Positions 1-64,000 of a stretch of 64,000 nucleotides of DNA are shown here, piece after piece; the stretch's first letter is position 1, and every line of letters starts with the position of its first letter. Origin of the DNA: Alkalimarinus alittae (lineage in GTDB: Bacteria; Pseudomonadota; Gammaproteobacteria; Pseudomonadales; Oleiphilaceae); NCBI RefSeq assembly GCF_026016465.1, contig NZ_CP100390.1, positions 186,001 to 250,000 of the forward strand, in the 5' to 3' direction. Both the position numbers and the translations under genes were made by a program. The notes under the pieces were generated by a model that was not told the DNA's origin, ran no database searches, and saw only the letters and a list, made by a program, of their open reading frames with translations.

Positions 1-338
1 TTAAAGCGGATAGAGGGGCGTAGATTGTATTTTTCGGTGCAGCGAAGAATGTATTCTTGTATTTCTTTCCCTCCGGGATAAGACTTAGTCCAGTCAGGAT
101 TTGGTTCAAACGAGTAAGAGTAAAGGTGCGATTGCACATCGCAGGCGCAACCGGGGTAGGTATTTTCGCGCCAGGTTCCCCCTACATCGTTAGATTTCTC
201 TAGCATAATGAAGGAGCTGATACCGGCTTCTTTGAGCTTAATAGCCATACATAGACCCGAAAACCCCGACCCTAGAATGACGATATCGTATTCTTCGCCT
301 TGAACGTCTAAGGCTTGGTTATGAGCGCCTTCGGCCAT
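1..338 (-). CDS. Flavin-containing (Baeyer-Villiger type) monooxygenase, N-terminal part
   Basis: Only the first 112 codons are inside the window; the gene runs off the left edge. The start is ATG at 336-338 preceded by GGAGAA at a good spacing. The protein opens with a Rossmann beta strand followed by GSGFSG (residues 23-28), the FAD-binding dinucleotide motif, then GGTWRENTYPG around residues 53-63, which is characteristic of the flavin monooxygenase/Baeyer-Villiger family. These enzymes use NADPH and O2 to insert oxygen into ketones or oxidise other lipophilic substrates in the cytoplasm. The gene is divergent from an AraC-family regulator, a common layout for substrate-induced monooxygenases. 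The substrate cannot be told from this fragment. Confidence 0.88.
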   Translation of the reverse strand, partial: MAEGAHNQALDVQGEEYDIVILGSGFSGLCMAIKLKEAGISSFIMLEKSNDVGGTWRENTYPGCACDVQSHLYSYSFEPNPDWTKSYPGGKEIQEYILRCTEKYNLRPSIRF

Positions 339-369
339 TGTGAATTCTCCTTTTTTATTTTGCGGTTAG

Positions 370-1470
370 ATGTCACATTTTAAGCAGTATAGTCGCCTTG
401 TTACGTTGAAAGATATGCTAAGGTTGAAGCCTAACTTGATAATTTCGGCCATTATGAAAAATAACATGACGACACGCTCAATACTGGGGCTGGCATATAC
501 GGTCAATAGCCTGAAGTCTCTTGGCTATTTGCCTCAGCCGGTACTTGAACGCCACGGCATAAAGCTCGAAACACTGGACCCTTTTGCTGAAATCGAGCGT
601 TCGCTAGAGTTACAAATACTCAGTGAGTTATTTGCGCCGGTGGCGTCGCCTCATATTGGTCTCGAAATGGGCATCCGCATTGGCTTAGCGGGCTATGGCC
701 CTTTCACCATGCTGCTTATGTCGTGCCAAAATGCTTATGAGGCCTGTAGAGCTGGCGTCCGATACCAGAGTGTTGGTTATTCCTACGGTGAAATTCGATT
801 AGACACCGGTACCGAAGTCACCGCACTGTGTTTACAGCCTGCGGCACTTCCTAACGCCCTTAATCGTATTATTATTGATCGAGATGTATCAGGTACTTAC
901 CGTTTAATTAAAGATATATTATTGAACATTGAGCAGGAGGTCAGCCTAGCCGAAGTCTGGTTTTCTTACCCCAAACCTGATGACGTAAACCCTTATGAAG
1001 CGATGTTTCAATGTGAGGTTAAGTTCGATCAACCCTACTGTCGTATAGCGATTAAAAATACCGAATTGAGTACGCCATTTCCTAATGCAAACCAGACGGC
1101 GTATGACTATTACCGTGCTCAATGTGATCAGGTGATTGCTAAACGAACAGAATCCATCGAGCATCTTTCTGGCAAAGTCCGAAAGCATCTTGAATTATTT
1201 GCCTATGAACTACCGTCAATCGTCGACGTGGCAGAAGCCTTTGGACTGGCAGAGCGGACTCTAAGACGGCAGTTAAAAAATGAAGAAACGTCTTACCAGA
1301 AAATATTAGACTCTGTACGATTTGATAAAGCCAAACAGTTATTGCAGACGACGAACCTGCCGATTGATGAAGTGGCCAGCCGCCTAGGGTATCAAGAAGC
1401 GGCCAGTTTTAATCATGCCTTTCAGCGTTGGTCAGGAACGACCCCTTCAAAATTCAGAAAGAATACTTGA
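370..1470 (+). CDS. AraC-family transcriptional regulator (OruR-like, with AraC-type N-terminal ligand domain)
   Basis: A protein of up to 366 aa. The N-terminal two thirds resemble the arabinose-binding-like domain of OruR/ArgR-type AraC regulators. The last ~90 residues hold two helix-turn-helix units: the first around IVDVAEAFGLAERTLRRQL, the second around IDEVASRLGYQEAASFNHAF, followed by the GTTPSKFR tail typical of the family. It is divergent from the monooxygenase at 1-338 and probably controls it. The start is uncertain: the first ATG at 370 leaves only 31 bp between the two divergent start codons and has a weak ribosome site. In-frame ATGs at 454 or 466 would leave over 110 bp for promoters and fit the usual family N-terminus better. 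Confidence 0.88.
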   Translation: MSHFKQYSRLVTLKDMLRLKPNLIISAIMKNNMTTRSILGLAYTVNSLKSLGYLPQPVLERHGIKLETLDPFAEIERSLELQILSELFAPVASPHIGLEMGIRIGLAGYGPFTMLLMSCQNAYEACRAGVRYQSVGYSYGEIRLDTGTEVTALCLQPAALPNALNRIIIDRDVSGTYRLIKDILLNIEQEVSLAEVWFSYPKPDDVNPYEAMFQCEVKFDQPYCRIAIKNTELSTPFPNANQTAYDYYRAQCDQVIAKRTESIEHLSGKVRKHLELFAYELPSIVDVAEAFGLAERTLRRQLKNEETSYQKILDSVRFDKAKQLLQTTNLPIDEVASRLGYQEAASFNHAFQRWSGTTPSKFRKNT

Positions 1471-1780
1471 GCCGACGTTGATCTTTTTAGTGCAGAATTA
1501 ATTAAAATGTTAAAGCGATAGTCCCACGTTAAAATGGAATTACCAAATAGTGGTTATTAATTGTTTTGAAAAGATTTTTTTACTAGTTTTAGCTTGAAAA
1601 TTGAACAATGTCGAACTATTCTAATTTGCTTGGAAAGTATAAATACGGGATGTGGTTACCGTAGCGTTGTTGCTTTTCACTCTCTCCCATTCAAGCGAAG
1701 GCAAGGTAATTTAATCGTTAGTGTTTAACTACTTAAGTCAGACTTCGATGGATATGTTGATAACCCTAGGAGGGGTGTAC
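1471..1780. other. AT-rich intergenic region upstream of the sulfatase gene
   Basis: About 310 bp between the AraC gene and the sulfatase. It is markedly AT-rich at 1500-1640 and presumably carries the sulfatase promoter. I found no convincing hairpin terminator, RNA gene or reading frame with a ribosome site. The strong Shine-Dalgarno AGGAGGGG at about 1769-1776 lies at its right end and fixes the sulfatase start at 1781. Confidence 0.5.
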
Positions 1781-3433
1781 ATGAAAACGATAACAAAGCT
1801 AATCAGTGTGGTAATTTTTACCCTTGTGGCGTGGCAGGCGCAAGCGGCCGATAAAACCAATATATTATTTATTGTTTCTGATGATACCGGCTACGGTGAT
1901 CTTGGCCCTTATGGTGGTGGCGAAGGGCGCGGTATGCCAACACCGAGTATTGATCAGTTAGCCAATGAAGGCATGACGTTTTTCTCGTTCTATGCTCAAC
2001 CAAGTTGTACACCCGGTCGTGCCGCTATGCAAACGGGTCGAATTCCAAATCGTAGTGGTATGACCACCGTAGCCTTCCAAGGCCAAGGCGGCGGGTTACC
2101 TAAAGAAGAGTGGACGCTAGGTTCGGTACTTAAAAAAGCCGGTTATAAAACCTACTTCACGGGTAAATGGCATCTTGGTGAGGCCGATTATGCACTGCCT
2201 AACGCACAAGGTTATGATGAAATGCGTTATGTCGGCTTGTACCACTGAAATGCGTATACCTATGCTGACCCTACTTGGTTTCCAGATATGGACCCTGAGT
2301 TGAGAGCGATGTTCAAAAAAGTGACCCAAGGCGCACTGTCAGGTAAAGCGGGCGAAAAAGCCAAAGAAGACTTTGCTGTGAATGGTCAGTATATCGATAC
2401 GCCTGATAAGAAAACCAAAGAATACCCTAACGGTGTGGTGGGAATTCCTTACTACGATAGCTATGTTACTCAAGCTGCGATAGATTTTCTTGATGATGCA
2501 GCGAAGAAGCCTAATGAACCGTTCTTTATCAACGTTAACTTCATGAAAGTGCATCAGCCTAACATGCCTCACCCCGACTATAAGCATAAGTCACTGTCTA
2601 AATCACGTTATGCAGACTCTGTTGTTGAGTTGGATGCTAACATCGGCAAAATTATGGATAAGTTACGTGCTTTAGATATGGATAAAAATACCCTTGTTGT
2701 TTACACCACCGATAACGGTGCATGGCAAGATGTTTACCCCGATGCAGGCTACACGCCGTTTCGTGGCACTAAGGGCACCGTGCGTGAAGGCGGTAACCGT
2801 GTACCTGCCATTGCCTGGATGCCAAAAAAGATTGCTGCTAACAGCAAAAATCACGATATCGTGGGTGGTTTAGATTTAATGGCGACATTTGCTTCTGTTG
2901 CAGGTATTGACTTACCTAAAAAAGACAGAGCAGGCGAGCCGATCATATTTGATAGCTATGATATGTCACCTCTCTTATTTGGCACTGGAAAGTCAGAGCG
3001 TAAGTCTTGGTTCTACTTTACCGAAAATGAGCTAACGCCGGGTGCGACACGTGTAGGTAATTATAAAGCCGTGTTTAACCTACGTGGTGATAACGGCCAG
3101 TCTACTGGTGGTTTAGCCGTTGATTCTAATCTAGGCTGGAAAGGCCCAGAGAAGTACGCAGCTACCGTACCTCAAGTGTTCGACCTGTGGGCCGACCCAC
3201 AAGAGCGTTACGATATTTTCATGAATAATTATACTGAGCGTACCTGGACGTTGGTTACCATTAACGAGGCGATTAAGGCCAAAATGAAAACCTATATTGA
3301 GTACCCACCAAGAAAGCTACAAAGCGAAACCTATACGGGCCCTATTACCATAACGCAATACCAGCGTTTACAACATGTGCGCGAACAGTTAGCTAAAGAA
3401 GGCTTCTCCCTTCCGATGCCGACGGGTAACTAA
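1781..3433 (+). pseudogene. Arylsulfatase (type I, formylglycine-dependent) interrupted by one in-frame TGA
   Basis: One continuous 551-codon frame encodes a secreted sulfatase except for TGA at 2246-2248 (codon 156). Translation should start at ATG 1781, preceded by AGGAGGGG, giving a clear signal peptide ending near QAQAA. Residues 30-40 have the metal-binding SDDTGYGD motif, and Cys76 sits in CTPGR, the sequence converted to formylglycine in active sulfatases. Frame and homology continue straight after the TGA (NAYTYADPTWFPDMD) through the C-terminus, so the lesion is a single base change, probably in a leucine or tryptophan codon. The internal ATG at 2288 lacks a ribosome site, and a protein from there would lack the catalytic Cys. 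It may be a recent pseudogene, a sequencing error or readthrough; no SECIS-like element is evident. The HAD phosphatase gene follows about 110 bp downstream. Confidence 0.85.
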
Positions 3434-3439
3434 TCAAGG

Positions 3440-3470
3440 TGCCCCTAGTTGCTACAAGGCGCTAGGGGCA
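3440..3470 (+). terminator. Hairpin after the sulfatase gene
   Basis: A perfect 9-bp inverted repeat (TGCCCCTAG at 3440-3448, CTAGGGGCA at 3462-3470) starts six bases after the sulfatase stop codon. No immediate T-run follows, so it may act as a weak terminator or as an mRNA 3' stabiliser ahead of the phosphatase gene. Confidence 0.5.
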
Positions 3471-3543
3471 ATGACTCTCATTTTAGCATAGCGATCCTTG
3501 TCTTAGATTCTATGCCATGTCTCTTTTTGCTGGGAACACCACC

Positions 3544-4557
3544 ATGAGAACACGCCTAACAAGACACGTTTTAGTCTTATTATTATCTATTACCATAGCA
3601 CTACCCATTTCTGCAAAAGCCGCAAGTGACCCACTACCTAGCTGGAAAGAAGGGCCTACTAAAGCGACTATTATTGACTTTGTTAAACGCGTTACCGATC
3701 CAAAATCTGATGACTTTGTTCCGCCAAGTGAGCGTATTGCTACCACCGATAACGATGGCACTCTCTGGAGTGAGCAGCCTTTATACTTTCAAGGCCTATG
3801 GGCGTTAGATCGTATTAAAGCGTTAGCTAAAGACCACCCTGAGTGGACGCAGCAAGAGCCTTATAAAAGTGCTATTGCTGGCGATATGAAAGGCATGATG
3901 GCACAAGGGAAGGGCCCACTGTTAAAGATGCTGATGGCAGCGCACAGCGATATTACCGCTGAAGAATTTGCAAGCTCAGTGTCTGACTGGCTAGCCAAAT
4001 CACACCACCCAAAAACCAATATGCTGTATACCGATATGGTCTACCAACCTATGTTAGAGCTGCTAGACTATTTACGCGCTAATGGGTTTAAAGTATTTAT
4101 TGTCTCTGGTGGTGGTATCGACTTTTTGCGCGTTTTTTCTGAGGAGCGTTACGGCGTACCGCCTGAACAAGTAGTGGGTACCACAGCTGATGCCAAGTAT
4201 GAGCTACGTGACGGTATTCCTACCATTGTTAAAGAAGGCAACATCACACTGATTGATGACAAGGGTGGAAAGCCTGTTGGTATCTACCGCCATATTGGCC
4301 GTCGCCCTATTTTTGCTGCCGGTAACTCTGATGGTGATATGGCCATGTTGCAGTACACGACGATGGCACGAAATGCAGATGACAAAACACCGACACTGGG
4401 TTTAATTGTTCATCACACTGATGCTGAGCGTGAGTTTGCTTATGACAGAAAATCTTCGATGGGCAAACTTGATAAAGCCTTAGATGCGGCCGCTGAACAA
4501 AAATGGTTAGTGGTTGATATGAAAGGCGATTGGTTGAAGGTGTTTCCGAAGAAGTAA
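3544..4557 (+). CDS. Secreted HAD-superfamily phosphatase
   Basis: A 337-aa protein with an N-terminal signal peptide (hydrophobic LVLLLSITIALPISAKA), so probably periplasmic. HAD motif I is DNDGT at residues 69-73, with Asp69 the likely nucleophile and Asp71 the acid/base. Motif II is the Ser of FIVSGGG, and motif IV is GNSDGDMAM near the C-terminus. It resembles phosphoserine-phosphatase-type HAD enzymes found beside sulfatase genes. An upstream in-frame ATG at 3517 exists, but the ATG at 3544 places the signal peptide at the true N-terminus and is preferred. It lies in the same direction as the sulfatase and may be co-transcribed with it. The substrate is unknown. Confidence 0.82.
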   Translation: MRTRLTRHVLVLLLSITIALPISAKAASDPLPSWKEGPTKATIIDFVKRVTDPKSDDFVPPSERIATTDNDGTLWSEQPLYFQGLWALDRIKALAKDHPEWTQQEPYKSAIAGDMKGMMAQGKGPLLKMLMAAHSDITAEEFASSVSDWLAKSHHPKTNMLYTDMVYQPMLELLDYLRANGFKVFIVSGGGIDFLRVFSEERYGVPPEQVVGTTADAKYELRDGIPTIVKEGNITLIDDKGGKPVGIYRHIGRRPIFAAGNSDGDMAMLQYTTMARNADDKTPTLGLIVHHTDAEREFAYDRKSSMGKLDKALDAAAEQKWLVVDMKGDWLKVFPKK

Positions 4558-4623
4558 GGTTGATCAGGCAGGCGTGTAGTTTTGAAGCAGCGAAGAGGCT
4601 GTGAAAGTATTCATTAACAGTGC

Positions 4624-4648
4624 TTCGCGGCTAAGAGCAGCTCCTACA
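4624..4648 (-). repeat. REP-like element (TGTAGGAGC family), copy 1
   Basis: Read on the minus strand it starts TGTAGGAGCTGCTCTTAGCC and ends in the GCGAA typical of this family. It faces copy 2 at 4676 as an inverted pair, the usual arrangement of REP doublets. Confidence 0.7.
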
Positions 4649-4675
4649 AATGCTTAATAAACATGCGAAAGCTCG

Positions 4676-4700
4676 TGTAGGAGCGCCACTTTGGCGCGAA
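4676..4700 (+). repeat. REP-like element (TGTAGGAGC family), copy 2
   Basis: The sequence is TGTAGGAGCGCCACTTTGGC followed by GCGAA. The internal palindrome GCGCCA/TGGCGC would fold as a short hairpin. It lies about 27 bp from copy 1 in opposite orientation, in the gap between the convergent phosphatase and fpr genes, where it may also limit readthrough. Confidence 0.75.
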
Positions 4701-4786
4701 AAAGGGTTCAATTTATCACGACTTTCGCGTTAATAAGTTTGTAGGTAGATACTTCCTCAACCTCGAAGCGGAATCAGGGTTTTCTG

Positions 4787-5560
4787 TTAATTCTCAACAA
4801 ACGCCCGTTCAATCACATAGTGACCAAGTTCCCCATGCCTAGCTTCTTTAAACCCTTTGGCATCTAAAATAGCGCAAGTATCTTTAAGCATACTAGGGCT
4901 CCCGCAAACCATAAACCGGTCGTCTTCTAAGTTAATTGGTGGTAAACCAATATCGTTAGCTAGCTTTCCGCTATCGAGTAATTCAGTGATACGACCCTGA
5001 TTCACATAAGGCTCTCGGGTGACGGTAGGGTAGTAAATGAGTTTATCTTTAACCATATCGCCAAAATACTCATGGCTTGGTAACTCTGATTGAATCAAAT
5101 CTTGATACGCTAACTCCGATACTTCACGCGTACCATGAGTCAAAATAACATTATCAAACATCTCGTAGGTTTCTGGGTCTTTGATAATACTCATAAAGGG
5201 TGCTAGGCCTGTACCGGTGCTTACCAAGTAGAGGTTTCGGCCAGGAAGAAGATTATCAATTAACAAGGTACCTGTTGGCTTTCGGCTCATTAAAATTTCG
5301 TCACCGACCTGGATTTTTTGTAGCTTAGAGGTCAATGGGCCGTCTTGTACTTTTATGCTAAAGAACTCTAATTCTTCTTCATAGTTGGCGCTAGCAATAC
5401 TGTACGCACGCATCAACGGGCGGCCTTCTTGTTCAAGACCGATCATAATAAAGTGACCGTTTTTAAAACGAAACCCTGGATCTCGGCTTGTTTTAAAGCT
5501 AAATAGGGTGTCATTCCAGTGATGAACGCTTGTTACTTTTTCTTTTACGAATCCAGCCAT
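4787..5560 (-). CDS. fpr: Ferredoxin/flavodoxin-NADP+ reductase
   Basis: A 257-aa FAD enzyme of the bacterial subclass I FNR family, passing electrons between NADP(H) and ferredoxin or flavodoxin in the cytoplasm. Visible signatures are RAYSIAS (FAD binding, about residue 50), the STGTGLAPF NADP-binding loop, the MVCGSPSML segment and the C-terminal YVIERAFVEN tail typical of Pseudomonas and Azotobacter Fpr. The ATG at 5558-5560 has AGGAA at proper spacing; an ATG two codons upstream (5566) overlaps that ribosome site and is less likely. It is divergent from a finR-like LysR regulator, the arrangement known from Pseudomonas, where FinR activates fpr under superoxide stress. A LysR-type operator candidate lies between them. 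Confidence 0.95.
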   Translation of the reverse strand: MAGFVKEKVTSVHHWNDTLFSFKTSRDPGFRFKNGHFIMIGLEQEGRPLMRAYSIASANYEEELEFFSIKVQDGPLTSKLQKIQVGDEILMSRKPTGTLLIDNLLPGRNLYLVSTGTGLAPFMSIIKDPETYEMFDNVILTHGTREVSELAYQDLIQSELPSHEYFGDMVKDKLIYYPTVTREPYVNQGRITELLDSGKLANDIGLPPINLEDDRFMVCGSPSMLKDTCAILDAKGFKEARHGELGHYVIERAFVEN

Positions 5561-5682
5561 TGTCATTTCCTAAATAGAGCGTCCGCTACAGTATTAGCGT
5601 TGGACGTATGCTGATGTTTTTAATTGCAACCAATATACACTCGCGCTAACCTATCTGTGAAACAGGTTTTATAAATTAAATT

Positions 5683-5699
5683 AATCGGTTTTTCCGATT
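5683..5699. promoter_or_regulatory. Candidate LysR-type (FinR) operator between fpr and finR
   Basis: A perfect inverted repeat AATCGG-N5-CCGATT contains the LysR consensus T-N11-A (T5685, A5697). It lies about 120 bp upstream of fpr and 34 bp upstream of the finR ATG, so one bound protein could act on both promoters. This is inferred from position and symmetry. Confidence 0.55.
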
Positions 5700-5732
5700 T
5701 GTAACTGTTCACCCTTTATAAGCGACTTGATT

Positions 5733-6611
5733 ATGAGATATACGCTTCGACAGCTTGAGGTTTTTTTAGCGACTGCCCACTTTGAAAATATTACTCAGGC
5801 GGCTGAAAGTATTTCACTGTCTCAATCAGCGGCAAGTGAGGCCCTTAAAGGGCTCGAGAAACAATTTGATATCCAGCTCTTTGATCGTGTGGGTAAGCGC
5901 TTACAGTTAAATGAGTTAGGTCGACTATTGAGGCCAAAAGCAGAAGCGTTAATTGAGCGGGCAGAAGACTTAGAGAATGCGTTTAGGCAGCATAAGGATA
6001 TTGGTGCGCTAAAAGTCGGGGCGACGTTGTCCATTGGTAACTATTTGGCGGTGAATATTATGGCAGAGTTTATGAGACTACACCCTAAAGGAGAGGTCTC
6101 GCTGCAGGTTGCTAACACCACTACTATCGCCAATAAAATTTCTAATTTCGAGCTAGATGTAGGGTTGGTGGAAGGCGAGCTTCACCGGCCTGAATTAGAG
6201 GTGATTCCATGGCGGGATGATGAGTTGTGTGTATTTTGTGCGCCTTCTCATCCGTTGGCTAAACACGTGAATTTGACGGACAAGGATCTGCTGAATGCAG
6301 TTTGGATCATGAGGGAATCTGGGTCTGGAACGCGGCAGGCATTCGACTGGGCCATGCATGGGCTTTTGCCTGAGCTGAATATTTTATTAGAGCTACAACA
6401 CACCGAAGCCATTAAGCGGGCTGTGGAGACTGGGTTGGGAATCGGGTGTTTATCAAATATCACCTTAGAAGATGCGTTTGAACGAGGTAGTTTGGTTAGG
6501 TTGGATGTTCCTCACCGAAACTTCCATCGTCGCTTTTACTTTATCCTTCATAAAGATAAGTATCGTAGTGCAGGTATTGAGAGTTGGTTGGAGCTGTGCC
6601 GGAGCAGTTAA
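5733..6611 (+). CDS. finR: LysR-family regulator, FinR-like activator of fpr
   Basis: A 292-aa LysR-type protein. The N-terminal winged helix-turn-helix occupies about residues 1-60 (LRQLEVFLATAHF, then SISLSQSAASEALKGLE). The effector-binding domain follows, with EGELHRPEL and ETGLGIGCLS as recognisable family segments. The start is ATG at 5733; the codons just upstream read TTG-ATT and are not needed. Divergence from fpr matches the finR-fpr pair of Pseudomonas putida, where FinR induces fpr under oxidative stress. The name rests on family and neighbourhood; the target is inferred. Confidence 0.85.
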   Translation: MRYTLRQLEVFLATAHFENITQAAESISLSQSAASEALKGLEKQFDIQLFDRVGKRLQLNELGRLLRPKAEALIERAEDLENAFRQHKDIGALKVGATLSIGNYLAVNIMAEFMRLHPKGEVSLQVANTTTIANKISNFELDVGLVEGELHRPELEVIPWRDDELCVFCAPSHPLAKHVNLTDKDLLNAVWIMRESGSGTRQAFDWAMHGLLPELNILLELQHTEAIKRAVETGLGIGCLSNITLEDAFERGSLVRLDVPHRNFHRRFYFILHKDKYRSAGIESWLELCRSS

Positions 6612-6923
6612 TGACAACCTGGCTTGATGCCGTGACATTGTGGCTTTACTATCGTTCCCTATGAACTAAGCTGCTATTTAAGCCCAAAACCCAGTACTTT
6701 GAGGTTTCAATCAATGCAACGCAGTGTAGATGGTGTTGCAACTGTACTCTTCTTCTGATTCATCAAACTGTCCTGTAATGACTAGATAAAGCAGCAAAAT
6801 TTTGTTTTACTGCAGCCGTTTTTAGGCCGTTCGGTTTATAGCGATTTATAAACATACTTGATGAAGAGTGATAAATGCAGAGCGCGAACTGTGCATTTAT
6901 CATTTATAGAGAGAAGGCTTAAT
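6612..6923. other. Intergenic region with the ndh leader
   Basis: About 310 bp between finR and ndh. The left two thirds show no gene or RNA that I can recognise. The right end holds a strong inverted repeat (listed separately) and the ndh ribosome site AGAAGG at about 6913-6918. Confidence 0.45.
6869..6902 (+). promoter_or_regulatory. 11-bp inverted repeat in the ndh leader
   Basis: TGATAAATGCA (6869-6879) and TGCATTTATCA (6892-6902) are perfect complements separated by 12 nt, ending about 20 nt before the ndh ATG. It could be an operator, for example for a redox-responsive repressor, or a leader hairpin that modulates ndh translation. No T-run follows, so it is unlikely to be a terminator. 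Confidence 0.5.
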
Positions 6924-8243
6924 ATGAATAAGCGATCTGAATTGCATCATGTGGTGATTGTCGGGGGAGGAGCCGGAGGCTTAGAACTGGCGACTTCGCT
7001 AGGCAACAGTGTTGGGCGCAAAGAACAAGCGCGTGTAACGTTAATTGATGCGAGTTTGACTCATGTATGGAAGCCTTTATTGCATGAAGTCGCTGCAGGG
7101 TCATTGGACTCTAGTTCAAATGAAGTGAATTATCGTGTTCACGCCAAAAGGCATCATTTCGAATTCCAACTCGGGCGAATGCAAGGGCTAAACCGAGAAG
7201 AAAAGCAGGTTGTTGTAGAGCCATTATTTGATGAGTCAGGCGTTGTGGTCGTTGAATCTCGGACTATAACGTACGATACGCTCGTGATTGCTGTAGGCAG
7301 TACAGCTAATGACTTTGGTACCCCAGGTGCAGCAGAAAATTGTATCTTTTTAGATAGCCTTGAGCAGGCGCGTAAGTTTCATCGCCACCTTCTTAATAGT
7401 TATCTTAAAGCAGAATATGATGCTGAAAAGAAGCAAAAGCATTCGCTTGATATTGCCATTATAGGAGCAGGCGCTACAGGCGTTGAACTGGCGGCAGAGC
7501 TTCATCTAGCTTCACAAGAGTTACCGGTATATGGCTTGAGCCACCTTAAAGAAAAAGATGTACATATTAGCGTCATCGAAGCCGCGGATCGTATTCTTCC
7601 CGCGCTGCCAGAGCACTTATCCAGTGCGGCCACTCGCGAACTCAAGCAGCTTAATATCAATGTATTGGCAGGGCAGCGAGTGGTGAATATCTCACCCTCT
7701 GATATCGAGTTTGCGAATGGTGAGCGATTAGCTGCAACGATAAAGGTTTGGGCTGCGGGTATCAAAGCGCCTGAATTTTTAACGCGTTTAGATGGGCTAG
7801 AAACCAATCGTATAAATCAGTTGGTGGTCAGGCAAGACCTTCAAACGACTTATGACCGGAATATATTTGCCTTTGGCGATTGTGCTAGTTGCCCACAACC
7901 GGGTAAAGAGCACCCCGTACCGCCGAGGGCGCAAGCTGCGCACCAACAGGCTGCTACGTTAGTTAAGTCGATTAAGCTAAGGTTAATTAATAAGCAAGCT
8001 ATTCCCTATGTTTACCAAGACCGAGGGTCGCTTATCTCATTTAGCCGCTATTCGGCGGTAGGCAATTTGATGGGTAACCTAACCGGCAAAAACTTGATGG
8101 TTGAAGGGCGTATTGCCCGCTTGTTTTATATTTCGCTTTACCGAATGCATCAAATTGCACTGCACGGGTTCTTCCGTACTTCGTTGATTTGGTTGGGTGA
8201 TAAAATCAATAAGGCCTTACATCCTCGATTAAAACTACATTGA
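6924..8243 (+). CDS. ndh: Type II NADH:quinone oxidoreductase (NDH-2)
   Basis: A 439-aa FAD protein that oxidises NADH and reduces quinone at the inner membrane without pumping protons. It has two Rossmann motifs: GGGAGG near residue 15 for FAD and IGAGATGVELAAELH near residue 180 for NADH. The FGDCASCP segment with the following PPRAQAAHQQA is typical of NDH-2, and amphipathic/hydrophobic C-terminal stretches anchor it to the membrane. The ATG at 6924 has AGAAGG upstream; longer in-frame starts run through the leader inverted repeat and are rejected. With mqo a few kilobases downstream it forms a non-pumping set of quinone-reducing dehydrogenases. Confidence 0.93.
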   Translation: MNKRSELHHVVIVGGGAGGLELATSLGNSVGRKEQARVTLIDASLTHVWKPLLHEVAAGSLDSSSNEVNYRVHAKRHHFEFQLGRMQGLNREEKQVVVEPLFDESGVVVVESRTITYDTLVIAVGSTANDFGTPGAAENCIFLDSLEQARKFHRHLLNSYLKAEYDAEKKQKHSLDIAIIGAGATGVELAAELHLASQELPVYGLSHLKEKDVHISVIEAADRILPALPEHLSSAATRELKQLNINVLAGQRVVNISPSDIEFANGERLAATIKVWAAGIKAPEFLTRLDGLETNRINQLVVRQDLQTTYDRNIFAFGDCASCPQPGKEHPVPPRAQAAHQQAATLVKSIKLRLINKQAIPYVYQDRGSLISFSRYSAVGNLMGNLTGKNLMVEGRIARLFYISLYRMHQIALHGFFRTSLIWLGDKINKALHPRLKLH

Positions 8244-8272
8244 GGTAACTCGCAGTATTCATGCCCCTCCCT

Positions 8273-8298
8273 TGTAGGAGGGGCACTTTGCCCCGATT
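8273..8298 (+). repeat. REP-like element (TGTAGGAGC family), copy 3
   Basis: TGTAGGAGGGGCACTTTGCC followed by CCGATT, about 30 bp after the ndh stop codon. The palindrome GGGGCA/TGCCCC can form a hairpin and may serve as the ndh terminator. Confidence 0.65.
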
Positions 8299-8411
8299 TC
8301 TTTAAAATTTCTCATATACATTATTTTCAGCGACAAAATATGTCGTTTCAATGCATACACTCTTTATCGTAGACAAAAAAGAACCACCCCAACGATCATT
8401 AGGAGAGTGTT

Positions 8412-8555
8412 ATGTTTAGAGTGAATGCATTTACTGAGAAAGGCACTAAATTTCGTTTTCGTATAAAAAGCGATAGCATTTTGGATGTTAGAAAGGCGCT
8501 AGGAGAGATCTTTAAAGGGCGTGAAATGAGACTCGTATTGGTTGAGCCTCTTTAG
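8412..8555 (+). CDS. Small protein of 47 aa, unknown function
   Basis: An ATG at 8412 preceded by AGGAGAG opens a 47-codon frame ending in TAG at 8555, followed about 55 bp later by a hairpin with a T-run. The product is basic and mixed alpha/beta in character (start MFRVNAFTEKGTKFRFRI, end RLVLVEPL), with no signal peptide or membrane segment. The ribosome site, own terminator and isolation between ndh and the Tim44-domain gene argue that it is real. I do not recognise a family. Confidence 0.6.
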   Translation: MFRVNAFTEKGTKFRFRIKSDSILDVRKALGEIFKGREMRLVLVEPL

Positions 8556-8609
8556 ACAGTAGATAATAGCTAGAAGTAAGACGAGGAGCGAAGTGTGATA
8601 GATGTTAAA

Positions 8610-8645
8610 TAGGCGGCGTGTTAGCAGTACCACCGCCTACTTTTT
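8610..8645 (+). terminator. Terminator of the 47-aa gene
   Basis: Stem TAGGCGG (8610-8616) with CCGCCTA (8633-8639), followed by CTTTTTG. It lies between the small plus-strand gene and the convergent Tim44-domain gene whose stop is at 8657. Confidence 0.75.
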
Positions 8646-8656
8646 GCTAATTTAAA

Positions 8657-9538
8657 TTAGGCTTCTATACCGACAATCAACCAAGGTGCATTGTCTTGTG
8701 TTGTGTCGCGCTCAAGATGCCAAACATCGGTAATATCTTCTTCAATATTCTCAACCGTATCACGGTAACGACCACTAAATTTAATGCTTAGTTCAGCAAT
8801 ACCAAATGCTTGGTCTGCCCGTACTAATTCTGCATCCACAAACATTACTTCAGTATGCTGTTCGCCCGATAACGCTGCACGCTCTTCTTTAAGCTGGGTG
8901 AAAAGTTCTGCATTAACATACTCTTCAATCATTGCTATATTATTTTCGTTCCACGCCTGTTGAATGGTGCGATAGTGATCACGAGCACCAGATAGAAAGT
9001 TAGTCATATCGAAATCGGCAGGTAGATTGAAAGGTACAGACTCTTCATTCGCAAAGCCTGTTGGTTTTTCATCGTTGAACGAGGCGTCGTTATTGTTTGA
9101 GTTGTGACTATCGCTAGAACCGAACATATCAGCGCCTGGACTTTGGCGTGTTTGGTTGCCTGCATAGGCTGGTTGTGCCTGCGCCATTTTGGCTTGGGCC
9201 ATGCCTTTAAAGAGTCGAATGGCAATGAACGCCACTAATGCGATGAGGATAATATCCATCAACTGAATACCTTCAAACGCGCCGCCGCCTATCATTGCGG
9301 CAATAAGCCCGCCTGCGAGTAACCCGCCTAGCATACCTTTCATCATGCCGCCTTTAGCGGGAGATGTCGGTGCAGCCTGTTGCTTTGAGCCTGATGACGC
9401 AGGTGCCGATTTTTTTGAAGGAGAGGTGAAAAATGATTTTCCGAACGATTTTCCGCCGCCGAACTTTTTAGCCTCTACGTGCGAAGTGGTTAGCGTGAAT
9501 GCAAATAGAATGGTCATAATGACCCAGAATTTTTTCAT
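8657..9538 (-). CDS. Tim44-like domain membrane protein
   Basis: A 293-aa protein. A signal-like hydrophobic N-terminus ends at HVEAKKFGGGKSFG, followed by a low-complexity Ser/Pro/Gln linker, a Gly/Met-rich segment and a hydrophobic stretch (IQLMDIILIALVAFIAIRLF, about residues 91-110). After another flexible Asn/Ser-rich linker, the C-terminal ~130 residues form the Tim44-like fold (from NLPADFDMTNFLSGARDHY to the end). Bacterial members are widespread inner-membrane-associated proteins of unclear role, named for similarity to the mitochondrial import motor subunit. No operon partner is evident; the gene stands alone between a terminator and the mqo hairpin. Confidence 0.85.
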   Translation of the reverse strand: MKKFWVIMTILFAFTLTTSHVEAKKFGGGKSFGKSFFTSPSKKSAPASSGSKQQAAPTSPAKGGMMKGMLGGLLAGGLIAAMIGGGAFEGIQLMDIILIALVAFIAIRLFKGMAQAKMAQAQPAYAGNQTRQSPGADMFGSSDSHNSNNNDASFNDEKPTGFANEESVPFNLPADFDMTNFLSGARDHYRTIQQAWNENNIAMIEEYVNAELFTQLKEERAALSGEQHTEVMFVDAELVRADQAFGIAELSIKFSGRYRDTVENIEEDITDVWHLERDTTQDNAPWLIVGIEA

Positions 9539-9704
9539 TAGTTATTTATACCTGCTAGATTTGGTGAACGAGCGCAAGACGAAAAGTTCGTCAGTCTAAA
9601 TGGGTTGCCGAACATCCTACCGACAAGGGCTGCGATGTCAATAAGTAGATTATGACGAAGGGCGCTAACAGGCCGTTAATATGTTTAGACCGTTAAGTGT
9701 TGGT

Positions 9705-9744
9705 AAACCACCTATGCCTCCAACTATGGAGGCATAGGTGGTTT
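9705..9744 (-). terminator. Strong hairpin downstream of mqo
   Basis: A perfect 17-bp inverted repeat (9705-9721 and 9728-9744) with a 6-nt loop, beginning about 22 bp past the mqo stop codon at 9767. It is the longest perfect stem near a gene end in the window. No long T-run follows on either strand, so it may act by blocking RNA decay as well as by termination. Confidence 0.8.
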
Positions 9745-9766
9745 GGTTGATTGCCGGTCAGTTTGA

Positions 9767-11215
9767 CTAGGATATTTTAAGTGTTTTATTCACGTCATCC
9801 CGAGTCTTACGATAGAGCGATGCATCGTTTTCTAGTTTTTGTAAGTCATGAACGGCAAAGATCTCGTTTAGTTTTGCTTGGCTCTCTTCGTGCTCTACTA
9901 GTGACGGCATAAGTTGTTCTAAGCAACGTAGCATGATTTCGGGTGACACAGACGCCCCAGGAGATGCGCCTAGTAAGGTACCGAAGGTGTTATCATCTGA
10001 AATGACGATTTCTGTACCCATCTGTAAATCACCATCTTTGATAATTTGTACACGCTGACCCGCTTGGATTACCTGCCAGTCGAACTGTTTACTAAGGCCT
10101 GGCGCAAATCGCTCGAGTTCGTCAAACATACCATCTTTGTTGGTAACTGTTTGAGTTATCAGGTATTTCACTAGTGGGAAATGTTTCATTGCGACGTTTA
10201 GTAGTCCAGGAATATCATGCCAACGCATAGACCGTATATATTCTAAAACGCCCCGATCTTTTTCGAGTTTTGGCATAAATGTCGCAAAAGGACCAAACAA
10301 TAAGAAATGTTTGCCTTTGGCTGCACGCAGGTCGAGGTGCGGTACAGACATAGGTGGAGCGCCTACTTTTGCTTTTCCGTAGGTTTTAGCGTTGTAGTGT
10401 TTTGCGGTTAGTTCGTCGATGGGCGCTAAGAGAAAACGGCCGCCTACGGGGAAGCCTGTAAAACGTTTACTTGCCGGAATATGGCTTTGTTTCAGTAATG
10501 GAAAGGCACCTCCACCTGCACCAACAAACAAAACGTCGGCCCTAAGCTTTATATCTTCCTCGCCTTTTTTAGCTTCGACTAACCAGCGCCCAGTCGGGCG
10601 TTTATGTATACGTTTTACCTGCGTATCATAATGAATGTTAACGCCCTTTTGTGTAGCCAGATAAGCGGCCATTTTTTCTGTTATGACCTGAAAATTTACA
10701 TCAGTGCCGGTATCAATTTTGGTAGCCGCCATTCGTTCGGTTGTGGGCCTGTTTTCCATGACATAAGGCATCCACGACTTAATTTCGTCGAAGTCTTCAG
10801 TATATTGCATGTCCTCAAAAAAATGGTGAGTAGACATTTCCTTAAAGCGTAGGTTGAGAAAGTCGATACCTTCTTCGCTGACTATGGTGCAGTGTTTGGT
10901 GGGGTGAATAAAGCAGGCAGGGTCGTCGATGATGCCTTTTTTAACTAAATAGGCCCAAAACTGCTTAGCTACATTAAATTGGGCGTGTATTTTGAGCGCC
11001 TTGTGTAGCGCAATGTCTTCTCCGTCCACTGGCGTGTAATTTAGTTCGCAGTTGGCTTCATGGCCCGTCCCCGCATTGTTAAATACACTCGAATTGCTTT
11101 GGCCAGGGCCAGAAAGCCGTTCAATCAAGGTTATTTCAAGCGATGGTGAAAGCTCGCGCGCTAAGGTGGCGAGTGTCACCCCCATAATGCCCGCGCCAAC
11201 AATAACAAGATTCAT
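9767..11215 (-). CDS. mqo: Malate:quinone oxidoreductase
   Basis: A 482-aa FAD-dependent, membrane-associated enzyme that oxidises malate to oxaloacetate and reduces quinone, replacing or supplementing NAD-linked malate dehydrogenase in the TCA cycle. The N-terminus has the FAD motif GAGIMG (residues 7-12). Family landmarks are SNSSVFNNAGTGHEANCELN, FVGAGGGAFPLLK and the C-terminal LLGASPGASVSPEIM. The ATG at 11213-11215 has AGGAGGT six bases upstream, an excellent ribosome site. It lies 76 bp downstream of fadE on the same strand and may share its transcript, which would tie fatty-acid oxidation to TCA flux; this is inferred. Confidence 0.95.
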   Translation of the reverse strand: MNLVIVGAGIMGVTLATLARELSPSLEITLIERLSGPGQSNSSVFNNAGTGHEANCELNYTPVDGEDIALHKALKIHAQFNVAKQFWAYLVKKGIIDDPACFIHPTKHCTIVSEEGIDFLNLRFKEMSTHHFFEDMQYTEDFDEIKSWMPYVMENRPTTERMAATKIDTGTDVNFQVITEKMAAYLATQKGVNIHYDTQVKRIHKRPTGRWLVEAKKGEEDIKLRADVLFVGAGGGAFPLLKQSHIPASKRFTGFPVGGRFLLAPIDELTAKHYNAKTYGKAKVGAPPMSVPHLDLRAAKGKHFLLFGPFATFMPKLEKDRGVLEYIRSMRWHDIPGLLNVAMKHFPLVKYLITQTVTNKDGMFDELERFAPGLSKQFDWQVIQAGQRVQIIKDGDLQMGTEIVISDDNTFGTLLGASPGASVSPEIMLRCLEQLMPSLVEHEESQAKLNEIFAVHDLQKLENDASLYRKTRDDVNKTLKIS

Positions 11216-11291
11216 TTTTTACCTCCTAGTGACATACCGAAAGACCGAGGTCGACCCCTGTAGAGCTAAAACCAACAAAATTTCAGTTGAT

Positions 11292-13730
11292 CTAATCAGA
11301 CTGAAAGCCGGGAAGCTCATCTGCTGCAAAGGCGTCTACCTGAATAGCATCATTGACGGCCTCTTCTGCCTCCCTAAACAGTGTCGCCTCCTGTTCTGAA
11401 AGAACGTCTAGTTCAAGGGCTCGTTTAGCGAACACTTCCAGGTCATCTGAATGCTCTAGTTGACCTGATTTAACCGCCTGTTTTATCTTTTGATCTATCT
11501 CTTTATTTGCTAATTTCTTCAAAAACGCATTTTCGACACGGCCTATAGGGTCATCGGGTCGGGTATTGCGATAAACGCCTTCTACCAAACGATCACGGGC
11601 CTTAGAAGGGTTCATTAAAAGTTGTGCGATTTTATGTTCTAGCGCGTCATTGGGCTTTTTATAACGACGTCCTAGAGGGAAAACAATGCCTCTAAGCAAT
11701 ACTGCCACGGGCTTTGAGGGGTAGTTGTTGAGTACCGCGATCAGTGCATCTTGTAACTGGTAGATACTATGCTGCATTGCCCAGTCCAACAGAGGCTGAT
11801 CTTCTTCGGGGCAGCCATCGTCAGCAAAACGTTTTAATGCGGCGGAGCCATAATAGAGTTGACTGAGACAATCACCCAAGCGGGCGGAGATCTTTTCTCG
11901 TCGTTTGAGCTCTCCACCTAGAAGCATCAGCGTGAAATCGCTGACGACAGCAAAAGCGGCTGACAGTCTGCTAAGGTGGCGATAATAATGCTGACCGTAA
12001 CTAATGCCCGCAGGGGTAGACGCCAAACGGCTGTGAGTGAGCCCGAGTACAAGACTACGGACAACCATCTGCGTACTGTGGCCGATATGGCAAAATAAGG
12101 CCTTGTCGAAATCAACTAATCCCTGATTGGTATCTGGGTTATGTAACGCGTCCATCTCTTTTAGTAAAAATGGATGACAGCGAATAGAGCCCTGACCAAA
12201 AATCATCATACTGCGGGTTAAGATGTTAGCCCCTTCGACCGTAATGCTGATCGGGACGGCTTGGTATACGCGGGCGATATAATTTCGGGGCCCCTTAATC
12301 ACACCGCGACCGGCATGAACGTCCATGGCGTGGCTGACGACTTGTCGCATGTTTTCGGTATTGTGATATTTGAGAATTGCGGACGGAACGGACGGCTTTT
12401 CACCTTGGTCAACTAGCGAGGTGGTCAGCGTTCGAGCACTGTCCATCAGATAACTCAGTCCGCCAATCTGCGCTAGTGCTTCTTCAACTCCTTCGAAGTA
12501 ACCGATGGGCGTATTAAATTGTTCTCGAATGCGGCTATAAGCGCCGGTCGTTAAGCAAGACAGCTTGCCAGCCCCCGTACTCAGCGCAGGCAATGAAATA
12601 GAGCGACCCACCGACAGGCAGTTCATCAACATAGACCAGCCTTTGCCAATGTTCTCTTCTCCACCGATAAGATAGTCCATGGGGATAAAAACATCTTCTC
12701 CCCAGGTGGGGCCATTCATAAAGACCATATTGAGAGGCAGGTGACGATCGCCAATGTGAACACCGGGCGTTGATGTAGGGACTAATGCGCAGGTCACGCC
12801 TAATGACGCTTGCTCACCCAGTAAGTGGTCGGGATCATAGGTTTTGAATGCCAGCCCCAATACCGTGGCCACTGGGGCGAGTGTAATATAGCGTTTGTTC
12901 CAAGACAGCCTAAGGCCGATCACCTCTTTACCCTCCCATTCGCCCTTACAGATGATGCCTTTATCCGGCATAGCGCCTGCATCGGAGCCCGCTTTAGGGC
13001 CTGTAAGTGCAAAGCAAGGAATCTCCTCTCCTTTTGCCAGTTTAGGAAGGTAGTCGTCTCGTTGAGACTGTGTGCCATACATTAACAGCAGTTCTGCAGG
13101 GCCTAATGAGTTAGGCACCATGACCGTTACCGCTGCAGTGATACTGCGGGTTGCGATTTTCATAACGGCGGTTGAGTGCGCCAAGGCTGACATTTCAAGT
13201 CCGCCGTATTGTTTAGGAATGATGATACCGAAAAATCCATGGTCCTTAAGAAACTGCCAGGTTTCAGGGCTCAGATCATAGCGTTGGTAGGTTATTTCCC
13301 AGTCGTCGAGCATTTCACAGAGCGTTTCTACCGGTCCGTCAATGAAGGCCTGTTCTTCTTGGGTCAAGACTGGTTTTTTGAGTTCATGGAGTTTTCGCCA
13401 ATCAGGGTTGCCTGAAAAGAGTTCGCCGTCCCAGCTGACTGTGCCGGCCTCAAGGGCTTCTCTTTCTGTGTCGGATATCTCCGGCAATACGTCTCTCGCC
13501 CACTTTGCTATCGGGGTACTAATATACTGACGACGTAATGCGGTGAAGTTAAGAAACAGCACAAGGCCAATAAAGAGAGGCCAGAGTAATAGCAGGCAGA
13601 TTAACGATGGGCTGGTGAAGAAACTGTAGTACACCAGACTTAACCCAAAAAACGCACTCCAACCAACCGGACCGATGCCATAGAAGGCAGCACCGATGAC
13701 AATAAGCAAGAACATTACTAAGACTAACAT
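11292..13730 (-). CDS. fadE: Acyl-CoA dehydrogenase FadE
   Basis: An 812-aa protein close in length to E. coli FadE, catalysing the first step of beta-oxidation (acyl-CoA to trans-2-enoyl-CoA) with FAD. The N-terminus has two hydrophobic segments (MLVLVMFLLIVIGA and a second near residues 40-60), then the acyl-CoA dehydrogenase core with PKQYGGLEMSALAHS and FALTGPKAGSDAGAMPDKG, and a C-terminal extension of the DUF1974 type. The start is ATG at 13728-13730 with GGAGG five bases upstream; a longer frame from 13844 lacks a ribosome site. With FadL at 27-28 kb it points to growth on long-chain fatty acids or alkane-derived acids. Confidence 0.95.
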   Translation of the reverse strand: MLVLVMFLLIVIGAAFYGIGPVGWSAFFGLSLVYYSFFTSPSLICLLLLWPLFIGLVLFLNFTALRRQYISTPIAKWARDVLPEISDTEREALEAGTVSWDGELFSGNPDWRKLHELKKPVLTQEEQAFIDGPVETLCEMLDDWEITYQRYDLSPETWQFLKDHGFFGIIIPKQYGGLEMSALAHSTAVMKIATRSITAAVTVMVPNSLGPAELLLMYGTQSQRDDYLPKLAKGEEIPCFALTGPKAGSDAGAMPDKGIICKGEWEGKEVIGLRLSWNKRYITLAPVATVLGLAFKTYDPDHLLGEQASLGVTCALVPTSTPGVHIGDRHLPLNMVFMNGPTWGEDVFIPMDYLIGGEENIGKGWSMLMNCLSVGRSISLPALSTGAGKLSCLTTGAYSRIREQFNTPIGYFEGVEEALAQIGGLSYLMDSARTLTTSLVDQGEKPSVPSAILKYHNTENMRQVVSHAMDVHAGRGVIKGPRNYIARVYQAVPISITVEGANILTRSMMIFGQGSIRCHPFLLKEMDALHNPDTNQGLVDFDKALFCHIGHSTQMVVRSLVLGLTHSRLASTPAGISYGQHYYRHLSRLSAAFAVVSDFTLMLLGGELKRREKISARLGDCLSQLYYGSAALKRFADDGCPEEDQPLLDWAMQHSIYQLQDALIAVLNNYPSKPVAVLLRGIVFPLGRRYKKPNDALEHKIAQLLMNPSKARDRLVEGVYRNTRPDDPIGRVENAFLKKLANKEIDQKIKQAVKSGQLEHSDDLEVFAKRALELDVLSEQEATLFREAEEAVNDAIQVDAFAADELPGFQSD

Positions 13731-13954
13731 TATGGCCTCCTTGGCATTTAACGTAGGCAGAAATTGTTCTGTAAGTAATGCTGAGTTTAGTACACATTGT
13801 TTGCTTTGCGTGTTTAATGGGCGATATATTTTAAGCCTAGACAAGTTTTAACTGTTAATGTGATTGAGTGTGATTTGCCGTGTTATGGACTATATTTCGA
13901 GTAACGGTAGCCAAACATAGGTTGTTCAACTGAATAACAATGAATAGGTGGTAA

Positions 13955-14425
13955 ATGTCTGCTAAAAAGAAATTGCTAGTCGTTGCCCATGCGCCTTCTG
14001 AAAATACTCAGCGAATGGTTGACGCGGTGTTGAAAGGGGCGCGTCATGAAGACATCGAAAATGTTGAGGTGACGCATATCCCTCCTTTGCAAGCGAATGC
14101 CGAAGATGTATTGGCTGCTGATGCGATTATTCTGGGCACCACAGAAAACCTTGGTTATATGAGCGGGGCTTTGAAGGACTTTTTCGATAGGACGTATTAC
14201 GCGGTGCTTGAAAAGAAACAGGGGCTACCGGCTGTAGCGTATATTAGAGCAGGGCAAGATGGCACCGGTACCAAGCGAGCACTGGAAACCATACTTACAG
14301 GGCTAAAATGGCGCTGGGTTCAGGAGCCGTTAGTTTGCCGAGGCGAATTTAGCGAAGACTTTATTGCGCAATGCGAAGAGTTGGGTTTAACCATGGCTGC
14401 TAGCCTCGATGCGGGTATTATTTAA
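13955..14425 (+). CDS. Flavodoxin-fold NAD(P)H-dependent reductase-like protein
   Basis: A 156-aa cytoplasmic protein with flavodoxin/NADPH-dependent FMN reductase character: beta strand KKLLVVAHAPSENTQRMVDAV at the N-terminus (the phosphate-binding loop position), then ADAIILGTTENLGYMSGALK and FFDRTYY, where FMN ring contacts lie in relatives. The ribosome site AGGTGG precedes the ATG. It is divergent from fadE with about 220 bp between starts. No dedicated partner is visible; the electron donor and substrate are unknown. Confidence 0.75.
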   Translation: MSAKKKLLVVAHAPSENTQRMVDAVLKGARHEDIENVEVTHIPPLQANAEDVLAADAIILGTTENLGYMSGALKDFFDRTYYAVLEKKQGLPAVAYIRAGQDGTGTKRALETILTGLKWRWVQEPLVCRGEFSEDFIAQCEELGLTMAASLDAGII

Positions 14426-14617
14426 GCCCAAGCGTTAGTTTTTTCGTCATCATCCCCCGTTTTTATCATTCTCACCTTAACTAACCTCTTCAATACTCAG
14501 TTTTTATCTAATGTCATGCTAAAATAGCGCGCTAATGTCCAATGGGCTTACGATTACCCTTAAAAGCCCCGTAAAATATCTTGCGATTACTTTCAGCGAA
14601 CAACAAGGAAATGAATA

Positions 14618-15214
14618 ATGAACATTAATCTAACCGCAGCCCCGACTACATTCGATATGCTTCATTTAGGGCTGGCCATCTTAGCGGTGTTATTTTTTGT
14701 ATTGTTCTTAGTTAAACCGCGATCAACGAGTCATGTTGTGACCAACGAAAACACTGCAGCTGCACCTGAGGCTGTAAAACCAGTTGCTGAAAAACCGGCG
14801 GTTGAAAAAGCTAAGCCTGCGCAGCTAAAAGAAGCCACGCCAGATGCTGCGCTACAATTATTGACGTTATTGCAGCAAGAAGCGCGGTTTATCGATTTTA
14901 CTCAAGAAGACCTCGCTGGCTATTCTGATGCAGATATTGGTGCAGCGGCGCGTGTTGTTCACGAAGGGAGCAAAAAAGCGTTAGAAACTTATTTCACCTT
15001 TGCCGCGGTTAGAAGTGAAGACGAAGAGACACGTATTACGTTACCCGTAGGGTTTAATGCGTCAGAAGTTCGATTAACTGGAAATGTGGTGGGCGAAGCA
15101 CCGTTTACCGGCTCGCTTATCCATAAAGGCTGGAAAGTAACCGATATTCGATTGCCTAAGCTGGCCGAAGGGCATGACACATCCATTGTTGCGCCTGCAG
15201 AGGTGGAACTATGA
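14618..15214 (+). CDS. DUF2760 membrane-anchored protein, first gene of the Hsp70-pair operon
   Basis: A 198-aa protein with one N-terminal transmembrane helix (about residues 15-35, LGLAILAVLFFVLFLV), an Ala/Pro/Lys-rich linker to about residue 70, and a C-terminal domain of the DUF2760 type, starting near DAALQLLTLLQQEARFIDF and ending in the small beta-rich part with HKGWKVTDIRLP. AGGAAATGA precedes the ATG. Its TGA overlaps the ATG of the next gene (ATGA at 15211-15214), so it is translationally coupled to the first Hsp70 protein. DUF2760 genes are known beside this kind of Hsp70 pair; the function is not established. It may tether the chaperones to the membrane, which is inference. Confidence 0.85.
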   Translation: MNINLTAAPTTFDMLHLGLAILAVLFFVLFLVKPRSTSHVVTNENTAAAPEAVKPVAEKPAVEKAKPAQLKEATPDAALQLLTLLQQEARFIDFTQEDLAGYSDADIGAAARVVHEGSKKALETYFTFAAVRSEDEETRITLPVGFNASEVRLTGNVVGEAPFTGSLIHKGWKVTDIRLPKLAEGHDTSIVAPAEVEL

Positions 15215-17151
15215 TAGACCCAGTAACCGCAGGGCAGGGAGCCCGTTTCTCTGTTGGTATCGATTTAGGTACGACACACTGTGTATTGTCTTATTTAGAT
15301 TTAGAAAAGGCAGCTGAAAACCCTACGGCTGAACCAGAATTGACGATTATGTCGATTCCGCAGCTCAGCCAGCCAGGGTTGGTAGAAGAGAAAAAACAGT
15401 TGCCTTCATTTATTTACAGACCGCATGAGTCTGAACTTAACCCATCAGATATTGCATTACCGTGGAATGATAAGCCCGATGAGATTGTCGGCAGCATTGC
15501 ACGAAATTTGGGCAGTAAAACACCTATCAGATTGGTGGCGAGCGCTAAAAGCTGGCTTTGCCATAGCGGTGTTGATCGTCATGAAGACTTTCTACCTGCG
15601 GGTAGCCCAGAGGAGGTGAATAAAATATCACCCTTAACGGCGACATTTGAATACTTAGATCACTTACGGTCTGCGTGGGAGCATCAGTTTCCTGAATTTC
15701 CACTGGCACAGCAAGAAGTCACCATTACTATACCGGCCTCTTTTGACCCCGCTGCTCGCGAACTCACAGCAGAAGCTGCCAGTGCCTTGGGACTTGATCA
15801 CCTAACATTACTCGAAGAGCCACAGGCAGCAGTTTATAACTGGATACATGCCAGTGGTGATGCGTGGCGTGAACAAGTGAATGTGGGCGATATCATCTTA
15901 GTCGTTGATGTGGGCGGCGGCACGACTGATTTATCGTTAGTGGCGGTGACAGAAGAAGAGGGTAATTTAACACTTAATCGAGTCGCAGTCGGCGATCATA
16001 TATTACTGGGCGGCGACAATATGGATTTAGCACTCGCCTATCGTGTTAAAGCCAAATTAGCAGCACAAGGTAAAGAGTTGCAGCCCTGGCAAATTCAAGC
16101 GATTACCCATGCCTGTCGTGATGCAAAAGAGCAGTTGTTGCTAGATAACGATACCGAAAGCATGCCCATCACGGTGCCTAGTCGAGGGTCTAAGTTATTA
16201 GGCAATACCTTACGTACAGAGCTGACGCGAACTGAAGTGCGTGAAACGTTAGTAGAAGGCTTTTTCCCGAAGGTAGGAATCAGTGACCACCCTAGAGCGA
16301 CTCGCCGCAGTGCATTAACCCAGAAAGGCTTGCCATACGCACAAGACCCAGCTGTTTCAAGACACTTGGCGGCTTTTTTAAGCAGGCAAGTCGATGCTGC
16401 AAATGATGTATTGGGTGCTGAAAGCGCAGAAGAAATGCCTTTTGACCCACTTGCTGGTGCTTTTGACACCTCACAAGCCACTCACTTTATTAAGCCAACC
16501 GCGATTCTGTTTAATGGCGGCGTACTTAAAGCCCCTGTATTGTCTGAACGGACCCTGACAATTATTAACCAGTGGCTTACCGATGCCGGTGCTGAGCCTG
16601 CTCGTTTGCTCTCTGATGCTAATTTAGATCTCGCGGTGGCTAGTGGCGCGAGCTATTACGGTTATGTCAGACAAGGTCAGGGTGTGCGCATTCGAGGTGG
16701 GTTGGCGAGTACATACTATGTAGGCATTGAAAGCGCAATGCCTGCAATACCCGGTATGGAGCCGCCCCTAGAAGCATTATGTATTGCGCCTTTTGGTATG
16801 GAAGAAGGTTCTGAAACTAATGCTGGCAGTGCAGAGTTTGGTTTAGTGGTCGGTGAGCCGGTGCGTTTTAGATTTTTTGGTTCCAATACACGACGTCACG
16901 ACGAAGCGGGCGTTCAACTGGATCATTGGCAAGACGGTGAGTTAGAAGAACTACCAGAACTTCAGGCGACCCTCTCGATTGACGCAAGTGGTTCTGCCAA
17001 CGGGCGTCGCAAAGGTGACGTGGTACCGGTGCGATTGATGTCAAAAGTGACAGCGGTCGGCACACTTAAACTAGAAGCTATCTCGGTTAATAGCACCGAC
17101 AGCAGTGGCGAATCAGAACGTTGGCAGATTGAATTGGATGTACGGGATTAA
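15211..17151 (+). CDS. Hsp70-family protein A (divergent DnaK-like, 646 aa)
   Basis: An actin-type ATPase related to DnaK/HscC. ATP-binding signatures are IDLGTTHCVLSYLDL near the N-terminus (phosphate 1), VVDVGGGTTDLSL around residue 232 (phosphate 2) and FNGGVLKAP (adenosine motif). The C-terminal ~200 residues include a short beta-rich part but no standard DnaK helical lid and no EEVD-like tail. Insertions relative to DnaK occur near ENPTAEPELTIMSIPQLSQ. It starts inside the DUF2760 stop codon and ends directly against the start of the second Hsp70 gene, so the two are probably made in fixed ratio. No DnaJ or GrpE gene lies nearby; the client is unknown. Confidence 0.9.
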   Translation: MIDPVTAGQGARFSVGIDLGTTHCVLSYLDLEKAAENPTAEPELTIMSIPQLSQPGLVEEKKQLPSFIYRPHESELNPSDIALPWNDKPDEIVGSIARNLGSKTPIRLVASAKSWLCHSGVDRHEDFLPAGSPEEVNKISPLTATFEYLDHLRSAWEHQFPEFPLAQQEVTITIPASFDPAARELTAEAASALGLDHLTLLEEPQAAVYNWIHASGDAWREQVNVGDIILVVDVGGGTTDLSLVAVTEEEGNLTLNRVAVGDHILLGGDNMDLALAYRVKAKLAAQGKELQPWQIQAITHACRDAKEQLLLDNDTESMPITVPSRGSKLLGNTLRTELTRTEVRETLVEGFFPKVGISDHPRATRRSALTQKGLPYAQDPAVSRHLAAFLSRQVDAANDVLGAESAEEMPFDPLAGAFDTSQATHFIKPTAILFNGGVLKAPVLSERTLTIINQWLTDAGAEPARLLSDANLDLAVASGASYYGYVRQGQGVRIRGGLASTYYVGIESAMPAIPGMEPPLEALCIAPFGMEEGSETNAGSAEFGLVVGEPVRFRFFGSNTRRHDEAGVQLDHWQDGELEELPELQATLSIDASGSANGRRKGDVVPVRLMSKVTAVGTLKLEAISVNSTDSSGESERWQIELDVRD

Positions 17152-19974
17152 ATGACAAATCAACAGCCCCAATACCTTATCGGTATCGACTTAGGCACCA
17201 CGAATACCGTCGTAGCTTATGCGGATATGCAGCGGCCGTTAACACCGGATAACTGCCAGATATTTGAAATAGAGCAGTTAGTGGCGGCAGGTGAAGTCGC
17301 TAAACGACCGTTGTTACCGTCTTTTAGATATCACCCAACCAAGGGCGAGTTGAGTGAGTCCGATTTGGTTTTGCCGTGGTCAGGCTCTGTAGAGAGTGAA
17401 TTATCGGGTGAGCTTTCGCAAGTGGTTGTGGGTGAGTGGGCGAGAGAGCTAGGCGCCAAGGTTGATGGGCGACAAGTAGTGAGTGCTAAAAGCTGGTTGT
17501 CTCATCCTCAAGTTGATCGCAGTGCTGATATATTACCTTGGGCGGGCGCCGAAGGCGTGGATAAAGTGTCGCCGGTATTAGCGTCTTCAAGTTATTTATT
17601 CCATGTGCGAAATGCCTGGAATACGGCTCACCCTAGTGCGTTGATCGAGCATCAAGAAGTGGTGATTACTGTCCCCGCTTCTTTTGACGAAGGCGCAAGA
17701 GCGCTAACCGTAGAAGCCGCAGAGCGAGCTGGGTTCGGTAAGGTCTTATTGTTAGAAGAGCCTCAAGCGGTTTGTTATGACTGGTACGCACGACAGGGTG
17801 AAGATGCACAAACTGCGCTCGCTAACATTAAATTATTGCTTGTTTGCGATGTGGGTGGTGGCACGACAGACCTTAGTTTGATCAAGGTGGCTAAGGGTAA
17901 AGATGACCAGCTTACATTAACCCGCGTAGGCGTGGGCAATCACTTGATGCTTGGCGGGGACAATGTTGATCTCGCATTGGCTCATAAAGCAGAGTATCAA
18001 ATCAATGGTGGTTCATCTGCTAAAAAACTTAGTACCGCCAACTTGTCGCAGTTAATACAGCAAACCCGTCAAGCTAAAGAGTTATTGTTAGGCGAGAATG
18101 CACCCGAAAGCGCTAAGGTTACGGTATTAGGGAGTGGCTCTAAGTTGATAGGGGGCGCCAAAAGCTGTCACCTCACTCAGCAAGAAGTCAGAGATATTGC
18201 GCTAGATGGGTTTTTCCCTAAGATTAGTTTTGAGCAACGACCTGTCGCTCGCCGCAGTGGCATGGTTGAGTTTGGCTTGCCTTATGCCCCAGACCCCGCG
18301 GTGAGTAAGTACCTAGCTGAGTTTATTGCTGATCACCAAGATGCTTGTAAGGCATCATTAGTGGGTGATGCGTCTTTTGATAGCAATGATGTCGCGATAC
18401 CCGATGCAGTGTTATTTAATGGCGGTGTTTTTAATAGCTCAATACTGAGTGAACGTGCATTAAGTGTGCTGACTGATTGGCGTAGCGATAAGGTCACAAT
18501 GCTGACTAACAATAATCCGAACCTTGCCGTGGCTCAAGGTGCTGTCGCTTATGCTAAAGCCAGACGCGGTGCTCAGCTTAAAATTGGCGGAGGTTCTGCA
18601 CGTACTTTCTTTTTGGTATTAGAACAAACTGAGACGGCTAAACAGGCTATTTGTCTGATGCCAAAGGGCACTGAAGAAGATCAAGAACTGACATTAAGCG
18701 AGCGAAAGTTTGCCTTACAGCTAGGGCAGCCAGTACAGTTTCATTTGTTATCAACCACGGCAGATCATGTTTACCAACCTGGCGAAATTATCACGATTGA
18801 TGATGAAATGTTCGCCAAGCAGACATTTATTTCGCTACCGCCCTTAGTGGTTGTGCTAGAGAAGACTGAATTAGACTCAGTCACGGTGTCACTCGCGACG
18901 AGCCTGACAGAAGTCGGCACATTACAGATTGATTGTGTTGGCGAAAATCAACAGCGTTGGCATGTAGAGTTTGAAATACGAAAACAGCTATCTAGCCAGC
19001 GAGTCCACCAGGCTACAGAAAAGCTTCCTGCAGGGTTTGAACGTGCACGCCAAAAAGTGGAAGAGGTGTTTGGCAACAGCAAAAAAGAAGCAAACCCCAA
19101 AGCGGTTAAAACCCTGAGAGTTGATATTGAAAAAGCGCTGGGTAAACGTGATAGCTGGGAAGTACCCGTACTACGGGCGCTGTTTGACGAGTTATTAGAA
19201 GGCAAAAAGCGCCGTCGCCGCTCTGCCGCACATGAACGCATTTGGTTTAATCTAGCAGGCTATGGTTTGCGACCAGGCTTTGGTTATCCGATTGATGATT
19301 GGCGCATTGAGCAAGTGTGGGATCTGTACCAACCGGGTTTGCAGTTTGGTCAAGAAACTCAAGTCTGGATAGATTGGTGGACGTTTTGGAGAAGAGCCGC
19401 AGGCGGCCTAAACGCCGTTCAACAGGTCAGTATTTATGAAGATATTGCAAAATACCTAAAACCTGCCGCGCTAACGAGTCGAAAGCTACAAGCCGAAGCG
19501 AAGCAGAAATCATACGACGATATGGTCAAGCTGGCCGCTGTGCTTGAGCATTTACCGGTTGAAGATAAAACGGAACTGACCCAGTGGTTATTGAAAAGAC
19601 TAGAAAAACCTGCTGAAACCATTACCAGTTGGTGGGCTGTTGGCCGTATCGCCTCGCGCATGCCTTTTCATGGTAGCGCGCATAATGTGATTGCTAAAGA
19701 CGATGTGCAACGCTGGTTACCACAGTTGTTAAAAGTCGACTGGAAGAAAAATCAGCAAGTCGCCTTTGCGGCGGTATTGATGACCCGAATGAGTGGTGAT
19801 AGAAGTCGGGATATTGACGAAGATTGGCGTAATAAGGTTGTCGAAAAGCTCACGCTCGCAAAAGCGCCCGCCAGCTGGGTTGAGATGGTTGAAACGGTTA
19901 AAGAGTTGGACGAGGCAGAAACCAAGCGGGTATTTGGTGAAGGCTTACCTGTTGGCCTTAAATTGATCCAGTAA
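17152..19974 (+). CDS. Hsp70-family protein B with DUF3731-type C-terminal extension (940 aa)
   Basis: A second divergent Hsp70, paralogous to the protein encoded immediately upstream: IDLGTTNTVVAYADM (phosphate 1), VCDVGGGTTDLSL (phosphate 2) and FNGGVFNSS. After the ATPase and short beta region (to about residue 610) it carries a ~320-residue mainly helical extension, basic at its start (KKRRRRSAAHERIWFNLAGY) and containing RPGFGYPIDDWRIEQVW, matching the DUF3731 region of large bacterial Hsp70-family proteins. Its ATG follows the previous TAA with no gap. The tail is absent from protein A, suggesting a division of labour within the pair. Confidence 0.88.
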   Translation: MTNQQPQYLIGIDLGTTNTVVAYADMQRPLTPDNCQIFEIEQLVAAGEVAKRPLLPSFRYHPTKGELSESDLVLPWSGSVESELSGELSQVVVGEWARELGAKVDGRQVVSAKSWLSHPQVDRSADILPWAGAEGVDKVSPVLASSSYLFHVRNAWNTAHPSALIEHQEVVITVPASFDEGARALTVEAAERAGFGKVLLLEEPQAVCYDWYARQGEDAQTALANIKLLLVCDVGGGTTDLSLIKVAKGKDDQLTLTRVGVGNHLMLGGDNVDLALAHKAEYQINGGSSAKKLSTANLSQLIQQTRQAKELLLGENAPESAKVTVLGSGSKLIGGAKSCHLTQQEVRDIALDGFFPKISFEQRPVARRSGMVEFGLPYAPDPAVSKYLAEFIADHQDACKASLVGDASFDSNDVAIPDAVLFNGGVFNSSILSERALSVLTDWRSDKVTMLTNNNPNLAVAQGAVAYAKARRGAQLKIGGGSARTFFLVLEQTETAKQAICLMPKGTEEDQELTLSERKFALQLGQPVQFHLLSTTADHVYQPGEIITIDDEMFAKQTFISLPPLVVVLEKTELDSVTVSLATSLTEVGTLQIDCVGENQQRWHVEFEIRKQLSSQRVHQATEKLPAGFERARQKVEEVFGNSKKEANPKAVKTLRVDIEKALGKRDSWEVPVLRALFDELLEGKKRRRRSAAHERIWFNLAGYGLRPGFGYPIDDWRIEQVWDLYQPGLQFGQETQVWIDWWTFWRRAAGGLNAVQQVSIYEDIAKYLKPAALTSRKLQAEAKQKSYDDMVKLAAVLEHLPVEDKTELTQWLLKRLEKPAETITSWWAVGRIASRMPFHGSAHNVIAKDDVQRWLPQLLKVDWKKNQQVAFAAVLMTRMSGDRSRDIDEDWRNKVVEKLTLAKAPASWVEMVETVKELDEAETKRVFGEGLPVGLKLIQ

Positions 19975-20006
19975 TCGTGGCGTATTTAGTAGAGAGGGTT
20001 TGAATC

Positions 20007-20639
20007 GTGGAGCTAGGGCTTTGGACCTTTGTGATATCCATTACGGTATTGACCCTTACGCCGGGTGTCGATACCCTGCTGATTGTACGTAATACCACGA
20101 GAGGTGGTTGGAAAGACGGTGCCGTCAGTAGTTTGGGCATTTGCTTTGGTCTTTTTGTTCATGCGACGGTTTCTGCTGTAGGTATCTCGCTAATATTGCT
20201 GCAAACAGCGTGGGCGTTTAATGCTTTAAAGCTCGCAGGCGCGTGCTATTTGGTGTGGTTAGGCATTGGTAGCTTTCGTAGCGCGTTTCAGCGTGGTATT
20301 TCTCTAGAGCCTAAGTCAGTGGCGCCGTTTCAGGCCTTTAATATTTATCGCTCATTTCGAGAAGGTTTATTGTCGAATGTGCTCAACCCCAAAACTGTTA
20401 TTTTCTATATGGCTTTTCTGCCGCAATTTATTAATCCGCAAGCGTCTGCGATGGCTCAATCTTTGTTCTTAGCCGCGTTGCACTTCTTGATTGCGATGAC
20501 TTGGCAGTGCATGTTAGCGCTTATTGTTATTAAAGCCAAAGACGTCATGATGCAACCTAAAATGGGTCGGTTTTTTGAGGGTGTTGCGGGTGCATTGTTT
20601 GTGGGGTTAGGAGTAAAGCTCGCATTAGACGCTGATTAA
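20007..20639 (+). CDS. LysE/RhtB-family amino-acid exporter
   Basis: A 210-aa inner-membrane protein with about six hydrophobic segments. The N-terminal TLTPGVDTLLIVRNTTRGGWKDG matches the conserved LysE/RhtB motif around the first helix, and NPKTVIFYMAFLPQFI is the second family signature. Members export amino acids or related small molecules. The start is GTG at 20007 with AGAGAGG nine bases upstream. Its stop overlaps the stop of the convergent gene at 20636. Substrate not predictable. Confidence 0.9.
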   Translation: MELGLWTFVISITVLTLTPGVDTLLIVRNTTRGGWKDGAVSSLGICFGLFVHATVSAVGISLILLQTAWAFNALKLAGACYLVWLGIGSFRSAFQRGISLEPKSVAPFQAFNIYRSFREGLLSNVLNPKTVIFYMAFLPQFINPQASAMAQSLFLAALHFLIAMTWQCMLALIVIKAKDVMMQPKMGRFFEGVAGALFVGLGVKLALDAD

Positions 20640-21499
20640 GGCACTGTTTTGTCTTGTGGCATCCACCAATGGGTATCAATAGTCGGAGCGTCGCTTGGCA
20701 CTGTTGGGTTTATTAGTGTTATTAGGTTCCTTGATGCAAGGTTAGACCGCGTTAATGTATCTTGGTAGTAAGCTAAAAATAGCGCCTTGTAAGAACCGTC
20801 CCTTTTAGCTATTTGAAGTCCTTTTTCAAGCTGTTGAGCCAGTTCAGGCCGATGCTTGCTGACAAAAAAGTAGACCGGTTGTGGGTAGTAGAGCATGATA
20901 TTATCGGCAACCACCACGTCATCCCCATACTTTTCTAACTCTCCCCAAATTTCATTTACGCCACGATGAAAGTAGTCGAACCGTTTATTTTTGAGCATCT
21001 CAAAAAGTTTTTCATATTTAACGGCAGTGACTACTTTTAGGTTATTGGCTTCATAAACCGGTAAATCTGCCCAGTGCCGGCCATGTCCTCCGATGAATGC
21101 TTGTAACGCGTTTAGGTTACTCACTTTACTTATTTGAGTATTCGACTCTGGCGTGACGAGTAATAGTCTCAAACCTAAAAGACCTTGATATATCGGTATT
21201 TTAATGGGGATCATTTGAGCTTCTCGCTGAGTGGTAGCAGATAAAAACTCAATATCATAAAAGCCGCTAATTACGAGGGCTTCGCCTCTAGCTTCATTGA
21301 CACGCTGAAGGCCTGGGCCAATAATTTTATAGTCAGCGTCTAGCTTGCTGAGTGAGAGATCTAATACTTTAAGGCCGAATGCGTAACGGGCATGTTGCTG
21401 ATAATGTTTAACGATGGTGACGTCATTAGCATACGCTAATGACGAAGTGAAAATAGATAATAGTAAAATGTGTACCAGTAGAGCAAAGGGCATCAGCAT
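20636..21499 (-). CDS. Periplasmic solute-binding protein-like, orphan
   Basis: A 287-aa protein with signal peptide (LLVHILLLSIFTSSLAYA) and a fold resembling extracellular solute-binding family 3, with residues such as RFDYFHRGVNEIWGELEKYG and VYFFVSKHRPELAQQLEKGL in the second lobe and a C-terminal DTHWWMPQ. No ABC permease or ATPase and no sensor kinase is adjacent, so it is not obviously part of a transporter. Starts at 21499 or 21493 are both possible. Similar orphan proteins are annotated as transporter substrate-binding-domain proteins, some acting as sensors. Ligand unknown. Confidence 0.72.
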   Translation of the reverse strand: MLMPFALLVHILLLSIFTSSLAYANDVTIVKHYQQHARYAFGLKVLDLSLSKLDADYKIIGPGLQRVNEARGEALVISGFYDIEFLSATTQREAQMIPIKIPIYQGLLGLRLLLVTPESNTQISKVSNLNALQAFIGGHGRHWADLPVYEANNLKVVTAVKYEKLFEMLKNKRFDYFHRGVNEIWGELEKYGDDVVVADNIMLYYPQPVYFFVSKHRPELAQQLEKGLQIAKRDGSYKALFLAYYQDTLTRSNLASRNLITLINPTVPSDAPTIDTHWWMPQDKTVP

Positions 21500-21644
21500 A
21501 CCAATAGGTGGAGTTTAGTGATCTATTCAGTAGTCTAGCATGAATATAATATATTGATTATTTAGAATAAGGCATAGAAAGGGTCTATGCTTTACTCGCA
21601 GCATGCTAAATAGAACGATTTCACTGAATAACAGAGGGTGTTCC

Positions 21645-22076
21645 ATGTTCAATAAGATTTTAATTCCGGTAGACCTTGAAAATGAACTGTTTGCAGAAAA
21701 GGCATTATCCGTGGCTATTCAGCAGGCGGAAAGCTCAAAGGCTAGTTTGCATGTGGTGACCGTTATTCCGGGGTTTGGCATGTCGATGGTAGGGTCGTTC
21801 TTCCCAGAAGATGCGATGGAGAAGGCGATAACCGCAGTCAATAAGCGGTTAAAACAGTATGTCGAAAAAAATGTACCCAAGTCGATTAAGGTTAGTATTA
21901 AAGCGTTGCAGGGTAAATCGCATAAAGAAATTTTAAAAGAATCAAAAGCGGTGGGTGCAGACCTTATTGTGATACCTAGCCATAACTATACTAGGGTCGA
22001 TAAAGCGCTGCTAGGCTCAACCACTAGTCGGGTGGTTGAGCGCGCTAAAGTGTCAGTAATGGTTATTAAACCCTAA
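21645..22076 (+). CDS. Universal stress protein (UspA family)
   Basis: A 143-aa single-domain Usp. The N-terminus MFNKILIPVDLENE is the first beta strand with the ATP-contacting Asp, and the C-terminal GSTTSRVVERAKVSVMVIKP region holds the G-x9-G(S/T)-type nucleotide-binding segment (LLGSTTSRVV). ATG 21645 is preceded by AGAGGG. An upstream in-frame start at 21603 lacks a ribosome site. The role is general stress tolerance; no operon partner. Confidence 0.9.
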   Translation: MFNKILIPVDLENELFAEKALSVAIQQAESSKASLHVVTVIPGFGMSMVGSFFPEDAMEKAITAVNKRLKQYVEKNVPKSIKVSIKALQGKSHKEILKESKAVGADLIVIPSHNYTRVDKALLGSTTSRVVERAKVSVMVIKP

Positions 22077-22086
22077 AAACCAATAC

Positions 22087-22779
22087 TTAATTAAATGTCA
22101 GCTGAACCTGACCCGATACACTGACGTTAATCGTGCTATTGCCGCCTTCAACCGCGGGCCCTGGTGAGTCTGATGCCATTGCCATTTCAGATCGCATCAT
22201 CGAATAGCGAATAGGTGGGCGGCTAGAACCCGTATTAACGTCCGCCGTCACAATTTGATAACCGCTTGCGCCCATGGTTTTTTGTACCAGCAAAGCGTGC
22301 GCCTTAAACTGACTGAGCGCGTCTACAGCAAGGCGTTGTTCCGCTTTTTGACGAACGACTTTGCTCACTTCAAACCCCATTGATGATATCTTAAGGTCCT
22401 TTTGTAGCTTGCCCACAAGAGTGGATAACTGGTTGAAATCAGCGCTTTTGAGCTCAATTTCTTGAGAGGCTTTCCATCCGGCTATTTGTTGGTTTTGATA
22501 AATAGGCTGTGTTTGGTAATTGCCGGTCTCGTATTTAATGTTTGATGTTTTTTTGAGTACCTCTAATGCAGAGGTCATTTGCTTATTGACGACTTTGTTG
22601 GCTTCTGATGAGAGGGATGCTTGATGAGTTGCTAGCAGCGTGACCTTCATGATGTCATTGTCTATTTCATCTTCGGCGCTAACAGATAGTTGGTACAGGT
22701 TGTAATTGAGGTCTTCAGCGTAAGAGGGCAGCGATAAAAACAATGTCGCCATCATTGTGATTACTAATGTATATCTCAT
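22087..22779 (-). CDS. SIMPL (DUF541) domain periplasmic protein
   Basis: A 230-aa protein with signal peptide ending at SLPSYA. The mature part is a SIMPL/DUF541 domain with two-fold repeats (for example ALEVLKKTSNIKYETGNYQT, then GWKASQEIELKSADFNQLS), as in E. coli YggE and outer-membrane-associated relatives. The ATG has AAGGAA upstream. It is convergent with uspA, with only 10 bp between stop codons. Proposed roles in the family include oxidative-stress protection; the specific function is unknown. Confidence 0.85.
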   Translation of the reverse strand: MRYTLVITMMATLFLSLPSYAEDLNYNLYQLSVSAEDEIDNDIMKVTLLATHQASLSSEANKVVNKQMTSALEVLKKTSNIKYETGNYQTQPIYQNQQIAGWKASQEIELKSADFNQLSTLVGKLQKDLKISSMGFEVSKVVRQKAEQRLAVDALSQFKAHALLVQKTMGASGYQIVTADVNTGSSRPPIRYSMMRSEMAMASDSPGPAVEGGNSTINVSVSGQVQLTFN

Positions 22780-22952
22780 AAAAAATTCCTTGTGGTCGAG
22801 CTATATAGACTATTGAATCCTAGCAGTTCTTGAGCTTTGGTTATAGTGGGTTGTTTTAGATAACTACTTCTAGGGTAAAATAGTATTCAGCACCACAGAG
22901 TATTGCTAAGCTATGTTAAACGTTCTGTAAAACCTAAGTTAAGGAGTTTGTA

Positions 22953-23174
22953 ATGTCGAGTGCAGGTATCGCAGCGGTATTGAGCTTAATTATTCCGGGT
23001 GTCGGGCAAATTTATAATGGTTATTTTTTAAGAGGCATATTCTGGCTGATTATCACGCCTGGCTTTTGGATTGGTTCGGGGGGGATGTTAGGCTGGATTT
23101 GTCATCTTATTGCCGCATACACAGCGTATCAAAAAGCGGAAGAGAAACTGGCGCAAGACGCGGTGGATGGTTAG
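22953..23174 (+). CDS. Small membrane protein, TM2-like
   Basis: A 73-aa protein with two hydrophobic segments (AAVLSLIIPGVGQIYNGYFL and IFWLIITPGFWIGSGG) and the PGVGQIYNG turn reminiscent of TM2-domain proteins, followed by a charged C-terminus. The ribosome site AAGGAG sits well before the ATG. It may be co-transcribed with the lipoprotein gene 45 bp downstream. Function unknown. Confidence 0.78.
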   Translation: MSSAGIAAVLSLIIPGVGQIYNGYFLRGIFWLIITPGFWIGSGGMLGWICHLIAAYTAYQKAEEKLAQDAVDG

Positions 23175-23219
23175 GCGGTGATAAGCTGAGTACTATGGGG
23201 CATATAAGTGAAGGTTAAG

Positions 23220-23570
23220 ATGAATATACGAGTAGTCGTTGCATTATTGATGATGACCCTTGTCGGCTGTGCGGTTAATAGTCAGCCAACCAATAGCGGT
23301 CATGGGGCATCTATAGCGTCGATGGGGCAACCTGTACGAGAGGTATCTGCTTATGGCTTTATTACCCAAGTATCGGTAGCAACCCATGTTGTGAACATTA
23401 AACATGCACCTATACCTGAGATGAACTGGGCGCCGATGGTCATGAATTTTAATGTTGCTGAGAGTGTTGATTTATCGCCTTTTAAGCGGGGCGACAAAGT
23501 GCAGTTTGTTTTAGAAGTAGACCAAGCGTTAAATTATCGAATTAAAGCCCTATCAGCGCTAGCAAACTAG
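23220..23570 (+). CDS. Small lipoprotein, unknown function
   Basis: A 116-aa protein with a lipobox LVGC (Cys17). The mature part has a single small beta-rich domain ending in GDKVQFVLEVDQALNYRIKA, which resembles the CusF-like/OB-type copper-binding fold in spacing (NIKHAPIPEMNWAPMVMNF resembles the metal-binding HxxIPxxxWPxMxM pattern of CusF). That suggests a periplasmic copper-binding role. Start ATG 23220 has AAGG upstream; a GTG at 23208 is in frame. It follows the small TM2-like gene closely. Confidence 0.7.
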   Translation: MNIRVVVALLMMTLVGCAVNSQPTNSGHGASIASMGQPVREVSAYGFITQVSVATHVVNIKHAPIPEMNWAPMVMNFNVAESVDLSPFKRGDKVQFVLEVDQALNYRIKALSALAN

Positions 23571-23582
23571 TATCTTCATCGG

Positions 23583-24965
23583 TTAACTATGTTTGGTTGC
23601 ATGCTGCGCTATCAGCTTAATCATAAGCGTTACCCCCACCAAAGACAGTACAGAGAACGCTACAAATGAATACTGCATAACTGATAGATAACGGTCTAAC
23701 GATGCTCTTATGGTGCCTACACCGATCAGTGACGACATCAATAGAGTGATAATCACCATACTGATCACCATTCCTAAATAGCGCGTTTTTGAGGCTAATG
23801 CTGACGCCATACTATAGTGCTCGGCAGCTACGCTGCTCATAATCATAGTCATATTAGGGGATGAAAACATCGCAAACCCTAAGCCTTGTAAAATGATGGT
23901 AGTGCAAATATAAACAAGAGAGGTATCCGCGCCCACTTGGGTGGCCATCATTAAACTAATAGCAGTTGAAATTATGCCTGCTAGTGTTATTTTTGTGGGC
24001 TGTACTCGGTCGGCTAAGCGACCAAATAGTGGGGCGGTTATGGCCATTAATACCGGGCCTATCACCAGTATTTGACCCGCTTCTTGAGGGGACAGCGCTT
24101 TAACTTCTTGTAAATACAGGCTGTAAAGAAAAGTCATGCCGAACGATCCAGAATACATCAATAATTGTGACAGTAATGCATTAGATAGCACTGCATTTGA
24201 GCGAAGTCTGTCAAATCTAAGAAGAGGCTGATCGACTCTCTTTTCGATCCAGAAAAACACTGGAATGCTGATAAGGCCAACAACTAATAAAACCCCTCCC
24301 CAATGAGTCTCATCTAAAATAGCACTGCCGGCAATTAAACAGATAATGATAGCAATCACCGCTGCGCTACCTAGCCAGTCGACTTTCATTTGAGGCCGCT
24401 TCCACTGGCTGTTCATAAGGGTATGCGTGAGTAAAAACGAGAGTAAAAGGACTACGCCGGTCATAAAATAGACCCACCGCCAGCCAAACGAAGAGGTAAT
24501 AATACCGCCAATAAAAGGCCCTGCGGCTAACCCCGCGTAGATAGCGCCAATCGATAACCCCATCGCCTTCCCAAGATTCTCTTTTGCAACAACTTCAGTG
24601 ATAAGCGCCATTCCTGTGGCCATGACCATAGCTCCGAAAACGCCTTGGATGATCCTTAGCGTAATAATAAGGGCGGGGCTAGACGCAAAGCCAATAGAAA
24701 GCGTTAGAAGTCCATATCCGAGTAACCCCACTTTAAAAAGTGTCTTTTTGTCTGTCGCGTCAGCGAGTCGGCCAACAGGTAAAAGAAAAGCTGTGACTGC
24801 ACCTAAATAGCCCGTCTCAATTAAGCCTAGGGCGACCGCGCTTGCATGCAGTTCTACTCCCATTAAAGGTAGGGTGATTCCTACGCCTGAAAACATAAAA
24901 GGCATGGCAAACTGAGTTAACGCGATGACATAAACGAGTGACGAAATTTTTGAATGTGAGTTCAT
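23583..24965 (-). CDS. Major facilitator superfamily exporter
   Basis: A 460-aa inner-membrane protein of about 14 hydrophobic segments, resembling the DHA2 drug:H+ antiporter group. GRLADATDKKTLFKVG after helix 2 matches the loop 2-3 motif (G-x-L-A-D-r-x-G-r-k-x-x-l), and GLAAGPFIGGIITSSFGWRW matches motif C (gxxxGPxxGG), typical of exporters. The ATG has GAGGAA upstream. It is divergent from the 148-aa membrane protein. Substrate unknown. Confidence 0.88.
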   Translation of the reverse strand: MNSHSKISSLVYVIALTQFAMPFMFSGVGITLPLMGVELHASAVALGLIETGYLGAVTAFLLPVGRLADATDKKTLFKVGLLGYGLLTLSIGFASSPALIITLRIIQGVFGAMVMATGMALITEVVAKENLGKAMGLSIGAIYAGLAAGPFIGGIITSSFGWRWVYFMTGVVLLLSFLLTHTLMNSQWKRPQMKVDWLGSAAVIAIIICLIAGSAILDETHWGGVLLVVGLISIPVFFWIEKRVDQPLLRFDRLRSNAVLSNALLSQLLMYSGSFGMTFLYSLYLQEVKALSPQEAGQILVIGPVLMAITAPLFGRLADRVQPTKITLAGIISTAISLMMATQVGADTSLVYICTTIILQGLGFAMFSSPNMTMIMSSVAAEHYSMASALASKTRYLGMVISMVIITLLMSSLIGVGTIRASLDRYLSVMQYSFVAFSVLSLVGVTLMIKLIAQHATKHS

Positions 24966-25069
24966 TTTTCCTCGAAATGGTTAATAAGGTCGCTAACTGG
25001 TGTAGTATTCTGAATGCGACAATTTTTAAATAATGTCCAGTACTTTAACCAATGTTGTAGAACTTACCT

Positions 25070-25516
25070 ATGTCTTTAGCTGAAAAATATTGCCTTACCG
25101 CTGCATTCATTTTCTTTATGACTGGCTTAGTGTCAGGAATATGGAAGTACCGACTTATGGTCAAAGGGTTTGACCACCGTGCGCGTTATTATGTTGATAT
25201 CACGCACCGATCTTCGCTGATGTATTCATTTGCTGCTATTTTGCTAGCTAAATTTGCTGAGCTAAGCGTTTTCCCCGCGGTGGTTAATAATACTGCAGCA
25301 TTAGCGACATTAATATTCTTTGCTGCGGCTATTTTTACTTATATTGTTCATGGCGTTTTGAGAGATACTACCAATCAGTTGGAAGAACCTCATCGAGTAG
25401 GAAACACTAAACTACCTGCATGGCTTACCCCACTATTTATGCTATTACTGATTATTGCTGAGGTGGGTGGCAGTGCGGTATTGGGGGTAGGTGCACTACT
25501 TTCTATTTGGTGGTAG
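25070..25516 (+). CDS. Conserved integral membrane protein, unknown function
   Basis: A 148-aa protein with four hydrophobic segments (near residues 8-25, 48-66, 73-95 and 120-146). Loops contain GIWKYRLMVKGFDHRARYYV and HRSSLMYSFAA; the His/Arg residues at these loop positions are the only distinctive polar features. I do not recognise a named family. It is divergent from the MFS exporter with about 100 bp between starts. Confidence 0.7.
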   Translation: MSLAEKYCLTAAFIFFMTGLVSGIWKYRLMVKGFDHRARYYVDITHRSSLMYSFAAILLAKFAELSVFPAVVNNTAALATLIFFAAAIFTYIVHGVLRDTTNQLEEPHRVGNTKLPAWLTPLFMLLLIIAEVGGSAVLGVGALLSIWW

Positions 25517-25637
25517 GTTAAAAAACATACATTTTTGTTGATATAAACGGTGAAAATGTTCTTTTAGCGATGTATGATGGTCTTTGTGTGTACACTTGTA
25601 CACTAGAGATAATGACACCGTTAAAAGGAGCCTGCTC

Positions 25638-27008
25638 ATGAGTGACGCAGAATACAAAGCGAAAAAAGGATCGTCAAACGTTGACTACCGTTATTGGGGC
25701 AATGTTAGCAGGGCAGTGCTTAATGGTGTTGTAGGGGATTACCTCGTCTCACAGAACAATCCTTTAGCGATCGATATGGGCTTTTACCATCAGGGTAAAC
25801 CGTTATCGTTGCCAAACCCCGACATGACGGTGACGAATAAAGTTGCAGTGCTATTACATGGCTTAACCAATCTTGAAACAATTTGGGATATCGATACAGG
25901 CCTGAATGCTGATTCAGGTATAGATGTCGAAGGGGGCGAGGCTCGTTCTAAAATAGCTAATTATGGCGCCTACTTACAACGTGACTTTGGTTATACGCCG
26001 CTTTTTTTGCGTTATAACACGGGTCTGTCTATAGAAGAAAATGGCAGGCAGTTTACTCAATTAATGGATGCCCTTATTACGGCATACCCAAAACCAATTG
26101 ATGAGATTATCTTTGTCGGTTTTAGTTTGGGTGGTTTGCTGATGCGTTATGCTCAAAAGAATGCCATTGCCGCCAAAGCTCTCTGGTTAGAAAAACTTAC
26201 TCAATGTTTTTATCTTGGCACGCCACACGAAGGGTCTTATTTTGAGCGTTTTGGCCATTTGGCCAGTTCAGTCGTACGTTCTGTGCCCAAAGAATATATT
26301 AATCACTGGGCTGACTGGATTGATGTGAGAAGTGAAGGAATTCAAGACCTTAAACATGGCTTAGCGCATTTACGAAATGTAGAGAGTGAGAAGGATGATG
26401 CTCATGGCTCGTGTGGAAGTTTTTATCAACATGCTCGACACCACTTTATTAGTGGTTCGTTGTCAGGAGAAAGTAATAGCGTATTAAATAAGTTATTTGG
26501 TGATGCATTGGTTTCAAAGAACAGTGCAAACCCTAACTCCGCGCCAGAAGGTAGCCAGTTTACCCACTTTGAAGGTATTCCTCATATCCCCTTAGCTCAT
26601 ACCGAGACGGTTTATCAGCAAATTAAACAATGGATTGAAGAGGCTGCCACAACAACGCAACTAATGACTTACCACCCGTTAGAAATCGACTATACCGTTC
26701 CGCCGAAAGTAATGCAGTTAAGCCATGTTGATGGGAATTTATCAGGGTTGAATACTGAACAGCGAGAGATGGTTGCAGGGGCGTTTGATTTAATGGCGGT
26801 AGGGTACGAAAAAACAGTCGAGGCGGTTGAGAAAGTTCATCTCTCGATTGCAAAAGAACCACATGCTGTCTTGAGCAGAATACCCGTTGTGAACTCGGTA
26901 TCCACTATAGTTGAACGTTCACAGGTAGGAATAACGGAGGGGGTGTATGAGTCTGTTAAGTTGGGCGGAATACTGTTCCGTACGGCGTCCAAACTATTAA
27001 AAATTTAG
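25638..27008 (+). CDS. Alpha/beta-hydrolase (esterase/lipase-like)
   Basis: A 456-aa protein without a signal peptide. The oxyanion-hole region is LLHGLTN (near residue 72) and the nucleophile elbow GFSLGG gives Ser163; a late HIPLAHTE may supply the catalytic His. The C-terminal ~120 residues (from LEIDYTVPPKV) lie outside the hydrolase fold and are helical. The start is ATG 25638 with AAGGAG seven bases before it. Proteins of this shape are annotated as permease or triacylglycerol-lipase-like hydrolases; the substrate is unknown, but the lipid-rich gene set makes a glyceride or ester plausible. Confidence 0.8.
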   Translation: MSDAEYKAKKGSSNVDYRYWGNVSRAVLNGVVGDYLVSQNNPLAIDMGFYHQGKPLSLPNPDMTVTNKVAVLLHGLTNLETIWDIDTGLNADSGIDVEGGEARSKIANYGAYLQRDFGYTPLFLRYNTGLSIEENGRQFTQLMDALITAYPKPIDEIIFVGFSLGGLLMRYAQKNAIAAKALWLEKLTQCFYLGTPHEGSYFERFGHLASSVVRSVPKEYINHWADWIDVRSEGIQDLKHGLAHLRNVESEKDDAHGSCGSFYQHARHHFISGSLSGESNSVLNKLFGDALVSKNSANPNSAPEGSQFTHFEGIPHIPLAHTETVYQQIKQWIEEAATTTQLMTYHPLEIDYTVPPKVMQLSHVDGNLSGLNTEQREMVAGAFDLMAVGYEKTVEAVEKVHLSIAKEPHAVLSRIPVVNSVSTIVERSQVGITEGVYESVKLGGILFRTASKLLKI

Positions 27009-27018
27009 CGGGGATTAC

Positions 27019-27052
27019 TGGCTCTTTATAGCGTTATCACGATAAAGAGCCA
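27019..27052. terminator. Bidirectional terminator between the hydrolase and fadL
   Basis: A perfect 11-bp inverted repeat (TGGCTCTTTAT and ATAAAGAGCCA) with a 12-nt loop, placed between the convergent hydrolase stop (27008) and fadL stop (27071). Confidence 0.8.
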
Positions 27053-27070
27053 GAACAAATCAACTAATGT

Positions 27071-28453
27071 TTAGAAACGCTTAGTTAACTGCAAAGCCAA
27101 CGCGTAAGCACTTAGCTCATAAGTACCTTTTGCGTTTGAATAACCTATTTGGCTACCATCGACACGGTAGTCATGTTCATCAATTTTCACGTCATCAATA
27201 AACAAATAACCCAGCGCGCCGTCTAATACCCAGTCGCCTTCCATCTTATACTGAGCACCTACCGTGAACCAGTTACGATCGGTTGCCGGTACACGCGCAG
27301 TACGGAACTCTTTCTGAATAGGAGACTCATCGTATGCATAACCTGCCTTAAGTGTAACGGCATTTGAGTATGCGTAAGAGGTACCTACAGAGAATGCCCA
27401 CACGTTTTCCCATTGCTCAGGTACATGGCCAATCATGCCAGCTTGGCCGTATTTAGGACCCGCTAGAGCTGACACAGGGCCTGTACCCTGACCACTTAAA
27501 ATATCAAGGTTCTCAAACTGAGACCAACGAGTCCAGGTTGCGCCCGCATAAAATGCCCAGTCAGTATTAATCTGCTGCTTTAAACTCAACGTCACACTTT
27601 CTGGCAGTGTTAATGGAACCAATGCTTTTTCTTTTAACGTTACATAGGCAATAGGGGCGGTTGGGTTGCCTGTTTTTGCGGGTACATTGGTGATAGACGC
27701 ATCACCGTTCAGTTCGATATCTACTTTAGATTTATAGTTAAATCCGATAGTAGTATCCGCTGTGGGTTGATACATCACACCGAAGTTCCAACCTACGGCG
27801 TTGTCGTCACCTGAAACGTCAAAATGACCTTCTTTAATCATGGACAAAGGAATGCTATTTGTTACAGATAATGCTGAGTAGTCCTGAAATTTAGTTAACG
27901 TGCCTTCAGCATGAATAAAATCAATCCCTAAACCCACAGACCATTGATCGTTCACTTTGTAGGCAATGGTCGGTTGAACAGCTAGCGCCTTCAGTTCAGT
28001 TTCATCTGCGAAAAAACGCCCAACGAAGTCATCGTTATAGTTGCCTGATGTACCGAAGGGCGCGAATATGCCGATGCCTGCGGCCCATTTATCATTGATT
28101 GGGGTAGACATGTAGAGGTTCGGTACTACGGCTGTTCCGACAAAGTCACCGCCCATAGAACCGTTGACTGGCTGACCAATAGTATTGGTTGCGCTGCCCT
28201 TGAAGCTGGTATCTACATTAATAAAGGCAACACCGCCGGTTACTTGAGCTTTATCTAAATGAGTCAAGCCCGCAGGGTTAAAGTACTGGATAGTTGCATT
28301 CTCTGGGTTTGCTGCAGAGCCCGCATTGGCCATACCTGATGCAGAGGCACTTTGCTCGTTTAATGCGTAACCAGAAGCCAGTGATAAAGTGGGAAGTGCG
28401 GCGAGAGATAATGCACTCGCTAACGCGGAAATTGACCTTACTCTTTGAGACAT
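27071..28453 (-). CDS. fadL: FadL-family outer-membrane long-chain fatty-acid transporter
   Basis: A 460-aa outer-membrane protein. Signal peptide ends at LSLASGYALNEQSAS, where the N-terminal hatch begins. The family NPAG signature (YFNPAGLTHL) is near residue 58, and the chain ends in Phe as expected for a 14-stranded barrel (LQLTKRF). It takes up long-chain fatty acids or other hydrophobics. The start is ATG at 28453 with AAGGTAG upstream. Together with FadE this forms the fatty-acid uptake and first oxidation step. It is divergent from the lipoprotein operon, separated by 415 bp. Confidence 0.93.
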   Translation of the reverse strand: MSQRVRSISALASALSLAALPTLSLASGYALNEQSASASGMANAGSAANPENATIQYFNPAGLTHLDKAQVTGGVAFINVDTSFKGSATNTIGQPVNGSMGGDFVGTAVVPNLYMSTPINDKWAAGIGIFAPFGTSGNYNDDFVGRFFADETELKALAVQPTIAYKVNDQWSVGLGIDFIHAEGTLTKFQDYSALSVTNSIPLSMIKEGHFDVSGDDNAVGWNFGVMYQPTADTTIGFNYKSKVDIELNGDASITNVPAKTGNPTAPIAYVTLKEKALVPLTLPESVTLSLKQQINTDWAFYAGATWTRWSQFENLDILSGQGTGPVSALAGPKYGQAGMIGHVPEQWENVWAFSVGTSYAYSNAVTLKAGYAYDESPIQKEFRTARVPATDRNWFTVGAQYKMEGDWVLDGALGYLFIDDVKIDEHDYRVDGSQIGYSNAKGTYELSAYALALQLTKRF

Positions 28454-28868
28454 ACTACAACTACCTTAATACATTGATATAGGAAGACATACTCAGGAGT
28501 GAAGCACTCTTTACGCGAGCACCTTTTAAGATATTGTATTTGTTTTAAGGCGTTACCTGAGCGACTGGGACGCATTATACGTAATTTTTTGCGAATTGCA
28601 TCACGCCAATAAGGTCTATTGTGTCTCTTTTTGTTGCGTTTCGAGGCTGTTAGCGTGCTTTATCGCGTTAGTTATACCAAGAGGTGCGACATTTTGTCAC
28701 TTTTAGGGCCGGTTGATAGCTGTTAATCTACCCTGTTAAGATCGTTATAATACCCTATCTAGTTGAAATACAAGTACTTTTTGTAAAAAATACTTGATGC
28801 TTATCAAGCAATCCGTCGCATATAAATTATACAGTCTCCAAAACTTTTAATACGGTAAAGGTCTCATT
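28454..28868. other. Divergent promoter region between fadL and the lipoprotein/thioredoxin operon
   Basis: The region is 415 bp long and contains no reading frame with a ribosome site. The right end (28770-28810) carries overlapping palindromes, described separately, that would suit a regulator of the rightward operon. The left part contains the fadL promoter but no site I can name with confidence. Confidence 0.5.
28771..28808. promoter_or_regulatory. Overlapping palindromes upstream of the envelope operon
   Basis: An almost perfect 26-bp palindrome at 28771-28796 (CAAGTA at one end, TACTTG at the other, T- and A-runs between) overlaps a second one at 28793-28808 (CTTGAT-GCTT-ATCAAG). Both lie 60-100 bp before the first ATG, the usual place for an operator. 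No cognate regulator is encoded next to the operon. Confidence 0.5.
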
Positions 28869-30422
28869 ATGTTCAAACTCAAAGTGCTTTCTCAAGTGGT
28901 TGCTGCAACGGTTGCTTCGTCTTTTTTAATGGGGTGTGGCGGTGGTTCTAGTTCAGGTTCTGCAGCATCGACCACGACGAATGTGACAGGGAGTGCGTTT
29001 GCGTCTTATGTTTCGGGAGCGAGTGTCGTCGCAATGGATGGTACGGCTGAGATTGCAGGCCCTGTTACTACTGCGGCTAATGGTGGTTTTACATTAGCAA
29101 TACCGAATGAGCACTTAAGAAGTCAGTTGGTGTTTATTGCAACGGGTGGTTCTTATACAGATGAAGCGACGGGTGAAGAAGCTGCGTCAGAAGAGCTTTC
29201 AGTGGTTGCCGGAGCGGGGACGCTACAAGCAGGTTCAACCATACATGCCACGCCTTCATCTTCGATCATTCAGAAGTTAATAACTAAGCATGGCCTAACG
29301 AAAGAGGACGCAGAAACATTATTTGAAGCTGCGTTTGGTTATCTGCCAGATACATCCGTAGCCCCAGTTGATGCGACGAAAGAAAGTACCGCAGAAGAGG
29401 CATCAAAGTTAGCAGGGGTTAGGGCTGCTGCTTTTAGTCAGTTGCTGGCTGAGCTTGAGCTACCTAAAAACGCACACTCAGCTTTGCTAGATGCATTAGC
29501 AGAAGACTTGGCTGATGGGGATGTCGATGGGGTGAATAAAGCGGGGGCCGCTGTTCAGCTTAAAGGTGGCGATATGCGTCAAGACATGGCGGCTCAGTTT
29601 TCACTAGCGCTGCTGAACTTTGCTAAAGGAACACAGAACAAAACAGGGTTAAACCCAGGAAAAGTCGGCTTGATCAAGTTTAACCCTAAGGCTCAAAGTG
29701 ACGATTTCGTCTACGAATTATCACCCAAAGGGATGGTTACAGAAGGTAAAGTGACTTTTGATTTAACAATTAAAAGCGCTGATACAGATGGCTCTCCAGG
29801 GGAGCCTAAGAAAGATCTACAGCCTAACATGATGCCTATGATGTATATGGCTGGCGGGCATGCGCATAGTACGCCTAATTCAGGTTGTACATTAACCGAT
29901 GAGGATGGGGTGGCAGAGTGTACGGTTTACTTCCTCATGGCTTCTTCAATGGCGAATGGCAGTGTAATGGGAAACTGGGATCTTAAATTTACGGTCGACG
30001 ATGCCAATGAAGTGCATTTCTTCCCAGACGTTAAGATGGCAATGGGTGATGATACAACCAGACTTAGATTGGAAGGAGGCGCGGCTGATCTCGATAATAT
30101 TAATGGAGCGGGCCGTTCTTACTTTATCTATAAAGAATCTATTGCAGAAGTTGCAGGCAACTATACCGTTAAGTTTTTTATAGCAACTAAAGAGTCTATG
30201 ATGAGCTTTCCTGCCGTTAATAATGATGGTGCAGCCAGTGGAGGGTTAGATGCTCCGGTATCTCTCACTGTTGATGGCCAGCTTGCAGACTTTGAAGCGA
30301 ATGGCGTTTGGGCAATAACTGGTCTGAGCAAAGAAAGCCTCAGTGATTTAGAGCTAGTGTTAACGGTTAATGGTGAACCAAAGCCTGCAGGCACCTTCAA
30401 CATCACCCCAACAAGCATGTAA
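28869..30422 (+). CDS. Large outer-membrane or periplasmic lipoprotein, unknown function
   Basis: A 517-aa lipoprotein (lipobox LMGC, Cys23, followed by a GGGSSSGS spacer). The first ~90 mature residues look like a carboxypeptidase-regulatory type beta domain (GPVTTAANGGFTLAIP). A helical middle part follows (about 130-250). The C-terminal half is beta-rich and holds a Met/His-rich stretch at residues 319-334 (PNMMPMMYMAGGHAHS) followed by two Cys, and a second Met-rich segment (FLMASSMANGSVMGNW). Such Met/His clusters are typical of periplasmic copper binding, so copper handling is a reasonable guess. It is the first gene of a four-gene operon with a barrel protein and two thioredoxin-fold proteins. 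Confidence 0.75.
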   Translation: MFKLKVLSQVVAATVASSFLMGCGGGSSSGSAASTTTNVTGSAFASYVSGASVVAMDGTAEIAGPVTTAANGGFTLAIPNEHLRSQLVFIATGGSYTDEATGEEAASEELSVVAGAGTLQAGSTIHATPSSSIIQKLITKHGLTKEDAETLFEAAFGYLPDTSVAPVDATKESTAEEASKLAGVRAAAFSQLLAELELPKNAHSALLDALAEDLADGDVDGVNKAGAAVQLKGGDMRQDMAAQFSLALLNFAKGTQNKTGLNPGKVGLIKFNPKAQSDDFVYELSPKGMVTEGKVTFDLTIKSADTDGSPGEPKKDLQPNMMPMMYMAGGHAHSTPNSGCTLTDEDGVAECTVYFLMASSMANGSVMGNWDLKFTVDDANEVHFFPDVKMAMGDDTTRLRLEGGAADLDNINGAGRSYFIYKESIAEVAGNYTVKFFIATKESMMSFPAVNNDGAASGGLDAPVSLTVDGQLADFEANGVWAITGLSKESLSDLELVLTVNGEPKPAGTFNITPTSM

Positions 30423-30434
30423 ACAGGACGCCCC

Positions 30435-31415
30435 ATGAGAATTAGACGTACATGGGTCAACAACGCGCTGTCAATCAGCGCGTTGTTGTTATCCTCCTCA
30501 ACCGCTTACGCCGCCTCTTGTTGTGGTGGCGGTAATGCCACTTCACTGGTGCTCCCTAAGTTTGGCAATCAAATGATCGATGTTTCATTTGATATGGAAG
30601 ACTACAAGGGCTATTGGAATCAGGAAGGCGACTATACGAAAGACCCTGCGGGTTCAGATTTAAACCAATATCGATTGAACCTAGGCTACGCTCACCGCGT
30701 TGCCGATAACTGGCAGGCGAGCGTAACACTGCCGTATGTTTGGAATGACAATACCTATCCTGGCGTCGTATCAAAAGAAAACGGTGTTGGCGATATGAGT
30801 GCCAGTTTTTGGTATGAAACATTTGACCAAGTCACCTGTGTTTATCAGGTTAATAGCCTTGCCGATTTAAGGCCGGCTATTTACATTGGCGGTACACTCA
30901 CTCTTCCTACGGGTAAGTCGGCCTATGGTGATGACGCAACAAGTAGTTTTGATATCACCGGTCGAGGCTTATACCGGTTTGATGCGAATTTATTGATTGA
31001 AAAAACCGTGTATCCGTTTACCGTTACCTTGCAAGGTTCTTACGGTAAGTACCTTGAGCGAGATGTAAATCAGGAATACGGAACCGCCGTTGCACCTTAT
31101 AAAAAGAACCTAGGGGATCGCACTTTCGTCTCTGCCTCATTGGGTTACACCTACTTTCTTGAAGAACTCGACACATTGACCTTTACCGCAGCGTTAGCCG
31201 ATTTAAGAGAAGGCGAAGGTGAGATTGATGGTGTTTCTGACCCTCTAACTGAGTTTGAAAAACAGTCTGTCGCGTTGACCACTGCTTATGCTTCATCAGA
31301 TCTGCGTTGGGTATTTAAAGGCACATTCAGTCATGCGTTGAGACAAGACGGTAGGGGCGAGAACTTTCCAACGACTGATATTTTAACCCTAGGGGTAAGC
31401 TATGCGTTTTATTAA
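30435..31415 (+). CDS. Outer-membrane beta-barrel protein with N-terminal CC motif
   Basis: A 326-aa protein with signal peptide ending at STAYA and a mature N-terminus beginning ASCCGGGNATSLVLP. The rest alternates amphipathic beta strands (for example RLNLGYAHRVADNWQASVTL and TFVSASLGYTYF) and ends in Phe-Tyr, as for an outer-membrane barrel. The vicinal Cys pair is unusual for the periplasm and could bind a metal or be a substrate of the thioredoxins encoded next. The gene starts 12 bp after the lipoprotein stop with AGGA before the ATG, and its 3' end overlaps the start of the next gene by 14 bp. A strong hairpin lies within its first codons. Transport role unproven. Confidence 0.75.
   Translation: MRIRRTWVNNALSISALLLSSSTAYAASCCGGGNATSLVLPKFGNQMIDVSFDMEDYKGYWNQEGDYTKDPAGSDLNQYRLNLGYAHRVADNWQASVTLPYVWNDNTYPGVVSKENGVGDMSASFWYETFDQVTCVYQVNSLADLRPAIYIGGTLTLPTGKSAYGDDATSSFDITGRGLYRFDANLLIEKTVYPFTVTLQGSYGKYLERDVNQEYGTAVAPYKKNLGDRTFVSASLGYTYFLEELDTLTFTAALADLREGEGEIDGVSDPLTEFEKQSVALTTAYASSDLRWVFKGTFSHALRQDGRGENFPTTDILTLGVSYAFY
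30458..30488 (+). promoter_or_regulatory. 13-bp perfect hairpin inside the first codons of the barrel gene
   Basis: CAACAACGCGCTG (30458-30470) and CAGCGCGTTGTTG (30476-30488) are perfect complements around a 5-nt loop, covering codons 8-18 of the barrel gene. It is GC-rich enough to form in the mRNA and could attenuate transcription, protect the downstream transcript or slow early translation, altering expression relative to the preceding lipoprotein gene. Confidence 0.6.
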
Positions 31416-31941
31416 ATCATTGTGCATCGCACTGACTCTGGTTGCGATGACAATTTCAACAACGGGTTGTCTTGAAGATTTAAAATCTGAGAGTAAAGAC
31501 CTGAGAACCGATACATCAGTAGGCGGCGACGATTCAGCCCCAGCAGTAGACTTTATTGAGCTCAGCACCGAAAGCGAAACGATACAGCTAAGTTCTGAGT
31601 TAATGAATAACGATGCAGTGGTGCTTTATTACACTATGTGGTGTCCTATCTGTGACAGCCATATGAGCCATCTTCGTAGTAACGTGGTCGATCACTATCG
31701 AAATGTACGATATCTCGTTGTGGATTATGTGTCGGGCTCGGTTGCCCAGTCACGTAACTCACAAGTGTCTAATGGTTATGCGTCTTTTACGGTTTTGTCA
31801 GATAGCGATCAGTCGTTAATCGAGCAGTTTAATGCCACGATGGGTACCACGGTGGTGATTGATGACCAGAATAAAATACTGATGAACGAAGACTATAAAA
31901 ATGGTGCCCGACTAATTGAAGTACTGGAGACACTACAATGA
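31402..31941 (+). CDS. Thioredoxin-fold lipoprotein with CPIC active site
   Basis: A 179-aa protein with lipobox TTGC (Cys23), so membrane-anchored outside the cytoplasm. WCPICDSHM contains a C-x-x-C pair (Cys81, Cys84) following a beta strand (VVLYYTMW), as in thioredoxin-like proteins. The rest fits a compact thioredoxin fold with a late strand GTTVVIDDQNKIL containing the expected position near the cis-Pro, although no Pro is seen there. Starts 14 bp inside the previous gene with AGGGG upstream of the ATG, and its stop overlaps the next start (ATGA). Likely a dedicated thiol reductase or metallochaperone partner for this operon. Confidence 0.8.
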   Translation: MRFIKSLCIALTLVAMTISTTGCLEDLKSESKDLRTDTSVGGDDSAPAVDFIELSTESETIQLSSELMNNDAVVLYYTMWCPICDSHMSHLRSNVVDHYRNVRYLVVDYVSGSVAQSRNSQVSNGYASFTVLSDSDQSLIEQFNATMGTTVVIDDQNKILMNEDYKNGARLIEVLETLQ

Positions 31942-32477
31942 TAAAGATCCAAACATCTACAAAACTGCTGGTAATAGGTTTACTGGGGTTGTTCTCAACA
32001 TCGCTTTTGGCAAGCCCTGGCTATGAGGGAATGAAAGCAAAAAAACCTGAGCAGATTATACTGGCGCCTGACTTTTCACTGACAACCCTCGATGATAAAG
32101 CGATCAGCTTGTCTGATTACCAAGGCAAGGTAGTGGTATTAAACTTCTGGGCTACCTACTGCATTCCTTGTCGAATTGAGATGCCATCTTTAGAGAAATT
32201 TTCAAAGAAACATCAAAATAGTGATGTGTCAGTGGTGGCGATATCCCTTGATGACGGTAAAGAAAAAGCGATTCATAGCTTAGTGAAAAAAATGGATTTG
32301 ACCTTCCCGATTGCGTTAAAAGGGCAATCTGCAGGCCATGATTATCAAGTATCCGTGCTCCCTGTGACGTATATTATCGGTAAGCAAGGCGAGTTGTTAG
32401 CAAGAGTTGTGGGCGATAGAGACTGGGCCAGTGAAGAGGCTGATGAGTTAGTCAAAGCCGTATTAGCAGGGGAGTAA
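31938..32477 (+). CDS. TlpA-family thiol:disulfide oxidoreductase
   Basis: A 179-aa periplasmic protein with signal peptide (to about SLLA) and a redoxin/TlpA domain: FWATYCIPC with Cys75 and Cys78, an AISLDD segment, and the cis-Pro loop in VLPVTYIIGKQGEL. TlpA/ResA-like proteins reduce apo-cytochrome c heme-binding thiols or the Cu sites of oxidases, taking electrons from DsbD/CcdA. Last gene of the operon, coupled to the CPIC lipoprotein by ATGA overlap. The co-occurrence of two thioredoxin-fold proteins with a Met/His-rich lipoprotein and a CC-containing barrel suggests metal-thiol chemistry. Confidence 0.85.
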   Translation: MIKIQTSTKLLVIGLLGLFSTSLLASPGYEGMKAKKPEQIILAPDFSLTTLDDKAISLSDYQGKVVVLNFWATYCIPCRIEMPSLEKFSKKHQNSDVSVVAISLDDGKEKAIHSLVKKMDLTFPIALKGQSAGHDYQVSVLPVTYIIGKQGELLARVVGDRDWASEEADELVKAVLAGE

Positions 32478-32490
32478 CGCCCCTCGCTTT
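32468..32490 (+). terminator. Weak terminator at the end of the envelope operon
   Basis: AGGGG (32468-32472) and CCCCT (32480-32484) form a 5-bp stem across the stop codon, followed by CGCTTTTTG. Short but correctly positioned. Confidence 0.4.
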
Positions 32491-32696
32491 TTGTTCCTTC
32501 CGCCTGATTTATTCTATCTAGTTCACAGAACTACGTATTCTTTCGTCTCTTTCTTCGCTACTTGACCTGAGCTAAGCTAATTAGTGCTAGTTCGTGGCTT
32601 TATCCTAGATTACTATCTATTTATTAATAGATTTAGATTCTTTAGTAAAAATAAATATAATTTATTGAGATTTTAAAAGAGAACCTCGGAGGGAGT

Positions 32697-34808
32697 ATGA
32701 AGACGGTCGTTAGTATTAGTCTAGGGAAGGATGCGCTGGATTATGATTTTAAAACAGAGTTTTTGGGGCAACAATTTAGGGTTATTAGAATAGGTACCAA
32801 TAACGATGTTAAGCGGGCTGAGAAACTACTTAGAGAGTGGCAGACAAAAGCTAACGTTATTGGGTTAGGGCGTGTGCGAGAGCACTATAGTGTCGGTACC
32901 CGCAATTTCGTTCAAAAAAACACTCGAAACCTAGAGCATTGTGTTAGCCAAATACCGGTTACAACAGGGGCAACTTTGCGAGGTATTTTGCATGAGTGGG
33001 CCATTCGACATACTCAAATAGAGCAAGGTAATTTCTTTAATAACTCTAGGGTGCTATTTTTAAACGGTGTCGCTAACTATAAAGCGGCTGCAGTATTAAG
33101 TGAATACACCGAGAACCTCCAATTTGCCGACTCAGTGCTTCAGTTAGGCGTGCCGAAATTCATTAACTCTTTGGCACATTTAGAGTTGTTTGCAGCGGGT
33201 ACTCATCCACTTAATAAATGGTCATCTCCTCATGTGCTTTCACCTAAAGTCGTCGCGCTTAGAGAGTGGAATCGTTTTATTGTTAAAAAGGCGGCTCAGA
33301 AAGCCGATGTGATTGCGGCTGCTTATGAAGAAATAGAAGACTTTTCACTAGAAGAGTTAGGAGGTAAGACACTTTTAACCTCAACTATTTCTCAAGAGAG
33401 ACTTGATAGGTTGAAGTTAAAAGGTGTGAATATGGTGGTGGATATGTGTCCACAGCTATTTGACACCACAGTCGGAATTAACGTGATTGAAGCGATGATT
33501 CTAGCGGCGCTTGATAAGAAACCGGGTGAGCTAACGCAGGATGACTATCTTGAAATACTCACCTCACTCGATACCGAACCCCGTATTTTATATCCAGCAG
33601 GCTATAAGCGCCTTAACCGTTTCGCATTTGTGATTCATCCGTTATCACAGCAGTATCTCAGTCGAGCAAAACCGCTAGATCTCGTTGCTAAATTCTCGCC
33701 TCCAACGGTTATGGATACCGTTGAAAAAGTGATGGCGTATGCACCTCCATTTGTTTATTCCCATGTGTCAGGTATTAAATCACCCACTGGCGATGAAGCT
33801 GAGGGTTGGTTGATTACTGTCGGTGGTACACCAAAGGAGATTATGGCGCATAGCCCTGAGTTTACTTATCGTCGTCTTTTAGCTGCAGCGCGTATGGCCA
33901 AACGCTTGGGCGCTCAAATTATGGGGCTTGGCGCGTTTACTAAAGTAGTAGGGGATGCCGGTGTAACGGTTGCGAAAAGAGCACCTTTACCGATTACTAC
34001 CGGCAATAGCTACAGTGCTTCGGGTGCATTATGGGCGGCTAATGAAGCCACTAGACGCTTAGGACTTGTTAGAATTGATAAGAAAGGCAAGGTGCAGGGT
34101 AAGGCTATGGTTGTTGGTGCAACAGGGGCTATTGGTTCTGTTTGTGCCCGACTATTGGCAAAAGCCGTGATCGAGATTCACATAGTCGCGCCTGAAACTG
34201 CTAAACTGCTTGCGCTAAAAGAGACCATACTTAAAGAAACACCCGATGCCAAAATTCATCTGGCGACATCTGCAGATGCAGATAAAGGTTTGTCCGAGAT
34301 GGATATGATCGTAACGGCAACGTCGGGGGCAGGTAAGAAAATCCTCGATATCATGAAAGTTAAGCCAGGCTGTGTCATTACGGATGTCGCAAGACCGCTC
34401 GATATCCCTGCGAGCGATGTGGCCAAACGCCCGGATGTTTTAGTGATCGAGTCAGGCGAGATCGAAATGCCTGGCGATGTGAAGATGAAAGATATCGGCC
34501 TTCCTCCTAACGTAGCCTTTGCCTGCCTTGCAGAAACCATAGTGCTTACGCTAGAAGGACAGTTTGAGAACTTCACTGTAGGCCGTAATATCGAGTGGGA
34601 AAAGGTGAAGGAGATATACAAGCTAGGCCTTAAACACGGTATGAAGCTCGCAGCTATTTCAGGTGTTAATGGCGTTTATTCCGATGAGGATATTCAGCGT
34701 GTTAAAGAACTTGCGATAAAGAACCGTGCTGCACTGAAAAAGAAAGAAGATAATAAAGTTGTTAAGATTAAAAAATTAAGAGCGGTTAAAAACAAAGCGG
34801 CTATTTAA
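32697..34808 (+). CDS. Two-domain protein with C-terminal acyl-ACP-reductase-like (AAR) half
   Basis: A 703-aa cytoplasmic protein. From about residue 335 to 680 it follows the layout of cyanobacterial long-chain acyl-ACP reductase: an N-terminal RFAFVIHPLS segment, LGAFTKVVGD, TTGNSYSA, the Rossmann motif GATGAIG (474-480), and AFACLAE with Cys610 at the position of the catalytic Cys that forms the acyl-enzyme, followed by FTVGRN. AAR reduces fatty acyl-thioesters to aldehydes with NADPH. The ~300-residue N-terminal part (with GRVREHY and LFLNGVANYKAAAVL) is not found in cyanobacterial AAR and I do not recognise it. The last ~30 residues are Lys-rich. GGAGG precedes the ATG. Desaturase genes follow. 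Substrate inferred from the family. Confidence 0.78.
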   Translation: MKTVVSISLGKDALDYDFKTEFLGQQFRVIRIGTNNDVKRAEKLLREWQTKANVIGLGRVREHYSVGTRNFVQKNTRNLEHCVSQIPVTTGATLRGILHEWAIRHTQIEQGNFFNNSRVLFLNGVANYKAAAVLSEYTENLQFADSVLQLGVPKFINSLAHLELFAAGTHPLNKWSSPHVLSPKVVALREWNRFIVKKAAQKADVIAAAYEEIEDFSLEELGGKTLLTSTISQERLDRLKLKGVNMVVDMCPQLFDTTVGINVIEAMILAALDKKPGELTQDDYLEILTSLDTEPRILYPAGYKRLNRFAFVIHPLSQQYLSRAKPLDLVAKFSPPTVMDTVEKVMAYAPPFVYSHVSGIKSPTGDEAEGWLITVGGTPKEIMAHSPEFTYRRLLAAARMAKRLGAQIMGLGAFTKVVGDAGVTVAKRAPLPITTGNSYSASGALWAANEATRRLGLVRIDKKGKVQGKAMVVGATGAIGSVCARLLAKAVIEIHIVAPETAKLLALKETILKETPDAKIHLATSADADKGLSEMDMIVTATSGAGKKILDIMKVKPGCVITDVARPLDIPASDVAKRPDVLVIESGEIEMPGDVKMKDIGLPPNVAFACLAETIVLTLEGQFENFTVGRNIEWEKVKEIYKLGLKHGMKLAAISGVNGVYSDEDIQRVKELAIKNRAALKKKEDNKVVKIKKLRAVKNKAAI

Positions 34809-34850
34809 CGTGTTAAACCTAGTGGCTTGATAGATACATCGTAAACCAAC

Positions 34851-34876
34851 GGCGACCCGAAACGGTCGCCTTTTTT
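34851..34876 (+). terminator. Rho-independent terminator after the AAR-like gene
   Basis: GGCGACC (34851-34857), loop CGAAAC, GGTCGCC (34864-34870), then TTTTTT. A classical intrinsic terminator, so the reductase-like gene is its own transcription unit, separate from the ferredoxin reductase gene. Confidence 0.92.
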
Positions 34877-35073
34877 GTTTGTCCTACCCTAAAGCTTCTT
34901 TATATACCGACCTTCACTTTGTCACTCAGCTATTATCCAGCGACTGACCTGCCTCTTGTTTATCAGAAAAATACTATTTTTTGTGCATTAAGTACGTTTT
35001 TTGACCACATTACTGTTGCAATCATAATATTCTAGGGTACACTTGTGCGCTCAAATTATGAGATTTTTATAGT

Positions 35074-36231
35074 ATGAGTATCAATACCAACACACTTGAT
35101 ATAAGACACACAATCTGGTCATGGATAGCACGAAACCTAACGAATAATGTGAGTTTCAAGGCCTACTTTGAACCGTTGATTCAGTTGTTTTTTCCTCAGT
35201 GGCGCGCTGATCGATTTCGTAGTAGTGTAATCGATGTGCGCCGAGAGTCTGATGATATGTATTCGTTGGTCATTAAGCCCAATAAACAATGGAAAGGGTT
35301 TAGGGCAGGGCAATATATTGAGCTTACCGTCGAAAAAGAAGGTGCATGGGTGAGTCGCTTTTTTAGTATCTCTAGCAGCCCTCGTTACTTTAACGATAGC
35401 GGCCTGATTGAAATCAGTATTCGTATTCAAGAAAACGGCCAGATCACACCATGGTTACCGCAAGCGTTAAAGGCTGGGGGGGTGGTTAATTTATCTCAGG
35501 CTGAAGGCGAGTTTTGTCTTGCAGATTCAACAACGATATCGGGTGTAACCGCTTCAACACCCACAACAAAGCCCATTCTAATGATCGCAGGCGGCAGTGG
35601 TATTACACCCTTTAGATCAATGTTGCAGCAAATCTCGCTCAATGGCTTAGCCGTTTCGAAACCTGTCAGCCTAATGTATTACGCACGCAGTCCTGAACAC
35701 TTTCTGTTCAAAGAAGCGCTTAATACTTATCAGCAACAAGTGCCCAACTTGACGGTAAATTTTATTGATACTAATGAACTAGGCTTTTTCAGCGATGCTC
35801 ACTTGCTTAAATACTGCGACGATTTTGCTATACGGGATATTTATATCTGCGGCCCAAGCCCGATGATTATGCATGCTCGTAAGGTACTGCAAAATCAAAA
35901 CGTAAACCAAGAACAAATCCACTATGAATTCTTCGGCCCAGAACCCGTATCGCTCGAAGGTTCAGGTCAGGCATCAAGCGTATTATTTCAGCAATCGGGT
36001 AAGCAGGTTACCACCAACAAAGACGAGCCTAAAACCTTGCTAACGTTAGCAGAAGACGCGCAATTAAAACCGCTGTCGGGATGCCGTATCGGTGTATGTC
36101 ATCAATGCATTTGCCAGAAGAAAAGTGGTGTGGTGTACAACAGCAAAACCAAAACCTATAGCGATACCGGCCAAGAAGAGATTCAGCTATGTGTGAGTGT
36201 ACCGGTAGCGGATGTGGTTTTGGCCCTATAG
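35074..36231 (+). CDS. 2Fe-2S ferredoxin:NAD(P)H reductase, desaturase partner
   Basis: A 385-aa protein with an FNR-type FAD module (RFFSISSSPRY), an NAD(P) module (IAGGSGITPFRSML and ICGPSPMIM) and a C-terminal plant-type 2Fe-2S domain with ligands Cys337, Cys342, Cys345 and Cys373. It resembles the oxidoreductases paired with acyl-CoA desaturases (Mycobacterium tuberculosis Rv3230c with DesA3; PA4889 with DesB in Pseudomonas aeruginosa), which feed NADPH electrons to the di-iron desaturase. The desaturase gene follows 152 bp downstream on the same strand. The N-terminal ~40 residues are poorly conserved and the start has no obvious ribosome site. Confidence 0.9.
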   Translation: MSINTNTLDIRHTIWSWIARNLTNNVSFKAYFEPLIQLFFPQWRADRFRSSVIDVRRESDDMYSLVIKPNKQWKGFRAGQYIELTVEKEGAWVSRFFSISSSPRYFNDSGLIEISIRIQENGQITPWLPQALKAGGVVNLSQAEGEFCLADSTTISGVTASTPTTKPILMIAGGSGITPFRSMLQQISLNGLAVSKPVSLMYYARSPEHFLFKEALNTYQQQVPNLTVNFIDTNELGFFSDAHLLKYCDDFAIRDIYICGPSPMIMHARKVLQNQNVNQEQIHYEFFGPEPVSLEGSGQASSVLFQQSGKQVTTNKDEPKTLLTLAEDAQLKPLSGCRIGVCHQCICQKKSGVVYNSKTKTYSDTGQEEIQLCVSVPVADVVLAL

Positions 36232-36268
36232 TGAGCGACGACTCTGAAGGGCCACAATTATACTTCTT

Positions 36269-36294
36269 GTCATCCTCGCGCAGGTGGGGATCCA
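36269..36294 (+). repeat. Second palindromic repeat family, copy 1
   Basis: GTCATCCTCGCGCAGGTGGG followed by GATCCA, between the reductase and desaturase genes. It matches the widespread proteobacterial intergenic repeat of the form GTCATTCCCGCGNAGGCGGG. A related copy lies at 38452-38481. Confidence 0.55.
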
Positions 36295-36383
36295 TTTTTA
36301 TAGCGGTGTTTCAAAGTGAACACTAGCCAGCGACTTACTTGATACGCTTTAGCCGTTTAAATGAATTTAATTAAGGATTAAAA

Positions 36384-37487
36384 ATGAGTGCAGCCAGTAA
36401 TAATGCCAGACCTGATAGCGCAACGCTTGAGCTGTTCGCGCAGGACCTAGACCAGATTCGATCTAATACTATGGCCAAGGTAGGCCAGAAAGACGCCAAC
36501 TATATTCGCAATGTTATTCGTGTGCAGCGTGTTAGCGAAATCGGCGGTCGAGTCGCATTAGTATTAGGCTTTATCAGTCCTGTCTGGTGGGTGGTTGGTG
36601 TTTTGTTATTAGCGTTTGCTAAAATCCTAGACAACATGGAAATCGGTCATAATGTCATGCATGGCCAATACGACTGGATGAATGACCCCAATATCAATGG
36701 ACGTAATTTCGAATGGGATCACGCCGCCGACTCAGACTCTTGGAGACGCTACCACAATCACGAGCATCACACTTACACTAACATTATCGGAAAAGATCGA
36801 GACTTTGGGTATGGGCTATTAAGATTAAGTGATGATACTTCTTGGAGGCCTAAAAACCGCTGGCAGATTCTGACCTATTTAAACTTAAGCGCCATGTTTG
36901 AGTTAGGCGTGGCCTATCATGAAGTCGCGGGCGAACGCATCTTTATGGGTAAACGCCGCAAAACCAGCAGTTTACCGATAACCCGAAAAGAGTTGCGAAA
37001 TGCTTTTTTCAGCAAAGCAGGGCGTCAGTTTTTTAAAGATTATGTTTTTTTCCCGTTGCTTTGTTTTCCGATGTTTTTACCGGTACTCGCCGGTAACTTC
37101 TTAGCGAATATTTTAAGAAACCTGTGGACTAGCACTGTGATATTTTGTGGTCACTTTACTGAAGAGGTTCATACATTCAGTATTGAAGACTGTGAAAACG
37201 AAACCCAAGGTGAATGGTACTACCGCCAGATTTTGGGTTCATCAAACTTTGAAGGCCGTCGTTGGTTGCACATCTTAAGTGGCCACTTGAGCTGTCAGAT
37301 AGAGCATCATCTATTTCCTGATGTGCCGGCTTATCATTATGTTGAAATGGGCAAGCAGGTTCAGGCGGTGTGTAAGAAATATGATATTCCATACAATACA
37401 GGGTCTTTTGGCAAACAGTATTTGACGGTGGTTAAGCGAGTGCTGAAGTACAGCTTTCCGTCTAAGATTGAGGCGGCCAGTGTTTAA
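36384..37487 (+). CDS. Acyl-CoA fatty-acid desaturase (DesA3/DesB type)
   Basis: A 367-aa integral-membrane di-iron desaturase. The three His boxes are HNVMH (89-93), HNHEHH (124-129) and QIEHH (305-309), the last followed by LFPDVPAYHY. Hydrophobic segments lie around residues 57-80 and 215-245. The third box with Gln and the overall pattern match DesA3-type Delta-9 acyl-CoA desaturases, so it probably introduces a cis double bond into long saturated acyl chains and adjusts membrane fluidity. AAGGA precedes the ATG. It follows its likely reductase partner. No DesT-like regulator is nearby. Confidence 0.9.
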   Translation: MSAASNNARPDSATLELFAQDLDQIRSNTMAKVGQKDANYIRNVIRVQRVSEIGGRVALVLGFISPVWWVVGVLLLAFAKILDNMEIGHNVMHGQYDWMNDPNINGRNFEWDHAADSDSWRRYHNHEHHTYTNIIGKDRDFGYGLLRLSDDTSWRPKNRWQILTYLNLSAMFELGVAYHEVAGERIFMGKRRKTSSLPITRKELRNAFFSKAGRQFFKDYVFFPLLCFPMFLPVLAGNFLANILRNLWTSTVIFCGHFTEEVHTFSIEDCENETQGEWYYRQILGSSNFEGRRWLHILSGHLSCQIEHHLFPDVPAYHYVEMGKQVQAVCKKYDIPYNTGSFGKQYLTVVKRVLKYSFPSKIEAASV

Positions 37488-37492
37488 CCGCT

Positions 37493-37526
37493 ACCAGGGT
37501 TGATTTATGTGTCTTCCCTGGTTTTT
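37493..37526 (+). terminator. Terminator after the desaturase gene
   Basis: Stem ACCAGGG (37493-37499) with CCCTGGT (37516-37522), immediately followed by TTTT, beginning six bases past the stop codon. Confidence 0.8.
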
Positions 37527-37608
37527 GACCTGTTTATCACAACCAACTCATCAAACTCTGAACCCGCCCCCTAAAAGCTAAGCGCTGTTTAGACGTGCGG
37601 CGCTTAAA

Positions 37609-38343
37609 CTACAGCTTTTGATATCGGGAATGAAGAATGCCCACCCTCTTTACATAGTTTTGAGTTTCACGGTACGGAGGAATACCCCCATACTTTTTCA
37701 CTGCGTTTGGCCCTGCATTATAAGCCGCTGAGGCTAATTCGACATTGCCATCAAACCTATGAAGTAGTTGGGCAAGGTATTTCGTTCCGCCGTCAATATT
37801 CATCGTGCTATTGAAGGCATTATCAACGCCAAGTTCTTTCGCCGTTGCGGGCATCAGTTGCATAAGCCCCATCGCTCCTTGGCTTGATTTCGCTTTATCA
37901 TTGAACGCAGACTCTGCATGAATCACCGCCTTGATTAATGCGGGATCAACTTTATATTGTGTCGCTGTTTTACGAATTTGATCAGAATATTTTGATTTAA
38001 ATAGCTTTGTTGTATGCCAATTTACGGTTGAGTGAGAGCTGCAAGCAAAACAGGCTACCTTATAAACCTCGTGGTTAATGCCCTTGTCGGGGGCCTTGTC
38101 AGAATAGGTAACAACACCATCGTCATGACGGAATTTGAATATTTTGTCGAGCGACGATCGTTTCTGAGAACTAATAACTTTAGCCCCGCTATTTTTAACA
38201 TTGGTGTACTCTATGCGTCCGTCGGCATGAACTATCTTTTTAATGCCTGCAGAAGAGAATGCTAATGCAGGCGCCAGAAGGAATGAGGCGCCTAAAATAG
38301 CCATTAATAACTGCCTCATATTTTTCGACATCCTGCTGGTCAT
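37609..38343 (-). CDS. Lytic transglycosylase (SLT domain) with N-terminal DUF4124
   Basis: A protein of up to 244 aa with signal sequence (LLMAILGASFLLAPALAF), a short DUF4124-type repeat part (KIVHADGRIEYTN, then FRHDDGVVTYSDKAPD), and a C-terminal SLT domain: HAESAFNDKAKSSQGAMGLM with the catalytic Glu in AES, LMPATAKELGV, and the AAYNAGPNAVKKYGG signature. Cleaves peptidoglycan in the periplasm with formation of anhydro-muropeptides. Three candidate ATGs (38343, 38331, 38319) precede the signal peptide; the last has AGGA upstream. Two Cys (CFAC) sit between the domains. Confidence 0.9.
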   Translation of the reverse strand: MTSRMSKNMRQLLMAILGASFLLAPALAFSSAGIKKIVHADGRIEYTNVKNSGAKVISSQKRSSLDKIFKFRHDDGVVTYSDKAPDKGINHEVYKVACFACSSHSTVNWHTTKLFKSKYSDQIRKTATQYKVDPALIKAVIHAESAFNDKAKSSQGAMGLMQLMPATAKELGVDNAFNSTMNIDGGTKYLAQLLHRFDGNVELASAAYNAGPNAVKKYGGIPPYRETQNYVKRVGILHSRYQKL

Positions 38344-38451
38344 CTAAGCATTCCCATTTTATTCGCTTAAAGTGAGTGATAATTTAAATGTGCCTGACAT
38401 CTATAATAGCAAAAAGGTTCATCTATTGACGCTGTTTATGTCCCACGTTTT

Positions 38452-38481
38452 CAGTCATTCCCACGTAGGCGGGAATGACTG
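38452..38481. repeat. Second palindromic repeat family, copy 2; likely hutZ terminator
   Basis: CAGTCATTCCC and GGGAATGACTG are perfect 11-bp arms around ACGTAGGC. It belongs to the GTCATTCCCGC family (copy 1 at 36269) and lies 30 bp past the hutZ stop, where it could end the receptor-hutX-hutZ transcript. Confidence 0.7.
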
Positions 38482-38510
38482 TGGTGGAGAGGGCTGGTCG
38501 GTTATAGCGG

Positions 38511-39050
38511 CTACTGGTTCGCTTTAACTGCCTCTCTTTGCTGGTGGCCATCGCGTAAATGGTCAATACTTTCCCCTGTTAACGAGTTGCCCGCTATGGC
38601 ATAGGCTCGGCCAAAATCTTTGACATATCGGCCACCTATGGGGGTTAGCTTGAACAAATTAAAGTCTGTCATGCCTCTGAGGTTATGAATCCTATCTCCC
38701 TGTTTTTGGTACAACGCCTCAATGGCTAGATCGTACTCAGCCCCTGCGTCTAACGGTATATGCTCAGCGACCACCTGATAGTTAACGCGAATACGGGCAA
38801 ATATGGTTTGTGATTCAGACTCGTCTTCAACAATCAGTACGGCTGCTTTCGGGTTATTCTTCAAATTAACGCCATGTACGGCAATATCACTAAGCAATAC
38901 ATAGATACAATTTTCACCCGTTGCATAAGGTGCGTAGGATGCATACGGGTGACCATTTTCATCGATTGTTGATAAATGAAGCGTGCGGCGCTTTGCTAAA
39001 AATGCTTCTAATTCTGTGGCTAGCCTAGCTTCCATTACTTTGTTTTTCAT
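38511..39050 (-). CDS. hutZ: Heme-utilisation protein HutZ (FMN-binding split-barrel)
   Basis: A 179-aa cytoplasmic protein of the pyridoxamine-phosphate-oxidase-like fold, as in Vibrio HutZ and Helicobacter/Campylobacter HugZ/ChuZ heme-degrading enzymes. Visible are RTLHLSTIDENGHPYASYAP (first barrel strands), DESESQTIFARIRVNYQ, and the C-terminal GGRYVKDFGRAYAI segment conserved in HutZ. It receives heme from the upstream-encoded HutX and opens the ring to release iron. AGGAGA precedes the ATG. Only 10 bp separate it from hutX. HutZ proteins use a His near this C-terminal region as heme axial ligand; I cannot assign it with certainty here. Confidence 0.92.
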   Translation of the reverse strand: MKNKVMEARLATELEAFLAKRRTLHLSTIDENGHPYASYAPYATGENCIYVLLSDIAVHGVNLKNNPKAAVLIVEDESESQTIFARIRVNYQVVAEHIPLDAGAEYDLAIEALYQKQGDRIHNLRGMTDFNLFKLTPIGGRYVKDFGRAYAIAGNSLTGESIDHLRDGHQQREAVKANQ

Positions 39051-39060
39051 TGGGTTTCTC

Positions 39061-39468
39061 CTAATCTGTTATTTCGGTAAAGGCCGTGTACTGCTGCTTA
39101 TAAGCTAGGTACTGTTCTTTTTGTGAGGGATGTAACTGGCCTTCTGCATCGCGTCCTAAAAATATTTTGAAAATGCATTCACCTTCACTATCGTGAAAGA
39201 CAAAGGCATGGCTTTCTTGTCCTCGATGCAATTTGCTTTGAAACTTTATTACGTTAACTTTATCTAGGTTCAAATGGCCTTCGAACCCACTTTCACCTTT
39301 TAAATTGTAAAAACCATGGGCTAGCTCGCCTTGAGGGAATACGCCCTTAAATTCAAACACTGACCCGCCATGTAAAATGATGGTGGTGGTGTTTTGCCAT
39401 TGGCTTATGGTTTCTAGTAGTTGCTGGGCTTTATCGCCAGGCATACTGGCTTCTGCATTGTCATTCAT
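39061..39468 (-). CDS. hutX: Cytosolic heme-carrier HutX
   Basis: A 135-aa protein matching HutX/HuvX: the segment TTTIILHGGSVFEFKGVFPQ near the N-terminus and KIFLGRDAEGQLHPSQ near the C-terminus. HutX passes cytosolic heme to HutZ. The first in-frame codon used by longer models is TTG at 39489; the ATG at 39466-39468 with AAGG upstream is preferred. It follows the heme receptor gene by about 47 bp and precedes hutZ, forming a receptor-hutX-hutZ operon. Confidence 0.9.
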   Translation of the reverse strand: MNDNAEASMPGDKAQQLLETISQWQNTTTIILHGGSVFEFKGVFPQGELAHGFYNLKGESGFEGHLNLDKVNVIKFQSKLHRGQESHAFVFHDSEGECIFKIFLGRDAEGQLHPSQKEQYLAYKQQYTAFTEITD

Positions 39469-39515
39469 TCGTTGTTTGCCTTGTTCCAATGTAGATATGT
39501 TGTTTAATTTGACGA

Positions 39516-41573
39516 TTAAAAACTATATTGTGCGGCTACACGAACAGAGCGGCCTGCCTCGTAAACTGAGGTCCACGCATTGCGATAATTTTGATCAAAG
39601 GCATTCGCCACGGTGAAGTCGATCTTAAGCCCTTCAAGTGCCTGACTAGAGGGCTCCCATGCGGCATAAAAATCAGCTGTTGTATAACCGTTATAAGGGC
39701 CTTGGCTGTCGTCGCTAGGCGTATGCTTTTGATCGCTAGCCTTGAGTACTTTAACACCTACATTAGTATCAATCGACCAAACGCCATAGTCGAGGGTAGC
39801 CACCCATTTGTCTGCAGGAATACCACTTAGATACTCGTTAGTGTCTTCATCTTTACCGCGGGTTTGCCCGTAAGTAAGCGAGGCGGTTAATGCGTCTATT
39901 TGGTATGCCGCGCCGAATTCAAAGCCTTTTAAACGAGCGTTTGCGACGTTTTCAGAGGTTGAGGTGCCAGCACAACCTGCACCCATGCCCGGTGCAAAGC
40001 AGTAACCCGGCATGGTGCTGGGTACGGTCACGCTTAGTTCGATAAAGTCTTTCACTTTGTTCTCGAATACACTGGCAACAAGGTTGAGTTTGTCTTTACC
40101 GATTAGGTTATTGAAGTTGAACTCGCCTTTTAATTCAATATTCTTTGACGTTTCTGGGCTAAGGTCGGGGTTGGCGATAAATACGTTAGTTGGCCCACCT
40201 GGGAAGAACGCAAAGTGTGTACCGTCCATATAGAGTTCATAGACATCAGGGGCGCGGAAGGCTTCATCATATCGAACCGATAGTGCCGCCCAATCAATCG
40301 CCTGCCATCGGATAGCCGCTGCCGGCGATAGTGCAGACTCATCACTGCTCTCAAACCCTTGCGCTTTAGAGTCAAAGCTATCGTAGCGAACGCCGGCTTC
40401 AAGGGTTACATTTTCGACTATCGCGTAATCACCATATAGAAAGGCACCGAGGGTAGTGGTCGATGCGTTAGCAGGTGGGTTGGGACGGCCATCTCCGCTA
40501 GCAGGGCGTGCGGTGTCAAGGTTGTCTTCGTAGCCGTCAATACCGCCCAGCAGGTTAAAACCACCGAAGGTTGATTGATTGGTCACCGAGAATCCATTGG
40601 TTTCGATCTCGCTAATGTCTTCGCTGCCAAACAGGTTGTCTTCTTCAATACGGGTGTTATTTTGGTATAGCTTAGTATCAATATTGATAGCATCGCTTTC
40701 GGGGTTAAATTGGTAGCTAAGTGCGATGTTCTCATCGGTTGTTCGACGGTCTATCAGTTTATCAGGGTCATTGAGCTGCTGATCTGAACTGCCTACCGCA
40801 GGAGGGTGGCCATCGTTATTAGCGTTTCTGTAGTTAATTCCAATGGTATTACTTTCGGTTATTTTCCAGCCTACTTTAGCGATGCCCGTCGCGTTTTGGG
40901 TTTCGCTGCCATAGAGTGTATCGCCATTACCTTGCTCCATTTTACCGCTGTCTAGGTAGCTTGCCCCTAATAGCCAGCTGATGGTGTCATGCTCACCCGC
41001 GATCGCTGAGGTGCCGGTCCATTGATTACCGTTATCATTAAAGCTGGTTCTGACAAAACCACCGAATGTCTCGTCTTTATCTAGCAGGTCGCTGGCCGAT
41101 AGGGTTTGTTGTGAAACCACACCGCCTACTGCACCCGAGCCCCATAGAGAGCTTACAGGCCCTTTAACGACATCAATTTGGCTGACCAAAGAAGGGTCTA
41201 AAAAGTAAGAGGGTCGATGGTTGAAGTTGGTGTTAACTCGTGTTCCATCTATGACTTGCAGAATTTTATTGCCTTCTAATCCGCGAATATTAATGGATTG
41301 ATTACCTGGAATAGGGCCGCCAGTGACCGTGACATTCGGCTCAAATTTTAGCGCCTCAGCAACAGATGCAGGCTGAGCTTGATCTAATTGATTTCTATCG
41401 ACACTGTCGATACTGCGCGTTTCTTTTTGTGCGGTTTGTTCAATCCTTGATGCTGAGACGACCACCTTATCAAACACGGTCACCGAAGACTCTGTCGTGT
41501 CTGCATGGGCAGAAGGCAGCACGACCAAACTACAGCCTCCTGTAATGGCCAGTAAAGGAAGAACACTTTTCAT
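39516..41573 (-). CDS. hutA: TonB-dependent heme/hemoprotein receptor (HutA/PhuR-like)
   Basis: A 685-aa outer-membrane receptor. After the signal peptide (ending PSAHA) comes the TonB box region (SVTVFDKVVVSASR), the plug domain with NINIRG-like NQSINIRGLEGNKIL and VVKGPVSSLWGSGAVGGVV, then a 22-strand barrel ending in Tyr-Ser-Phe. The heme-receptor hallmark is complete: FRAP (EAFRAPDVYELY), a His in GTHFAFF, and NPDL (IANPDLSPETS). GGAG lies six bases before the ATG. It is divergent from tonB-exbBD-hutBCD across a Fur box. The gene name follows the hut locus; PhuR or HmuR would be equally fair. Confidence 0.93.
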   Translation of the reverse strand: MKSVLPLLAITGGCSLVVLPSAHADTTESSVTVFDKVVVSASRIEQTAQKETRSIDSVDRNQLDQAQPASVAEALKFEPNVTVTGGPIPGNQSINIRGLEGNKILQVIDGTRVNTNFNHRPSYFLDPSLVSQIDVVKGPVSSLWGSGAVGGVVSQQTLSASDLLDKDETFGGFVRTSFNDNGNQWTGTSAIAGEHDTISWLLGASYLDSGKMEQGNGDTLYGSETQNATGIAKVGWKITESNTIGINYRNANNDGHPPAVGSSDQQLNDPDKLIDRRTTDENIALSYQFNPESDAINIDTKLYQNNTRIEEDNLFGSEDISEIETNGFSVTNQSTFGGFNLLGGIDGYEDNLDTARPASGDGRPNPPANASTTTLGAFLYGDYAIVENVTLEAGVRYDSFDSKAQGFESSDESALSPAAAIRWQAIDWAALSVRYDEAFRAPDVYELYMDGTHFAFFPGGPTNVFIANPDLSPETSKNIELKGEFNFNNLIGKDKLNLVASVFENKVKDFIELSVTVPSTMPGYCFAPGMGAGCAGTSTSENVANARLKGFEFGAAYQIDALTASLTYGQTRGKDEDTNEYLSGIPADKWVATLDYGVWSIDTNVGVKVLKASDQKHTPSDDSQGPYNGYTTADFYAAWEPSSQALEGLKIDFTVANAFDQNYRNAWTSVYEAGRSVRVAAQYSF

Positions 41574-41673
41574 TTTTAACTCCGTCTATTTTGCAGTATT
41601 AATCTATTGAGATTTTCGAGCGTGATGATTTTAGGGGGAGCATGCTATACCGAAGAAATATGAATGTAAATAC

Positions 41674-41696
41674 AAATCATTATCATTTGCATTATC
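41674..41696. promoter_or_regulatory. Fur box in the divergent heme-locus promoter
   Basis: AAATCATTATCATTTGCATT and the next three bases match the Fur consensus (GATAATGATAATCATTATC) in most positions. It lies 100 bp from the receptor start and about 60 bp before the preferred tonB start, so iron repression of both operons is expected. Confidence 0.8.
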
Positions 41697-41755
41697 TTTT
41701 AAGTGTTGATAAAGTGCCCACATTCAATAACCCGTGGATCACAACTGACACTCAT

Positions 41756-42493
41756 ATGAGAGCAATTAGAGCAGCTGGAATTGCCGTTGCATGCGCTGTA
41801 CATGGCGTAATGTTATTAGACGCTTCACCGTCAAAAGCGGTAGATCTCAACAGTGGGGCAATCAATGCCAGCCACTTCGCGTTATCGATTAACTATCAAC
41901 CGGTCACTGCATCAAATGATGTGAGATCAAAGGCTGAAGACGTTTTACCTGCTGAAAAAATAAAAACCGTTCCCTCTGCTGCGGTTAAGCCAGAGGCAGT
42001 GGTAGAAAAGGTGAGTGACGTTAAAATTGACAATAAAGTGAGTTTAGAAAAGCAGGTAACTGACGTTAAAAGCGCAAAGCCGACTGAGATTACCCAACAA
42101 GAAGTAGCGAAAAAACACCCCGTTCAACCCAAAGAAAAGGTGATAGAAGAGCCTACACCGCCGGTGGATGCAGCCCCTACACAGAACCAGAATCAGGTTC
42201 AAGGTGTTCATGAGGCCGTTATTGCAAAACCATTATTCGCCGCTCCGCCAGAACCGCCGAGCTACCCCAAAATTGCTCGAAAAAGAGGACAGCAAGGAAC
42301 GGTGTGGATTGAAGTGCTATTAGCTAAAACCGGACAACAGATACGCGCTGAAATACATCAAAGTTCCGGTGTGTCGTTACTCGATCGGGCGGCACTCACT
42401 GTGGTTCAAAAATGGCAGTTTATTGCGCATCAAATTAATGGTGTCGCGGTGGCATCCCGTATTCGTATCCCTGTTGAATTTTCATTGGATTAA
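41756..42493 (+). CDS. tonB: TonB energy-transducing protein of the heme locus
   Basis: A 245-aa protein: an N-terminal signal anchor (AAGIAVACAVHGVMLL), a long Lys/Pro/Glu/Val linker spanning the periplasm (residues ~50-165), and a C-terminal TonB domain (PPSYPKIARKRGQQGTVWIE, SSGVSLLDRAALTVVQKW, IPVEFSLD). It couples the proton motive force through ExbB/ExbD to the heme receptor. The start is set at ATG 41756: the longer frame beginning at 41642 would make the Fur box coding and puts the anchor 40 residues in. The gap to exbB is 6 bp. Confidence 0.9.
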   Translation: MRAIRAAGIAVACAVHGVMLLDASPSKAVDLNSGAINASHFALSINYQPVTASNDVRSKAEDVLPAEKIKTVPSAAVKPEAVVEKVSDVKIDNKVSLEKQVTDVKSAKPTEITQQEVAKKHPVQPKEKVIEEPTPPVDAAPTQNQNQVQGVHEAVIAKPLFAAPPEPPSYPKIARKRGQQGTVWIEVLLAKTGQQIRAEIHQSSGVSLLDRAALTVVQKWQFIAHQINGVAVASRIRIPVEFSLD

Positions 42494-42499
42494 CCTGTT

Positions 42500-43102
42500 A
42501 TGTCTTTGTACGACCAACTTCATAGTCAGCTTGGCTATCTTACCTTTCCACTACTACTTTGTTCTTTGGTAACGCTTGCGCTGTTATTAGAGAAACTCGT
42601 TGTATTGACGGCTGAGTCTTTAAAAACACGTAAGGTTAACGAAGACGCCCCTGTGCTGGGTGGGCGGTCTAGGCCTTTATTAGTCGCTAGAGGCATTAAT
42701 CTGTTATGCCATCACGGTAAAGAACAACGATCTTTACGAGAAGAGATTGCCGCTGTTTGGCTAAGCTCTCAGCGCAATAAATTATCCAGTGGTATTCGGT
42801 TATTGCAGGTGATGGCGCTGGTGACCCCTTTACTCGGGTTGCTAGGCACCGTGCTTGGGCTGATTCAGGTATTTGATAACCTATCTAATCATAGCGGCCC
42901 TATTGAACCGTCTTTACTGGCAGATGGGCTAGGCCTTGCCATGCATACCACTGCGGTGGGTTTAATTATTGCCTTGCCTGCGCTGGCGGGCGCTCATGGC
43001 TTTCAAATCTGGATTGACCGAATTATCTATCGCGTTGAACACGGCATGAACCAAATGAATTTGTTTATGGACGGTGTTGATATGAGCAAAAAGAATGATT
43101 AA
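42500..43102 (+). CDS. exbB: ExbB/TolQ-family proton channel subunit
   Basis: A 200-aa inner-membrane protein with three hydrophobic segments. The late segments LVTPLLGLLGTVLGLIQVF and ALAGAHGFQIW carry the typical MotA/TolQ/ExbB pattern, including GLLGTVxGxIxxF and the DGLGLAMHTTAVGLIIALPA stretch. It forms the proton-driven complex with ExbD and TonB. Its stop overlaps the exbD start by 8 bp. Confidence 0.93.
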   Translation: MSLYDQLHSQLGYLTFPLLLCSLVTLALLLEKLVVLTAESLKTRKVNEDAPVLGGRSRPLLVARGINLLCHHGKEQRSLREEIAAVWLSSQRNKLSSGIRLLQVMALVTPLLGLLGTVLGLIQVFDNLSNHSGPIEPSLLADGLGLAMHTTAVGLIIALPALAGAHGFQIWIDRIIYRVEHGMNQMNLFMDGVDMSKKND

Positions 43103-43514
43103 GTGTCAGAAGCCCGATGACAAAACACTGGGCTCACCCGAATTAGCACCGCTGATCGACATCATCTTTATGGTGGTCGTATTTTTATTAATTACCGCCA
43201 ATACACCACTGCTGACACTCCCCATTGATGTGCCCAGCACCGATAAAGATGCAACGCTTAATGTCGCGACTCAAACGGAACTAACCATCACCATCACGGC
43301 AGATCAACCTTATTGGCATATGGATAAACAGGCGTTTAGTGAGTGGGGAGACTTTAAGCGTGCATTATTAATGAGCACTCAAAACAAGCAACAACGCCTG
43401 ACCATTGCCGCAGATAAAACCGCTCCGACAGAGCCACTATTAAAGCTGTTATCGCTATTAGATCAACACAAAATAGCCAACGCACAAATTATCATGCAAC
43501 AACGGAGTGAATAA
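43095..43514 (+). CDS. exbD: ExbD/TolR-family protein
   Basis: A 139-aa protein with an N-terminal transmembrane helix that includes the proton-carrying Asp (APLIDIIFMVVVFLLITAN, Asp near residue 23) and a periplasmic domain with LTIAADKTAPTEPLLKLLSL. Overlaps exbB at its start; the hutB ATG follows its stop by 1 bp. Confidence 0.92.
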   Translation: MIKCQKPDDKTLGSPELAPLIDIIFMVVVFLLITANTPLLTLPIDVPSTDKDATLNVATQTELTITITADQPYWHMDKQAFSEWGDFKRALLMSTQNKQQRLTIAADKTAPTEPLLKLLSLLDQHKIANAQIIMQQRSE

Positions 43515-43515
43515 T

Positions 43516-44370
43516 ATGACCCCCTATCGTCTTTCTTTACTATTATTACTGGCTTTAACCATCATCAGTAGTGGCTCAAATGCAGAACCGTTAGCCAACC
43601 ATCAACACCGTATTATTAGTACCGATGCAGGTGTTACCGATGTATTGTTTGCGTTGGGTATGGGGTCGTCGTTAGTGGGTATTGATGCAACCAGCGTACT
43701 GCCGTCAGAGGTTGCTAGCGATAAAGTTGCCAATCTTGGTTATCACCGAATGTTGCCAGCGGAGGGTTTGTTAAGTCTTAACCCAGATCTCATTATTGGC
43801 AGTGAGCATATGGGGCCACCCGAAACCATTGCAGCCATTAAAAAGGCAGACCTTACGTTAGAACAACTACCGGTCGCTAAAGATGAAAAAGCCTTAAAAG
43901 AAAACATCAAAGTCATTAGTGAGTTGGTCGATAAAAAGGCGCAAGCCCAAGCACTATTGAGTCATATCGATGAAACCATGGCCTTAGTGCATCAGCAACA
44001 ATTACCAGCCAACAGCAAAGTGGCGTTTTTGTTGCAATTAGAAGGGCGGGGATTACGACTGGCAGGCAAAAATACCACCGGTGAAGATATAATCGCGTTA
44101 CTGGGTGGCAGTAACATTGCTCAGCACAATAGCTACCAATCAGTGTCTGCTGAAGCATTGTTGAGCTTAGAGCCTGATGTGATTATTGTTGCAGGCCGAG
44201 ATGCTAGCCAATCATCAGTCGAGGTGTTGTTAAAAAATAACCCGCTATTGCAACATACTCCAGCGGTTCAACAGCAAAAAATCATCGAAGTAGACGGCCG
44301 ATTATTAGTCGCAGGCATTAGTTTATCGGCGGTTGATGCCTTGGCAGATATGGCGAAGAAACTCCATTGA
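43516..44370 (+). CDS. hutB: Periplasmic heme-binding protein HutB (HmuT-like)
   Basis: A 284-aa cluster A-III type binding protein with signal peptide ending near NAEPLA. RIISTDAGVTDVLFALGMGS is the N-lobe start typical of HmuT/HutB. The heme-ligand Tyr of these proteins is plausibly that in NLGYHRMLPAEGLLSLNPDL. The ATG at 43516 has GGAG upstream; a GTG at 43507 is in frame but unneeded. It captures heme from the receptor and hands it to HutCD. Confidence 0.92.
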   Translation: MTPYRLSLLLLLALTIISSGSNAEPLANHQHRIISTDAGVTDVLFALGMGSSLVGIDATSVLPSEVASDKVANLGYHRMLPAEGLLSLNPDLIIGSEHMGPPETIAAIKKADLTLEQLPVAKDEKALKENIKVISELVDKKAQAQALLSHIDETMALVHQQQLPANSKVAFLLQLEGRGLRLAGKNTTGEDIIALLGGSNIAQHNSYQSVSAEALLSLEPDVIIVAGRDASQSSVEVLLKNNPLLQHTPAVQQQKIIEVDGRLLVAGISLSAVDALADMAKKLH

Positions 44371-44381
44371 GCCAGTCAGCC

Positions 44382-45407
44382 ATGTCGCGTATACCATTCT
44401 CAATTTTATGGCCTGCCTTTCTGGTGAGTGCCTGTGTCGCCGTTGCTATTTCGCTGACTAGCGGTGCGATGGCGCTATCTACCAGCGAAAGTTTGCTCGC
44501 CCTCTGGGATAGTCTTTGGGGCACAGAGTTTAGCGGTCTAGCGGCCTATCAACAGCTCGTGGTATTAGATTTACGTTTACCTCGAACATTACTGGCGTTA
44601 TTAGTCGGTGCGATATTGGCACAGTGCGGAGCAGTGATGCAGGGGTTGTTCAGAAACCCACTGGCTGACCCTGGCATTATTGGTGCCTCTTCGGGTGCTG
44701 CATTGGGTGCGTCTATCGCGATTATTTTATTGCCCCTCGCCATACAAGGTTTTGCGATACCCGTCGCCGCGTTTGTGGGGGCATTACTAACGACCTTGTT
44801 AGTGTTTAATTTAGCACAGAGCGAAAACGGCACCTCAGTGGTGATGCTGATACTTGCAGGCGTCGCGGTGACGGCTTTTGGCGGTGCGGTCATGGGCTTC
44901 TTGAATGTGATTGCTGATGACCAAGCATTGCGCGATATAACCTTGTGGCAGATGGGGTCGGTGGCTCATGTGAGCAACCATAGTTTACTGCTTTGTTTGG
45001 TCGTAATGCTGGTGATGGCCTGGTACTTTCAGCGACATGCTCAGGCGCTAAATGCCCTGTTGTTAGGGGAGTCCGAAGCCAGACATTTAGGTATTGATGT
45101 AGAGCGACTCAAACTAAAACTGATTATTGTGGCGACTGTTGGTGTCGGCGTGACGGTGTCAGTGGCAGGTATTATTGGCTTTATCGGGTTAGTGATTCCT
45201 CACTTAGTACGCATGCTAACTGGCCCTGACCATCGAACATTGCTACCGTTGAGTGCCATTGTAGGGGCGCTATTGTTACTGCTCGCAGATATTGGCGCAC
45301 GCTTATTGATGGCTCCATCTGAACTGCCTGTGGGCTTACTAACAGCCGTGATGGGTGCTCCGTTTTTTACTATTTTGCTGATTAAGCAGCGTAAGACATT
45401 TATATAG
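44382..45407 (+). CDS. hutC: Heme ABC transporter permease HutC (HmuU-like)
   Basis: A 341-aa FecCD-family permease with about ten transmembrane helices. Landmarks are LRLPRTLLALLVGAILAQCG, GLFRNPLADPGIIGASSGAA, and the cytoplasmic coupling loop GFIGLVIPHLVRMLTGPDHR. A TTG at 44367 overlapping the hutB stop would add five residues; the ATG at 44382 is chosen but not certain. The permease imports heme through the inner membrane with HutD. Confidence 0.93.
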   Translation: MSRIPFSILWPAFLVSACVAVAISLTSGAMALSTSESLLALWDSLWGTEFSGLAAYQQLVVLDLRLPRTLLALLVGAILAQCGAVMQGLFRNPLADPGIIGASSGAALGASIAIILLPLAIQGFAIPVAAFVGALLTTLLVFNLAQSENGTSVVMLILAGVAVTAFGGAVMGFLNVIADDQALRDITLWQMGSVAHVSNHSLLLCLVVMLVMAWYFQRHAQALNALLLGESEARHLGIDVERLKLKLIIVATVGVGVTVSVAGIIGFIGLVIPHLVRMLTGPDHRTLLPLSAIVGALLLLLADIGARLLMAPSELPVGLLTAVMGAPFFTILLIKQRKTFI

Positions 45408-45408
45408 T

Positions 45409-46167
45409 ATGTTAACTCTCAATAATTTAAGCGTCGTCATCAACCAAAAAACCTTATTAGATATTGATCACTTTACCTTGAGCGAGGGGGAGGTGTTTGC
45501 AGTGTTGGGTAAGAACGGTGCGGGTAAATCCACCTTGTTTAAATCGATCTGCGGCGATATTAAGGCGACTGGAACGCGCATGCTTCACCAGCTTGATATG
45601 GACCAGTGGCCAAAACAAACCCTTGCCCGCCACTTGGCGGTGCTACCTCAAAGCAGTCAGCTTAGCTTCCCGTTCACCGCGCGTGAAGTGGTTTCGTTAG
45701 GCTTAATACCCTTGTCGATCAATCACCAACAAGGGCAGCAGTTAGTCACAAAAATGCTAGCGTTGACTGATACTCTAAGGTTTGACGATAGACTGTATGT
45801 AAGTTTATCCGGCGGCGAACGGCAGCGGGTTCACTTTGCTCGCGTCCTTGTGCAGCTATCCCAAGCAGAACAGACACCGCTGCTGCTGCTAGATGAACCC
45901 ACCTCCGCACAAGATCTTGCCCAGCAACATCAACTATTACAGATGACCAAAGACTTAACAGCAGATAAAGGCTACTCAGTGTTGGTGATTATGCATGACC
46001 TTAATTTAAGCATGCGTTATACCGATAGAGTCGGTATGTTGGATAACGGTCGATTTGTAGATGTGGGCAAACCGGAGCAAGTGTTAACCCCCGATTCGGT
46101 AGAACGTCAGTGGGGGTATCGACCTCAGCAAGTGCAGACAGAATCAGGCTTGTTAGCCTTTCTGTAG
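45409..46167 (+). CDS. hutD: Heme ABC transporter ATPase HutD (HmuV-like)
   Basis: A 252-aa ABC ATPase: Walker A GKNGAGKS (34-41), signature LSGGERQRVHFARVL, Walker B LLLLDEPTSAQD and the H-loop VIMHDLN. Begins 1 bp after hutC. The stop codon TAG at 46165-46167 is part of a REP-like element (TGTAGGAGC starting at 46163), so the natural 3' end may have been altered by repeat insertion. Confidence 0.93.
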   Translation: MLTLNNLSVVINQKTLLDIDHFTLSEGEVFAVLGKNGAGKSTLFKSICGDIKATGTRMLHQLDMDQWPKQTLARHLAVLPQSSQLSFPFTAREVVSLGLIPLSINHQQGQQLVTKMLALTDTLRFDDRLYVSLSGGERQRVHFARVLVQLSQAEQTPLLLLDEPTSAQDLAQQHQLLQMTKDLTADKGYSVLVIMHDLNLSMRYTDRVGMLDNGRFVDVGKPEQVLTPDSVERQWGYRPQQVQTESGLLAFL

Positions 46168-46188
46168 GAGCTGCTCTAAGTCGCGATT
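46163..46188 (+). repeat. REP-like element copy 4, supplying the hutD stop codon
   Basis: TGTAGGAGCTGCTCTAAGTC followed by GCGATT. The TAG of the element head is the hutD stop. Confidence 0.7.
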
Positions 46189-46524
46189 TTTTAGATGCAA
46201 TTAAACTCGTTTCATAAAACCACTTAACTTCAACGCACAAAAAAGATGCCTGTTTTGTGTAAGCTATTATATTCAATAGACTATTTCAAAAAAACTAGCG
46301 ATATAGATGTCACTAGCCTATTATTAACTGACTAAAAAAGATGTCTTGTTGGCGTAAGTTAATGTGGTCAGTAAAAATGATTAATTTTCAATTAATGTTG
46401 ACCTTTTATAAGCTAGGAGATCATCGACCGAAACCTATTCGGGGGAGGGTGTTTGGCAGTTGTCGGTTTTTGTAAAGGCCAGCTAAAGATCAAGCCTGAA
46501 AAAATAATAAAACCGGAGACTATA
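46168..46524. other. Intergenic region between hutD and the DUF1254 gene
   Basis: About 357 bp and AT-rich. It contains REP copy 4 at its left edge and a 17-bp palindrome ATTAATT-TTC-AATTAAT at 46380-46396, about 130 bp before the next ATG, which could be an operator. I see no RNA gene or supported reading frame. Confidence 0.45.
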
Positions 46525-48087
46525 ATGAAAACTGCTCGTTCCATCCTCGGCATGGCTGCTGCCATGACCCTGACGTCTACAGCTGTACTCGCTCAAGAGC
46601 CGACGCCTGGCTATAACTACCACATCCCCGCGAAGGTTATGACACCCGACACGGTAGAAACTCGAATCGGGACGCTAAAGTTTTTCGACGGAATGCCACA
46701 CAACGAGACGGTCGAGAAGCTTTATGACAACTTGCTGCATATCCGAGGGGTAGAAACCTTTCTCAATGGTGTTCCTGCCACGTCTATCGAAGGGCTGCGT
46801 CAGGGGCAATTAAGTCTTGGTGCCGATGCCTCTCATAAAGTGGTTATCTTTGATAAGCTAGCGGATTCTGCCGCGCTATTCCTTACCGCCAACACTGACA
46901 CCGTTTATACTTCCGCATTCCTCGACCTTCAGAAGGACGGACCCACCGTGGTCGAGATTCCGGCTAAGTGCGGTCCCGGTACTGTCAACGATGCCTATTT
47001 TCGTTTTGTAGTCGATATGGGCGCCCCCGGTCCTGATGCTGGAAAGGGAGGGAAATACCTCATTCTGCCGCCGGATTACAAAGGCGAACTTGAAGGTCCC
47101 ATCGGAGGTAAATCCACAGAAATCGACGGTGAGTCGTACTATGTTGTTAAATCACCTAGCTACGTCAACTGGCTGATCTTGCGTGGTTTTCTCGTGGATG
47201 GTAAACCAGACGCTGCAAACGCTATGTTTAAGGAAGGGCTTAAGATTTACCCACTATCTAAAGCCGCTAAGCCACCGAAGATGGAGTTTATCTCTGGCTC
47301 AGAAAAATTCTGGAACACGGTTCACGCCAATAACTACGAATTCTACGAAGAGCTTAACCATGTTATTCAGCGCGAGCCGGTTTCATTTTTGGACCCAGAA
47401 CTACGCGGGCTCTTTGCTTCGGTTGGTGTATACAAAGGCAAACCATTTGCACCCACTGAGCACCAAAAGAAGATCCTGACCGATGCCGTTGCCATTGGCA
47501 ATGCCACTGCACGAGCATTAGTCTTTCAGCCGCGACTTGAAGATGTTCATTACTATCCTGGCAGTAAATGGAGTACTGCATTCGTCGGTGGTGATTACCA
47601 GTGGCTAGGCGATAAAGGGCAGGGCGGTCGTAACCTTGATGCGCGTACCCTTTTCTTCTATCAGGCTACGGTGAACACTCCGGCCATGGTGTTGAAGATG
47701 ATAGGTAGAGGTTCTCAGTATGCCTATATCGCCAGTGACAAGAGCGGTGACTATCTTGACGGTGGAAAGAACTATAAACTGACAATACCCGCTAATGTGC
47801 CAGCCAAGGACTTCTGGTCGGTGGTGATTTACGATCCACAGACTCGCTCCGAGTTGCAGACTAGCCAGCCTTTCCCCAGCAAAAACAACAAGCGGGACAA
47901 ACTCATTGAGAATAAGGACGGTTCGGTCACGCTCTATTTTGGACCAACGGCGCCTGCCGGCAAGGAAAGCAACTGGACTCAGACTGTTCCCAAGAAAGGT
48001 TGGTATACGCTACTTCGCCTCTATGGACCGCTTGAACCTTGGTTTGATAAAACCTGGCGCCCGGGTGAAATCGAACTGGTTAAGTGA
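46525..48087 (+). CDS. Secreted DUF1254/DUF1214 protein
   Basis: A 520-aa protein with signal peptide ending TAVLAQ. The DUF1254 region includes FLNGVPATSIEGLRQGQLSL and NTDTVYTSAFLDLQKDGP, and the C-terminal DUF1214 region includes FWSVVIYDPQTRSELQTSQ and GWYTLLRLYGPLEPWFDKTW. The function of the family is unknown; members are common near sulfatase and lipid genes in environmental Proteobacteria. The start is ATG 46525 with GGAG eight bases upstream. The gene is visibly richer in G/C-ending codons than its neighbours, suggesting horizontal acquisition. Confidence 0.88.
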   Translation: MKTARSILGMAAAMTLTSTAVLAQEPTPGYNYHIPAKVMTPDTVETRIGTLKFFDGMPHNETVEKLYDNLLHIRGVETFLNGVPATSIEGLRQGQLSLGADASHKVVIFDKLADSAALFLTANTDTVYTSAFLDLQKDGPTVVEIPAKCGPGTVNDAYFRFVVDMGAPGPDAGKGGKYLILPPDYKGELEGPIGGKSTEIDGESYYVVKSPSYVNWLILRGFLVDGKPDAANAMFKEGLKIYPLSKAAKPPKMEFISGSEKFWNTVHANNYEFYEELNHVIQREPVSFLDPELRGLFASVGVYKGKPFAPTEHQKKILTDAVAIGNATARALVFQPRLEDVHYYPGSKWSTAFVGGDYQWLGDKGQGGRNLDARTLFFYQATVNTPAMVLKMIGRGSQYAYIASDKSGDYLDGGKNYKLTIPANVPAKDFWSVVIYDPQTRSELQTSQPFPSKNNKRDKLIENKDGSVTLYFGPTAPAGKESNWTQTVPKKGWYTLLRLYGPLEPWFDKTWRPGEIELVK

Positions 48088-48355
48088 GGCAAGTTGTCTG
48101 GTAGGTTTATTCAGCACTCTACTCTATTAAGTCTGAACGCAAAGAAGTAGTGTTTTAATATTCGATGGGTTGATAGTGGCGGCAGTGAGATTATTCTGAA
48201 AAGCCTCATCGTACCGCGATAGGCCGTTGTAAAGTCGACCTGTCGCATTCGAATTATCGCTGCGTGTTGTGTAATGAAGCGACTTCATTTTACGGTTGTG
48301 CTGAAACTGCTTGCTGTTTTATAAGTCAACTTTTTAATCTAATTTGAGAAACGAT

Positions 48356-48943
48356 ATGATCAACCATATTAAAAAAACCCGCCTAGCCGGAATGCTAGCT
48401 TTGGTCGCGTTTGTGCTATCAGGTTGCGGCAGCATCCCAGGTGATACTAAAGCCGAACAAGTAGAAACGATTGATTCATTAGTCGATAGAACGTTGGCCG
48501 ATTTATATAAGCAAGATTCTGCCACCGAAGAAGAAGTCGCCCATTCGGTGGGGTATATCATCATGCATAATAAAATAACCAAAGTACCGATGGTGGGTGC
48601 GGGTGCAGGTTATGGTGTTGCGATTGAAACCAAAACCCAAAAGCGAACTTACTTACACATGGCTCGATTTGATGTCGGCGGTGGATGGGGTGCCCGAAGC
48701 TTGAGGCCGGTACTGATATTTCAGAAAAAAGACGTGTTTGACGACTTTATTAATGGCAAATGGGAGGCCCAAGCAGGTGCAGAAATGGCTGCTAAGGTAG
48801 GGGAAACAGGAGCAGCCGGTGGCGGTGGTAGTAGTGATCTGCCAGATCAGGGCTACACTATTCACATGATTACCGATGCAGGTGTTTCAGCATCAGTGAC
48901 GGCAGGTATTCTTCGGGTTAAGCCCATTAAGCTTAAAGAATAA
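48356..48943 (+). CDS. SYLF/YSC84-like lipoprotein
   Basis: A 195-aa lipoprotein (LSGC, Cys24). The mature part resembles a SYLF (YSC84-type) domain: VGAGAGYGVAIETKTQKRTY, then FDVGGGWGARSLRPVLIFQ and a Gly-rich AGGGGSSD loop. SYLF domains bind phosphoinositides in eukaryotes; bacterial members are secreted lipoproteins of unknown role. ATG 48356 has GAGAA upstream. It stands 268 bp downstream of the DUF1254 gene on the same strand. Confidence 0.75.
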   Translation: MINHIKKTRLAGMLALVAFVLSGCGSIPGDTKAEQVETIDSLVDRTLADLYKQDSATEEEVAHSVGYIIMHNKITKVPMVGAGAGYGVAIETKTQKRTYLHMARFDVGGGWGARSLRPVLIFQKKDVFDDFINGKWEAQAGAEMAAKVGETGAAGGGGSSDLPDQGYTIHMITDAGVSASVTAGILRVKPIKLKE

Positions 48944-48983
48944 TAGTTAAAATTGCGCAGAATAACCTTTCGAGCCGTTCTTG

Positions 48984-49003
48984 TGTAGGAGCGGCTCTAA
49001 GCT
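48984..49003 (+). repeat. REP-like element copy 5 (partial)
   Basis: TGTAGGAGCGGCTCTAAGCT, matching the first 17-18 bases of the other copies; the terminal CGCGA is degenerate. It lies between the convergent SYLF-like and phospholipase-D-like genes. Confidence 0.6.
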
Positions 49004-49098
49004 AAGGTAAGAGTTGGGCTATAGTGACTGATTTTCGGTTAGGTTTAGCATTTTACCGCGTCAAAGTGGAGCGCTTAAAAGGTCGCGATAGGTCTTGT

Positions 49099-50703
49099 TT
49101 ACAGCATGCTCTCAGGCACTATGAATGACATCATGCGTGTGGAAAATCGTTTCCACCAACTAGTGTCGGGCTCTTTGTCGAATCGTATTATTTCTTCGTT
49201 TTTCAAGGTTTCCCAAACTAAGTCTCCATCATTTAGTTTAAGTCTGTAGGCGACCTTCAAAATCTGCCGGTCAAACATCTGAGAAAATGACTGGCTGAAC
49301 TCAGGGCTCTCAAAATAGACTCCCTGTTCTGTGTTCAATGATATCGATCGAGGGTCAAGGTTGAATGAGCCAACAAAAATAGCCTCTTTATCAAAGACAA
49401 AACTCTTGGCATGGAGGCTTGATTGTGAGGAGCCAACCCAGCCGTATTTTTCCTTATCTTCAGCTGTCTGAGTTGCTCTGAATTCGTAGAGTTCAACACC
49501 TCCTTTAATCAAGTCCTTGCGGTAATCCATATACCCTGCATACACCACAGCAACATCAGTGGCTGCTAACGAGTTAGTTAAGATGCGGACTCTTACGCCT
49601 GAGGATACCTTGTCGATCAGATATTCTTTGATGGCATCACCGGGAACAAAGTAGGGAGAAATGATAATTAAATCATTGGTTGCTAGGTCGAAGGCTCTTT
49701 TCAGGTTAGGTGCCAGATAGCTATCCAGGGCCAGATTGTTGGCATCGGGTTTGTCTGGGTCATCACCAATAAAAACCCAGGGGCTCCATGTAATAGGTAA
49801 TTCGTTAACACTTCCGTATTGCAATATTTGCGTGTTTCTCAGCGACTCTGCAAATTTTGACTGCTGGGCCTCCTTGAAATATTTGGCAGAGCGTAGACGT
49901 AGAGCCTGTAAGTCTTTCTCTTTATTTTGGTCGTCTGGTGAAAACGCGGCTAAAGACAATACCAAAGGGCTGTTCCAGTACCGATCAAACGAGGCAGAAA
50001 CATCTTTGGCAACGCCCCCTGCCGCCAAAACATCAAGATCATCAAACGCAACTTCTTTGGTTACACTAAAATACTCATCACCGATGTTACGGCCACCGAG
50101 AATAACGGCTTGATTGTCAGCAATAAGCGCTTTGTTGTGCATGCGGTGATTGACGCGAAACGGTCTAACGATAAAGTCCATCGCTCGCGTCTTGCGATAT
50201 ATGAAGGGGTTGTAAAGCCGTATTTCAATATTCGGGTGAGCATCCAGTGCAAATAACGTTTCTTCTTTGCCTTCCGTATCTAAATCATCTAGCAATAACC
50301 GTACTCGCACTCCGCGATCGGCCGCATCCAGTAAGCGATTATGCAGAAGTCGCCCGGTCAGGTCATCGTGCCAAATGTAGTATTGTAAGTCGAGTGAACG
50401 CTGAGCATCTTGAATCAAAGCGATGCGGGCTGCCAGAGCATCTTGCCCGAGCGAAAGCATATTAAAACCAGATAGACTGGGGTGCTGGGAGAATAGATGT
50501 GCCAGTGACTTCCCTAATTGAGTGTCAGCGGTATGTTTTAATGCATATGATTCTATTCGACTATTGTCGTTTGGCAGTGACGCACATGAACTTAGGGTTA
50601 GCATCATTACAGGAAGAAATATGCATGTTGAGCTCAGTATTAAATCTTTTAGGCGCGACAATAAAGTGGGCTTTAGAATTATTATGATATGGGAATACCT
50701 CAT
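49099..50703 (-). CDS. Phospholipase D-family lipoprotein (cardiolipin-synthase-like)
   Basis: A 534-aa protein with two HKD motifs: HNKALIAD with following GGRN, and HAKSFVFD with following GSFN. Each contains the H-x-K-x4-D triad that forms one active site across both halves. The N-terminus has a hydrophobic stretch ending in a lipobox LSSC (Cys40), so it is probably anchored in the envelope. Such proteins hydrolyse or transfer phosphatidyl groups. The ATG at 50703 is preferred over 50730 because it has AAAGAGA upstream, though the signal peptide is long either way. Confidence 0.87.
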   Translation of the reverse strand: MRYSHIIIILKPTLLSRLKDLILSSTCIFLPVMMLTLSSCASLPNDNSRIESYALKHTADTQLGKSLAHLFSQHPSLSGFNMLSLGQDALAARIALIQDAQRSLDLQYYIWHDDLTGRLLHNRLLDAADRGVRVRLLLDDLDTEGKEETLFALDAHPNIEIRLYNPFIYRKTRAMDFIVRPFRVNHRMHNKALIADNQAVILGGRNIGDEYFSVTKEVAFDDLDVLAAGGVAKDVSASFDRYWNSPLVLSLAAFSPDDQNKEKDLQALRLRSAKYFKEAQQSKFAESLRNTQILQYGSVNELPITWSPWVFIGDDPDKPDANNLALDSYLAPNLKRAFDLATNDLIIISPYFVPGDAIKEYLIDKVSSGVRVRILTNSLAATDVAVVYAGYMDYRKDLIKGGVELYEFRATQTAEDKEKYGWVGSSQSSLHAKSFVFDKEAIFVGSFNLDPRSISLNTEQGVYFESPEFSQSFSQMFDRQILKVAYRLKLNDGDLVWETLKNEEIIRFDKEPDTSWWKRFSTRMMSFIVPESML

Positions 50704-50766
50704 TATTATCTCTTTCGAGCTGTTTTGCATTTATAGCGTACGTTGATTAGCTTTTGGTAAGTGATG

Positions 50767-51747
50767 TCAAAATGGTAACGAAGCGGTAGCGAAGACTGCA
50801 GTGCCCTCGACACGATGTTTTGCCGAGAACTCCCAGTAAGCGCGTAGGTTGAGATAGGCCGCCTGGTTATTCATAACAAATGAATAGCCCACTTCTGGCC
50901 CTACCGCAGCGATTCTGGACTTGATGTTGTCATTGTATTGCGTTGGACTTGAATCGCCTGATAACTGACCATACACATAACCCGCAACACCGACTTGCCA
51001 ATTGTCGTTTAGAAATTGTGATGCGGCCCAATCTAAGTGAGCATCAATTCCGTTTTGATATTTTGTGTCATCGTTTTCATAGTTGTAGGTCAACCCAACA
51101 ACCGCTGAAAATTCTTGCATTGTGGCCGGGTTAAAATAGGTATAGCCACCACCACCATCAATTGCGGCATGACCGATGCCTAAGTTTGCCAGTCGATTTG
51201 GGTCATAGTCTCCGGTTGGAATGTCACCCGTGACATAGGTCATATAGTTATTGTTGCCATCTGCCCAAGCCAGGCTCGCGATAGGGTATAGATCAGTAAA
51301 ACCGGTTACTGAATCACTACGCGATAACCCATTAGGAAAGCCTGATACCGTGACATTGGCATCTGCATCGCCGTAGCCCCATCCAAAGCCCAACCCTAAT
51401 GCGAGCTGGCCACCCCAAACTTGGGTCTCGGGTGCATAAGTAGGCTGTATCATCAGCAGTGGTAATGATGAATCTAGGTTAGCAGACACTTGGTTTCCGC
51501 GTTTAAGCTCTTTGTTAGCGGAAACACCACCATTATAGTAGTAGCCTTGAATCGGCATCGACCAGCCAGTTGCGACGGGGACGGCGGCAAAGCTTGAATA
51601 TTGGCCTGAGAACCAAAATGCGACGCCGCCTTCGTCGGCAGAAACGCTGGTTGACGTTAGTGCCGCCATGGCAACCAGAGATGTACAAGTCTGAAGCACT
51701 TTACTCCTGAACTTTGGGCTGCAGTGATTCATCGTATGGTTTATCAT
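50767..51747 (-). CDS. MetA/SphA-type outer-membrane transporter (PF13557-like)
   Basis: A 326-aa outer-membrane barrel with signal peptide ending near SVSADEGG. The mature start GVAFWFSGQYSSFAAVPVATGWS and the LGIGHAAIDGGGGYTYFNPATMQEFS segment match the putative MetA-pathway-of-phenol-degradation/SphA family, and the chain ends with ...SLPF (terminal Phe). Probably an uptake channel for aromatic or hydrophobic compounds. It is on the same strand and 36 bp upstream of the start of the phospholipase-D-like gene, possibly one unit. Confidence 0.8.
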   Translation of the reverse strand: MINHTMNHCSPKFRSKVLQTCTSLVAMAALTSTSVSADEGGVAFWFSGQYSSFAAVPVATGWSMPIQGYYYNGGVSANKELKRGNQVSANLDSSLPLLMIQPTYAPETQVWGGQLALGLGFGWGYGDADANVTVSGFPNGLSRSDSVTGFTDLYPIASLAWADGNNNYMTYVTGDIPTGDYDPNRLANLGIGHAAIDGGGGYTYFNPATMQEFSAVVGLTYNYENDDTKYQNGIDAHLDWAASQFLNDNWQVGVAGYVYGQLSGDSSPTQYNDNIKSRIAAVGPEVGYSFVMNNQAAYLNLRAYWEFSAKHRVEGTAVFATASLPF

Positions 51748-52177
51748 GAGTCGTTCCTTTTTATTCTTTGTTCGTTATTTTTCTTTTGATCCGATTGAAC
51801 GTGTCTTGTGCACTCAAAGAGAAAGCTCGACGTCTTTTATGAATATTGCTCGTATCAAGCTTTTATCGTGAGGAAGAAGACGATATTGGCAAGAATATCC
51901 CATTAAAAATAGCGCATTCAAATAATTAACGCTAGAAAAGAGGGGGGGGTATATAGATCGCTTTTTGAGAGTTTAAGTCGGCAATAAATTAAGTTAAATA
52001 TTGCACAAAGTAACACGGCTAATCTATTTTAAATGATTACTATAATTGTTGTATAGGCTGTTTTTAGTTTAAGATCCTGATTTATTTGAGGAATAATAAA
52101 TATTCCTCACCCCCGAATTTATCAAATTTTAATCTGAATACTCGTCTCCTATACGGGTGAATCTATCAGGGTCTAAT
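51748..52177. other. Divergent intergenic region with G8 tract and hairpin
   Basis: About 430 bp between the outer-membrane transporter and the patatin-like gene. It holds a run of eight G at 51942-51949 and a 9-bp perfect inverted repeat at 52087-52109 (TGAGGAATA/TATTCCTCA, 5-nt loop) 70 bp before the patatin start. No gene or RNA recognised. Confidence 0.5.
52087..52109. promoter_or_regulatory. Inverted repeat upstream of the patatin-like gene
   Basis: TGAGGAATA and TATTCCTCA around ATAAA, in an AT-rich stretch. Its place just upstream of the gene suits an operator; it is not followed by a T-run. Confidence 0.45.
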
Positions 52178-53389
52178 GTGAAAAAAGTACGGTATCAAGC
52201 AAGCCTTCTCATCGTGTTAGTAATATTTATTTATGGATGTGCATCTACTAGACCTGCCGCACTGCCAAGCGACGAATCTGCGCGACTACCTTGGGGAGCG
52301 CTAGATTTAGATATTGAAAGCGATCACTCAGAATATACGCTTAAAAAAAGCATGGGCGAAGCGCTAGAAATAAAGCTCAAGAATTACAGCGGTAGCGAGA
52401 CAGCCATTCCCTTGAATATTTTAGCATTATCTGGAGGCGGGTCTGGTGGTGCTTATGGTGCGGGGGTTTTATCTGGTTGGAAAGAACGGGGTGACCTGCC
52501 TCAGTTTGATATTGTAACGGGGATCTCTACAGGCTCAATAATGGCTTCTTTCGCATTTCTGGGTGGGGAGAATATAGATACACTGCAGGATATATTTACG
52601 ACACTTGAAACCGAAAATCTATACACCAGTCGTTTGCTGAATTGGTTTAGTCAGGCCTCAATTAATGATACAAGGCCACTCAAAGAAAAACTCATAAAAG
52701 GTATTAATGAGCCGTTTTTAGCTAAAATTGCGGCGGAGCACAAAAAAGGTCGCCGTTTATACATGGGCACCACAAACCTAGATACAGGGCAGTTGGTTGT
52801 ATGGGATATGGGAGCGATAGCGTCAAGCAACCGACCAAATAAAGTGCAGCGCTATCGGGATATTATATATGCATCCAGTGCCGTCCCTATTTTGTTTCCA
52901 CCGCAATTTATTGAAGTTGACGTTGAAGAAAAAAAGTTTTATCAAATGCATGTTGATGGCGGGCTTTACTCAAATGTATTTATGATAGGGCTGCTAGTTA
53001 ATTGGAGTGATGTGCTCCATGTAAGCGCCAAAAATCGTGATCGTTTTGATGCTAATTTATATGTAATTGCTAATCGTAAATACCGCGAAAGCCACGCTTA
53101 TAAACCATCGCCCCTTGAGGCGACTGAAGTGATCGGCTCGCTTCTGCTTGTCGCTACCGACCTTCTGTTTGATCGTACGATCCATCGGATATATGAAAGT
53201 GCACAAACGAGAAATATTAAATTCCATATGGCGACCATACCCAATGGTACCGATTTTATAAGTTCACCGATGGACTTTATTCCTGAAGAAATGCAGGGAT
53301 TGTTTAGTTTAGCCTATGAACAAGCATTGTCTGGTTACCCTTGGCAGACCAAAATAGAGTTGGATGAGTATGACAAGAGTGGACGCTAA
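52178..53389 (+). CDS. Patatin-like phospholipase, lipoprotein
   Basis: A 403-aa protein. The start is GTG at 52178 with AGGG upstream, giving a short lipoprotein signal with IYGC (Cys21). The patatin domain has the oxyanion Gly-rich loop SGGGSGGAYGAG, nucleophile Ser117 in GISTG, and Asp260 in DGG (HVDGGLYSN), forming the Ser-Asp dyad. It hydrolyses phospholipids or acyl glycerides in the envelope. A near-perfect terminator follows. It is part of a cluster with the phospholipase-D-like and outer-membrane transporter genes. Confidence 0.9.
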   Translation: MKKVRYQASLLIVLVIFIYGCASTRPAALPSDESARLPWGALDLDIESDHSEYTLKKSMGEALEIKLKNYSGSETAIPLNILALSGGGSGGAYGAGVLSGWKERGDLPQFDIVTGISTGSIMASFAFLGGENIDTLQDIFTTLETENLYTSRLLNWFSQASINDTRPLKEKLIKGINEPFLAKIAAEHKKGRRLYMGTTNLDTGQLVVWDMGAIASSNRPNKVQRYRDIIYASSAVPILFPPQFIEVDVEEKKFYQMHVDGGLYSNVFMIGLLVNWSDVLHVSAKNRDRFDANLYVIANRKYRESHAYKPSPLEATEVIGSLLLVATDLLFDRTIHRIYESAQTRNIKFHMATIPNGTDFISSPMDFIPEEMQGLFSLAYEQALSGYPWQTKIELDEYDKSGR

Positions 53390-53430
53390 ATCTTCTTGGT
53401 AAGAAGAGCTCCAGAAGATTTTAATAAATA

Positions 53431-53462
53431 AAAATGCGTACTTATCTAAGTACGCATTTTTT
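53431..53462 (+). terminator. Intrinsic terminator after the patatin-like gene
   Basis: 14-bp perfect arms (53431-53444 and 53447-53460, effectively 12 bp with a small loop), ending in TTTTTT. The strongest classical terminator in this part of the window. Confidence 0.92.
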
Positions 53463-53517
53463 GTTGCCTCGCATAATACTTAATAAGTATTACAACGTAG
53501 TGACTTAGGCGACTTTC

Positions 53518-54985
53518 TTATTTTGCAGCAACGGTCACTTTATTGATTTTACCGGTAAACCGGGATTTAGCTTCGGAACCAATCGCTTCAACAACGGGTG
53601 TCGCTAAATCAATACCCACATCGGCCGTTTCATCGGCAGAGAAGACCATTGGTTGGGTGCTCTCTATACGCCCTTCAGCTACTTTCTTATCGTTGACAAA
53701 TAAGGTGCCGTTACCGCCTTTGGCTAAACCGCCACCGTCGTAAGCAAACTCAAACCGAATGGTTGCTTTGCCTGGTTTTAATGCTTTTGAAGAGGCAACA
53801 GTGGTTCTTTTTAAACCAAGGAAGTTGTAAGTATATGCAGGCACACCATCATTAACATAAAGAGACCAGCCACCAAAACGACCACCTTGAACGATAATCG
53901 CGCCATGAGCACCGTTTTCAGCCTCTGATAAAAACAGCTTTTTCATTTCAGCTAATTTTTCAGGGTTTTTAGCAGACAGGTCGTTCACTAAACTAAAGTC
54001 TTTAGACGTATCGTAAAGTTCCCAAATATCTTCAGTTAAAGGTCTGCGTGGCTTTTGTTCCCATGGTACGCGGTGAATAGTTCTGGCAAACCAACCGTCT
54101 TTATAAATAGCGCGGTTACCAAACATTTCGAAATATTGAACGTTATGCTGTTCTTTTGCATTAGCATTATCGAAGGTATACATCATACTGACACCTTCGA
54201 TTGGGCGCTAAGTAACGCCATTTACGGTTGTTGGCTCAGGGATACCTGCGGCCTCCAAAATGGTTGGAGCAACATCGATAACGTGGTGGAACTGTGTGCG
54301 TAGTTCACCGGCCGCTTTAATGCGCTTAGGCCAATAGAGTACACTCATCATCTGAGAGGGTATTCCCGTCAGGAATTGCTTTAGGTTTAGGTGCTAGTGT
54401 GGTGCCCTTAGGTACGATGCCCAGTTTGATTTGGCGGTCAAGAACTTGCTTGCGTATTGCGTCCCAGCCCTGGTCGAACTTGCCTTTATGCTTAGCTATC
54501 CATTCTTTGGGGACATGGTGCGGAGCATGTACAGCGCCAGGGGCAAAATAAGTAAAGAAAGGTTTGTCAGGAGTGAGGGCTTTTTGATATTTAATCCAGG
54601 AGACAGCTTGGTTTGTCATATCTGTCAGGAAGTGATAGTCAGGATCATCAGGTAACTCTACCTGGTGTGTTCCGTCGTATATAAACGAAGCCCTTGCCCT
54701 GCGATTTGGTCAAAGGTTGGAGTACTGACGGGGCCACCAAATGCGCTGGTACCGGCAAAACCTAAATCATCGATTAATACAATTAGCACGTTCGGTGCGT
54801 CTTTGGGTGGCTCCACAACAAACCGTGGTGGAGGTGTTGCATTTCGTACATCAAGTGTCGTCGACACTGTCGGTGTAGGGTCAGCAATTGGTAATATACT
54901 ACGATCTAATCCTTCTGCTGCACTTAAGGAGCTTAAACCTGAAAAAAACCAGTCCAACTCCTATTAATAGTCTATTAAATTCCAT
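53518..54985 (-). pseudogene. Degraded arylsulfatase (AtsA type) with two deletions, a frameshift and a nonsense codon
   Basis: Pieces of one sulfatase lie in order on the minus strand. ATG 54983-54985 opens a signal peptide that would read MEFNRLLIGVGLVFSGLSSL if a run of seven T (54942-54948 on the plus strand as A7) were one shorter. The frame then holds PNVLIVLIDDLGFAGTSAFG. Near 54680-54695 the sequence jumps from FDQIAGQGL directly to YDGTHQVELPDD, losing about 100 residues including the formylglycine Cys. Near 54340-54350 it jumps from TLSDDE to VLYWPKRIKAAGELR, losing about 150 more. A TAG at 54208-54210 replaces the expected Gln in VNGVTQRPIEG. The C-terminal 222 codons (53518-54186) remain open. 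Clearly non-functional. Confidence 0.93.
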
Positions 54986-55159
54986 TTTTAGCGCCTTTTT
55001 AGATAAAGAAACGTTGTTGTTTTATTAGTTAACGCAAATTTATATTATTGCTATTAACTAATTAACATCAATCCCTTTTACCTGAAATCTTCTTTACCTA
55101 ACCCCTTTATCTTCTAATGACATACTGGCTTTTCAATACGAGCTTTTGTCCGCCAGAGC

Positions 55160-57358
55160 CTACTGACTGAGAAACCAGTTATAGTCTGATCTTGAGTTTA
55201 CTTTTTGTGATAAATATAACCCGAGTTCTTTCAATTGAGACTTGTCCTGGTACTTTTCTATAAGCATTTTTAATCTTTCTAAAGCTTGCTTGCTTTGGCC
55301 TGATGAATCCATTGCTAATACAACTATGTAAGCATACTGAGAGTTTATGGGCTCTAGTGCCATGGCTTTTTCAAAGTGTGACAGTGCTTTGTCTGTCTCA
55401 CTCAGGCGGATTAAATATAAACCGTAAGCATAATGTAATACTGCTGAGTTTGGATTGTATTTAATGCCACTTAACAACACAGAACCTGCCTGAAGTGTTT
55501 TTTGCTGAGCACGGTATAAATCAGCCAGGTTGATATAGCCACCATCAAAATAAGGGTCTATTTCTGTAGCGTGCTTAAATGATTTTTCTGCGTCGCTTAT
55601 TTTACCGGAATCAATCGATAAAATGCCTTGGTTGGAGGCACCTTCACCACGCCAGCTATTAACTTTATTCGCGTAGATTAATGATTTGAATGCTTTATCA
55701 AAAAGCAGACGGTTAGTTGCGGGAATATTGCTTGAAACTAAACTTTTGGCAGCGGCAACCCTGACGGCTTTGTATTTGTCATCTAATAATGGGCTTACAT
55801 ATTTTATTTTATCTTTCTCTGGCAGCAGTAAGGCAACACTTGCCGCAGACATACGCAATAACGCTTCACTGTGCTTAAAGTAGGGTGCTAGCATATCACC
55901 TGTGAATTCTGCGGCTGAGTAACTGAGTAACTGAATGGCCGAGGCTCTGCTAATGACATCAAGCTTTTCATCATTGATGATTTGTAAGTGTTGCTCCAGG
56001 GTAATGGTTTGGCCGTTATTTAATGCCATCAGCCTTTGCTTGCTGGTTAATATCTGTGATGGTTTACCGTGCCAGCTTTCCAGTTTTTCTTTGGCCCATT
56101 TATTTGTTTTATCATCATGGCACTTTGTGCAGGCATTGGGTGTATTAAACGCAATTGATAAATCGGGGCGAGGGATTTTAAAGCTATGATCACGTCTATC
56201 GTCAACACCCATATAGCGTGATTCTGGCATATGACAATTAACACACTGTGCGCCGGAAGAATTGTTTTCATGCTGATGATGGCTTTTTTGGCTGAACGTA
56301 TCTACGTTGTGGCATTGCAAGCACAGCCCATTTCCTTCTACTTTGACCTTCATCGTATGTTTATCATGGCAGTCTAAACAGTTAACCCCTGCAGAAAACA
56401 TTTTGCTTTGTAAAAACGACCCGTAAACATAAACTTCTTCTTTTATCTGGCCGTCAGCATGATAAAGAGGCGGGAGTAAAAGTTGTGGCGTGAACTGGTC
56501 TAAGAAAGGTTTTTTGGGTTCTATGCCATCATTTAGTGGTGATCTAAGTGAGTGACAAGCAAAACAGTCATCCATAAAGGAGTTATCTCGTGCTTCGCCT
56601 TCCCAGTGTGCGGTTTTAGCTCCGGGCTTATTTACCATCCATTGTCCGGCAGTAGGTTGAATTACGGGGGGGTTAGTTGCGTCACCCTTTGTGGTTCTTA
56701 GCCTGGCATGGTCGGACATATCTCCGTGGCACGATAAGCACCCAACATTGATATTATCAAATTGGCTGCTGAAGTTATTTGTATCTGGGTCGTAATGCCG
56801 GACCAGGCCATCAGAGTGGCAGTCGGCACACATACCGTTCCAGTTTTGCAATGGTTGACGCCAATGAAGCCTGTCGTCAGGGCTAATTGCTTCGTGACTG
56901 TAGTTATGAAACCAGCGCTGCCCGCCATCAGCTGTTTTTCTGTTGTCCCAGGAAAACGGCAATACTTGAAGTGTGCCTTGCTTTGTTTCGACTAAATATT
57001 GCTGGAGCGGGAAAAAACCGAATGTGTATTTTATGGGGTAGGTTTCAACTTTTTCGCCATAAGAAATGGTGGTGAAATACTGATTTTTGTCGATAAAAAA
57101 CAGTGCTTTCTGGCCAAAGTGATTTGCTTCGGCATCATTAAAGTTTGCCAGTATATTTTGCTTATTAGCAATGGCCATCGCTTTAGCATGATCAGACTGT
57201 TGCCAGCTGTTATGTTCCTGCTGGTGACAGGTCAAACATTGCTGATTTGAAATTGGCTTGTTTTTTTGGAAGTGATGTCCGGCAAGTTCTTTTGCGTTTA
57301 TTGAAAAGCAATAAAATAAACAGATTAACGTTGTACAGAGAAGGTATAGTTTTTTCAA
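55160..57358 (-). CDS. Octaheme c-type cytochrome with HEAT/TPR-like C-terminal domain
   Basis: A 732-aa secreted protein with signal peptide ending SINA. Eight CxxCH heme-attachment sites are visible: CLTCH, CADCH, CLSCH, CFACH, CLDCH, CLQCH, CVNCH and CTKCH, all in the first ~430 residues. VNCHMPESRYMGVDDRRDHS between sites 7 and 8 is typical of a known family of multiheme cytochromes fused to repeat domains. The C-terminal ~300 residues are alpha-solenoid: HEAT-like (VRVAAAKSL) then TPR-like repeats (HYAYGLYLIRLSETDKALSHFE). Probably a periplasmic electron carrier or reductase docking to partners. No ccm genes or obvious redox partner are adjacent. Confidence 0.9.
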   Translation of the reverse strand: MKKLYLLCTTLICLFYCFSINAKELAGHHFQKNKPISNQQCLTCHQQEHNSWQQSDHAKAMAIANKQNILANFNDAEANHFGQKALFFIDKNQYFTTISYGEKVETYPIKYTFGFFPLQQYLVETKQGTLQVLPFSWDNRKTADGGQRWFHNYSHEAISPDDRLHWRQPLQNWNGMCADCHSDGLVRHYDPDTNNFSSQFDNINVGCLSCHGDMSDHARLRTTKGDATNPPVIQPTAGQWMVNKPGAKTAHWEGEARDNSFMDDCFACHSLRSPLNDGIEPKKPFLDQFTPQLLLPPLYHADGQIKEEVYVYGSFLQSKMFSAGVNCLDCHDKHTMKVKVEGNGLCLQCHNVDTFSQKSHHQHENNSSGAQCVNCHMPESRYMGVDDRRDHSFKIPRPDLSIAFNTPNACTKCHDDKTNKWAKEKLESWHGKPSQILTSKQRLMALNNGQTITLEQHLQIINDEKLDVISRASAIQLLSYSAAEFTGDMLAPYFKHSEALLRMSAASVALLLPEKDKIKYVSPLLDDKYKAVRVAAAKSLVSSNIPATNRLLFDKAFKSLIYANKVNSWRGEGASNQGILSIDSGKISDAEKSFKHATEIDPYFDGGYINLADLYRAQQKTLQAGSVLLSGIKYNPNSAVLHYAYGLYLIRLSETDKALSHFEKAMALEPINSQYAYIVVLAMDSSGQSKQALERLKMLIEKYQDKSQLKELGLYLSQKVNSRSDYNWFLSQ

Positions 57359-57492
57359 AATTCAAACCAAATTAAGCTTACTGTTATTATTTTAGAAGGC
57401 TCTGACAGAGGCTATGGCATTAAAATCCGTTACCGCAGACATTATTCAAGTGAAACACATCAAGTCAAAAGATTAAACTTTTTTAACCAACA

Positions 57493-57520
57493 CTTGAAGA
57501 AACATTCCAGAGCCTTATAT
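57493..57520 (+). promoter_or_regulatory. Candidate sigma-32 heat-shock promoter of hsp20
   Basis: CTTGAA at 57493-57498 and CCTTATAT at 57513-57520, 14 nt apart, resemble the sigma-32 elements CTTGAA and CCCCATNT. Placed about 90 bp before the hsp20 ATG. The -10 match is partial. Confidence 0.55.
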
Positions 57521-57607
57521 ATTAAGTGTAGTCGCTTCGTCTTTGATAAGAGTTTCGACTCAATCTCATGATTTTATTGTATTTTGCTTCTTAATGGAGA
57601 ATTTATT

Positions 57608-58081
57608 ATGAACTCAATTGACTTAACACCACTTTACCGTAGCAGCATCGGATTTGATCGTCTGGCATCGTTGTTAGACAGCTCGTTAAAATCAGATAGT
57701 AGCGTAACGGGTTACCCACCTTACAACATCGAAGTATTAGACGATAACCGTTATGGTATTTCGTTGGCTGTAGCGGGCTTTGCAGAAAATGAGCTCGATA
57801 TTAAGGTAGAAAAGGGCGTATTGACGATTCGCGGCCAGAAAGAAAGTGAAGGCGAGCGCAAGTACCTTCACCAAGGCATAGCCAATCGAGCCTTTGAGCG
57901 AAAATTTAACTTAGCGGATTATATTGAAGTCACAGGAGCAGATCTGAAAGATGGGTTGCTCACGATTAGTTTGGTGAAGGAAATCCCCGAGGCAATGAAG
58001 CCAAGGTCTATTGCCATTAACCAAGATCAAAATGTGATTGAACATAAGATGAAAGATAGCTCAAACGATAAAGCGGCTTAA
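57608..58081 (+). CDS. ibpA: Small heat-shock protein (IbpA/Hsp20)
   Basis: A 157-aa alpha-crystallin-domain protein. PPYNIEVLDDNRYGISLAVA begins the domain, EKGVLTIRGQKE and RAFERKFNLADYIEVTGADL are IbpA-like, and the A-x-x-x-n-G-L-L signature is present as ADLKDGLLTISL. It binds unfolding proteins in the cytoplasm and keeps them refoldable. ATG 57608 is preceded by GGAG; an upstream start at 57584 is rejected. A sigma-32-like promoter lies upstream and a hairpin terminator follows. The name is by similarity to gammaproteobacterial IbpA. Confidence 0.92.
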   Translation: MNSIDLTPLYRSSIGFDRLASLLDSSLKSDSSVTGYPPYNIEVLDDNRYGISLAVAGFAENELDIKVEKGVLTIRGQKESEGERKYLHQGIANRAFERKFNLADYIEVTGADLKDGLLTISLVKEIPEAMKPRSIAINQDQNVIEHKMKDSSNDKAA

Positions 58082-58091
58082 GTAAAAGTAC

Positions 58092-58113
58092 AGGCTGCGG
58101 GTAACCGCAGCCT
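58092..58113 (+). terminator. Terminator-like hairpin after hsp20
   Basis: AGGCTGCGG (58092-58100), loop GTAA, CCGCAGCCT (58105-58113), starting 10 bp past the stop codon. There is no strong T-run; the stable stem may protect the 3' end. Confidence 0.7.
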
Positions 58114-58146
58114 AGTTAGCCCTAAACACCCAATTCAAGTATAAAA

Positions 58147-58170
58147 TCGCGCCAAAGTGGTGCTCCTACA
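58147..58170 (-). repeat. REP-like element copy 6, supplying the methyltransferase stop codon
   Basis: Read on the minus strand: TGTAGGAGCACCACTTTGGC then GCGA. The TAG at 58168-58166 is the stop codon of the methyltransferase, the same arrangement as at hutD. Confidence 0.75.
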
Positions 58171-58717
58171 GGGGCGTGGGGCTAGGGTTTCTGGTTTTTT
58201 CTGCATCTAATAGGGCTTGCTTTCGCTCTAATCCCCAACGATATCCCCCAAGGCTGCCATCCCCTCTCAACACTCTATGGCAAGGGATAAGTACACCAAT
58301 TCGGTTAGCGCCGCAGGCTGATGCGGCTGCACGAAATGCTTTGGGTTTACCTATCTGTTCGGCTAGTTGGCTATAACTCAGTACCTTGCCTTCGGGAATG
58401 CTGAGCAGGAATTGCCAGACCTGCATCTGAAACGCGGTGCCTCGAATATCAAGCGGGAGATCGGGTCTTGCGGTGCCTTGGCTGATATGCTGATCAAGGG
58501 CGTCTATCCAGCGATTTAATTCAGCTGTCGATTGAACGGGTGAGGGTACCCGTTCTGCTTTTGGGAACTCGTCTTTTAACGCAGCCAGCAGCGCCTCTTC
58601 GTCTTCACCAAACTGAACAAAGCAAACGCCTTTTTGGGTTGCCGCCATCGCTATAAGGCCAAGAACGGTATTTTTGTGCGCATAGGTTATGATTTCTTGT
58701 TCAGCCGACATTAACAT
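58166..58717 (-). CDS. Methylated-DNA-[protein]-cysteine S-methyltransferase
   Basis: A 183-aa single-domain suicide DNA-repair protein. The active site is PCHR at 145-148 (Cys146 accepts the methyl group), preceded by RAAASACGANRIGVLI and followed by GSLGGYRWGLERKQALLDAE, closer to the Ada C-terminal domain than to Ogt. The ATG at 58717 has GAGGAA upstream; an ATG two codons downstream is also possible. The last codons (RNPSPTPL) look like readthrough before a TAG that belongs to a REP-like element. Probably independent of the RND operon upstream. Confidence 0.92.
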   Translation of the reverse strand: MLMSAEQEIITYAHKNTVLGLIAMAATQKGVCFVQFGEDEEALLAALKDEFPKAERVPSPVQSTAELNRWIDALDQHISQGTARPDLPLDIRGTAFQMQVWQFLLSIPEGKVLSYSQLAEQIGKPKAFRAAASACGANRIGVLIPCHRVLRGDGSLGGYRWGLERKQALLDAEKTRNPSPTPL

Positions 58718-58744
58718 TTATTCCTCATAAGCGAAGATCATAAT

Positions 58745-61700
58745 TTAGCTTTCTTCTTGGGGTGCTTTACCACGATAAAGCGCCTTTAAATCTTCCAAAA
58801 TCATATAATTCACCGGCACTAAAATCAGCGTAATAGCCGTGGCGAAGATAATCCCAAAGCCAAGGGAGACCGCCATGGGAATTAAAAACTGTGCCTGTGT
58901 ACTCTTCTCAAACATCAACGGCATAAGACCAGCAAAGGTGGTCAACGATGTTAACAGTACAGGGCGAAAACGCGCAGCGCCTGCGTTACTAATCGCCAAT
59001 AACATCTGTTGGCTATTTTTGCTATGCCGGTTGATATAGTCGACTAACACCAAACTATCGTTCACCACTACGCCAGATAGTGCCAATATCCCCATCAGGC
59101 TTAGCAGTGTTAAATCCATCCCCATAATCCAGTGACCCATGACCGCGCCCATGGCGCCAAAGGGAATCACTGACATCACTATAAAGGGCTGTAGATAAGA
59201 GCCAAAGGGAATGGCCAGTAGTGCGTAAATCACAAATAGCAGCCCTATTAACCCTAGCCATAAGCTATGGAAAGACTCTTCTTGCTCCCGGGCTTCACCC
59301 TCTAGCGTATAACTCACACCCGGATAGCGGGGTAATGTTTCTTCAAGAAATTGATTGATGTCGCGCTTGATGGCTTCAATATCCGCTTCTTGCTTGTTGA
59401 TATCGGCGGTTATATTCAGCGTGCGGGCACGATCAATTCTTGTAATAGACGCGGGGCTGGTACTAGGTTGAAGCTCTGCCACTTGATCAAATGGCACTTC
59501 ATAGCCTGTTGAAGTACGAATTAGCATGGTGTCGAGATTATTTAGCGAGGCGCGCTCGCTAGCAGGGTAGCGTACCATGACCTTGACATCATCACGGCCA
59601 CGCTGAATGCGCTGAACCTCATAACCCCAGAAGGCGCGACGTACTTGTTGGGTAATATCGGACAGCGTAATGCCGAGTAAGTCGGCGGTCGGTTTGAGTT
59701 TAATTCGTAACTCTTGTTTACCATCAGAGAGACTATCACCAATATCAAACACGTTGGGATACTTACTCAGTAATTGCTTTAACTGATCAGCCACTGCACG
59801 CAAGTCCTGAAAACTTTGCCCACTAAGCTGTACATCAATAGGGTCGCCGGTACGGCCTATTTCGGCTCGATAGGTTAATGATTCAGCGCCAGGGATATCA
59901 CCGATCATTTCTCGCCATTCGTTCGCCAATTGGGTGCTGCGAATATCCATTGTTCGAGTTTCGGGAGATTCGACTTCAAAAAACACACGCCCTTTATTGG
60001 TATTGCCGCTGCCAGTACCGCCGGCATGGCCGGTTGAGGAAAGAATATTTTTGATCACCGATTTGCCGTTCTCATCTCGATACTTGTCTTGAAGTTGTTG
60101 AGCGGCTTCGCTCATTTTTTGGATGTATTGATCGGTTGTTTCAAAGGCTGTGCCTGCCGGCATGGTGAGGTATGCGCGTGCGGTTTCGCTTTCCACTCTA
60201 GGGAAAAATATAAACTTGGTCCAACCGCTGGTGATCAGCGCAATGATGATAATTCCCGTGCCGATAAACAGTGATAAGGTAAGGTATCGGTGCGCAAGTG
60301 CTTGCTTTAGAACAGGGCGGTAGTATTTAAGAATGGCCTTTTCTAAACCGTTCGCAATACTTTGCTGTACGCGCATAAAGCGCCCCTGTTGGGCTGGGTC
60401 TGAAGGGAGTTTTTTTAGATGCCTTAAATGGGCCGGTAAAATCCACTTTGATTCAACCAATGAAAAAAGTAACACGGGCACGACAATAAGCGGTATCTGA
60501 CCAAATAATACGCTACGGCGGCCTTCGATAAGCGCTAACGGTATAAATGCTGCAATGGTGGTGAGTATGCCAAACGTGACCGGAACAGAAACCTCTTGGG
60601 TGCCGCGTATCACGGCTTCCATCGGATCATCGTTACGTTGGATGTGAGCGTAGATATTTTCTCCAGTGACGATAGCATCATCCACCACGATGCCGAGCAC
60701 GAGAATAAAGGCAAAAAGGCTAAATATATTTAGGCTGACATCAAAAAACGGCATGGTTAAAAAACCGCCCATAAAACTAACGGGAATCCCCACGCAGACC
60801 CAAAAAGCTACGGCCGGTCGGAGAAATAACGCAAGCAACACGAGAACAAGAAAGCCCCCCTGAACGGCACTATTAATCAATGTGTTAAGGCGACCTTTGA
60901 CGATTCGGGAGCTATCGCGCCAGTAACCTACCGAGATTCCGTCGGGCATTCTTTGGTCTGCTTCAGCCACATACGCCTTAACGGCATCGGCTATCTCAAT
61001 GGCGCTTTGGTTGCCGACTCGATAGACTTCAACGAGAATGCCTTGTCGGTTATTGAAGCGAATTTTAACGGGGTCTTCTTCAAAACCATCGTTGATATTA
61101 GCGAGCTCTTTTAAGGTGATGCGAGTGCCGTCTTGGCGCGTTAAGATGGTTATTTTCTCGAAATCTTCTTGTTGATAGGCCTGCCCTTTGGTGCGGATTA
61201 ATACTTCTCCGCCTGCTGTTCTTACACTGCCTGCAGAGAGGTCAATGGAGCCGCCTTTAACCGCTGATGCGATATCATCCATCGAGAGGTTATACTCACG
61301 TAAAATACGCTCTGGCACTTCAATAGCGATCTCGTAGGCACGAGTGGATTCGACAAAAACCTGTGTAACTTCGGGTAAGCTGTTGAGTTCATCTCTTACT
61401 TGTTCAGCGACGACGCGGAGTTCTTTTTCTGACTGCTTGCCAGACACTACGACACTGATCACTTCACGTTTATACTCAGAAATAGCAATCGAAGGGCGGT
61501 CGGCATCAGCGGGGAAGTTGTTAATAGAATCTACCCGACTTTTGATATCATTAAGCAGGTCGCGCTTGTCGTAGCCGTCTTCTAGTTCTGCCGTTACCAC
61601 ACCGGCGCCTTCAAATGACTTGGAGGTAATTTTTTCAATGCCTTCGAGGTCAAAAATGGCCTCTTCAATAAGAATTGAGACGCCTTCTTCGATCTCTTCA

Positions 61701-61873
61701 GGCGACGCCGACGCATAACCGACCGCGATGTTGATGGCGTCTCGCTCGATACTGGGGAAGACTTCTAATGGGATTAATTTCGCTAAGGAGAAACTGCCTA
61801 ACCCTATCAGCGTCATCATTAATAAGTTGGCGGCAACGGCGTTACGCGCAAACCAAGCAATAAGACCGTGCAT
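58745..61873 (-). CDS. RND-family efflux transporter, inner-membrane subunit
   Basis: A 1042-aa protein with the 12-helix RND layout: N-terminal helix (AANLLMMTLIGLGSFSLAKL), large periplasmic loop, central block with VDDAIVTGENIYAHIQ (proton-relay Asp in the GIVVDDAIV motif), second loop, and final helices with GVVVNDSLVLVDYINRHSK. Unlike AcrB it has a single Asp pair position conserved as VVDDA and the companion motif VVNDS, typical of the MdtBC/AcrF-like environmental RND group. It pumps hydrophobic compounds out using the proton gradient. Its ATG overlaps the adaptor stop (TAATG), and AGGAG lies upstream. Confidence 0.93.
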   Translation of the reverse strand: MHGLIAWFARNAVAANLLMMTLIGLGSFSLAKLIPLEVFPSIERDAINIAVGYASASPEEIEEGVSILIEEAIFDLEGIEKITSKSFEGAGVVTAELEDGYDKRDLLNDIKSRVDSINNFPADADRPSIAISEYKREVISVVVSGKQSEKELRVVAEQVRDELNSLPEVTQVFVESTRAYEIAIEVPERILREYNLSMDDIASAVKGGSIDLSAGSVRTAGGEVLIRTKGQAYQQEDFEKITILTRQDGTRITLKELANINDGFEEDPVKIRFNNRQGILVEVYRVGNQSAIEIADAVKAYVAEADQRMPDGISVGYWRDSSRIVKGRLNTLINSAVQGGFLVLVLLALFLRPAVAFWVCVGIPVSFMGGFLTMPFFDVSLNIFSLFAFILVLGIVVDDAIVTGENIYAHIQRNDDPMEAVIRGTQEVSVPVTFGILTTIAAFIPLALIEGRRSVLFGQIPLIVVPVLLFSLVESKWILPAHLRHLKKLPSDPAQQGRFMRVQQSIANGLEKAILKYYRPVLKQALAHRYLTLSLFIGTGIIIIALITSGWTKFIFFPRVESETARAYLTMPAGTAFETTDQYIQKMSEAAQQLQDKYRDENGKSVIKNILSSTGHAGGTGSGNTNKGRVFFEVESPETRTMDIRSTQLANEWREMIGDIPGAESLTYRAEIGRTGDPIDVQLSGQSFQDLRAVADQLKQLLSKYPNVFDIGDSLSDGKQELRIKLKPTADLLGITLSDITQQVRRAFWGYEVQRIQRGRDDVKVMVRYPASERASLNNLDTMLIRTSTGYEVPFDQVAELQPSTSPASITRIDRARTLNITADINKQEADIEAIKRDINQFLEETLPRYPGVSYTLEGEAREQEESFHSLWLGLIGLLFVIYALLAIPFGSYLQPFIVMSVIPFGAMGAVMGHWIMGMDLTLLSLMGILALSGVVVNDSLVLVDYINRHSKNSQQMLLAISNAGAARFRPVLLTSLTTFAGLMPLMFEKSTQAQFLIPMAVSLGFGIIFATAITLILVPVNYMILEDLKALYRGKAPQEES

Positions 61874-63051
61874 TATTGACTCCTAATGGTTACGCGTGTG
61901 CCAGACACAGGGTTACCCAGCGGGGTTGTGACCAACCACTCTCCGGGGTTGAGGTTGTTGCTGATCACCGCATGGGTTTCATCCGACCAGATAACCTCTA
62001 CATTGCGACGGACTAACAACTTATTTTCAACCAGTACCACGGTTTTACCTTGGTAAAGTGCTGAACGGGGTATCACAAAGACGTTGTCTATCGTATTGGC
62101 GGTGATGACAGCTTCGATAAATTGACCAATTTTTAGGGGGGGGGTGCCATCGTCGCGCTGGCGATAAGGATCGTTTAGCTGGGCAATTACGTAGAGTTGG
62201 CGGTTATTGCTATCAAGGGTACTTTCGGCTCGACTGATAAAGCCCTCCCACTTAAACGTTTTGTGCCCTTGTCTGGCGATCATCTCGACATGAGGCCCTT
62301 TTACTGGCGAAGTGTCGTTGCCTCGGTACTGCTCAGGAATGGATAAGTATCCTACTTGTTGTGGGCCTAGTGGTAGGCGTATTTCTATGTAGTCAGTGGC
62401 GTAGATATTAGCGAGTTCGGTATTGGTTGATACGAACTGTCCGACATCGACTTTTTTATCCACAATTCTGCCCGCATACGGCGCTGATATTTCAGTACGT
62501 TGCAGGTCGAGTTTGGCTTTATCGAGGGAGGCTTTGGCCGACGCGACCTTGGCGCTAGCGGCGGCAAGTTGGGGTTTACGGAGGACCAGCTCAGAGGCTT
62601 GCTGACCCTTACCGATACGCTGCCAGTTGGCTTCTGCTTGCTGGCCTCGAGCGCGTTCTTCTTCTAGTTCAAATTGCGCTTGAATAAGGTCTGATTCTGC
62701 CATCGTCACTGCAGCAATATAATCTCGATCGTCAATTTGAGCAAGAGTCTCTCCGGCCTCAAAAAAACCGCCATTCTGAAATTGCGGTGAAACCTGAGTG
62801 AGTGTGCCAGATACTTGAGATACCAAGGTGCCTTCTGTTCTGGGGCGAACCTCACCATATGCGTTAAGTTTTACAGTGTAAGAACTGCGAACAAGGGGAA
62901 TGGCATCGACATTAAGTTGTGCTTGTTTGGCTTGCGGTGCTTTGCGGGCCTGAGTCGGGTTTTGGTTGATGGTAAACGCAGCCGCAGCGGAGATAGCCAA
63001 AATGATGATAGGCAGAAGTACTTTTAGGCTTTGTTTTGCTAGAGGGTTCAT
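61873..63051 (-). CDS. RND periplasmic adaptor (membrane-fusion protein)
   Basis: A 392-aa protein with an N-terminal signal anchor (LLPIIILAISAAAAFTI), a split lipoyl domain (VSQVSGTLTQVSPQFQNGGF and ISAPYAGRIVDKKVDVGQFV), an alpha-helical hairpin rich in Gln/Ala (about residues 110-175), and beta-barrel and membrane-proximal domains. It links the RND pump to the outer-membrane channel. The start ATG overlaps the channel gene stop (ATGA). A run of nine C on its coding strand (62136-62144) encodes part of GTPPLK and is a likely slippage site. Confidence 0.93.
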   Translation of the reverse strand: MNPLAKQSLKVLLPIIILAISAAAAFTINQNPTQARKAPQAKQAQLNVDAIPLVRSSYTVKLNAYGEVRPRTEGTLVSQVSGTLTQVSPQFQNGGFFEAGETLAQIDDRDYIAAVTMAESDLIQAQFELEEERARGQQAEANWQRIGKGQQASELVLRKPQLAAASAKVASAKASLDKAKLDLQRTEISAPYAGRIVDKKVDVGQFVSTNTELANIYATDYIEIRLPLGPQQVGYLSIPEQYRGNDTSPVKGPHVEMIARQGHKTFKWEGFISRAESTLDSNNRQLYVIAQLNDPYRQRDDGTPPLKIGQFIEAVITANTIDNVFVIPRSALYQGKTVVLVENKLLVRRNVEVIWSDETHAVISNNLNPGEWLVTTPLGNPVSGTRVTIRSQ

Positions 63052-64000
63052 TTACTCAAAAATCCTTTGGTCAGGTCAGTACTGGTTTTTTGTTTGGCGT
63101 CTTGCTGGTTGGATGTGTCATCGACAAATGCGCCTCCCAGTGCCAAGTAAAGGTTGATGCGGTTTTGTAGGCGCTGATTGCGCACGTCAATCTCTGTGCT
63201 TTGAGCATCGAACGAACGGCGCTGTGATTCGAGTACTGTTACGAAGTTTAGTAAACCACTTTGGTATTGATCAAAGGCCAGATCTTCAGCGGCTTGTGAT
63301 TCTTCAGACGCGGTCTTTAGTGCGGCTTCTTGCTGTTGTAATAAGGTTTCATTAATAAGGCCGGCTTCGACTTCTTGAAAGGCATTTAACAGCGCTTGAT
63401 TATAATTGGCTTCAGCCATTTTTATATTGGCGACGGCTCGTTCTTCTTCTGCTTCAAGCCGACCACTATCGAAAATCGGGGCAGTCAGGCCTCCAAATAC
63501 CGACCAAACTAAATAGTCGCTACTGACTAAGTTACTCAGGTCGTTTGACCGCGTGCCAACGTCGCCAGTTAAGGTCAACCGTGGGAATCGGTCAGCATGT
63601 GCGGCGGCTGCGAGCTCATTGGTTGATGCCAAGCGTTTTTGGCTGGCGATTAAATCGGGTCTTCGCTGTAACAACTCAGAAGGTAGTCCGCTAGGAATAG
63701 GTGAACGGAGCGGTGTTAGGGTTGAGGTACTGTTGATAAGTCCTTCTGGATACTGGCCTAACAGTATTTCAAGTGTTCGCCTTGCACTCAGTAGGTCGGA
63801 GCGTCGATTGGCAATGCGCGCTTGCTCACCGGCCACATCTGCACGGGCTAAATACACATCAAGAGCATCCCTCAGACCTAATTTGAAGTCTTCTTCAATG
63901 GTGATTAAGTTGTCGCTTAAATTTAGTAACCGCTGTTCAACGAGGTTAAGCTGTAGTTGTGCTTCCGTGAGGTTAAACCAGCTTCTTGCCACGCTAGCAG
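63048..64000 (-). CDS. TolC/NodT-type outer-membrane efflux channel, C-terminal part
   Basis: The frame is open to the right window edge, so only the last ~317 residues are present. Family features are LLQRRPDLIASQKRLASTNE (the classical second-repeat start), the long coiled-coil helices with LEAEEERAVANIKMAEANYN, and FDQYQSGLLNFVTVLESQ. It forms the outer-membrane exit duct of the RND system whose adaptor and pump genes follow. Overlaps the adaptor gene by 4 bp. Confidence 0.92.
   Translation of the reverse strand, partial: ASVARSWFNLTEAQLQLNLVEQRLLNLSDNLITIEEDFKLGLRDALDVYLARADVAGEQARIANRRSDLLSARRTLEILLGQYPEGLINSTSTLTPLRSPIPSGLPSELLQRRPDLIASQKRLASTNELAAAAHADRFPRLTLTGDVGTRSNDLSNLVSSDYLVWSVFGGLTAPIFDSGRLEAEEERAVANIKMAEANYNQALLNAFQEVEAGLINETLLQQQEAALKTASEESQAAEDLAFDQYQSGLLNFVTVLESQRRSFDAQSTEIDVRNQRLQNRINLYLALGGAFVDDTSNQQDAKQKTSTDLTKGFLSK

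Follow-up and report, generated by a model that had tools for sequence, protein, structure and literature searches.

Among the described systems, the cyanobacterial acyl-ACP reductase (AAR; TIGR04058; PDB entries 6jzq, 6jzu, 6jzy and 6jzz) is a single fold of 341 residues, in which residue 294 is the published catalytic Cys (PMC7089970, in the part of the text available). PigE and TamH (NF053554; PDB entry 4ppm) contain the same AAR-type thioester reductase with an aligned Cys, which is residue 296 in 4ppm (accessible part of PMC8341465), and TamH is a reductase-aminotransferase fusion like PigE (accessible part of PMC9594044). AAR and PigE, the AAR-type enzymes used here for comparison, each carry one reductase fold. 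The carmabin 'TAD' domain (9e4s, 9e4u, 9e4x, 9e50 and 9e56) also has an AAR-like fold and is located, unlike the protein described below, within an 'amino acid adenylation domain protein', as it is named in the PDB; no paper on this domain was found in an open-literature search. Marinobacter Maqu_2220 and Maqu_2507, which we take to be SDR-type enzymes of a different protein family, have in common with the proposed role of our protein the reduction of acyl-CoA feeding wax esters. PMC10351704, in its accessible part, refers to Maqu_2507 as a fatty acyl-CoA reductase.

The window, i.e., the whole 64,000-nucleotide stretch of Alkalimarinus alittae DNA that was analysed, carries at 32697..34808 (+ strand) a gene with an ATG start coding for a 703-residue protein. 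An SD-like GGAGGG is located at 32688-32693, and a chance open reading frame was ruled out by the existence of two-half relatives and by conservation. The protein consists of an N domain (residues 1-303; 32697..33605, +) and a C domain (residues 304-680; 33606..34736, +). We consider it fairly probable that, in contrast to the single fold of AAR, it comprises two AAR folds in tandem, a working C-terminal reductase and an inactive N-terminal pseudo-subunit, which were fused once, and that the aldehyde formed is mostly converted to the alcohol of wax esters. If so, a family without its own Pfam or NCBIfam model makes fatty aldehyde by means of a reductase bearing a dead twin. Fatty-aldehyde synthesis would then include a pseudoenzyme subunit open to experimental test, bacterial wax-ester formation would gain a new candidate step, and the split proteins would offer a natural pair for reconstitution. 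What is new here is the identification of the N half and of the split N/C pairs; no paper on a two-fold reductase family was found in the open literature searched.

The complete 703-residue protein gave no Pfam or NCBIfam match over cut-off. In profile searches, its C half showed similarity to both AAR and PigE. TIGR04058 was matched with E 1.3e-22 and 80.6 bits (below its curated cut-off of 449.7) and NF053554 better, with E 8.7e-55 and 186.4 bits (below its cut-off of 850). The latter match is confined to positions 1-370 of the 837 in the profile, which is the N-terminal reductase half of PigE, and the protein is not a full-length reductase-aminotransferase: PigE/TamH have a class-III aminotransferase as fusion partner, the present protein a second AAR fold. 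The best PDB chains by sequence were 4ppm (PigE, E 5e-27) and then AAR 6jzq, 6jzu and 6jzz (E 1.5e-14 to 7.4e-13), and the predicted structure has the AAR fold of the thioester reductase superfamily. The dinucleotide loop GATGAIG (residues 474-480; 34116..34136, +) aligns with its AAR counterpart GATGDIG at 162-168 (PMC7089970, in the part available); G474 and G477 are present in all 102 C sequences and G480 in 98 of them. Cys610 (34524..34526, +), the last residue of FAC (608-610), is aligned, as counted along the sequence alignments, with residue 294 in 6jzq and residue 296 in 4ppm, and is conserved in 102/102. The GRN segment (residues 629-631; 34581..34589, +) places R630 opposite AAR R314. 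Each of these three motifs occurs once in the protein. An earlier note on this DNA had described this half as an acyl-thioester reductase with a Rossmann motif, a catalytic Cys and a GRN segment, and the description held in all these respects.

By analogy with AAR and PigE, Cys610 would be acylated by acyl-CoA or acyl-ACP, and the resulting enzyme thioester would be reduced by hydride from NAD(P)H bound in the GATGAIG loop, with the release of fatty aldehyde. The 703-residue protein probably forms aldehyde. The possibility that it is not a thioester reductase, and acts instead as a shikimate/quinate-type or amino-acid dehydrogenase, has in its favour Pfam matches to Shikimate_DH and Semialdhyde_dh that are weak and stay under the cut-off; we regard this possibility as hardly credible.

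The N-terminal part had been said in the earlier note to have no counterpart in cyanobacterial AAR. With E values up to 1 allowed, Pfam and NCBIfam searches of this half gave scattered single-member matches (the best at 0.0065) and no credible family; in the PDB, the best sequence match had E 0.094, which is not significant. Folded alone by structure prediction, it matched AAR across nearly its whole length, which contradicts the earlier statement and rules out an N domain unrelated to AAR. Profile comparison agrees weakly: a weak, colinear signal between the N and C halves was obtained by hhalign of deeper profiles alongside permuted, reversed and unrelated controls, and hhalign of narrow N and C profiles gave none. 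The structure prediction proposed in the same note for comparison with AAR makes both halves AAR-like; after AAR, the best structural relative of both is the carmabin TAD domain. The N half has no GxxGxxG dinucleotide loop and is Cys-less. The residue profile-aligned to the catalytic Cys column of the C domain is Asn262 (33480..33482, +), and among 102 N sequences the column contains N in 62, A in 21, D in 6, S in 4, E in 3, G in 3, V in 2, P in 1 and Cys in 0. The half has invariant residues of its own, including D145 and K224. It is most likely a bound pseudo-subunit of the reductase, i.e., an inactive paralogue that would be packed on the reductase and may stabilise or regulate it, or shape the acyl tunnel.

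The earlier note had also suggested aldehyde reduction as a function of the N half, which would make the protein a bifunctional, alcohol-forming enzyme, with aldehyde made by the C half and reduced by the N half. The presence of two AAR-like folds in one chain and the invariant D145 and K224 are consistent with this, and so is the gene context in Marinobacter. The neighbours were counted by tblastn in the window and the best 80 of 117 loci, several of them with short flanks, using seeds picked from GC-rich loci whose ORF clusters included antisense ORFs. Of these sources, 19 have Fe-ADH, which in 17 is divergent, at a distance of 47-153 bp; 14 have NAD_binding_4, which in 13, all actinobacterial by title, is 21-76 bp upstream on the same strand; and 7 have WS/DGAT, which lies 2 bp downstream in L067, 54 bp downstream in L083 and 1.2-7.3 kb away in the others. 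At least one of these genes lies within 153 bp in 31/80 loci (best of 117), in none of the 20 Marinobacter loci and not at the window. Against the bifunctional enzyme, the N half has neither the GxxGxxG loop nor the Cys, a separate Fe-ADH or NAD_binding_4 gene adjoins 30 of the best 80 (of 117) fused genes, and a full Fe-ADH encoded in the window's genome shares 78% identity with that located near the L008 homologue. Because of the missing loop and the separate genes, aldehyde reduction by the N half is unlikely.

Under the preferred reading of a reductase with an inactive twin, bacteria with the fused form would mostly convert the aldehyde by a further reduction to fatty alcohol, for use in wax esters, and for the window's organism we infer the same destination. 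Its genome contains four WS/DGAT matches. WS/DGAT co-occurrence among relatives was not counted as support because kinship explains it. A C-terminal Fe-ADH remnant was observed at G000:C1:853998-854579 (L208:6008-6589), about 2 kb from a WS/DGAT gene; this proximity was dropped as a pathway link since the Fe-ADH there is a fragment. Alkane synthesis by the AAR-ADO pathway was ruled out by the absence of an ADO (PF11266) match in the window's genome. Among 58 genomes, none matched ADO over the cut-off and two did below it; in 14 control genomes, matches were obtained in two (Caulobacter vibrioides and Synechococcus elongatus), one of them over the cut-off.

The NADPH-phosphate arginines of AAR are only partly kept. 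One of the three is identical (R314, R630 here), while R189 is replaced by P499, with E500 beside it, and R193 by K503; P499-E500..K503 (34191..34205, +) lies at the end of strand beta-2 and is the predicted cofactor-choice loop. In the fused sequences E500 is present in 79/80 and P499 in 68/80, where AAR has R189-N190. The same genome encodes a second two-half copy (G000:C1:2620842-2622884; L175:6840-8897), 56% identical to the window protein, which has R-N at this site, and standalone C proteins have R at 499 in 16/17. An acidic residue at the end of beta-2 favours NADH. From E500 in the one and R-N in the other, we predict that the window protein uses NADH and the second copy NADPH.

A scan of 84,980 species genomes gave 117 confirmed loci. 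All of the best 80 of these span both halves, and the search patterns were drawn from both halves, which favours two-half matches. By record titles, these 80 come from Gamma- and Betaproteobacteria, Anaeromyxobacter, an Acidobacteriota MAG, SAR324 and Actinobacteria, and the genera with the fused form include Marinobacter, Halomonas-type bacteria, Rhodoferax, Rubrivivax and Mycobacterium. Across 32 chosen relatives, identity to the window protein was 71-83% in the C half and 34-75% in the N half. Mean tree distances within the fused form were 0.54 for C and 1.67 for N; therefore, the N half changes faster. In a set of 58 near relatives that includes the window's genome, matches were obtained in 27. 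In 22 of these the match was to the two-half form, which in G016 is truncated by a contig end, and in the other 5 it was to the C half alone, in frames of 757-945 aa. With the N profile, we obtained 3/299 in a sample of the window's phylum (own genome included) and 6/193 in that of the Anaeromyxobacter phylum, one being an N fragment at a contig end; the phylum and relative searches score the best few candidates per genome, and these counts may be low. A plasmid search revealed no match to the N half and 16 records for the C half, all below 60% identity, of which 13 are annotated as class-III aminotransferases.

The C tree was built with IQ-TREE from 47 tips of the 102 C sequences and rooted on three PigE-like sequences chosen by frame length and match range. 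This tree separates a clade of the fused forms (27 tips, UFBoot 88) from a clade of the standalone C proteins (17 tips, 93). FastTree with all C sequences supported these clades at 0.75 and 0.83, respectively, and with N sequences under a midpoint root at 0.47 (fused) and 1.0 (standalone). The simplest reading of these trees is a single fusion event.

The two parts also occur as separate genes. In 246 genomes from the phylum of the Nocardioides record G351, N was found in 29: fused in G351 and as free frames of 294-344 aa in the other 28, whose genomes have 1.0-2.8 Mb. The C profile (E up to 1e-10) was likewise found in 29, with 25 genomes common to both (Fisher 5e-26 over the 246 genomes, uncorrected for kinship). 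Four genomes had C without N: G452 with a strong match, G590 with a partial one, G455 with a weak one, and G486 with C in a 1023-aa frame. For 20 of the 28 free-N genomes the loci were fetched; N was present in all 20 (21 copies, one tandem pair) and C in 17, directly adjacent to N in 9 and separated by two ORFs in 8. The locus L171 stops at a contig edge, and its genome carries C on another contig. The tandem pair consists of two free N-domain genes at L166:6980-7900 and 7924-8928 (G376), adjoining a free C gene. The free N proteins are presumably those named 'quinate 5-dehydrogenase', a term not found in the open-literature search.

The four genomes in which N was found without C (G392, G417, G537 and G538) are the main fact against the pseudo-subunit role; two of these small genomes were among the fetched loci (L168 from G537, L173 from G417), and no C gene was found there. 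Together with the invariant residues, they would suit an N half that is simply joined to the reductase and has an independent function, e.g., as a carrier that binds acyl groups or aldehydes. This is unlikely given the predicted AAR fold over nearly the whole length and the presence of C in 25/29 N-bearing genomes, close by in 17/20 fetched loci.

Amination of the aldehyde as in PigE/TamH, for a fatty-amine or pyrrole-type product, was also considered. PigE is the closest named family by score, and a class-III aminotransferase gene lies between the split N and C genes in 8/20 loci, with a Polyketide_cyc protein in 7/20 (counts from ORF clusters, with a Pfam check on L155). Around the fused genes, however, such an aminotransferase is present in one source of 81, L078, at a distance of 1.8 kb, whereas Fe-ADH, NAD_binding_4 or WS/DGAT genes are common there, and we regard amination as quite improbable.

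A more detailed form of the live-and-dead tandem is proposed tentatively, at somewhat less than even chances. In it, the reductase would be a two-subunit AAR enzyme whose dead half is a required activator and whose paralogues differ in cofactor (E500 for NADH, R-N for NADPH). It would be encoded by two genes in small actinobacterial genomes, with a class-III aminotransferase between them in about half the loci, and fused once. It would be an unrecognised aldehyde step for wax esters and fatty alcohols across Gamma- and Betaproteobacteria, Anaeromyxobacter-type bacteria and Actinobacteria.

The earlier note had invoked the neighbourhood of a desaturase with its reductase, FadL and FadE for a lipid-reducing role. 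The FAD/NAD/2Fe-2S reductase (35074..36231, +; profile match) and the fatty acid desaturase (36384..37487, +; Pfam match) were confirmed; as support for the role, the neighbourhood is weak. A terminator-like hairpin with a T tract (34851..34870, +; 7 pairs, 6 of them G-C) intervenes just 3' of the gene, the FadL-type outer membrane protein gene (27071..28453, - strand) is 4.2 kb away on the opposite strand, and the FadE gene is at about 19 kb. The desaturase-reductase order was observed in both of the same-genus loci examined (L185 and L186). L005 has it in part, and the 8 loci examined from other genera lack it; among the best 80 of 117 loci, these two genes recur in L005 only. The hairpin, the distances and the poor conservation of order rule out this neighbourhood as proof of function. 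Better support for a lipid role comes from the other loci and from the AMP-binding enzyme 60 bp upstream of the second two-half copy, a neighbour found at 3/8 lower-identity copies fetched, all within the window's genus.

The reductase gene is probably transcribed alone. Upstream there is a weaker terminator-like hairpin at 32468-32484 and a weak promoter-like site TTTAGA-18-TATAAT (32632..32661, +). Such sites are not commoner here than in shuffles (13 promoter-like sites found vs 11.5 expected; 6 hairpins in the region vs 5.3), so lone transcription is suggested by the position and strength of the 34851-34870 hairpin. Further upstream, at 28869-32477, there are four genes (517, 326, 179 and 179 aa), two thioredoxin-like and two without a Pfam match, whose order upstream of the reductase gene is kept in L185 and L186 of the same genus. 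On the other side, 38511-41573 contains genes for a HutZ-like heme protein and a TonB-dependent heme/hemoglobin receptor.
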